Source of the DNA: Chitinispirillum alkaliphilum
GTDB taxonomy: Bacteria > Fibrobacterota > Chitinivibrionia > Chitinivibrionales > Chitinispirillaceae
Assembly (NCBI GenBank): GCA_001045525.1
Contig: LDWW01000033.1
Coordinates: 1 to 39,787 of the forward strand
Length of the DNA: 39,787 nucleotides
Direction of reading: 5' to 3'
Every line of letters begins with the position of its first letter. The first letter of the stretch is position 1. Below the pieces are notes generated by a model. That model did not search any database. It saw only the letters and a program-made list of their open reading frames with translations, and was not told the origin of the DNA. Below, one piece after another: positions 1 to 39,787 of this stretch. Both the position numbers and the translations under genes were made by a program.

Positions 1-205
1 ACAAAGGATCAGGTATAACCTGTTTACTTGCATTCTCCGTATAGTAATCAGAAAGATCAGCTCCATATAACTGATCAGCCAAATAAATGCTTGTAAAATC
101 GGCTGTGATTTTGTTAGACTTAAAGAAATCACTACTACTCGATACATATATGATTTTGGCGAAATTGCATACCTTATGCGGATACTGACTTGACCATATA
201 TAATC
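1..205 (-). CDS. Possible partial ORF running off the window edge
   Basis: A minus-strand frame is open from about 205 down to the window edge (68 codons) and reads like a real protein, rich in Ser, Tyr, Asp and Lys (for example KIIYVSSSSDFF and LADQLYGADLSDYY). A TAA stop at 208-206 precedes it and I see no ATG or GTG near its beginning, so it may be a gene that lost its 5' end, a frameshifted gene, or chance. No family recognised. The rest of the stretch to 304 shows nothing clear. Confidence 0.3.
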
Positions 206-304
206 TTAAGAATTATTACTACGTTATCAGGTGGGGTAGTTTAGTTAAGTTTCAAAAGCCTTATGGGACGGCAGTGAAAGAGATCTTAAGAATGGGGGTA
301 TTAT

Positions 305-1114
305 ATGCCTGGAATAGCTATTAAATACATGATTGGTCTGTTGTGCATATTCTTTTTTGCCTCAGCACAAAACTCCACTATCAGTGGAACGCTTATAGGT
401 ACAGAAACCGGTAATCCAGTCTCAGAAGCAAAGGTTGTACTTTCAATCAGAATTGCTACCGGCCATGGTGGTGTGAATTTCTTTGAAAGAATAGACAGTG
501 TCTACACGGATAAAGCAGGGGAATACTCTTTCACACAACTTGCAGCGGGATTTTACGTTATTGCTGTCACGGGTGATAAATATAAGCCACAAACCAAAAA
601 TACAGACCTTTCAAACAACCGAAACATCACTGTCAATTTTTCTCTCACATCCGCTTCTGGCATTAATGCAGGTACTCTTGTCTTGGTTGTACGCGACGCA
701 GGTGACAGTTCGGCTGTAGAAGGTGCGACAGTTCTTGTTCAGGCGGATGATTATCAGATAGCTGCTTTGAGAAAATATACCGATTCAGATGGCTCAGTCA
801 TTTATAATAATTTGTCAACTGGAAGATATACAATAAATATTTCAAAGGACGGCTACTCAGAGAGGACACACAAAATAGATTTAGGTAAAAATGTAACGTA
901 TACGGTTAATGTTTTACTCGGACCGGTAACATCTGTATTGCGTCCTCATGAAAGGAAAAAGAGGGGTATCGGAAATGAACAAACCGGTGTCATCTTTACT
1001 CTTACTGGCAGAAAAGTTATAAACAGTTCTTCAGATATCCTTCCTGCATCACATGTTATAATCAGATTTCAGGGTAATGATAACAGCGTTTTGAGAAAAA
1101 TCAATCTCAGATAG
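305..1114 (+). CDS. Secreted protein with two carboxypeptidase-regulatory-like repeats and a sorting-domain-like C-terminus
   Basis: 269 residues. The N-terminus is a signal peptide (hydrophobic segment MIGLLCIFFFASA, likely cleavage after SAQ). Two beta-sandwich modules of the CarboxypepD_reg type follow at about residues 25-110 and 118-210; each has the pattern of a variable loop, then D-x-x-G-x-Y or S-G-x-Y, then an outer strand (DKAGEYSFTQLAAGFYVI; DGSVIYNNLSTGRYTI). The last 40 residues (FTLTGRKVINSSS to RKINLR) have the shape of the C-terminal Ig-like/sorting domains of Fibrobacterota and Bacteroidota, although shorter than usual. I infer an exported or surface protein that binds carbohydrate or protein; no catalytic residues are seen. 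The start is preceded by a G-rich stretch (GGGGG at 294-298) that can serve as ribosome binding site. Confidence 0.75.
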   Translation: MPGIAIKYMIGLLCIFFFASAQNSTISGTLIGTETGNPVSEAKVVLSIRIATGHGGVNFFERIDSVYTDKAGEYSFTQLAAGFYVIAVTGDKYKPQTKNTDLSNNRNITVNFSLTSASGINAGTLVLVVRDAGDSSAVEGATVLVQADDYQIAALRKYTDSDGSVIYNNLSTGRYTINISKDGYSERTHKIDLGKNVTYTVNVLLGPVTSVLRPHERKKRGIGNEQTGVIFTLTGRKVINSSSDILPASHVIIRFQGNDNSVLRKINLR

Positions 1115-1400
1115 GTTGCCGCTGGCAAAGTCATGATAACAGTGAGAGATGAGATTTTAGGCCGATATTCTAAATAAAGTGAAAGAAGTGTGATACTTGT
1201 TATTGTGCCCTGTATCGCGAAAGGTAATATTCCGGGCTTAACGGTTGTAACATTCTGACATGGCCTTGGATAATCGCAGAGATGTATAAATTTATAAATT
1301 ACCTTGTTTTACTTGATTTACCCACACTTGACATCATCAATTTGCAGAATGTAATTTGATTCTATTTTTCGTTAGCTTACAAATTAATAAAGGAGTAATT
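1115..1400. other. Intergenic region
   Basis: No ORF with coding character and no clear terminator. The right end holds a sigma-70-like promoter for the next gene, listed separately. Confidence 0.5.
1328..1357 (+). promoter_or_regulatory. Candidate sigma-70 promoter for the DUF4190-like gene
   Basis: A perfect TTGACA at 1328-1333, an 18-base spacer and a weak -10 TAATTT at 1352-1357. It lies about 45 bases upstream of the ATG at 1401. Confidence 0.4.
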
Positions 1401-1646
1401 ATGGGTGTTGCCGCAATGGTCATCGGAATCATTTCTGCCATGTTGGGTTTTGTACCTCTTTGCAACTACTTCGCAGCGCTTCCTGCAGTTGTCGGATTAG
1501 TTCTTGGTATCGTTGATGTTACCATGAAAGGCAAGAAGAATCTACCTAAAGGGCAGGGCATTGCCGGTATAGTTCTTAACGGGTTGGCTGTTGTCGTGAT
1601 TATACTTTGGACAATTCTGTTTGCTACCGCGGCTGCTACTGCCTGA
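1401..1646 (+). CDS. Small DUF4190-like membrane protein
   Basis: 81 residues with two hydrophobic helices (about residues 3-40 and 55-78) joined by a short basic loop (TMKGKKNLPKGQG) leading into GIAGIVLNGLAVV. This helix, basic Gly-rich loop, helix layout matches DUF4190-type proteins. The frame is open further upstream to 1356, but AGGAG at 1391-1395 sits 5 bases before the ATG at 1401 and decides the start. DUF4190-like and DUF2752 proteins are often neighbours, as here. Function unknown; inner-membrane location is inferred from hydrophobicity. Confidence 0.75.
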   Translation: MGVAAMVIGIISAMLGFVPLCNYFAALPAVVGLVLGIVDVTMKGKKNLPKGQGIAGIVLNGLAVVVIILWTILFATAAATA

Positions 1647-1877
1647 TTATTTAGAATCTTCCAAAACAGAAATTGTTATAACTATCTCCAAAAAACACAT
1701 CTGTTCTGCTGCTCAGCAACTGTCCAAGAGCATATGAACAGAGTGTTTTAAGTCGCTTTTGCATAGTGGAAAGTGAGTGTTGATAATTGTACCGGATGAG
1801 AAAAGCCTGTTGAGAGTATCTGTTACCTGCTGTAGACCATTGCTGATAAGACGGGGATGATTTTGCATAAGGAGTAT

Positions 1878-2258
1878 ATGATACTGCAGATTGTCGTGCT
1901 CGGGTTGGCTGCATACGGTTTAATGTTGCCTCTTGTGTCACCGGTGGCAAAAAAGGTGGCCCCAGAAGTGTGGTCGTGTACTTACAACAGAATCAAGGGG
2001 CATGATTGTCCGCTGTGTGGATTTACCCGCAGTGTTGAAAAAATGTATCATCGTCAGTGGTTACAGGTGCCCCGAAAGTTTTTGGTGATAGCATCACTTA
2101 TTCTCTTCGAGATGGTATTCAGAGTGTTTGTGTTGGTTTTGTTGCTGAAGAAGATTCTCTCCAGAACACAACTGAAAAAAATTATGGCACTGGATATGAT
2201 TTTTCATCTGTTAGTAACTGTTGGGGGCGTCAGTTTCTTGCTTGTTAGCTTAAGATGA
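1878..2258 (+). CDS. DUF2752-family membrane protein
   Basis: 126 residues from the ATG at 1878 (133 if translation begins at the in-frame ATG at 1857). The family signature is plain: CPLCGFTRSVEKMYHRQW, i.e. CPxCGxTRS followed by a helix. Hydrophobic segments lie on both sides, one at the N-terminus and two after the motif (residues ~65-85 and 105-125). The Cys pair suggests metal binding or disulfide formation, but the role of the family is not established. AAGGAG at 1869-1874 is only three bases from the 1878 ATG, so the 1857 start remains possible. It lies between the DUF4190-like gene and an ABC exporter, all on the same strand. Confidence 0.7.
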   Translation: MILQIVVLGLAAYGLMLPLVSPVAKKVAPEVWSCTYNRIKGHDCPLCGFTRSVEKMYHRQWLQVPRKFLVIASLILFEMVFRVFVLVLLLKKILSRTQLKKIMALDMIFHLLVTVGGVSFLLVSLR

Positions 2259-2301
2259 ATGAGCACAGGAAGATGACGTTGAAGTTTATGAATAATTGAG
2301 G

Positions 2302-2332
2302 GACAATCTCCTGTTACAGGTGGGGAATTGTC
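2302..2332 (+). promoter_or_regulatory. Inverted repeat in the leader of the ABC genes
   Basis: GACAAT (2302-2307) pairs with ATTGTC (2327-2332), enclosing the G-rich AGGTGGGG (2318-2325). The G-rich segment is a plausible Shine-Dalgarno for a short ORF starting at 2335, so the hairpin could mask it. No T-tract follows, so it is not a terminator. Confidence 0.3.
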
Positions 2333-2334
2333 TT

Positions 2335-2448
2335 ATGAAAATCTCTGTTTCCGGGCAGTTACCTGCACGACAGAGTATAAAACTTAACCTTCGAAACGTA
2401 TATGACTACATTACTGGAAACGACCGAAAGATCATCAAATGTACTTGA
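2335..2448 (+). CDS. Possible 37-codon leader ORF overlapping the ABC ATPase start
   Basis: ATG at 2335 follows AGGTGGGG (2318-2325) with a 9-base spacing; the frame runs MKISVSGQLP...KIIKCT and ends with TGA at 2446-2448. That stop abuts an in-frame ATG of the ABC ATPase at 2450, so translation could be coupled. The downstream ATG at 2402 has no visible ribosome binding site. No homology recognised; it may be fortuitous. Confidence 0.25.
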   Translation: MKISVSGQLPARQSIKLNLRNVYDYITGNDRKIIKCT

Positions 2449-3271
2449 GATGGAAAATGTCTCTTTCAGCTACCAGAACCGTCAGCTTTTCAGCAAGCTC
2501 GACTTATTTATCCCTGAGGGGGGAATAGTCGGTCTTTTAGGGAAAAATGGGGCAGGCAAATCGACGTTGATGAAGATAGCCTGCGGTTTACTTTCTCCTG
2601 TAAGCGGGGAGAGCAGAAGTTTGGGTGTATCCAGTTTTGTCAAATCTCCTTTGGTTCTTCGGGACATTTATTTTCTCCCTGAAATCACCCATATACCCAC
2701 TATGACACCACGGGAATATACACGGCTTTACGCTCCGTTTTACCCCGCTTTTAGCTACGAACAGTTTGAAACACTTCTGAAATCCTATAGTCTTGATGCG
2801 GGCACTATACTAACCCGTATGTCACATGGTCAGAAACGGATCTTTTTTCTCTGTTTCGCTCTTGCCACAAATGTGCGGATACTGATTTTGGATGAGCCGA
2901 CCAATGGTCTGGATATTCCCTCAAAGGGGATATTCAGGACTCAGATAGCAGAATGGATGAGAGCAGATCGTACAGTAATCATTTCAACACATCAGGTGGG
3001 GGATGTGGGTAGTCTGCTTGACAGCATTATTGTTCTTGAGAGTGGTGAGATCATATTTCAGAGAAGCGTTGAGGATATTAAACGCTTCATGGCGTTCAGG
3101 GTTAATGAGCAAGCGGGTGATGAGGGAGAGTTTATCTTTGAGCAAAAAGTGCCCGGCGGATTCGGTGTGGTGCTCAAAAAGCAAGCAGGCCAGGAGAGTC
3201 CTCTTGACATCGAACTGCTCTTTAACGCCATTTTGGAAAACAATCAGAAAGTAAACGACTGTTTCAATTAA
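2402..3271 (+). CDS. ABC transporter ATP-binding protein
   Basis: 289 residues, a single nucleotide-binding domain that would hydrolyse ATP to drive an inner-membrane exporter. Walker A GKNGAGKST is at about residues 47-55, the signature loop appears as MSHGQKR (a variant of LSGGQ), Walker B/D-loop is LILDEPTNGLD, and the switch His is in ISTHQV. The C-terminal ~80 residues are an extension typical of ABC-2-type ATPases of the YtrB/EcsA kind. It is followed after two bases by a membrane protein that is probably its permease. The start at 2402 lacks a clear Shine-Dalgarno; an internal ATG at 2450 (MENVSFSY) begins directly at the conserved domain and is a realistic alternative. The substrate cannot be told. 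Confidence 0.9.
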   Translation: MTTLLETTERSSNVLEMENVSFSYQNRQLFSKLDLFIPEGGIVGLLGKNGAGKSTLMKIACGLLSPVSGESRSLGVSSFVKSPLVLRDIYFLPEITHIPTMTPREYTRLYAPFYPAFSYEQFETLLKSYSLDAGTILTRMSHGQKRIFFLCFALATNVRILILDEPTNGLDIPSKGIFRTQIAEWMRADRTVIISTHQVGDVGSLLDSIIVLESGEIIFQRSVEDIKRFMAFRVNEQAGDEGEFIFEQKVPGGFGVVLKKQAGQESPLDIELLFNAILENNQKVNDCFN

Positions 3272-3282
3272 AAGTGGGTACT

Positions 3283-4074
3283 ATGAAAAAGCAACTTAGT
3301 CAAAGCTATGACCTTCCCATGGACCATTTCTGGGATCTGCAGCGATTCATTAAACTATTTCGCTTAGAATTAAGTCTGACCTTCAAACCATGGATTATTT
3401 CAAGCATCGTAATCGTAAGCTGTGCACTGCTCATAAATCTCATGGTCTTTACATTGTCACGTATACTTGTGGGGCTGCAGACACAAAGCACCCCACAGAC
3501 CATAATACATATCTTTCCAAGCATCATCTTTCTGGTAGGAGTTATTCTTGTCAGTTTCGTATTCAGCAGTTTTAATGATAATGAGAAAGCTATAAACCAT
3601 GTGATGCTGCCAGCTTCTATGGAAGAGAAGTTTTTACTTCGTCTGCTACTCAGTACTGTGGGGTATCTGACTGTCAATCTCGTTTTGATCTCACTTGTCT
3701 CGGTGCCGATCGGCGCATTATACAACTGGGCCTGGGATACCAGTTTTGCTGTCTACAATCCATTCAGAGGAAATTTTGGACTCAAAATCGGACTCTATTT
3801 CCTTTTTCATTCCCTGTTTTTTGCGGGTGCTTTGTTTTGGCGCGGTGTAACTTTTTTTAAAACCTGTCTCGTCATTTTTTCTGGTTTGCTTGCCGTATTT
3901 TCTGTCATCCTTATGCTGATTCTTTTGAATGGACATGAATTTATATTGACTTTAAGTGAGTTTTGGAGGCACCCCGTTACAGCTGCTGTGAGGATTGCTT
4001 TATTGATTCTTGTTCCCATAATGCTCTACACCTGGACATATTTTCGCCTGAAAAAATGGCAACTGACAAGGTAA
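3283..4074 (+). CDS. ABC-2-type membrane permease
   Basis: 263 residues with about six hydrophobic helices (around residues 35-60, 80-105, 120-150, 175-195, 205-225 and 235-255), as in ABC-2-type permeases. It lies immediately downstream of an ABC ATPase gene, so the two probably form one exporter, with two copies of each subunit. The frame is open from a GTG at 3274, but the ATG at 3283 has a GTGGG element just upstream and is preferred. The sequence between helices 2 and 3 is polar (FNDNEKAINHVMLPASMEEKF), similar to that seen in permeases paired with YtrB-like ATPases. Substrate unknown. Confidence 0.75.
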   Translation: MKKQLSQSYDLPMDHFWDLQRFIKLFRLELSLTFKPWIISSIVIVSCALLINLMVFTLSRILVGLQTQSTPQTIIHIFPSIIFLVGVILVSFVFSSFNDNEKAINHVMLPASMEEKFLLRLLLSTVGYLTVNLVLISLVSVPIGALYNWAWDTSFAVYNPFRGNFGLKIGLYFLFHSLFFAGALFWRGVTFFKTCLVIFSGLLAVFSVILMLILLNGHEFILTLSEFWRHPVTAAVRIALLILVPIMLYTWTYFRLKKWQLTR

Positions 4075-4473
4075 TGCAGGGTCATTTTTCACTAAACAAA
4101 GTCGGCCATCTCCGGTAGTGTAGAAGTAGAAATGGTGAAATATGGCGAAGTCTGAGGGAAAACATAGGCATAGGGCATAGTAACCCCAAACCCCTTCTTC
4201 CAGTAAACAGAACACTGCCGGCACAGAACGAAAAGTGGTTGAGGTCTTTACGGAATTGTTGTCTCCGATGTGGGTCTTTTTTCTATTCCGGTTCGGGAGT
4301 CAAGAAAAGTACCCACAAACCTTAATGAAACCCCGTTTTAAACTGAGTTGATTAAAATTACTGCAGAATCCATTTTTTCTATGTAGCATTCTATTTTCTG
4401 GCTTTTGCTGACAGAGAATCGTTTATTGCTTACAGTTGTTGTATTTCCGTTTCAGCAGCACCAAAGAGGTAAC
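4075..4473. other. Intergenic region between the ABC operon and the DUF6933-like gene
   Basis: About 400 bases without a convincing gene; a minus-strand ORF at 4000-4224 overlaps the permease and lacks coding character. No strong hairpin with a T-tract was found. Confidence 0.4.
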
Positions 4474-6258
4474 ATGATTACAATTCGCATGCAGGACAAA
4501 CTTGCGGTTAAAATTAAGGAAACATATCTCAATCCTTTCTCAGAGCACGATAATTCTCCATATGTTGAGTGGTACGCAGGCTTGTTCACAGTGAGAAGAC
4601 ATCAGTATATTATCCTTACAAATGCATCAACACTGTTCTCTGTTGTTCTGATTGGAAAGGGTGTAACCGACTGCAATAATTTTCTGCATAATTCGTTTGT
4701 TGCTATATCAGAGATGACACAGGAATTTGGATGCCAGCTGATTTTTGAAAGAATCATCTCCAGATTGGCTGAGGATGTCAAATTAACCAGTATTGGTGAT
4801 CCGTTAGTTACAGATGGAATGGATCTGATCATTTCAGCATTAAAAACACAAAATGATATCGAAGAGATGAGCGCTTATGAAATGGGTGTGTGGGTTAACA
4901 CTAAAGCGTGGGATGTGCTTGGGGGATGTGTTCCGGCAGATATGTTTATTAACAATCCCGGATCTGTTTTGTATCCCGTTGTAAATCCTGAAGCGTCTGT
5001 TTTGAAAAGTCATATTCCCAAATCAAAAAAAGTGAAAAAAGCCGCAGGGAATCAACTCAGAAGCCAGTCGTTTACTTTCACCCGTCAGCTAAGAGCCGGT
5101 GCATATGGCTGGAAGAGCTCTGCGCTTGCGGCTTCGAGGATAGCTGCTGCTGTAAAGGAGATAAAGGGCGTCGCTAAAAAGGACCCTTCCTCTGCAGCCA
5201 TGGGTGTCACTATTTTCCTTGAGAAGTGCTGGAGAGCGATTGAACACATAGATTCTTCGAGCGGGAAAATTGGTATTGCGGTGTCAAAAGCAATAGCGCA
5301 ACTCGCACTGGTGTTTGGAAATGCTCCGCTCTCTCAAAGAGAGAGCCTTTTGAAGCGGATCTGGAGTATCTATGAGGACGAGGATATTGGTTATTATGAT
5401 GTGCTTGGGGATTACTGGCCGCAGCTTTGTAATAACAAAGAACTTGCAAGCCTCTGGGCCGATAAGTTATTGCCTGTTGTGACGAATGTGCTGTCTGGAT
5501 CCACTGCAATAACTTATTTCAAAGGAACGTCTGTGTGTCTCTCCTGTCTTTTGTATTCGGAAAGATATGAGGAAATAATAAGGCTTATAGATCCGAAAAA
5601 AGTGCTGTTCAGTTATCTCAGATACAGATCTTTGGCGTTGGTAAAAATTGACAAAGTAGATGTAGCGGTCAGAGAACTCGATGAAATGGACCAGAGTGAA
5701 TCCAGGTATTACGGTTGGGGACAGATTGCCAGGTTGGGCGAAGAGATTCTGCTTGAGTCAGGAAGAGCGGAGGAAGCTTACAGAAGGTATGCCATAGGGG
5801 CAAACATGCAATTGACCGGTGTGGCCACTTTTAATGCTTTACGTAAGAAATATCCGGAAATTGATCCGGGACGAATTATTCAGGATTTGATTGATACAGA
5901 ACCTGGGAACGAGCGTAAATTCTTTGCTGCAGCCCGTAAAGCAGGACGTACGGATCTTGCGCAAAAAATAGCAGAACAAGCGGGTGTGGAGCCTAAAACG
6001 CTTGTGACAGCCTGTAAAGAAGAAACAGCGCGATCTCCAAAGCTTGCCTTTTTCTATGGTATGACTGCCTTAAGAAACTACGCTCAGGGGATGGGATATG
6101 ATGTTTTCTCTGAGGACATTCGTAAAGCTTGCAGAATAGCCGAAACTGCAGCAAGAGCTGCTGGGTGTGAAGAGGAGTTCAGGGACCAGTTGGCTGATCT
6201 AATCGTTAATGACAAGTCTCCGGGGCAATATTTCTCTTCTGCCCTGAAATACAATTAG
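4474..6258 (+). CDS. Large protein with an N-terminal DUF6933-like domain and a helical repeat C-terminus
   Basis: 594 residues from the ATG at 4474, chosen because AAAGAGGT at 4464-4470 sits just upstream; the frame extends to 4405 without good signals. The first ~150 residues resemble DUF6933 (pattern W-x-x-x-L-F-x-x-x-R-x-x-x-I-L-x-N-x-x-T-L-F-S, here WYAGLFTVRRHQYIILTNAS). A basic linker follows (around 205-225), then about 370 residues of mostly helical, Ala/Leu-rich sequence with TPR-like helix pairs (for example SGRAEEAYRRYAIGANMQL and AARKAGRTDLAQKIAEQAG). No signal peptide or membrane helix, so cytoplasmic. TPR-like modules usually hold partner proteins; no function is known for DUF6933. 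It stands alone in its transcription unit, facing the convergent SanA-like gene. Confidence 0.7.
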   Translation: MITIRMQDKLAVKIKETYLNPFSEHDNSPYVEWYAGLFTVRRHQYIILTNASTLFSVVLIGKGVTDCNNFLHNSFVAISEMTQEFGCQLIFERIISRLAEDVKLTSIGDPLVTDGMDLIISALKTQNDIEEMSAYEMGVWVNTKAWDVLGGCVPADMFINNPGSVLYPVVNPEASVLKSHIPKSKKVKKAAGNQLRSQSFTFTRQLRAGAYGWKSSALAASRIAAAVKEIKGVAKKDPSSAAMGVTIFLEKCWRAIEHIDSSSGKIGIAVSKAIAQLALVFGNAPLSQRESLLKRIWSIYEDEDIGYYDVLGDYWPQLCNNKELASLWADKLLPVVTNVLSGSTAITYFKGTSVCLSCLLYSERYEEIIRLIDPKKVLFSYLRYRSLALVKIDKVDVAVRELDEMDQSESRYYGWGQIARLGEEILLESGRAEEAYRRYAIGANMQLTGVATFNALRKKYPEIDPGRIIQDLIDTEPGNERKFFAAARKAGRTDLAQKIAEQAGVEPKTLVTACKEETARSPKLAFFYGMTALRNYAQGMGYDVFSEDIRKACRIAETAARAAGCEEEFRDQLADLIVNDKSPGQYFSSALKYN

Positions 6259-6366
6259 TAAAAATGGTGCTTTCCGACATTTCCGTGGGTGACCCCCATA
6301 ATTGTGGTTAGGCAGGGGCTCAACGTAAAGCGGTCGGATATTCTTTTCCGTCTTCAGTTTAGTCTG

Positions 6367-7014
6367 TCAGATAGGAATCTTGACAGGTTCACCATGAAAC
6401 CTGGCGTCTTTGCCGGTAAGAATATCGATAAACACTTTAAAGCGGGCAAGCATCTCTCTGGTTTTCATGTTTCTACCGGTGTACCGAGGTACATCCCGGG
6501 CACTGAAACCAACGGCATCTATATTTTTCCGCTCAGCTATATACAGGGCCCGCTTTGTGTGCCACTTCTGTGAGATTATTGTAATTCGGCTTTGTCCAAA
6601 TATGCTGTTAATTCGAACGACTGAATCGAAAGTCCGAAAACCAGCATAGTCAGCAAATATGACATCTTCGGGAATACCAGCTTTGATAAGGGCATTTTTC
6701 ATATCGAGGGGCTCATTATAATCTTTTCGACTATTATCTCCGCTGACCACGATAAAGTCGATTTTCCCGGCATTATAGATTTTAACAGCAGCGTTTATTC
6801 TGTTTGTAAAATACTCATTGATATGCCCGGACCGAACATATTTAGCCGTTCCAAGCAGTAACCCCACACGGTTATAAGGCAACGATTCAACATCGCTGAA
6901 GACTTTGTTTGATGTTGAATGTTCTATAACGTGATTTGCAATAAGTACCGATAAAATAAGAACAATCGGGAGTGTGATAATGGTTCCAGAGATAGCTAAT
7001 AGTATCTTCTTCAT
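6367..7014 (-). CDS. SanA/ElyC/YdcF-type (DUF218) envelope protein
   Basis: 215 residues. One N-terminal membrane anchor (residues 4-28) precedes a DUF218 domain. The diagnostic blocks are there: VGLLLGTAK, then TNRINAAVKIYNAGKIDFIVVSGD, then E-P-L-D-M-K-N-A-L-x-x-x-G-I-P, then TFDSVVRI, and ISQKWHTKRALYIAE near the end. This is the SanA arrangement (E. coli SanA affects envelope barrier function and vancomycin sensitivity at high temperature); the domain is thought to act on envelope carbohydrate or lipid carrier metabolism on the outer side of the inner membrane. Length is as expected for SanA. The ATG at 7014 has only a weak GAG upstream. It converges with the DUF6933-like gene. Confidence 0.8.
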   Translation of the reverse strand: MKKILLAISGTIITLPIVLILSVLIANHVIEHSTSNKVFSDVESLPYNRVGLLLGTAKYVRSGHINEYFTNRINAAVKIYNAGKIDFIVVSGDNSRKDYNEPLDMKNALIKAGIPEDVIFADYAGFRTFDSVVRINSIFGQSRITIISQKWHTKRALYIAERKNIDAVGFSARDVPRYTGRNMKTREMLARFKVFIDILTGKDARFHGEPVKIPI

Positions 7015-7069
7015 CGATTTAACTCGTAGTAAAAAATGGTGTGTTTACCTAACTTAACCAATAAACAAA

Positions 7070-7500
7070 CTACTTTTTAGCAATTCGGCGTTTCAATCTT
7101 TTATTTATATATTGGAAAGCGAGTATAAGCTCAGGCCCAAAATCATCTGTGTTCCTCATCAGATCAGCCTGGAGCCATTGAAATATTTTGTACTGCTGTT
7201 CGTAGGGGATTTTTCGAAAAGGAATTGTATGTAAACGTACCCTGCTGCCGTCCGGTCTGATCCTGCAGTGCAGACCAGCTCGTCATATGTTTTTGAAAGA
7301 GTCGGAAACGTGTCGGCCCGATGGACTTCGTGGTTATATACCGGTTTATGGAGTCTGGAAGCATCATTCACCACCGTATAAACAAACTCAAGCGAAATCA
7401 CCCTTTCATTAGAGGTCTGCGGCATCTGGAGCACTGAACTGTCAATGCCCAAGTGTGGGGCATCACCTTCATCCCGCTGGCGGTGGGGCGGTGATCCTTA
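7070..7500 (-). pseudogene. Probable decayed gene with frame shifts, family unknown
   Basis: Two minus-strand frames each carry protein-like sequence. One is open from about 7500 to 7159 (SSVLQMPQTSNERVISLEF, VNDASRLHKPVYNHEVHRAD, PTLSKTYDELV). Another is open from 7282 to a TAG at 7072-7070 (RIRPDGSRVRLHTIPF, YEQQYKIFQWLQADLM, LILAFQYINKRLKRRIAKK). Joining them around 7230-7285 would give a protein of about 130 residues ending in a basic tail. No start with a ribosome binding site is visible and the family is not recognised. I infer a gene broken by an indel; chance reading frames are the alternative. Confidence 0.3.
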
Positions 7501-7699
7501 AAAATCACTTGAATTTAACATATGATATCGGGCGGCTACAATAATTTACTCTCTGGTGGATATATTGCTATTAAGTATTTAAAAACCGTTAGATGGCGGC
7601 ATCTTTCGAGATACATGATCACGACCAGTTTTAAGCGTCAAAATGGAAAAGGGTTAGCTGGACCGTATCTCCGGAAAAAGATCGAAAAGGGAGAAAGAA
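7501..7699. other. Leader region of the Rph-like operon
   Basis: No coding sequence I can support. GGGAGAAAG just before 7700 is the ribosome binding site of the next gene. I see no palindrome like the rifamycin-associated element known from actinobacterial rph leaders. Confidence 0.4.
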
Positions 7700-10324
7700 A
7701 TGGGTGAAAGCTATATACAAGCTTTGGACAATGTAAAAAAAACAGATATTCTGCGGGCCGGTGGCAAGGCTGCAAATCTGGGTGAAATGCTGCATGCCGG
7801 ACTGAATGTTCCGGGTGGATTCGTAATTTTGACAAACGCCTATAAACGATTTGTCCAGGTGAACAAGCTGGAGGAAAAAATTGAACATCTGCTTGATAGT
7901 GCAGATTTAAAAAGTAGTGCACTTGAGAAGATTTCTGATCAGATAAGAGATCTTTTCACCGGGTCGCAGATTCCCGGGGACTTACAGGAAGAGATAATTG
8001 AAGCCTACAGGGGCTTAGGCAATGGCACTGACGTTTCTGTTGCGGTGCGTTCCTCTGCAACGGCAGAAGATATGCCGGGCCTCTCCTTTGCCGGACAGTA
8101 CAGTACTTATCTGAATGTTAAGGGGGAAAAGGAGTTGATTGAGAGTGTGGCTAAGTGCTGGGCATCTCTCTGGAACAGCAGGGCTATCAGTTATAGGTTA
8201 AGACAGAAGATTGGTAATGTTGATATACTCCATGGTGTTGTGGTACAGAAACTTATCAATGCTGATGTCGCAGGTGTACTTTTCACTGCAAATCCACTGA
8301 ACGGACGCAGGGATCAAATACTGCTCAATGCGTCCTGGGGGCTTGGGGAAGCGGTGGTGGGGGGAGATGTAGATCCGGATGAATGGGTGGTGGCAAAAAG
8401 CACTGGTGAAATTGTTCGGGAGAAAGTTGCTCGTAAACAAAAAATGTATGTAAGGGACAAAAAGGGTGTTCATCTTGTCGGAGTAAAAGAGGAGATGAAA
8501 AATGTTTCTTCACTTTTTGAAAATCAAAGATCAGCTCTTCTTGATCTGGCCATTAAAACTGAAAGGTATTTTGGTGAACCGCAGGATATTGAGTGGGCAA
8601 GTATTAAAGAGGAAATCTATCTTGTCCAAACAAGACCTGTTACCAGTCTTTACCCTCTCCCCAAAAGGCATCCGAATAAACCAGGAGTTCGCCTTTATTT
8701 AAATATCAGCTCCTACTCCCAGGCTATGAAAGAACCCTTTACTCCGATGGGAGAAGATCTGATCTACAGAGCTATAAGAAATACACGCAAAGATCTTGGT
8801 CCCAAAAAGATAACACCTGACAGTCTGTGGTATCTCAGTACCGCTGGTGGAAGGCTGTTTGTGGATATAACCGCGTTTTTGCGCAAAGAAAAGTTTTGGG
8901 AAAAATTCAGAAAACCTGACGCCACCGATAAGGATCCGGTTACTACCAGAGCTTTGCTGCGATATGTGGAGGAGAACAGGGAAGAGATTCTGGGGCATAA
9001 GGAGGGAGTAAGTTATCTCAAAATCCTTAACCCTCGTTTGATCCGCTATTTGTGGAGAGGCTGGAGGGAATTATCCTTTGGTAAAAAGCATCCACAGGAA
9101 GCACGTCGGCGTGCAGTGGCATCGGGTGAAAAATATATCGAACGTTTAAAAACAGACACTGTGCAACTTGAAAACAATGAGCAAAAGATAACATTCATTA
9201 AGGATGAGATCCATTCGGTTTTTCTTGCAGGTGCCCGAACACTTTTCTATGTGACATCTTCATCAAGTGCAATTGCAAAGGTAAAAGAGATGATGGAGAG
9301 GCGTCTTGGGGACAGTAATGGTCTTGGTTTGGTGGAGAAGGCAGTCCCTTATAGTGTCACCACTGAAATGGGAATGGAGCTGATGACGCTTGCAAAGAAC
9401 TACCGTGAAAAAGGGAATACACCTTCACCCGATGATGAGCCGATTAAGAACTTTCTCTCTGTCTACGGCCACAAAAAGTTTGTGGAGCTTGATGTAGGAA
9501 CTCCGACCTGGTCAGAAGAACCGGGATATGTACTGAATCTTATTTCCTCCTATATGGAAAACCGACATTATGAAAAAGCCTTGAAGGAGTTTCGCCAAAG
9601 TCAGTATGAAGCACAGGAAACTATACAAAAAATAAAACGGCGCTTTGAAGAGAACGGATTTGGCAAAGAGGCAGAAAAATCTGAATGGCTGTTAAAAAGT
9701 TTTCGGGAAATGTTTGGAATACGGGAACAATCAAAGTTTGTCATTACACAGGGACTTCAGTTAATCCGTACCTTGTTGTTTGATATCGGAAATGAGCTGG
9801 TTAGAGAGGGGCGGTTGGAAAAAAGTGATGATATATTTTTTGTAAAACTGGATGATATCACGCTGCAAAACGATCTGAAGGGTATAGTAAAAAGAAACAG
9901 AGAAACGTTTGAGAAGAATGCAAACCTGAAAGCCCCCAGACTGATAACCAGCCTGGGAGAGACGACCTATGCAGCTGCAGAGCCTCTTGGCGATGGGACA
10001 ATCAGCGGTATCGCGGTTTCTTCCGGGGTGTATGAAGGGTATGCGAGGGTACTTGTTAATCCTGAAGAGGGTGATACTCTGCAGAACGGAGAGATACTTG
10101 TTACAAATGGAACCAACCCGGCCTGGACACCGCTGTTTTTGAAAATCGGCGCACTTGTGATGGAGTGTGGAGGTCCCATATCACATGGTTCTGTAGTGGC
10201 AAGGGAGTATGGTATACCTGCGGTATCCGGAATAACAGATGCCACAGAAATTATAAAAACCGGTCAAAAACTCAGAGTCAACGGCGAGAGTGGCACGATC
10301 AGGATAGTAGAAGAAGGGGATTGA
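7700..10324 (+). CDS. Rifampin phosphotransferase-type PEP-utilising enzyme
   Basis: 874 residues. The N-terminal ATP-grasp domain (PPDK_N, about 1-315) carries GGKAANLGEML, VAVRSSATAEDMPGLSFAGQ and ANPLNGRRDQILLNASWGLGE. The C-terminal PEP-utilising swivel domain (about 775-870) carries the phosphohistidine block GGPISHGSVVAREYGIPAV, with catalytic His at residue 829. There is no C-terminal PEP/pyruvate TIM barrel, which excludes true PEP synthase or PPDK; instead a helical middle domain (about 320-760) joins the two. This order and length match rifampin phosphotransferase (Rph, about 865 residues, His near 825), which transfers the beta-phosphate of ATP to the drug. The middle domain sets the substrate and its specificity cannot be read here, so a cryptic Rph or a relative acting on another compound is possible. 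It is followed one base later by an efflux-type MFS gene. Confidence 0.8.
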   Translation: MGESYIQALDNVKKTDILRAGGKAANLGEMLHAGLNVPGGFVILTNAYKRFVQVNKLEEKIEHLLDSADLKSSALEKISDQIRDLFTGSQIPGDLQEEIIEAYRGLGNGTDVSVAVRSSATAEDMPGLSFAGQYSTYLNVKGEKELIESVAKCWASLWNSRAISYRLRQKIGNVDILHGVVVQKLINADVAGVLFTANPLNGRRDQILLNASWGLGEAVVGGDVDPDEWVVAKSTGEIVREKVARKQKMYVRDKKGVHLVGVKEEMKNVSSLFENQRSALLDLAIKTERYFGEPQDIEWASIKEEIYLVQTRPVTSLYPLPKRHPNKPGVRLYLNISSYSQAMKEPFTPMGEDLIYRAIRNTRKDLGPKKITPDSLWYLSTAGGRLFVDITAFLRKEKFWEKFRKPDATDKDPVTTRALLRYVEENREEILGHKEGVSYLKILNPRLIRYLWRGWRELSFGKKHPQEARRRAVASGEKYIERLKTDTVQLENNEQKITFIKDEIHSVFLAGARTLFYVTSSSSAIAKVKEMMERRLGDSNGLGLVEKAVPYSVTTEMGMELMTLAKNYREKGNTPSPDDEPIKNFLSVYGHKKFVELDVGTPTWSEEPGYVLNLISSYMENRHYEKALKEFRQSQYEAQETIQKIKRRFEENGFGKEAEKSEWLLKSFREMFGIREQSKFVITQGLQLIRTLLFDIGNELVREGRLEKSDDIFFVKLDDITLQNDLKGIVKRNRETFEKNANLKAPRLITSLGETTYAAAEPLGDGTISGIAVSSGVYEGYARVLVNPEEGDTLQNGEILVTNGTNPAWTPLFLKIGALVMECGGPISHGSVVAREYGIPAVSGITDATEIIKTGQKLRVNGESGTIRIVEEGD

Positions 10325-10325
10325 A

Positions 10326-11519
10326 GTGGTAAGTAGTCGTAAAGCCACAGGGGTTTTGTTTGTCAGTATACTGCTTGCAATGCTTGCCTATGGAATGACT
10401 CTGCCGCTCTTCCCTTTTATGATTGAAAATTTGGGTGGCAGAGGGATACACCTGGGTCTTCTTGTTGCCCTTTATGGTGTCATGCAGCTTCTCTTTGCTC
10501 CGCTTTGGGGTAAGGCTTCTGACAAAAAGGGGCGCAAGCCATTCATCCTTCTGGGGGTAAGCGGATTTATTCTGGCAATGACGGTTTTTGCTTTTGCAAA
10601 CAGCTTGTGGATGCTTTATGCTGGTCAGGTATTTATGGGGGTTTTGGGCAGTGCCCTTTTTCCTGTCTCTATGGCTTATGTTGCGGATTTCAGTGATGAA
10701 AACACCAGGGCAGGCAGTTTAGGCAAACTTGGAGCAGCCATAGGGCTGGGAGTTGTTCTGGGACCAGGAATCGGAGGATTGCTGGCCTTTGACTCTTTAT
10801 CTCTGCCTTTTCTGGCTGGGGCAGGGCTCTCTTTGCCGGTCTTGATGATTATTGCTGTGTGGCTTCCTGAATACAAAAACACAGACCTGGAATTTAGAGC
10901 TGAACCTGAAAAACCCAAAAGCGGATTTGAGTTTCTAAAGGCACTTTGGGGACCTGCTGGTTTTGGACTATTCATTGTTTTTGCGGTCTATTTTGGAAAA
11001 TCAAATTTTTCAGGTATATACGGATTGTATGCGATGGAGCGATACGGGTATACAACCACCGAAATCGGAAGTTTACTCATGATGATGGGGCTTGTATATG
11101 CATTGGTTCAGGGGCTAATAGTTGGTCCGCTGACCAAAAGATTTGGTGAGGGAGTAATTATAACCTACTGTCTTTTAGGCAATGCAGTTGGATTTATTTT
11201 CCTCATCTTAGCTTATAATTACCTTATGGTTGCAATGAGTATCAGTTTTTTCATCGCGTTCAACGCGGCTCTTAAACCATCTGCCCTTTCTTTTATTTCA
11301 AAGAACTCATCAGGCAAACAAGGAACAGCCATGGGATTTGCAGATGCTTATATGAGTGTAGGGCGAACTGTTGGGCCACTTTGGGCTGGCTTTGTTTTCG
11401 ACATCAACAGGAATATTCCATTCATTGGAGGAGCGGTCTTTTTCTTTTTGGTTTTTGCGGCAAGTCTTGTTTATAACCGGAGAAAAAACAGTATAAGAGC
11501 AGCTGCTGAAAATATTTAA
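10326..11519 (+). CDS. MFS transporter, drug-efflux (DHA1/TetA-like) type
   Basis: 397 residues with about twelve hydrophobic helices in two halves. Motif A of the major facilitator superfamily lies in the loop after helix 2 (GKASDKKGRKP), and motif C-like GLGVVLGPGIGG lies in helix 5, the antiporter signature of DHA1 drug exporters such as TetA and MdtG. It would act in the inner membrane as a proton-coupled exporter. GTG start at 10326, one base after the stop of the Rph-like gene, with a purine-rich AAGAAGGGGA inside that gene as ribosome binding site, so the two are certainly co-transcribed. The pairing suggests modification plus export of one class of compound; which one cannot be told. 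Confidence 0.85.
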   Translation: MVSSRKATGVLFVSILLAMLAYGMTLPLFPFMIENLGGRGIHLGLLVALYGVMQLLFAPLWGKASDKKGRKPFILLGVSGFILAMTVFAFANSLWMLYAGQVFMGVLGSALFPVSMAYVADFSDENTRAGSLGKLGAAIGLGVVLGPGIGGLLAFDSLSLPFLAGAGLSLPVLMIIAVWLPEYKNTDLEFRAEPEKPKSGFEFLKALWGPAGFGLFIVFAVYFGKSNFSGIYGLYAMERYGYTTTEIGSLLMMMGLVYALVQGLIVGPLTKRFGEGVIITYCLLGNAVGFIFLILAYNYLMVAMSISFFIAFNAALKPSALSFISKNSSGKQGTAMGFADAYMSVGRTVGPLWAGFVFDINRNIPFIGGAVFFFLVFAASLVYNRRKNSIRAAAENI

Positions 11520-11802
11520 CTGTGATCATATTCACGGTGGCACTGTGTCTTGCAGGAAGGTGTCACTTCCATAATTGAATTACAATGTGCACACCGGGTC
11601 GGAGCAAAGGCGTACACCTCAGTTTAGTATAGAAACAGTTTAGGTGAATGCAGTATTTGGTAACAGAGCTTTATCTGGGCCGAGGCGAACCGGATCACAA
11701 GGCCGCCGCTTCTTTGCGGGCAGCCCTGTGGTAAGTGGTTTTATTTGAGTCAAGAGTGGAAATTGGCTTTGATAAAAACGAGTTCACGCTTTTTGCCGGT
11801 GC
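11520..11802. other. Intergenic region between convergent genes
   Basis: No gene seen. Contains a small inverted repeat at 11555-11570 (GGAAG/CTTCC) and the large imperfect hairpin at 11696-11730. Confidence 0.4.
11696..11730 (+). terminator. Imperfect GC-rich hairpin, possible terminator
   Basis: CACAAGGCCGCCGC and GCGGGCAGCCCTGTG pair around a TTCTTT loop with about twelve base pairs and two mismatches. A weak T-containing stretch (GGTTTTATTTG) lies about ten bases downstream. It could end the MFS transcript; the distance from the gene (about 180 bases) and the poor T-tract leave it uncertain. Confidence 0.35.
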
Positions 11803-13068
11803 TCAGATACTCTTTTTACAGATATCCAGCAGCCCAAAATCTCTTGCTGCTTGGGAGAGGCGTGTAAGGTCTTCTGCAGTTTTTATGACTGCATACATCT
11901 TTGGATCTATGGTTAATATGAGTGGATTGTTTGCCATAGGAAGTATATCGGTAGCGGCATACCCTACTTTCGGTGACCTGGGGAGTTCGGGGGTGATCTC
12001 TTTTGGTGGGGTGGCGTAATCCGGAAGGTCACTCTCTTTGAGAAGGTTGCAGTCAAGGGCATAAAAGCCGGTGTTGAAGGGCAGGAAAAATTTGTTTTTC
12101 GGATCTTTTATGTTTCTGGTGATTTCGTTTCTTATGGCCTGTTCAATAATACAGGTTTTTTTGTCGCTGTTTTTTTTAACTGCTATGAAAGTGCCGAATG
12201 GGTCATCGGGAGGGAACTGATCTCTGAGGACACCAACTCCAATGCAGTCGTGCTGTTTTGCGGCCTGAGCCATCAGGGGAAGCATTGTCTGGTCGTAGAT
12301 TGCGGTGGCCTGTGCGAGGATGATTTTACTGCATCCAAGGGTTTCCAGCCACTCCAGGCAGGAGAGATTTTTTGTGTCCGGTTTTTGCTTTAAGATCATC
12401 AGAGGACCACCGGTTTCATCAGGCTGAGTTACAGGGTTTGGGGTGTTATTTTCAACCGTGTAGGCAATCTTTTCATCTTTAGTGAAATGAAGTCTCTGTT
12501 CCTGGGCCACAATTCTTACATTTTTAAGTCCGAAATACTCTTTTTCCTCCAGTATTCGGGGAATAACTCTTTCTGTTATGGAGCCCTTTGGGCCAGTAGT
12601 TATAATGACCGGAATGTCCAAATTGTTTTTTTTGCAAAAGGAGGCGATCAGGGCAAGGTTGATATGCAAGGCCCCAAAATCCTGGAAAAAATTTTCAAGT
12701 GGATATGTAGCTTTGGTGAAGTCTTTGAGTGAGTGCGGATCGGCTCCCCGGGCCAGGAGGCTTGTTCGGAGCCGTTCTCCTTCACCACCGGCAGTAAACA
12801 CCACACCATATCCATTAAGCGATTCAGGGGAGAAGGAAACATTCTGCCAGGGCATAAAAGGCGGAAACTCCTGAGCGGCATCAGATAATAACTTCTTGCC
12901 TTTTTCGCTGTTCTCCAATGCTTTGCGGCGCCTTTCAAGCTGCCAGTTAAAAACCGGCGGGGGAAAATGGCGGTTCATCTGTTCAACTAGTTGGTTGCGC
13001 TGTTTTTCATCGAGAAGACCGAATCTTTCTACCCTGGGGGCTAAACTGTCTATGTTCCATTTGTTCAT
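11803..13068 (-). CDS. Nucleotidyltransferase of the UDP-sugar pyrophosphorylase type
   Basis: 421 residues from the ATG at 13068, chosen because GGGTGAAAAG lies directly upstream; the frame extends to 13149 without signals. The nucleotide-binding loop VVFTAGGEGERLR is at residues 89-101, followed by FTKATYPLENFF, which takes the place of the sugar-phosphate-binding K-x-x-x-x-x-x-P segment. VIITTGPKGSITERV, GGPLMILKQ and FNTGFYALD fit the Rossmann-like core of UDPGP/NTP-transferase enzymes. These make a nucleotide-sugar and pyrophosphate from NTP and sugar-1-phosphate in the cytoplasm. The loop is GEGERL rather than the usual GxGTRL, so the substrate is open. It is divergent from the universal stress gene. 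Confidence 0.6.
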   Translation of the reverse strand: MNKWNIDSLAPRVERFGLLDEKQRNQLVEQMNRHFPPPVFNWQLERRRKALENSEKGKKLLSDAAQEFPPFMPWQNVSFSPESLNGYGVVFTAGGEGERLRTSLLARGADPHSLKDFTKATYPLENFFQDFGALHINLALIASFCKKNNLDIPVIITTGPKGSITERVIPRILEEKEYFGLKNVRIVAQEQRLHFTKDEKIAYTVENNTPNPVTQPDETGGPLMILKQKPDTKNLSCLEWLETLGCSKIILAQATAIYDQTMLPLMAQAAKQHDCIGVGVLRDQFPPDDPFGTFIAVKKNSDKKTCIIEQAIRNEITRNIKDPKNKFFLPFNTGFYALDCNLLKESDLPDYATPPKEITPELPRSPKVGYAATDILPMANNPLILTIDPKMYAVIKTAEDLTRLSQAARDFGLLDICKKSI

Positions 13069-13212
13069 CTTTTCACCCGTTTCAAAAAATGTGGATAAAG
13101 CTGTGATGAAGATAAAATATAAAAATGACCACCCTCCGGTAACTCCCAAACAATTCCGGCCCTTTTTATCCTTATTTATATTGAAATCAGCATCCCCAAG
13201 AGAGGTGAACCT

Positions 13213-13509
13213 ATGAATGAATTTGAAGCTATCGCATCTGCAGGCTTAAAAGTGATTCATCCCGTGTACGATTCCCAAAATTCAGTTCAGCCCTTTGTTC
13301 ATGCGTTAAAGCTTGCACTGGGTTCCAGAGGAGAGCTGGAGATTATTGATGTAAGGTCAGAGGCGGAGGTACTGGAGCATATAGGAGTGCGAGCGACACT
13401 TGAGCGCTGGGGGGTGCTTCCAGCGGGATCTCACAGAAGCAATGTTGAAAATATCGGCTTGAAGATCAAAAAAATCGTGCGGGAGGGGAACAAAAAAAAG
13501 AGGTTGTAA
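13213..13509 (+). CDS. Universal stress protein, N-terminal part (frame broken at an A8 tract)
   Basis: 98 residues in the zero frame (KVIHPVYDSQNSVQPFVHAL, LGSRGELEIIDVRSEAEVLEH, GLKIKKIVREGN), ending at TAA 13507-13509. This is the first half of a two-domain UspA-type protein; the first strand (LKVIHPVYD) corresponds to the Usp ATP-binding strand with its Asp. It ends at an A8-G tract (13492-13500), after which the homologous sequence continues in the -1 frame. Reading through by a -1 shift gives about 274 residues. It is either a decayed or missequenced gene or one expressed by frameshifting. GAGAGGTG just upstream supplies the ribosome binding site of the ATG at 13213. Confidence 0.65.
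   Translation: MNEFEAIASAGLKVIHPVYDSQNSVQPFVHALKLALGSRGELEIIDVRSEAEVLEHIGVRATLERWGVLPAGSHRSNVENIGLKIKKIVREGNKKKRL
13494..13500 (+). promoter_or_regulatory. Slippery heptamer A AAA AAG, possible -1 frameshift site
   Basis: In the zero frame the codons are AAA AAA AAG, so the heptamer A-AAA-AAG is correctly phased for -1 slippage, as in dnaX. GGGAGGGG (13481-13488), a Shine-Dalgarno-like stimulator, lies about 7 bases upstream. The zero-frame stop follows at 13507. Confidence 0.35.
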
Positions 13510-13538
13510 AAAGGCTCAATAAGCACTTTCATGACCTG

Positions 13539-14036
13539 ATGGTTCTTGGGGTCTCAGAAAACCCCGCTGTGTTTAATTTTGGCAGTCTGGCAGAGTACCT
13601 TTCAGACTATTTCCACCAGCAAACCCTCTTCATACCAGCTCAGGGGAGGTTTTTTGTTGATGAAAATTCTGGTAAGATGTCATTGAACACAGTTGTAATT
13701 CCGGTGGCAGATCAATCTTTTTTTGATACCGCTATGGATGCGCTCACCGATATTCTGGCTTTTTTCCCTCTCAGCGTTTCAAGGATTATCACCCTGCATG
13801 CCGGGAGCGAATTTCCAGAACTTATCAACAGGCACGATATTGAAGCGCAATTTGTTCAGGAGTTGAGCTCTGAGTCGCTGGTTGAAGCAATTACCCAAAC
13901 TGCCAGATCCAGCAATGCCGATCTTATTGTAATGGCAACAGGAGGCAGAACTTCCTTTGTAAACAAAATAACCGGCAGTTCTACCCAGCAGGTTGTGCGG
14001 CGTTTACCCTGTCCGCTGCTTTCAGTTTCTGTTTAG
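13539..14036 (+). CDS. Universal stress protein, C-terminal part
   Basis: 165 residues from the first ATG in this frame, but the homologous sequence begins earlier in the same frame (about 13497) and joins the upstream part. The second Usp domain starts at about residue 48 (SLNTVVIPVADQSFFDTAMD) and ends in NADLIVMATGGRTSF and GSSTQQVVRRLPCPLLSVSV, the typical Usp nucleotide-binding loop and last strand. No ribosome binding site is visible before 13539, so independent translation is unlikely. Such tandem-Usp proteins are cytoplasmic ATP-binding stress proteins of unclear biochemical role. Confidence 0.7.
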   Translation: MVLGVSENPAVFNFGSLAEYLSDYFHQQTLFIPAQGRFFVDENSGKMSLNTVVIPVADQSFFDTAMDALTDILAFFPLSVSRIITLHAGSEFPELINRHDIEAQFVQELSSESLVEAITQTARSSNADLIVMATGGRTSFVNKITGSSTQQVVRRLPCPLLSVSV

Positions 14037-14063
14037 GGGTGGGTAGGTATAAATTGAATCAAG

Positions 14064-14100
14064 GGGTAGCGGACCTGTTTTAAACATTGTCGCGCTACCC
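14064..14100. terminator. Bidirectional terminator between the usp gene and flagellin 1
   Basis: GGGTAGCG (14064-14071) pairs with CGCTACCC (14093-14100), extended by outer G/C pairs. On the plus strand it is followed by GGGGTTTTCTTATTC, ending the usp transcript; on the minus strand it lies just after the flagellin stop at 14120. Confidence 0.7.
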
Positions 14101-14119
14101 GGGGTTTTCTTATTCTTCT

Positions 14120-14968
14120 TTATCTAAGCAGAGCAAGAACATTCTGAGGAGTCATATTCGCCTGTGCAAGCATTGCTGTGCCTGATTGGGTCAGGATCTG
14201 ACTTCTGGTAAACGCAGAAGATTCTGCTGCGAAATCAGCATCCCTTATAAGAGATTCCGCTGCGGCCTGATTTGTTTCACTTATTTGCAGGTTGTTGATT
14301 GCGTGTTCAAGGCGGTTAACATAGGCACCTATCGAAGCCCTCTCTTCATTTACCTGGTTGATGGCATTGTCCAGATACCCTATCGCCAGTCTTGCATTAG
14401 CCTGAGTGTTCATCTGGAAATCAGCAGTCAGATTCTCATCAAGCTCTGTTGCTATCATGCTGTTGATTTGAATTGTCATACCATCTGCAAGCGGATTGCT
14501 GCCGGCATCGACCCAGAATGTGCTTCCGTCCCCGCCACCAAATCTCTCGGCGCTGTTGGAGATTATCTCCATGTTATTGTAGTTGGTTACGTTTGCGATA
14601 CGGTCGATTTCATCTCTGAGATGTCTGAACTCCTGATTTGTATAGCCCCGTTCGGTATTGGTGAGTGTATCGTTTGCTGACTGCACGGCCAGCTCTCTCA
14701 TTCTTTGAAGTATATCGGAGATCTCTCCCAGTGCGCCTTCAGCGATTTGAAGCAGTGAGGTGCCGTCGAGGGCATTTCTCTGAGCCTGTTTTGCCCCGCG
14801 TACCTGTGTGCGCAGTCTTTCAGATATGGCAAGTCCGGCTGCATCGTCACTTGCTCTGTTGATTCTCAAACCTGTCGAGAGTTTTTCAAGGCTGCTGCTC
14901 ATTGATTTGTTTGATCTGTTGAGCGCAGAAGTCGCTATCATAGATGATATGTTGTTGTTAATACGCAC
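14120..14968 (-). CDS. fliC: Flagellin 1
   Basis: 282 residues. Flagellin N-domain at 1-140 (RINNNISSMIATSALNRS, then SLEKLSTGLRINRASDDAAG, then RMRELAVQSANDTLTNTER) and C-domain at about 195-282 (AYVNRLEHAINNL, RDADFAAESSAFTRSQILTQ, AMLAQANMTPQNVLALLR). The middle is short, so the filament would consist mostly of D0/D1 with almost no outer domain. It is exported by the flagellar type III system and polymerises into the filament. The start is a GTG at 14968: GGGAGG at 14980-14975 is correctly placed and the product then aligns with flagellin 2; the frame is open to 15016 but without signals. Its leader holds two hairpins and a FliA-type promoter. It is about 13 kb from, and clearly diverged from, the second flagellin gene. 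Confidence 0.95.
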   Translation of the reverse strand: MRINNNISSMIATSALNRSNKSMSSSLEKLSTGLRINRASDDAAGLAISERLRTQVRGAKQAQRNALDGTSLLQIAEGALGEISDILQRMRELAVQSANDTLTNTERGYTNQEFRHLRDEIDRIANVTNYNNMEIISNSAERFGGGDGSTFWVDAGSNPLADGMTIQINSMIATELDENLTADFQMNTQANARLAIGYLDNAINQVNEERASIGAYVNRLEHAINNLQISETNQAAAESLIRDADFAAESSAFTRSQILTQSGTAMLAQANMTPQNVLALLR

Positions 14969-14975
14969 GAAGAAC

Positions 14976-15075
14976 CTCCCTGTTAATAGTGTCGTCAGGG
15001 TGACGTTCCGTGTCACCCCCTACTATTTCTCTTCTTTACAGGGAGTCATAAGAAATTGCCGTTTCTCCTCCCTGT
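14976..15075 (-). promoter_or_regulatory. Flagellin 1 leader with mutually exclusive pairings around the ribosome binding site
   Basis: Reading the minus strand 5' to 3': ACAGGGAG (15075-15068), CTCCCTGT (15045-15038), a separate hairpin GGGTGAC/GTCACCC (15018-14998, 7-base loop), then ACAGGGAG again (14983-14976), which is the Shine-Dalgarno of the GTG start. CTCCCTGT can pair perfectly over 8 bases with either copy. Both ACAGGGAGG copies also resemble the CsrA consensus ACARGGAUG. Confidence 0.5.
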
Positions 15076-15096
15076 GTATAATCTCTCCTAATTCTT

Positions 15097-15123
15097 TTAT
15101 CGGCAGTAGTTGGATAAACTTAA
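15097..15123 (-). promoter_or_regulatory. FliA (sigma-28) type promoter of flagellin 1
   Basis: On the minus strand TTAAGTTT (15123-15116), an 11-base spacer and GCCGATAA (15104-15097). Consensus is TAAAGTTT-N11-GCCGATAA, so the -10 is perfect, the -35 has seven of eight and the spacing is exact. It lies about 130 bases upstream of the flagellin GTG. Confidence 0.8.
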
Positions 15124-15292
15124 ATTTTTTTTGTGGTGTTATTTATTAAACGTACAGGGTTAAATCTGCTGTTGGTTTTTTTTATACCTTGGGGCAGAAG
15201 GATTCATTAGTTGTTGGCACAATTAGTGTGGGTGTTCAGAGGTGGTTTTAGCCGTTTAAATGGATGGTGTCAGCTTTGGATATTATTTGGCT

Positions 15293-15302
15293 GGGGGGGG
15301 GG
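15293..15302. repeat. Homopolymeric G10 tract
   Basis: Ten consecutive G on the plus strand, between the 3' end of tadA (stop at 15330) and the flagellin 1 promoter, about 170 bases upstream of the -35 box. Longer than expected by chance in this base composition. Confidence 0.6.
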
Positions 15303-15329
15303 TAGAGTATATTAATGGTTGTGTTTCTT

Positions 15330-15794
15330 TTAGCCGGATTTATTTTTTCTCAGTTCGCGAAAGAATGAGCTTAGGAGTTCGCTGCACTCATCAGCCATAA
15401 TTCCGGAGCTTATGGCGGGGAAGTTGCGGTAGGAGGATTCTATCAGGGGGCGATAGGGGAATGTGTCTACTGCTCCCGCTCTGGGGTCGGTTGTTCCGTA
15501 GGTAACAGATTCAATTCTTGATTGAACGATAGCCCCAAGGCACATCAGGCAGGGTTCAAGGGTAACGTAAAGGTTGCAGCCATTGAGTCTCCATGTGGAG
15601 AGTTTTTCTGTGGCAGCGCTGATGGCGACGATTTCGGCATGGGCAGTAATATCACTGAGTTGTTCAACTCTGTTATATCCTCTGCCGATGATTTTTCCGT
15701 TTTTTTCTATCACAGCACCCACAGGAACCTCTAATTCATCAGCTGCTTTTAAAGCTTCCTGATATGCCATGGTCATAAAATAGTAAGGGTTCAT
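15330..15794 (-). CDS. tadA: tRNA-specific adenosine deaminase TadA
   Basis: 154 residues, the usual length. Deaminates A34 to inosine in tRNA-Arg(ACG), allowing it to read CGN codons. The zinc-dependent deaminase motifs are complete: HAE at residues 52-54 (ligand His52, proton shuttle Glu54) and PCLMC at 81-85 (ligands Cys82 and Cys85), with the family block VPVGAVI ahead and YGTTDPRAGAVDTF after. The ATG at 15794 has no clear ribosome binding site; a second ATG seven codons later is possible. It is divergent from ffh with about 100 bases between, which must hold promoters for both. Confidence 0.92.
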   Translation of the reverse strand: MNPYYFMTMAYQEALKAADELEVPVGAVIEKNGKIIGRGYNRVEQLSDITAHAEIVAISAATEKLSTWRLNGCNLYVTLEPCLMCLGAIVQSRIESVTYGTTDPRAGAVDTFPYRPLIESSYRNFPAISSGIMADECSELLSSFFRELRKNKSG

Positions 15795-15896
15795 AATCGA
15801 AATAAGTATAATACTTGTGTACTATTTGTTCCAAAACTTAATTTCTTTAGATTCCGGTAATATAGCAAATAATCCGGTTAATACGAAAGTAACCTT

Positions 15897-17231
15897 ATGT
15901 TTGAAGAATTATCCAATAGATTTGACGCGATTTTTAATAAAGTCAGAGGTCGGGGAAAGTTAACCGAAGACAACATCTCTGAGGCGGTGCGTGATGTGAA
16001 AAGGGCGCTCCTCGAAGCAGATGTTAATTTCAAGGTGGTTAAGAAATTTAGCGCTTCGGTACAGGAAAAAGCACTGGGAAGTGAAGTGCTTAAAAGTATA
16101 ACACCTGGTCAGCAGTTTGTTAAACTGGTTCATGATGAGTTGGCGGCTCTGATGGGAGGGTCTGCCCGCAAGATTCATTTTCATTCAAATCGCCTCAATA
16201 AGATTGTACTTGCCGGTTTGCAGGGTTCGGGTAAAACTACCGCTTGTGCTAAGCTGGCGCTCTTTTTTAGAAAACAAGGTCACCGGCCGTTGTTGGTGGC
16301 TTGTGATACATATAGGGCTGCAGCAATCGATCAGCTTGAAACGCTTGGTAAATCCCTTGGGATACCGGTGTACCTTGATCGTGAGGCAAAGCCACAGCAG
16401 ATTGCCTCTGATGCTTTGGAGTATGCAAAGCGTGAGGACTTTTCACTTGTGATCATCGATACTGCCGGTAGGCTTCATATCGATTCAGACATGATGTCTG
16501 AGTTAAAAGATATCTGCTCTCTGGCTAAGCCGGATGAGACTTTTTTCGTTGCCGATGCCATGACCGGACAGGATGCGGTGAATGTGGCTTCGCAGTTTTA
16601 TAGAGAGATCAAATTCAGTGGTACCATTCTTTCGAAAATGGATGGTGACGCCAGGGGCGGTGCCGCTCTCTCTATTTTGGACGTCACCGGTGTGCCTGTT
16701 CAGTTTGTGGGTGTGAGTGAAAAACCGGATGGGCTTGAGCAGTTTCACCCTGACAGGATGGCTTCAAGGATCCTGGGGATGGGTGATGTGGTGTCGCTGG
16801 TTGAGAAGGCTGAGCAGAATTTAGATCTTGAAGAGAGCAAAAGACTTGAAAAGAAGATCCGTAAGAATATATTTACTCTGCAGGATTTTCTCGAACAGCT
16901 CAGACAAATAAAGAAAATGGGCCCTCTCAATGAGCTTCTGGCTATGATTCCTGGGGTTGGGAATCAGATGAAGGATGTTCAGGTAGATGATAAGATATTT
17001 GTCAGAATTGAAGCTATAATCTGTTCTATGACAAAAAAAGAGAGGGAAAAGCCTGTAATCATTGATGGAAGCAGGAAAAGGAGAATCGCTTCCGGTAGTG
17101 GTACAACTGTTCAGGATGTTAACAAGCTTCTCAAACAGTTCGATACCATGAAAACAATGATGAAAAGGATGAACAAGATTTCCGGTAAAAGGGGGCAGGC
17201 AGCTGCACTTAAAAGTTTGTCACCTTTCTGA
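15897..17231 (+). CDS. ffh: Signal recognition particle GTPase Ffh
   Basis: 444 residues. N-domain helices 1-90, GTPase G-domain with G1 GLQGSGKTT, DTYRAAAIDQL, G3 DTAGRL, G4 region LSKMDGDARGGAAL and closing GVSEKPDGLEQF, then a Met-rich M-domain (about 320-444; MGPLNELLAMIPGVGNQM, then FDTMKTMMKRMNK) that binds SRP RNA and signal sequences. It delivers ribosome-nascent chain complexes to the FtsY receptor at the inner membrane. In this family the G4 Thr of TKxD is often Ser, as here. First gene of the ffh-rpsP-rimM-trmD-rplS cluster. Confidence 0.97.
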   Translation: MFEELSNRFDAIFNKVRGRGKLTEDNISEAVRDVKRALLEADVNFKVVKKFSASVQEKALGSEVLKSITPGQQFVKLVHDELAALMGGSARKIHFHSNRLNKIVLAGLQGSGKTTACAKLALFFRKQGHRPLLVACDTYRAAAIDQLETLGKSLGIPVYLDREAKPQQIASDALEYAKREDFSLVIIDTAGRLHIDSDMMSELKDICSLAKPDETFFVADAMTGQDAVNVASQFYREIKFSGTILSKMDGDARGGAALSILDVTGVPVQFVGVSEKPDGLEQFHPDRMASRILGMGDVVSLVEKAEQNLDLEESKRLEKKIRKNIFTLQDFLEQLRQIKKMGPLNELLAMIPGVGNQMKDVQVDDKIFVRIEAIICSMTKKEREKPVIIDGSRKRRIASGSGTTVQDVNKLLKQFDTMKTMMKRMNKISGKRGQAAALKSLSPF

Positions 17232-17284
17232 AATGAATAAATAACTTTAATCCATATTAATTCACTTAGTGCAAGGAGAGTATC

Positions 17285-17632
17285 TTGCCGGTTAAAATTC
17301 GTCTGGCCCGCGTGGGCAGAAAAAAGCTTGCTAAGTATCGTGTTGTCGCTGCAGACAGCAGAATGAGACGTGATGGTCGTTTTATTGAAACTGTTGGTTT
17401 CTATGATCCTCAGTCTGAGCCCAAGGTGTTCGAGTTCAAAACAGAAAGACTTGCATACTGGTTAAATCAGGGTGCGCAGCCTACATTAACCGTTAAAAAC
17501 CTGCTTAAGCAGGATCGCATGTCGGAAAAACTCGAAGGGCTCGAAAAAGGGCTTTCTGCGGAAAGTCTTAATGTGGAGCGTAAACCAGAAAGAAAACGCA
17601 AGCCCAAAACTCAGAAACAGAAAAGTTCCTGA
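17285..17632 (+). CDS. rpsP: 30S ribosomal protein S16
   Basis: 115 residues; the first ~80 are standard S16 (VKIRLARVGRKK, YRVVAADSRMRRDGRFIETV, GFYDPQ). The remaining ~30 residues are a Lys/Arg/Glu-rich tail (ERKPERKRKPKTQKQK), longer than the ~85-residue E. coli protein. Binds 16S rRNA in the body of the small subunit. The start is TTG at 17285, set by AAGGAGAG at 17273-17280. Second gene of the cluster. Confidence 0.95.
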   Translation: MPVKIRLARVGRKKLAKYRVVAADSRMRRDGRFIETVGFYDPQSEPKVFEFKTERLAYWLNQGAQPTLTVKNLLKQDRMSEKLEGLEKGLSAESLNVERKPERKRKPKTQKQKSS

Positions 17633-17649
17633 TACGCAGTTAGGTGCAT

Positions 17650-18174
17650 ATGTCACAGCAGGAGCTGATTATTATTGGTGTAATCAGGCGTGCTGTGGGG
17701 CTTGAAGGTTTTGTTGCTGTGCAGCCGACAGGGTCCACTTTCGCTATGATACAGACTCCTTGTAAAGTTCACATCGGGTCTGATGAACAATCTGCAGATA
17801 AAACTGAGATTGAGCAGATTCGGAAACAACCAAAGGGTTTTATCTGCAAATTCGCGTCTGCAAATGACAGAGATGCCTCTGAAAGGCTGAATGGTAAACT
17901 TTTGTTTGTTAGCAAAGAGTGTCTGCCCCGGCTTGAGGAGGGTGATTATTATCACTTTCAACTGCAGGGGCTTGAGGTTTATGCCGATAGTAACGGCAAA
18001 CTTGTGGGAAAAGTCAGGGATGTAGTTTCCCTTCCCACAATGGATGCTCTTGAAGTAGTGCTTGTAAAAGGGGGCAGTGTACTGGTTCCCTACAATGACC
18101 AGGCAGTTGTTTCTGTTGACACAGAGTCTGGGCGGATAACATTGAGATGGTCATTCATAGAGGAAATGATTTAG
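17650..18174 (+). CDS. rimM: Ribosome maturation factor RimM
   Basis: 174 residues from the ATG at 17650 (AGGTG upstream at 17642-17646); a GTG two codons earlier is in frame. The N-terminal RimM barrel begins IIGVIRRAVGLEGFVAVQP and the C-terminal PRC barrel includes EEGDYYHFQLQGLEVY and SLPTMDALEVVL, VPYNDQAVVSVD. RimM helps mature the 3' domain of 16S rRNA and binds S19. No KH-domain gene (khpA), which often sits between rpsP and rimM, is present. Confidence 0.93.
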   Translation: MSQQELIIIGVIRRAVGLEGFVAVQPTGSTFAMIQTPCKVHIGSDEQSADKTEIEQIRKQPKGFICKFASANDRDASERLNGKLLFVSKECLPRLEEGDYYHFQLQGLEVYADSNGKLVGKVRDVVSLPTMDALEVVLVKGGSVLVPYNDQAVVSVDTESGRITLRWSFIEEMI

Positions 18175-18195
18175 TTGCCCTGAAAGTATAGTAGC

Positions 18196-18891
18196 ATGAT
18201 GTTCTTTGATATTTTAACATTATTTCCGGATATGTTTGAGGGTGCTTTCTCTGATAGCATTATCAAACGAGCGATTCAGAAGGAGTTGATCTCGATTGAT
18301 ATCAGAAATATCAGAGATTATTCGCCTGATGAAAAACACAGAAGCGTTGATGATTATCCCTATGGGGGGGATGCCGGGATGCTGTTGCGTCCTGAACCGG
18401 TTGTTAATGCTTTGAATGATTCCAGAAAACGACTTCAGAGCCTTAAGCCTACAGTTGTGTATCTCACACCCTGCGGGGAAAAGTTAAATCAGGAGATTGT
18501 CAAAAGTTTTCTCTCTCAGAAAGCTCTGATTCTTCTTTGTGGAAGATATAAAGGGGTTGATCAAAGAGTTGTTGATCGTTATGTCGACAGGGAGATATCT
18601 GTCGGGGACTATGTGTTGTCCGGAGGAGAAGTGCCTGCCATGGTTCTGGTTGATGCAATAACCCGGTTAGTTCCCGGTGTGCTTGGAAATATCGACAGTG
18701 CTGAAGCAGACTCATTCTACTCCGGTATATTGAGTCATCCTCAGTATACAAGACCTGAGTATTTTGAAGGTATGAGGGTACCTGAAGTATTATTGAGCGG
18801 AAATCATGCAAATATCAAAAAATGGCAACATCAGAAGGCCTTAGAGATTACCCAGAAGAGAAGACCTGATCTTTTAAATGGCGATAATTAA
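18196..18891 (+). CDS. trmD: tRNA (guanine37-N1)-methyltransferase TrmD
   Basis: 231 residues. Methylates G37 of tRNAs with S-adenosylmethionine and prevents frameshifting. Family blocks: FFDILTLFPDMFEG, SVDDYPYGGDAGMLLRPEP, VVYLTPCGEKLNQ, then the deep trefoil knot LLCGRYKGVDQRVVDRYVD and ISVGDYVLSGGEVPAMVLVD, and the C-terminal YTRPEYFEGMRVPEVLLSG. The first two codons are both ATG (18196 and 18199). Located 21 bases after rimM in the translation cluster. Confidence 0.97.
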   Translation: MMFFDILTLFPDMFEGAFSDSIIKRAIQKELISIDIRNIRDYSPDEKHRSVDDYPYGGDAGMLLRPEPVVNALNDSRKRLQSLKPTVVYLTPCGEKLNQEIVKSFLSQKALILLCGRYKGVDQRVVDRYVDREISVGDYVLSGGEVPAMVLVDAITRLVPGVLGNIDSAEADSFYSGILSHPQYTRPEYFEGMRVPEVLLSGNHANIKKWQHQKALEITQKRRPDLLNGDN

Positions 18892-18926
18892 TATAAACTG
18901 ATATAAATCAATATTGGAGGTGTCGG

Positions 18927-19271
18927 GTGAATGACATTATCAAGGCAGTAGAAAAAAAACAGTTAACCGATCGTAAACTGGATTTCGGTCCGGGGGATAC
19001 GATATCCGTTTCATTCAGAATTCGTGAAGGGGATAAAGAACGAATTCAGGTGTTTCAGGGAGTGGTTATTCAGACTGCAGGTACAGGTATAGGTTCTACT
19101 GTTACAGTCAGAAAATCATCCGGAAATGTTTACGTGGAGAGAATTTTCCCTTTGCACTCACCACTTATCTCTGAAGTTAAGCTGGTAAGACGCGGTAAAG
19201 TTCGCAGAGCAAAACTCTACTATCTGCGTGGTCTTATCGGAAAGGCTACAAGAATTAAAGAGAAGAAATAA
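18927..19271 (+). CDS. rplS: 50S ribosomal protein L19
   Basis: 114 residues, the standard L19 length and sequence (FGPGDTISVSFRIREGDKER, QVFQGVVIQTAGTGIGSTVT, ERIFPLHSPLI, RRGKVRRAKLYYLRGL). Located at the 30S-50S interface. GTG start at 18927, set by GGAGG at 18916-18920. Last gene of the cluster; a weak AT-rich inverted repeat (AAAGAGA/TCTCTTT, 19257-19278) overlaps its stop. Confidence 0.96.
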   Translation: MNDIIKAVEKKQLTDRKLDFGPGDTISVSFRIREGDKERIQVFQGVVIQTAGTGIGSTVTVRKSSGNVYVERIFPLHSPLISEVKLVRRGKVRRAKLYYLRGLIGKATRIKEKK

Positions 19272-19358
19272 TCTCTTTCCGTACCGTTTTGACTAATGTA
19301 TTATATATGAGAAGACTTGGGTAAAGTTTTCTCATTTTTTTTATTTGAAGCGAATTAT

Positions 19359-20351
19359 ATGACACATCCCCCGACTGGTAATTCAAAAACCGCTGTCAGG
19401 CCGAAGCCGGTGATTCGGCAGTATAAAAAGGGAGAGGTTCTTTTTGAGGAGAACTCCCTTGGGCGTGAACTATATATCATTCACCAGGGGAAGGTCGGTG
19501 TTTATAAACAGACGCCTGAAGGCAGAGTTGAGATTGCGGTAATCGAGAAAGGGGGAGTGCTGGGTGAGATGTCACTTCTTGATAATCTCCCCAGATCAGC
19601 TACGGGGATCGCTCTTGAACGTACAAAAACCGTAGTTGTTAACGAGGCCTTCTTTCAGCACACTCTTCAGAAACTTCCATCATGGCTCAGCAGTATTATA
19701 AAAATTATCGTTGGGAGACTGCGGGCTACAAATGAAAGAATCGGGCAATCCGGGCTCAGAGATAAGGAACGGGGGCTGATTTCTCTTATACTGTTGTTAC
19801 TGCCAGTTTACAAAAAAGATTATAGTGCATCTCTTGGGATTGATTACGATTTTGTCCTCTCGGAAGCACTTTTTGTGAGTCGTCTGTCTAAACAAGAGTC
19901 CCGGCGTATACTTTCTCATATTGAACAGCGTAAAATCATCAACATCAGGAAAACCAATGACAACAGGGGGACTCTGATAATAATAGACGATGTTGAGTTA
20001 CTTCATATTTACAAAGAGTATCTTGAGCTTAGGGCTCGTAATAAAACATTCAGAGAGCTTTCTATATCCGAAGAGTCAATTTCAGTATTCAGCAATATTG
20101 CCTATGTTGCACAGAAATCCGGTGAAGAAACTGCTGATGGAATGACCCTCTTAAAGAGCAATCTTGTCTCTGATCTTTCCGAAACAACTCAGGACAAACT
20201 TGATGAATCTCTTTTCGATCTGAAGCGCAGAGGACTGATTTGCGTGGTTCCCTGCAATGGTGATTTTCTGATTATATTTCGCAAGGAATCGCTGAGCAGA
20301 ATTAAAAAGATCAGGAAAATGCTTCCATTTTTTGAAATGGAGGTGCAATGA
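19359..20351 (+). CDS. Cyclic-nucleotide-binding (Crp/Fnr-type) protein 1
   Basis: 330 residues from the ATG at 19359; the frame reaches a TTG at 19317 but the extra segment is hydrophobic and unlike the family. A cNMP-binding beta-barrel (about 15-130) begins with IRQYKKGEVLFEENS and carries the phosphate-binding cassette LGEMSLLDNLPRSAT with the Glu and Arg that contact cyclic nucleotides in CRP. A following long helix (LSSIIKIIVGRLRATNERIG) corresponds to the dimerisation helix. The C-terminal ~180 residues contain winged-helix-like segments (FVSRLSKQESRRILSHIEQ) but no clear DNA-recognition helix. It overlaps the next gene, a paralogue, by four bases. Confidence 0.8.
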   Translation: MTHPPTGNSKTAVRPKPVIRQYKKGEVLFEENSLGRELYIIHQGKVGVYKQTPEGRVEIAVIEKGGVLGEMSLLDNLPRSATGIALERTKTVVVNEAFFQHTLQKLPSWLSSIIKIIVGRLRATNERIGQSGLRDKERGLISLILLLLPVYKKDYSASLGIDYDFVLSEALFVSRLSKQESRRILSHIEQRKIINIRKTNDNRGTLIIIDDVELLHIYKEYLELRARNKTFRELSISEESISVFSNIAYVAQKSGEETADGMTLLKSNLVSDLSETTQDKLDESLFDLKRRGLICVVPCNGDFLIIFRKESLSRIKKIRKMLPFFEMEVQ

Positions 20352-21367
20352 ATCCAGGAGAGAGGATCAGAGACGGTAAGGTCTTACCAAAAGGACACAC
20401 AGAGAAGCTCTACAAACGGGGCGCGCTGATATTTATTGAAGGTGAGTGTTCAAGAGAGATGTACATTATTCGCTCAGGAAAGGTCAGAGTAATAAGGCAG
20501 GAGGGAGAAGGGGTCCGTGAGCTTGCAGTTCTGGGACCGGGAGGTGTTCTGGGAGAGGTGTCTCTTCTCGACAAAAAGCCAAGAACCGCTACAGCGCAGG
20601 TAATAGAGGATGCTACTGTTACAGTTGTTGATGAGGCTCTTTTCCAAGCTACAATCGGAAAAATTCCTCCCTGGCTTGCACGTGTTGTCCAGTTGATCGT
20701 CGGACGCTTCAGGTTGACTATGAAAAAAGCCGGTGATGAGCTTGTGAGATTTTCAATCTCCGGAGTTATAAGGATTATTCTTCTGTTGAATCAAAGTCAT
20801 AAAAAAAAGATCTCGGGGATGGATGCTGTGCCTTTGCAAAAGCTAAAGGAGACTACCTACAGCGTGACTGGTTTGGGCGCGATGGAAGTTGAAGAAATTT
20901 TGTTTCATCTGATATTGAAGGAAATGATTGTAATAAGAAAAGATGAATTGCAGGCGGAGTATGTTCTGATCAAAAACAATGAAGTTTTGTTTCTGTATAT
21001 GGGTTATTACAGGGCGATTCAGGGGAATACAAGTTTAATAGGAGAAAATTTTTCAGAATCTGCATATGAACTGATTAACTATATTCTTTCTGCATGTCAA
21101 AATATTGGCAAAGCAGGTTCAGATTCCATTGTGCAGCTCACAGTTTCCCAGGTCGAGTCTGAGATACAGCGTGCAGGAGGAGAGGGGATAAAATCTGATG
21201 CACTTGAACAACTACTGCAATTAAAGGTTTTGTTTAAAGAGGAGGATGATTCTCAAATTGGCATGAGAGATAAAAATTCTGTCTTGTCATTTAAACCCGC
21301 TGTATTGCAAAGATTAAGCCTGCTTTCAGACTGGCTTCCGGTTTTTAGGGAGGAAATATGCAATTAA
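20348..21367 (+). CDS. Cyclic-nucleotide-binding (Crp/Fnr-type) protein 2
   Basis: 339 residues, a diverged tandem paralogue of the upstream gene: the cNMP barrel (about 15-125) starts KLYKRGALIFIEGECS and has LGEVSLLDKKPRTAT as phosphate-binding cassette, again with Glu and Arg kept. The matching dimer helix is LARVVQLIVGRFRLTMKKAG. The C-terminal part aligns in pattern but little in sequence (ETTYSVTGLGAMEVEEILFH). Starts with ATG inside the ATGA overlap, helped by GGAGG (20340-20344). Ends ten bases inside the methyltransferase gene. Translational coupling of all three is likely. Confidence 0.8.
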   Translation: MNPGERIRDGKVLPKGHTEKLYKRGALIFIEGECSREMYIIRSGKVRVIRQEGEGVRELAVLGPGGVLGEVSLLDKKPRTATAQVIEDATVTVVDEALFQATIGKIPPWLARVVQLIVGRFRLTMKKAGDELVRFSISGVIRIILLLNQSHKKKISGMDAVPLQKLKETTYSVTGLGAMEVEEILFHLILKEMIVIRKDELQAEYVLIKNNEVLFLYMGYYRAIQGNTSLIGENFSESAYELINYILSACQNIGKAGSDSIVQLTVSQVESEIQRAGGEGIKSDALEQLLQLKVLFKEEDDSQIGMRDKNSVLSFKPAVLQRLSLLSDWLPVFREEICN

Positions 21368-22122
21368 AACCTTTGTCATGGTATAAAAGACTGGCAGACT
21401 CTAAGTGGCGTCGCAGGGAGGGAGTGTTTCTTGTTGAGGGCACAAGGGTTATTGAACAGATTTTTTCCAATGCTCCAGGGGCGGTTGCTGAAATTCTGAC
21501 AACTGAGACTTCTGATTTGAAAATTGACACAGGGTCTGTGTCGATAAGAAAAGTTGACCTTCAGCAAATAAAAAAAATATCCACCTCCCAGACACCTCGC
21601 GATGCTGTAGCAGTTGTGAGAATTCCGCAGGACACCCCTACATCACTTCCGCCTGAAAATCCAGGGGCGCGAATTTTACTCCTCGAAGATATTCAGGATC
21701 CGGGTAATGTAGGTACTTTAATCAGAACAGCAGCTGCACTGGGCTATAAGGGGATTATCCTCAGTTCCAAATCTGCAGATCCTTTTTCACCAAAATCACT
21801 TCAGTCAACAGCCGGGGCGATCCTTTACCCCTGGATACGACGCTCTTCGCACTATCTTGAAACTGTAAAAGCGTTGAAAAATGTTGGATACAGTGTAGTG
21901 AGTGCTGATATCAGGGGAGAAAAAACTGTTGATTTTTCGGTTCTCCCAAAGCACATCCTCGCTCTTGGCAGTGAGGGAAGTGGTCTCACGGAGGAGCTTC
22001 TTGCACTGTCTGATTATATATTTCAGATCCCGATGGAGGAGAATGCTGTAGAATCCCTAAACGTTGCGGCTTGTGGGGCGATCTCTATGTTTATGGGTAC
22101 AAGGGGGCAGAAGTTTGGGTAG
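21358..22122 (+). CDS. SpoU/TrmH-family RNA 2'-O-methyltransferase
   Basis: 254 residues. N-terminal SpoU substrate-binding domain (about 1-95; LVEGTRVIEQIF) and a knotted SPOUT domain with the three family motifs: LLLEDIQDPGNVGTLIRTAAALG (motif 1, catalytic Arg in LIRTA), LALGSEGSGL (motif 2) and IPMEENAVESLNVAACGAIS (motif 3). It methylates a ribose in rRNA or tRNA using S-adenosylmethionine; the exact target cannot be read from sequence. The ATG at 21358 is preceded by AGGGAGGAAAT and overlaps the previous gene by ten bases. Its last 32 bases overlap the 3' end of the convergent PAS-GGDEF gene. Confidence 0.92.
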   Translation: MQLKPLSWYKRLADSKWRRREGVFLVEGTRVIEQIFSNAPGAVAEILTTETSDLKIDTGSVSIRKVDLQQIKKISTSQTPRDAVAVVRIPQDTPTSLPPENPGARILLLEDIQDPGNVGTLIRTAAALGYKGIILSSKSADPFSPKSLQSTAGAILYPWIRRSSHYLETVKALKNVGYSVVSADIRGEKTVDFSVLPKHILALGSEGSGLTEELLALSDYIFQIPMEENAVESLNVAACGAISMFMGTRGQKFG

Positions 22123-23287
22123 AGTCTTGTGCAAGTGAAATCCTGTCTTTGCCAGCGGTTTTTGAAGCATACATAGCCTCATCTGCCCTTTTAATAAGCA
22201 TTTCTTCTGTATCGCCGGGATAGGTTTCCCCGATTCCAATTGACAGGCTTGTTTTTCCGAATTTAAAAGCACCGAATTGAGTTTGTATTCTTTCTGCGAC
22301 TACTCTTGATTGATTGGCATCTGTATCGGGTAAAATGACCACAAATTCATCACCGCCGTATCTGTAAGCGCTGTCCACATCTTTGCGTATGCAGTATTCA
22401 ATTACTTTCCCCAGAGACCGAAGTACGTGATCTCCCATCTGATGTCCTTCGCTGTCATTTAGTTCTTTGAAGAAATCAACATCAATCATCATCAGTGACA
22501 GTTTTCTCCCGGGGTTACGTCTGATACGACTCAGTTCGCGTCTGATCTGGGTGTGGAAATGGCGCGAGTTGTACAGGGCTGTCAGGTTGTCTGTTATGGC
22601 GAGTTTGTTCAGCAATTGATTTTTACTCATCAGTTCGGACTGAAGTTTTTTCTTTTCTGTAATATCCTTTGCCGTTGCTACTATGCCGATGGTTTCATTG
22701 GAGTCGTTTTTCATCTCTGACATACTTATGTCAACTGTGATGGTTTTACCGGATTTGGCTTTCATTGTCAATTCTTCATTTATGACTTTGCACTCCTTAA
22801 GGATTGTATCGATAAGGGATTGGTTGAAGGAAATGTTGGAAAAAAGGAGGTCCAGAGGTTTTCCGACAATCTCTTCCTGAGTGTATCCCAGGTGCTTTTG
22901 CGCCCCCTTATTAAATTTCATTATAAAACCATCGGTATCGATCGAAAAAATGATATCGGTTGAATCCTGCAGAATACTTTCAAAGTACTTTGCGGTTCGC
23001 TGAGATCGTGTGATGAGTTTTTGTGCTTTGAGGGCAACTTGCTTGTCAAGTTTTAGTTGTTTCCAGATTGAGACTGAGAGAATCAGGTTCCACATCAGAA
23101 TTACAAGTAAAGAAATTGTGATAAGAGTTGGGTTAGGATCATTGGCTGAGATGAAAAGGAAAACTGCATTGGGCAGGAAAAACAGTGCGGCGATAAGAAA
23201 AACTGACTGTTTCAGGTAAATTCTTGTATCCGCCTTGAATCCGAAAAAGTCGAGTAGTCTGGCAAACTCAGGGATTTTTTCTATCAC
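22091..23287 (-). CDS. Membrane-bound PAS-GGDEF diguanylate cyclase
   Basis: 398 residues. Two hydrophobic helices (about 25-50 and 55-75), a short coiled segment, a PAS domain (about 105-215; DSTDIIFSIDTDGFIMKFNK, LGYTQEEIVGKPL) and a GGDEF domain (about 235-390). The active site YRYGGDEFVVILPD is intact, as is the metal/phosphate region SLMMIDVDFFKELND and SLSIGIGETYPGD, so c-di-GMP synthesis is expected. The product-inhibition site RxxD is replaced by KDVD at the corresponding position. GTG start at 23287 with a poor ribosome binding site. It faces the methyltransferase gene tail to tail and overlaps it. Confidence 0.88.
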   Translation of the reverse strand: MIEKIPEFARLLDFFGFKADTRIYLKQSVFLIAALFFLPNAVFLFISANDPNPTLITISLLVILMWNLILSVSIWKQLKLDKQVALKAQKLITRSQRTAKYFESILQDSTDIIFSIDTDGFIMKFNKGAQKHLGYTQEEIVGKPLDLLFSNISFNQSLIDTILKECKVINEELTMKAKSGKTITVDISMSEMKNDSNETIGIVATAKDITEKKKLQSELMSKNQLLNKLAITDNLTALYNSRHFHTQIRRELSRIRRNPGRKLSLMMIDVDFFKELNDSEGHQMGDHVLRSLGKVIEYCIRKDVDSAYRYGGDEFVVILPDTDANQSRVVAERIQTQFGAFKFGKTSLSIGIGETYPGDTEEMLIKRADEAMYASKTAGKDRISLAQDSTQTSAPLYP

Positions 23288-23647
23288 TTTAATTTTTCCG
23301 AATTTGTTAGTCGTTAAATTTCATGTCACATATAAGCAATATGCGCGTTGAAACTGAATATTGTATTGAACCGGTCTGTTTGTCTTAAAAATAGTATAAT
23401 TTATCAGTTTGTGAGTATTTATTAAAAAAAATGATGAAAACCGTTATGTTTGAGGCGTTTTGCATTGATAGATGAAATCAGGTCAGATTAAGAGACTTTG
23501 TCTCTAATTGTTATAATTATGGAGAAAAGCTGTTTGTTTTTGTTCCGCAATTTATATTATTATACTTGTTTTTAGTTGATCTGGATCAATACACAGATCA
23601 CAAAGGGTCCGAATATTTTCAAGTAAGGTAAAGTTAGGGGAAGGGAT
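23288..23647. other. Divergent promoter region, PAS-GGDEF / accD
   Basis: 360 AT-rich bases without a gene. A possible plus-strand promoter is TTGTTT, 18-base spacer, TATTAT at about 23533-23562. GGGGAAGGG just before 23648 is the accD ribosome binding site. Confidence 0.4.
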
Positions 23648-24484
23648 ATGCCCTGGTTTATAAAAAGTAAATCTGAGAAGGCCGCACAGCAGAAAAGACG
23701 GGATGAGATATGGATCAGATGTCAGTCCTGTTCCGCACATGTGTTTAAAGAAGATTTCAGCAATAACAGCAATGTGTGCCCTAAATGCAACTGGCATGGT
23801 AAACTAACCGCTTATGAGCGTATTGGTATTACACTGGACTCCGGCACATTTAAAGAGCTGAACGAGTCGCTCAGCCCCGGCGATCCGCTTGCTTTCGTTG
23901 ATGCAAAGGGCAGCTATGCCGAAAAGGTGGAAAATGCCCGGAAAAAGGCTATGCTCAACGAATCGGTTGTAACCGGAGTGGGCAAAATAAATGGAATAGA
24001 CGTTACCATCGGGGTAATGGATTTTCGGTTTCTGGGTGGTAGTTTAGGTTCAGCTACCGGGGAGAAAATACTCCAGGCTGCCATCTATGCCCTTGATCAT
24101 CGCTTGCCCTATATTGTTTTCAGTGCATCGGGCGGGGCCAGGATGCACGAAGGGATACTCTCTCTTATGCAGATGGGGAAAACCTGTGCTGCGGTTGCTA
24201 AGCTGGATGATAAGAAAATTCCCTACATATCAGTTATGACCGATCCAACCACGGGTGGAGTTTCTGCCTCCTATGCAATGGTGGGTGATATTAATTTAGC
24301 GGAACCGGGGGCTCTGATCGGTTTCGCCGGAAGAAGAGTTATTGAACAGACTATAAAACAGAAACTTCCAGATAACTTCCAGACTTCAGAATTTGTGATG
24401 GAGCATGGATTTATCGACATGGTAGTTCATCGAAGGGATATGAAAAGTACTCTTCAGAAGATTCTTTCATATTACAACAGATAA
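23648..24484 (+). CDS. accD: Acetyl-CoA carboxylase carboxyltransferase beta subunit AccD
   Basis: 278 residues. N-terminal four-Cys zinc ribbon (CQSCSAHVFKEDFSNNSNVC followed by PKC, residues ~29-51), then a crotonase-fold carboxyltransferase with FLGGSLGSATGEKILQAAIY, FSASGGARMHEGILSLMQM and DPTTGGVSASYAMVGDINLAEP. With AccA it transfers carboxyl from biotin carrier to acetyl-CoA, giving malonyl-CoA for fatty acid synthesis. GGGGAAGGGAT upstream sets the ATG at 23648. Twelve bases separate it from accA. Confidence 0.96.
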   Translation: MPWFIKSKSEKAAQQKRRDEIWIRCQSCSAHVFKEDFSNNSNVCPKCNWHGKLTAYERIGITLDSGTFKELNESLSPGDPLAFVDAKGSYAEKVENARKKAMLNESVVTGVGKINGIDVTIGVMDFRFLGGSLGSATGEKILQAAIYALDHRLPYIVFSASGGARMHEGILSLMQMGKTCAAVAKLDDKKIPYISVMTDPTTGGVSASYAMVGDINLAEPGALIGFAGRRVIEQTIKQKLPDNFQTSEFVMEHGFIDMVVHRRDMKSTLQKILSYYNR

Positions 24485-24496
24485 GAGGATTGCCGC

Positions 24497-25450
24497 ATGG
24501 AGCGTGAGTTCGATTTTGAAAAGCCGATATCCGAAATGGAAAAGGCAATCGAAAAGCTGAGAAATCTGGAATCAGAAAAAGCTGGAGACTACAGTTTGCA
24601 GATTCTTGAGCTTGAAAAGAAATGCGAAAAAGAGGGAAAAGAAATATATGCGAACCTGACACCATGGCAGATTGTTCAGGTTGCTCGTCACCCCAAGCGC
24701 CCGGTTTTGTATGACTACATTTCGCTTATTTTCAGTGATTTTGTTGAGTTGCGGGGGGATCGCTGCTATGGTGATGATCGTGCTCTTATTGGTGGATTTG
24801 CGATGCTTGGGGAACAGAAAGTGATGCTGATCGGGCACAGTAAGGGGAAAAATGTAGAAGAGAACGTGAATCGAAATTTTGGTATGGCGCGTCCGGAAGG
24901 GTATCGCAAAGCTCTGAGACTTATGCGCTTAGCTGAGAAGTTTAACGTTCCTGTTGTTACATTTATAGATACTCCTGGAGCATATCCGGGGCTTGATGCT
25001 GAAGAGAGAGGGCAGGCTGAAGCTATTGCCCGAAATCTGGTTGAAATGTCGCGTATTGAGGTGCCGATTGTCTCTCTTGTAACCGGTGAAGGAGGAAGTG
25101 GCGGTGCCTTAGGAATTGGAGTTTCCGATATAATACTTATGCTTTCAAATGCAGTGTATTCGGTTATCTCCCCTGAAGGGTGCGCTTCTATTCTGTGGCG
25201 TGATGCAGCATATTCACCCCAGGCCGCCGAAGCACTCAAGATAACTGCAAAATCACTTCTGGAACTGGGGGTGATTGATGATATCGTTCAGGAACCAGCC
25301 TGCGGGGCACATCGTGATCATTCCAAAACTGCAGATGCAGTTAAAACTTCAATCCTGAAGCATCTCAAAAAATTGTCATCTGTAAGCAGCAGTAAGCTTA
25401 TTACAAAAAGGTTTCAGAAATTTGCAGCAATGGGCAAATTTAACAAATAA
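24497..25450 (+). CDS. accA: Acetyl-CoA carboxylase carboxyltransferase alpha subunit AccA
   Basis: 317 residues, normal for AccA. An N-terminal helical region (EFDFEKPISEMEKAIEKL) is followed by the carboxyltransferase fold: LTPWQIVQVARHPKRP, FVELRGDRCYGDD, GMARPEGYRKALRLM, FIDTPGAYPGLDAEERGQAE, VTGEGGSGGALGIGVSD and SPEGCASILWRD. AccA supplies the biotin-side half of the carboxyltransferase active site in an A2D2 tetramer. Co-transcribed with accD and with the downstream fusion gene, which begins 20 bases later. Confidence 0.96.
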   Translation: MEREFDFEKPISEMEKAIEKLRNLESEKAGDYSLQILELEKKCEKEGKEIYANLTPWQIVQVARHPKRPVLYDYISLIFSDFVELRGDRCYGDDRALIGGFAMLGEQKVMLIGHSKGKNVEENVNRNFGMARPEGYRKALRLMRLAEKFNVPVVTFIDTPGAYPGLDAEERGQAEAIARNLVEMSRIEVPIVSLVTGEGGSGGALGIGVSDIILMLSNAVYSVISPEGCASILWRDAAYSPQAAEALKITAKSLLELGVIDDIVQEPACGAHRDHSKTADAVKTSILKHLKKLSSVSSSKLITKRFQKFAAMGKFNK

Positions 25451-25470
25451 TTTTCGGGGATAATTGGATC

Positions 25471-27465
25471 ATGCAAAAAAAAGATAAAAACACCAAAGAG
25501 GACAAACTGCATAAAACACCTCTGAGAATTACCGATACAACTCTCAGGGATGCTCATCAGTCGCTCTGGGCAACTCGTATGAGAACTGACGACATGATGC
25601 GTATAATAGATGTTATCGATAATGTGGGGTATTATTCTCTTGAGATGTGGGGTGGAGCGACCTTCGATGTGTGTCTGAGATTTCTACGAGAGAATCCATG
25701 GGAGAGGCTCAGACTGGTAAAAAGTAAAGCGAAAAATACCCCGCTGCAGATGCTCTTGAGAGGACAGAATCTGGTCGGGTACCGTAACTATGCAGACGAT
25801 GTGGTAGATCGGTTCATATCTTTGGCATGTGAAAATGGGATTGACATATTCAGGGTTTTTGATGCCCTCAATGATACACGAAATCTTGAGGCTGCTATCA
25901 AGGCTATCAAAAAGCATGGCGGTCATGCTCAGGGAACACTCTGTTATACTATTTCACCTGTGCACACAGTCGATCAGTATGTAAAGTACGCGAAGGAACA
26001 GGTGGCTCTTGGTATCGATTCCCTGTGTATCAAGGATATGGCGGGTATACTTTCACCAATTTCGGCAGAAAAGCTGGTTAGTGCTTTGGTTGAAAAGGTG
26101 AGCATACCAATTCAGCTTCATTGTCATGCTTCCAGTGGGATGGCTGTGGCAACTTATGTAGAAGGGGTCAGAGCCGGGGCCGGAGCTATAGATTGTGCGG
26201 TTTCATCCATGGCCGGATTTTCTTCACAGCCCCCTGTTGAAACCATGAACGCAATCTTCTCTGAAACAAATTATACTGCCGATCTGGATATCGAAGCTTT
26301 GGAGAAAACTGCCAAATATTTCTCAGAGCTTGCACCAAAGCGCACCTGTACAAATGACCCGATGAATATCATCGATCCTGATATCCTTATTCATCAGATT
26401 CCGGGTGGAATGATCTCAAATTTTCGTTCACAGCTGAAAATTCAGAACACTCTGGACAAATTGCCTGAGGTCCTTGAAGAGGTCACCAATGTCAGAAAAG
26501 ACTTAGGATATCCCCCATTGGTTACACCAACAAGCCAGATTGTAGGTACTCAGGCTGTGATGAATGTTATTGCAGGAGAGCGTTACAAGATTGTCCCCAA
26601 TGAAGTTAAAGATTATGTAATGGGTTTGTACGGCAGATCTCCCGCACCTATTACAAAAGAGATTACTCAGAAGATTCTCGGGGATCAAAAGCCCATAACC
26701 TCAAGGCCGGCTGACAGATTAAGTCCTATGCTGCCTAAGGCAACTCACGGTACAGAAGCTTCCTACTTCGAGCATGAAGAGGATATAATCTCTTATGTAC
26801 TTCTTCCTGAGCCTGCAGTGGAATACTTTAAATACCGGGCTCTTTCACCTGATGAAAGACCGCCCACACCTGCAGATCTTGAGTTGGAAAAAGCCAGATC
26901 GGTTGAAAATAAAGTTGAGAAAGTTGTAAAAGAGGAAGTGAAATCCTCTCAAAAGGCACAGGCTCCGCGTAGACCTAAAATATCTATGCCTGAGAAAATC
27001 GAGAAGGTTGCTGCCGAACTTACTCAAAAGATTGAAGGTCTTGCAATTGAAGAAGTGATATTCCGTAAAGAGGATGTGACACTTTCAATTCGAGGAGCCG
27101 GGGCTTTGGCTTCTCCTGTGACAGCGCCTCCTGTAACTGAGGATACTTCATCAACCCTAAGCAGCGGATCTGCCGTTTCTGAACCTGAACCAGTCCGGGA
27201 GTCTGAGCCTGCAACAGAAAATTACTCATCCACGGTGAACTCTCCTCTTGTTGGTACATTCTACTCTGCACCTGGGCCTGGGAAATCATCCTACGTCAAA
27301 GAAGGGGACATTGTGGAAAAAGGGGAAAAGGTATGTATCGTTGAGGCGATGAAGCTGTTCAATGAAATATCTGTACCTGAGAAATGCAGGATTGTAAAAA
27401 TCCTGGCTAAAGATGGTGAGGCGATCGAAAAAGATCAACCGCTTATTGCAATCGAAGAGCTGTAA
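25471..27465 (+). CDS. Pyruvate/oxaloacetate-type carboxyltransferase fused to an AccB-like biotin carrier domain
   Basis: 664 residues. Residues 18-460 are the carboxyltransferase of oxaloacetate decarboxylase alpha / pyruvate carboxylase subunit B / transcarboxylase 5S: DTTLRDAHQSLWATRM (metal ligand Asp22), CIKDMAG (carbamylated Lys188), HCHASSGMA (ligands His217 and His219), then the PYC_OADA domain. After a charged linker (470-510) comes a segment like the N-terminus of AccB (EGLAIEEVIFRKEDVTLSIRG, about 530-550), an acidic/Pro linker and a biotinyl domain (590-664) with EAMKL, biotinylated Lys628. This domain has the AccB-type SPLVGTFYSAPGPG opening with its thumb insertion, not the simple OadA biotinyl domain. 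Third gene behind accD-accA; no accC or sodium-pump oadB/oadG is near. It may exchange carboxyl groups between oxaloacetate/pyruvate and biotin, and its carrier may serve AccAD. Confidence 0.88.
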   Translation: MQKKDKNTKEDKLHKTPLRITDTTLRDAHQSLWATRMRTDDMMRIIDVIDNVGYYSLEMWGGATFDVCLRFLRENPWERLRLVKSKAKNTPLQMLLRGQNLVGYRNYADDVVDRFISLACENGIDIFRVFDALNDTRNLEAAIKAIKKHGGHAQGTLCYTISPVHTVDQYVKYAKEQVALGIDSLCIKDMAGILSPISAEKLVSALVEKVSIPIQLHCHASSGMAVATYVEGVRAGAGAIDCAVSSMAGFSSQPPVETMNAIFSETNYTADLDIEALEKTAKYFSELAPKRTCTNDPMNIIDPDILIHQIPGGMISNFRSQLKIQNTLDKLPEVLEEVTNVRKDLGYPPLVTPTSQIVGTQAVMNVIAGERYKIVPNEVKDYVMGLYGRSPAPITKEITQKILGDQKPITSRPADRLSPMLPKATHGTEASYFEHEEDIISYVLLPEPAVEYFKYRALSPDERPPTPADLELEKARSVENKVEKVVKEEVKSSQKAQAPRRPKISMPEKIEKVAAELTQKIEGLAIEEVIFRKEDVTLSIRGAGALASPVTAPPVTEDTSSTLSSGSAVSEPEPVRESEPATENYSSTVNSPLVGTFYSAPGPGKSSYVKEGDIVEKGEKVCIVEAMKLFNEISVPEKCRIVKILAKDGEAIEKDQPLIAIEEL

Positions 27466-27475
27466 GAGAATGTTT

Positions 27476-27506
27476 GATGTATCTGTCTGAATCAGGCAGA
27501 TACATC
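27476..27506 (+). terminator. Terminator of the acc operon
   Basis: GATGTATCTGTCTG and CAGGCAGATACATC form a 14-base-pair stem with one G-U pair and a three-base AAT loop, followed by TGTTTAATTTT. It begins ten bases after the stop of the fusion gene. Confidence 0.75.
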
Positions 27507-27573
27507 TGTTTAATTTTGCCTTACCTCAGCACTAAACCCCAATTACCCTCTTCACAAAAATCAAAATATCACT

Positions 27574-27600
27574 AATGCTTTTTTTCCACATTACCGATAG
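27574..27600 (+). promoter_or_regulatory. Possible FliA-type promoter of flagellin 2
   Basis: ACCGATAG at 27593-27600 matches GCCGATAA at six of eight positions; the correctly spaced -35 (AATGCTTT, 27574-27581) matches TAAAGTTT poorly, mainly in its TTT end. Supported by position 120 bases before the flagellin start and by the good promoter of flagellin 1. Confidence 0.4.
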
Positions 27601-27644
27601 ATGATATATAGGAACTCAGGAACAGTTCTGTAACACAGTTAATT

Positions 27645-27660
27645 ACGGCAAGGAAGCCGT
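27645..27660 (+). promoter_or_regulatory. Leader hairpin with GGA in the loop, CsrA-like site
   Basis: ACGGC (27645-27649) pairs with GCCGT (27656-27660) and exposes AAGGAA as a six-base loop. A GGA in a hairpin loop is the typical high-affinity CsrA binding form. A second GGA is in the ribosome binding site ACAAGGAGG (27705-27713), as in the CsrA-controlled hag leader of Bacillus. Confidence 0.45.
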
Positions 27661-27719
27661 TTGGGTGTAGCGGTAATATCTCGTACGCAGGGGTATTATC
27701 ATAAACAAGGAGGTTCTCC

Positions 27720-28571
27720 ATGCGTATCAATCACAACATTTCTTCAATGATTACCCAGGGTACTCTTAACAAAGTTAATCGTGAAATGACCACTTCTTTA
27801 GAAAGATTGTCAACCGGACTTCGCATAAACCGGGCAAGCGATGACGCTGCGGGACTTGGTGTTTCGGAAAACCTCCGTACACAGATCAGGGGTACGGCAC
27901 AGGCCAGACGTAATGCTCAGGATGGAATTGCGGCACTTACAATTGCAGAGGGTGCTGCCAATGAGATATCTGACTTGCTGCAACGTATGCGGGAGCTGGC
28001 TATTCAGTCTGCCAATGATACACTGACTGATACCGAGCGTGCTTATACCAATCAGGAGTTCCAGCAACTTATTGCTGAAATCGACCGTATTGCAGAAGTT
28101 ACTAACTATAATGGTATGAAGCTGATTTCTGATACAGAAGGACAAACCACAAACACAAGATTTGGTATGGGGGATGGATCATTCCTGTGGATTGATGCAA
28201 ATGCCAGTGATAGTGATAATATCAGGATCCAGATTGCCGCCTTGTCAACAGAAGGTTTAAATATCGACGAAGAAAATGTTTCTGATCAGGCAGGCTCAAG
28301 AGATGCTATTGTTGCGCTGGATGACGCTATCGACGGAGTCAACACGATGCGTGCGAATATGGGAGCTTATATAAATCGCCTTGAGCATGCTATAAACAAT
28401 CTGACAATTTCAAATACAAATCAGCAGTCTGCTGAATCTTTGATACGTGATGTTGATTTTGCACACGAGAGTTCAAGATTTACCCGTAACCAGATCCTCA
28501 CTCAGTCTGGTACAGCAATGCTTGCACAGGCTAACATGACACCTCAGAGTGTCCTTTCACTTATTGGCTGA
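27720..28571 (+). CDS. fliC: Flagellin 2
   Basis: 283 residues. N-domain 1-140 (RINHNISSMITQGTLNKV, SLERLSTGLRINRASDDAAG, RMRELAIQSANDTLTDTERA) and C-domain 197-283 (AYINRLEHAINNLTISNTN, RDVDFAHESSRFTRNQILTQ, AMLAQANMTPQSVLSLIG). The central region is only about 60 residues, so it lacks outer D2/D3 domains like flagellin 1. The two proteins are near-identical in terminal motifs and differ in the centre. AAGGAGG at 27707-27713 sets the ATG. Transcribed alone and followed by a strong terminator. Confidence 0.96.
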   Translation: MRINHNISSMITQGTLNKVNREMTTSLERLSTGLRINRASDDAAGLGVSENLRTQIRGTAQARRNAQDGIAALTIAEGAANEISDLLQRMRELAIQSANDTLTDTERAYTNQEFQQLIAEIDRIAEVTNYNGMKLISDTEGQTTNTRFGMGDGSFLWIDANASDSDNIRIQIAALSTEGLNIDEENVSDQAGSRDAIVALDDAIDGVNTMRANMGAYINRLEHAINNLTISNTNQQSAESLIRDVDFAHESSRFTRNQILTQSGTAMLAQANMTPQSVLSLIG

Positions 28572-28596
28572 TAGAATATAACTGTATTGATTGTTT

Positions 28597-28636
28597 AAGG
28601 GAGCAAAAAAGGATTTTGCTCCCTTTCGCTTTTTAG
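28597..28636 (+). terminator. Terminator of flagellin 2
   Basis: AAGGGAGCAAAA (28597-28608) pairs with TTTTGCTCCCTT (28614-28625) around a five-base loop, followed by TTCGCTTTTT. A textbook rho-independent terminator 26 bases after the stop codon. Confidence 0.9.
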
Positions 28637-28919
28637 CACAGCTGCACCACTAAATTGGCCTATCTGTATTATCATCTGACAGTATTGACAAAGGGGTGAG
28701 TTTTTTGTGACAGATAAAAACCTGGTTATTCATTCGGCGCGAAAATTTCATATCAGAAAAAATTAATCCATAAAAACTCGCCAAGTGCGATTTGTAACAC
28801 ATGCCAGATGTGGGCAAAATCTGAAAGTGATTTAGAATCACACCTGTGCTGCCAAGAAAATGGAAAACCGATGCAAAATCCCGCTCCCAAAAAACACTAT
28901 CGTATAGATGGCAAGGGTT
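28637..28919. other. Intergenic region between convergent units
   Basis: About 280 bases between the flagellin 2 terminator and the stop of the convergent oxidoreductase gene. No gene or clear hairpin seen. Confidence 0.4.
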
Positions 28920-30545
28920 TTACTTGCGCAAAATACGGAATATTCTTGGATCGATTGTAGCTGCAGCTAAAAGGCCACTACTTCTCGCTCCACTAATACC
29001 GGAAGTAACTATATCAACACCGCTCATATACAGATTTTTCACTGGTGTTCGAACGCGAAGATTTGGGTTGTTGTACCTCTCGGGAGTAGAGGCAAGTCCA
29101 TAAGTACTGCCATCAAAAGCTGAAACAAAATGGCTCGCGGTCAAAGGTGTCGAGAGTTCGTGATAAGTTTTAAGTTTCATAAGCCCAGGAAAATGTTTTT
29201 CCATCAGCTGTAACAAGGAATTTTCAATCTGTTTTTTCAAATCCTCATAATCCCTGGGGCGTTCATTAAACCGGGTATCCTTCCACTTTTCGAACTGTTC
29301 CCAGTCGACAAAAACAATAACTTCTCCGGTATGGACCTGTTTTTCCCCGGGAGAATACAGTGGGTCCTTCAGTGAAGGGAATGATATAAAAAGTGTCCCA
29401 GGGTCAGTTTTTGAATTTGTGAAATCCCATAACGAATCCCGCCCCTCGCCCCATTCATTCATAATCCAAATATTTCTGGAGCTTGCTCCATGTTGGCTGA
29501 TGTCTCCTTGAAAGATTAGATTGAGGCAGAGATACCCGGGGGACTGCTGTAGTGAAAGTATACTCTTACCCCATTTGGATTTTTGATATTTTCCGGGCAT
29601 CAAATCTTTGACGGTATTTTTCGAGGCTATCGCAGAGATGACTTTTTTTCCGAAAATCTCAGTTCCGTCTTCAAGAACAACTCCACAACATCTTTTATTT
29701 CTGATGATCAAACGAACAACCGGAGCTTTGCATACACACTCGCCCCCAGACCTTATGACTTCACTAAGAAGAAAACTTGCAAACTGTTTGGAGCCGTTCT
29801 CAGGATAGTAAGCCCCGTGAGAAAAATGATTGAAAATCAGTGCCTGAACCCCGAAACTGGAATTTTGGGGATTGCTCCCGTAATACCCCCATTGACCTGT
29901 GAGGACATTCCTTAGTCGAAAACTTGCTCCAAGCTCATTAAGCACCTCATCAGTAGTCTTACTCCACCAGTCACGGGTCAGAGTTCTCCAGATCTTGTCA
30001 AGCGCAACCCCCGGAGTTTTGGGCAAGGTCTTGAAAGCAAAATAGGGGATAGCTTGCTTGGCTGCTTTTAAACAGTATTTAATGTAGTTATCTATAACTT
30101 TTTTCTCATCGGGAAATTTCCTGTATAATATTTCCCTGTATTTTGAGAGTGAAGAGGAGAATGAGATCTTAAAATTGTCCGGATAATAGAATTCATCATA
30201 CATCTCTCCGATGGAACTCATCTTTAGTTTTCCACCTGTCAGCCAATCCAGCTGCTTTCTGGATTTTCCTCCTTCATGCATATCCCCCACAGCGTGTGTT
30301 CCCACATCCCAATCTGCCCCTTTTCTGGAAAACATGTGTGTGTATCCACCAGGAAGATAATGCTTTTCAAGAACCAAAACCTTTCTTTTATACTTAGATA
30401 ATGCTGCGGCTGCACTCATTCCGGCCATCCCAGACCCAATCACAACTACATCCCACTGCATATCTTTGAGATTTGGGTGCTTCTGCTTAAATCCACTCAA
30501 CTGCGAATATACACGTTTTCCATCAATGCTGGGAATAACACTCAT
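28920..30545 (-). CDS. FAD-dependent oxidoreductase of the RetSat / CrtI-CrtISO type
   Basis: 541 residues. The Rossmann dinucleotide-binding motif VVVIGSGMAGMSAAAAL starts near residue 33, followed by VLVLEKHYLPGGYTHMFSRKG and WDVGTHAVGDMH, the pattern of all-trans-retinol 13,14-reductases and carotenoid isomerases/desaturases (GGxxHTF-xxxG-xxFDxGxHxxG). The C-terminal FAD block SGVDIVTSGISGARSSGLLAA is intact. Such enzymes act on polyenes or long-chain lipids at membranes, using FAD and sometimes NAD(P)H. The bacterial substrate is unknown and no carotenoid gene is nearby. AGAGGG upstream fits the ATG at 30545. Confidence 0.85.
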   Translation of the reverse strand: MSVIPSIDGKRVYSQLSGFKQKHPNLKDMQWDVVVIGSGMAGMSAAAALSKYKRKVLVLEKHYLPGGYTHMFSRKGADWDVGTHAVGDMHEGGKSRKQLDWLTGGKLKMSSIGEMYDEFYYPDNFKISFSSSLSKYREILYRKFPDEKKVIDNYIKYCLKAAKQAIPYFAFKTLPKTPGVALDKIWRTLTRDWWSKTTDEVLNELGASFRLRNVLTGQWGYYGSNPQNSSFGVQALIFNHFSHGAYYPENGSKQFASFLLSEVIRSGGECVCKAPVVRLIIRNKRCCGVVLEDGTEIFGKKVISAIASKNTVKDLMPGKYQKSKWGKSILSLQQSPGYLCLNLIFQGDISQHGASSRNIWIMNEWGEGRDSLWDFTNSKTDPGTLFISFPSLKDPLYSPGEKQVHTGEVIVFVDWEQFEKWKDTRFNERPRDYEDLKKQIENSLLQLMEKHFPGLMKLKTYHELSTPLTASHFVSAFDGSTYGLASTPERYNNPNLRVRTPVKNLYMSGVDIVTSGISGARSSGLLAAATIDPRIFRILRK

Positions 30546-30766
30546 TCTTGCCCTCTGTTTTTAAATCCATTACAAAAACCTGAAATATGAAGCCTGCTTT
30601 TCCATAAACAAGCAGGTTGCACGAACTTATAATATAAATATGTATACCTTTTCTGTGCTACAGCCTGAAGAAAATGTTTACTTCTTTGGTGAGTATTTCA
30701 TTCTTTGTTGCAGTGTAAAATACCTGAAAAGAAATGTTCCAAGAAGATTTTACTTATTATCTTGTT

Positions 30767-31162
30767 TCAAACAACTGTATCCACTAATAACCCTTCAATC
30801 CCAGCCACATCATCTATCCATATACTAAAATCATCATCTGTGATATCTTTTTTAACTGAATCCACTGTTTTACCATTTTTATCAAGTATCAGAAATTCCA
30901 TTATGACAGAGGAGTTTTGTTTGTATATAAAAAACCTGTAAGGGAGTTGTTTTTTCTCTAAACGCAGGTTCGCTTCCTTTGCTGCATTAATTAAAGGTTT
31001 TGAGAAATTTTTTACTTTTCTAGCCTTGGGAGATCCTTTTAGTTCTTTTTTCCGTTTGTGCTTTTTTGAAACGATATCAAGGAAAAATGAAACTGAAGCA
31101 CTCTTTTGAACTGGTTCGATGTGGAATGTTTCAGATTGGTTATATATTCTTCTAAATTGCAT
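30767..31162 (-). CDS. Small charged protein, weakly FlaG-like
   Basis: 131 residues with no signal peptide or membrane helix. A basic N-terminal half (KKHKRKKELKGSPKARKVK) precedes a segment NAAKEANLRLEKKQLPYRFF, then FLILDKNGKTVDSVKKDITD. This order, a helix then F-x-I-Y then D-x-x-G-x-x-V-x-x-I, resembles FlaG, which influences filament length, but the similarity is by pattern only and the protein may be unrelated. AGGAAGG upstream supports the ATG at 31162. It lies 62 bases downstream of the CapA gene on the same strand. Confidence 0.5.
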   Translation of the reverse strand: MQFRRIYNQSETFHIEPVQKSASVSFFLDIVSKKHKRKKELKGSPKARKVKNFSKPLINAAKEANLRLEKKQLPYRFFIYKQNSSVIMEFLILDKNGKTVDSVKKDITDDDFSIWIDDVAGIEGLLVDTVV

Positions 31163-31224
31163 GAAGAGCCTTCCTCTGAATACACAGATAAAAATGTTTC
31201 ATGCTGAGAAGGAAGGCAACTTTG

Positions 31225-32334
31225 CTACCACCTGAGGCAAAGTCTGTTATCTGCAATTCTTTCAACTCTGGTGTTAAATTTTTTGTTTTCCCGGTTGAGT
31301 ATTCTTGTGATGTCGAGTAAGTCGCTTTGGGATGTATAATGAATTCTGAAATTCCTTATCGTTGTGGGAGTCATCTCAAGCTTTATAAGTTTACCGTCCG
31401 GATCAATATCTGCAAAGTAGATAAGCGAAAGGTCACCCCTGTATTGGTCTTTACCACCGATTCCCTCGTAATCATTCAAAAAATCCCCACACCCATAAAG
31501 TATGAGGCGCTCATTGTAAACTTCAATTCCCTTTACATGGTGGGATGAGTGGCCATGAACTATATCAACCCCAGCCTGATCAATCAGATCATGCGCGAAT
31601 TGTTTTTCCTTTGGAGTGATGTTGAATTCCCAGTTTTCACCCCAGTGAACGGATAAGATCACCAAGTCCTCTGGTTGCTTGAATTGCTGAATCATGCTCT
31701 TTATTTCAATCAGAGTTTCAGGGTTGGTTGAAGGATAAAAAACTACTCCCGCAGAATCCCTTTCTGCTTTCCATTGAGGTGGAATTCCACTTGATTCGAA
31801 ACCCACAGAAAACAGAAGTAGTCTGGATGAGGAGCCCAAGTTGCAAACTGCAGGCCTCTGAGCTTCCGACAAATTCATTCCTGCACCGGCAAACGAAATA
31901 CCATTTGTTTTCAGGCATAGAATAGTTTCCTCTAAACCTGAAAATCCCCAGTCAAGCACATGGTTATTGCTCAGGGCACAGATGTCGATACCTGCAACTC
32001 TTAACAGTTCAATATTTTCCGGATGCATTTTGTAATTGATCCCCTTAAAAGGCCAGGGGTTTAGAGATGTGGTAATAGCTGTTTCGAGATTGATTATCTT
32101 AATGCGAGGATTCTGGGAATGGATTTCGTTTAGCGCATCTCCCCATACATAAGGATAATCCACAGGGCAGGGTATCTTGCCATGTTTTCTCTGCGCCAGA
32201 GTTATGTATTCTCTTGAGTCCTTGATCCATGGCTCAAATATTTGCGGAGAGCTTGTAAATGGCAGGACTTGATCGATAGCTCTCCCAGACATGAAATCAC
32301 CGGTTAATAGGATTTTGGTGTTGATACTTAGCAC
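31225..32334 (-). CDS. CapA-family metallophosphatase-like protein
   Basis: 369 residues of the PGA_cap (CapA) family, related to calcineurin-like phosphoesterases. Motifs in order: KILLTGDFMSGRAID, KIINLETAITT, the fingerprint DICALSNNHVLDWG, VILSVHWGENWEF, GVDIVHGHSSHHVKGIEVY and LILYGCGDFLNDY. CapA takes part in poly-gamma-glutamate synthesis in Bacillus, but most bacterial homologues have unproven roles, and no capB/capC genes are present. There is no signal peptide. The only usual start is a GTG at 32334, which overlaps its only Shine-Dalgarno (AAGGGAG); a stop lies in frame upstream. Confidence 0.85.
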   Translation of the reverse strand: MLSINTKILLTGDFMSGRAIDQVLPFTSSPQIFEPWIKDSREYITLAQRKHGKIPCPVDYPYVWGDALNEIHSQNPRIKIINLETAITTSLNPWPFKGINYKMHPENIELLRVAGIDICALSNNHVLDWGFSGLEETILCLKTNGISFAGAGMNLSEAQRPAVCNLGSSSRLLLFSVGFESSGIPPQWKAERDSAGVVFYPSTNPETLIEIKSMIQQFKQPEDLVILSVHWGENWEFNITPKEKQFAHDLIDQAGVDIVHGHSSHHVKGIEVYNERLILYGCGDFLNDYEGIGGKDQYRGDLSLIYFADIDPDGKLIKLEMTPTTIRNFRIHYTSQSDLLDITRILNRENKKFNTRVERIADNRLCLRW

Positions 32335-32384
32335 TCCCTTTTGAGTGTGACAGTGTTAGGGATTGGGGATCAAACATTGTGCCT

Positions 32385-32712
32385 TGGTTCCCCCGGAGGT
32401 GATTTATGAATGCACTGACTCACCTCTGGGGTGAAACATGCATAAAAACGTCTGTTTTGAAAACCTCAGGAGATAATTCCTATTTTGATTGTGTCCGGGT
32501 TTTCCCGGAGGTGATTTATGAATGCACTGACTCACCTCTGGGGTGAAACATGCATAAAAACGTCCGTTTTGAAAACCTCAGTAGATGATTTCCAATTTGA
32601 TAGTGCCCGGGTTTTTCCCTGAGGTGATTTATGAACGCACTGACTCACCTCTGGGGTGAAACATACACAAAAACGTCTAAAAACCTCAGGAGATAATTCC
32701 CATTTTGATGGT
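32385..32712. repeat. Three tandem ~112-bp REP-like units downstream of the transposase gene
   Basis: Units start at about 32393, 32505 and 32618 (periods 112 and 113). Each contains an inverted core (GGAGGTGATTTAT), a direct core (TCACCTCTGGGGTGAAACA) and a degenerate third copy (AACCTCAGGAGAT). The first two cores form a hairpin: CCGGAGGTGA (32393-32402) with TCACCTCTGG (32420-32429), 17-base loop. Unit 3 lacks a few bases near 32680. Confidence 0.85.
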
Positions 32713-32791
32713 TTATAATTACTTAGAAAATATATCACTTGCGGATTTAGAGAAATTTAGAAGGATAAAAACAGGGTTGAGTGTGTGCGGG

Positions 32792-39787: not shown

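Follow-up and report, generated by a model that had tools for sequence, protein, structure and literature searches.

A FliA-transcribed flagellin leader with CsrA-type sites and a putative bistable Shine-Dalgarno switch in Chitinispirillum alkaliphilum

CsrA is a repressor that limits flagellin production in other bacteria. The layout of a flagellin leader under CsrA-FliW control has been proven for C. jejuni flaA, a FliA-transcribed gene for which FliW acts as the CsrA antagonist; the study (PMC4894983) describes one ANGGA motif in a stem-loop and a second at the Shine-Dalgarno sequence (SD), with compensatory changes in relatives. The hag leader of B. subtilis contains two CsrA sites, BS1 and BS2, the second of which is located at the SD (Yakhnin 2007, cited in PMC8523840 and PMC7652899), and the two citing papers also describe a FliW-CsrA partner switch and a fliW gene adjoining csrA. 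A different arrangement is found in the psl mRNA of P. aeruginosa, where the SD pairs with an anti-SD segment, the site for the CsrA-family protein lies in the enclosed loop, and RsmA stabilizes the sequestered state (Irie 2010, cited in PMC7652899). Alternative RNA structures through which a CsrA-family protein alters access to the SD are also known from P. aeruginosa phzA2 (PMC3933668) and, in PMC7652899, from E. coli ymdA; at both, CsrA/RsmA activates by opening a hairpin.

Here we describe the leader of a flagellin gene of Chitinispirillum alkaliphilum located in a 39,787-nt stretch of DNA (contig LDWW01000033.1, positions 1 to 39,787; hereafter the window). With flaA it shares a FliA-type promoter, a FliW gene in the genome, an ANGGA stem-loop with compensatory changes in relatives, and a second ANGGA at the SD; with hag, the pair of CsrA-type sites and the adjoining fliW and csrA; with psl, a CsrA-type site enclosed between an SD and its potential anti-SD partner. 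Unlike this leader, that of flaA is 45 nt long, and the available portions of PMC4894983 describe no anti-SD segment that has a partner hairpin farther upstream. Likewise, the excerpts of PMC8523840 and PMC7652899 describe no equivalent in hag of the hairpin with an SD duplicate (hairpin 1 below). The psl transcript does not encode flagellin, and the passage on it in PMC7652899 mentions no upstream SD duplicate competing for the anti-SD. In contrast to phzA2 and ymdA, repression is the expected outcome here. CsrA-FliW flagellin leaders are thus already known, and we regard the window's leader as a lineage-specific version of that system, a late FliA-transcribed leader that probably joins a bistable SD switch to translational control by CsrA and FliW. 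Neither this leader nor a switch of this kind was described in the literature searched, which is weak evidence as most subscription journals lay outside the scope of the search. The features of the locus, in the order of transcription, are:

15330 to 15794, minus strand: upstream tadA-like deaminase gene (Pfam deaminase match), marker of the orthologous locus
15098 to 15122, minus strand: FliA (sigma-28)-type promoter TAAGTTT-N11-GCCGATA (motif match; CCGATA in most relatives)
15068 to 15075, minus strand: 5' arm of hairpin 1, ACAGGGAG, a copy of the SD (outer base covaries with the 3' arm)
15051 to 15066, minus strand: inner stem AGAAA/TTTCT of hairpin 1 and conserved ACGGCA apical loop (from orthologue comparison)
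15038 to 15045, minus strand: shared segment CTCCCTGT, either the 3' arm of hairpin 1 or a putative anti-SD (complementary to both partners)
14997 to 15019, minus strand: hairpin 2 with ACGGA in its loop, a CsrA-type site (covarying stem, constant ANGGA loop)
14975 to 14983, minus strand: ACAGGGAGG, the SD and second CsrA-type site (invariant in 14 orthologues)
14120 to 14968, minus strand: flagellin 1, GTG start, 282 aa (Pfam Flagellin_N and Flagellin_C)

The initial annotation of this DNA, made from the sequence alone, had placed three 8-mers in the leader, and all three were recovered on the minus strand: ACAGGGAG at 15075-15068, CTCCCTGT at 15045-15038 and ACAGGGAG again at 14983-14976, the last copy lying at the SD, 7 nt 5' of the GTG at 14968. 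A further hairpin reported between these segments is likewise present at 15019-14997, with the sequence GGGGTGAC-ACGGAAC-GTCACCCT. The annotation had also held that a FliA promoter puts all of these elements in the transcript. The match at 15122-15098, upstream of all three 8-mers, is the sole occurrence of WAARTTT-N11-NCCGATA in the window (0.02 expected) and places the predicted transcription start near 15092-15088, about 15 nt before the first 8-mer, so that all three would be transcribed. The 128-nt leader was shuffled 20,000 times with its dinucleotides preserved; a repeated 8-mer that also had a reverse complement arose in 0.045% of the shuffles, a direct 8-mer repeat in 11% and an inverted one in 6%; the leader as a whole is predicted to fold more stably than its shuffles (z = -3.2).

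Both the SD and hairpin 2 are CsrA-type sites, which had been overlooked earlier, and for this reason CsrA-FliW control is our primary reading of the leader. At the SD, ACAGGGAGG matches the core ACARGGA of the SELEX consensus of CsrA ligands, RUACARGGAUGU (PMC7652899), and the loop of hairpin 2 displays ANGGA. We compared 49 distinct flagellin leaders from the class: the SD has ACANGGAKG in 45 of them, and an ANGGA hairpin with a stem of at least 4 bp occurs in 41, compared with 4.7 expected from shuffles; in 440 kb of the organism's own genome the SD motif precedes only two of 270 roughly predicted genes, both of them the window's flagellins. Hairpin 2 is paired in all 14 orthologues examined, five of its seven pairs showing compensatory changes around a constant ANGGA loop. 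The genome encodes one csrA and one fliW, which adjoin each other downstream of a third flagellin gene and of two genes that, on reading their translations, we take to be flgK and flgL. Both csrA and fliW are present in 33 of 40 genomes of the class, as neighbors among the matches listed. Among PDB entries, the organism's CsrA is most similar to the CsrA chain in its complex with FliW (5dmb), and asparagine 55, the residue changed in the N55D mutant used in PMC6529632, is kept. Bridging of hairpin 2 and the SD by CsrA is very probably the main means of repression: a CsrA dimer bound to the ANGGA loop of hairpin 2 would reach across to ACAGGGAGG and exclude the ribosome, until export of flagellin frees FliW, which would remove CsrA and open translation.

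Hairpin 1 was compared across 14 orthologues from five families. Leaders of this kind, termed type 1, have the order CCGATA, hairpin 1 (NCAGGGAG...ACGGCA...CTCCCTGN), usually AAAGGAGG, hairpin 2 and ACAGGGAGG; the orthologous flagellins that follow them form one clade (tree support 83/68), and tadA lies upstream in 14 loci, including those of the window, L181 and L183. The outer pair of hairpin 1 occurs as A-U, G-C, C-G, U-A and G-U, a variety that shows hairpin 1 to be real. The apical loop ACGGCA (once ACGGTA) is found in 14 of 14 orthologues with hairpin 1, and a search within the leader revealed no conserved partner for it. A covariance model of hairpin 1 gave one match per genome in 11 genomes (E <1e-4), each 5' of the orthologous flagellin; as these genomes were used to build the model, their scores are in part predetermined, though not the finding of a single match in each genome. 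Ahead of other genes, no match with a convincing E-value was obtained in 168 genomes of the phylum, the weak ones being probably due to chance. Weaker or inserted versions of hairpin 1 precede three more orthologues, and in L183, a syntenic orthologue, the hairpin has been lost and the SD ACAGGGAGG kept. Rfam gave no match above the gathering score for the window, and none for the leader at a relaxed threshold or for the other leaders. We consider it doubtful that hairpin 1 with its ACGGCA loop constitutes a new cis-regulatory RNA family of the Fibrobacterota flagellin lineage; such an element would sense one particular factor, be it a ligand, FliW or some other protein, choose between the on and off states via the anti-SD, and provide a second input to CsrA control.

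The shared segment had been described as equally complementary to the two copies and the whole as a translational switch. Equality is true of the window, where the segment can form 8 bp with each; in most relatives 8 bp are possible upstream and 7 bp at the SD. Over the 14 orthologues, the inner 7 nt of the 3' arm give 98 cells, all of them complementary to the SD and 96 to the upstream copy, as two orthologues have each lost one inner pair with the 5' arm while retaining the SD match. The outer base of the 3' arm covaries with its counterpart upstream and not with the SD, to which it is complementary in only 5 of the 14. The covariation proposed as a check thus supports the upstream hairpin well, and the SD pairing is a deduction; that the off helix shows no covariation is explained by inner SD pairs that hardly vary. 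Identity among orthologues is 0.91 in the 5' arm, 0.96 in the 3' arm and 1.0 in the SD, and 0.68 in the arms of hairpin 2.

These observations bear on the alternative that survives best, namely that CsrA-FliW control operates without a switch, hairpin 1 being a 5' stabilizer or a protein-binding hairpin, its likeness to the SD a product of chance, and the pairing with the SD irrelevant in cells. We hold this to be possible, if on the unlikely side. It agrees with an outer pair whose covariation involves the 5' arm but not the SD, with conservation of the ACGGCA loop beyond what a switch requires, and with the loss of hairpin 1 in L183. However, the stem of a plain stabilizer would be expected to show compensated drift of the kind seen in hairpin 2. 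At the inner pairs that vary, hairpin 1 has five one-sided and no compensated changes, versus eight one-sided and 16 compensated in hairpin 2 (Fisher p = 0.011, for sequences that are related), and the match on the SD side is never lost.

The SD itself appears to be fitted to the segment. All 14 type 1 leaders counted have G at position 4, and 30 of 31 other leaders have A, T or C there. When the type 1 SDs were replaced in silico by those of other flagellins, the pairing probability fell from a mean of 0.53 to 0.00-0.01. In 13 of 14 type 1 leaders, the longest exact complement to the leader's own SD spans 6-8 nt, and among 35 other flagellin leaders it never exceeds 5 nt; exact SD complements of 7 nt or more occur in 1% of genes. 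The other flagellin leaders are without an anti-SD segment, and nearly all have SD variants that abolish pairing in silico, so that, as far as sequence comparison can tell, only the type 1 flagellin lineage combines an anti-SD segment with a fitting SD. Since the orthologues represent a single clade, these are counts of sequences and not of events, and the association of segment and SD may go back to one ancestral event.

Constrained ensemble energies, calculated with one parameter set, give on/off gaps of -4.1 to +4.0 kcal/mol in the 14 orthologues, with a median of -0.55; for the window's leader, the off fold is predicted to be favored by 2.0 kcal/mol at equilibrium. Nascent RNA is predicted to form hairpin 1 first (P at least 0.95 in 12 of 14), and the on fold is strongly favored in two relatives, G001, which is the closest (+4.0 kcal/mol), and G002. 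Both predictions would also suit control by CsrA-FliW only. In the L021 orthologue, which has a divergent hairpin, the off helix is unfavorable by 14.8 kcal/mol. Of the switch as originally claimed, the preservation of both complementarities, the similar fold energies and the lineage-specific fit of anti-SD and SD stand, with the SD pairing itself as the conjectural part, and we judge the anti-SD toggle more likely than not to be a real second layer.

We propose a model for this layer whereby CTCCCTG(T) would first form hairpin 1 by pairing with CAGGGAG upstream, so that the SD stays free, and would later re-pair with the identical SD, turning the leader off and placing the CsrA hairpin inside the loop of a long-range helix. 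The SD/anti-SD helix would close the loop that holds this hairpin, an arrangement shared with psl, and CsrA may therefore act together with the off fold; by analogy with RsmA on psl mRNA, CsrA bound in the loop would favor the off fold. Binding of CsrA to the leader, formation of the off helix in cells and the identity of what tips the balance are all matters on which we infer rather than observe. The comparative evidence extends CsrA-FliW flagellin control to the Fibrobacterota, and the leader seems to be a conserved natural example in which direct occlusion of the SD by CsrA is combined with an RNA-structure switch; with a duplicated SD and one shared anti-SD, the two layers should be separable by simple mutations.

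It is improbable that the 5' arm of hairpin 1 is mainly a third CsrA site whose likeness to the SD stems from the common CsrA consensus. In the window ACAGGGAGG is an exact match to the consensus, and GGA is retained in the 5' arm of orthologues. Against this, ACA, which is invariant in the SELEX ligands (PMC7652899), is present at the SD in 14 of 14 orthologues and in the upstream arms of only 3 of 14, the GGA of the 5' arm sits in a stem, and the conserved 3' arm is left unexplained. A leader-peptide attenuator, suggested by a nine-codon frame that does exist at 15049-15023, is hardly credible and was rejected, as the short frame is not conserved, none of the relatives compared has an ATG at that place, and the transcribed strand has no intrinsic terminator, the single match being on the opposite strand.

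Several additional features of flagellin leaders emerged from the comparison. Many of them (L016-L020, L022-L024, L026, L181 and L184) have a perfect SD-like AAAGGAGG or close variant some 70-120 nt before the start codon, the window's version being degenerate (AAAGAAGAG, 15037-15029); judged by its sequence, this element could serve for ribosome standby or as an additional CsrA site. Ten stretches of the organism's own genome match the flagellin N-terminal family, two of which are the window's flagellins. The second of these has the following CsrA-type sites, both identified by sequence:

27645 to 27660, plus strand: flagellin 2 leader hairpin ACGGC-AAGGA-AGCCGT, CsrA-type site
27705 to 27713, plus strand: flagellin 2 SD ACAAGGAGG, CsrA-type site

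This other type of leader contains, besides its GGC-ANGGA-GCC hairpin, a second hairpin (e.g. ATGATAC...GTATCAT) directly 5' of the SD ACAAGGAGG, seen in the window at 27672-27713 (plus strand) and in L004, L028, L032 and L184. In L030 and L031 (family f7), flagellin genes are arranged in tandem, several with the SD in the loop of a 7-bp hairpin (e.g. GACAAACATGGAGGTTTGTT); most also have an ANGGA hairpin farther upstream. The flagellin-like genes L009 and L011 (G000 C6:35351 and C23:36397) have ACAGGGAGG or ACAAGGGAGG before the start, and CsrA control may thereby reach further filament or hook-associated genes. Finally, a flagellin gene at L003:3188-4063 (minus strand) lies directly upstream of fliW (2589-3008) and csrA (2350-2586), and the flagellin gene in this position has a sigma-54-like promoter, TGGCA-N6-TTGCA. 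The leaders of flagellins preceding fliW-csrA (L185-L189) are 91-107 nt long and contain 4-7 GGA motifs, versus 2.8-4.2 expected, some in small hairpins; such a GGA-rich leader may titrate CsrA or mediate autoregulation of the fliW-csrA operon.
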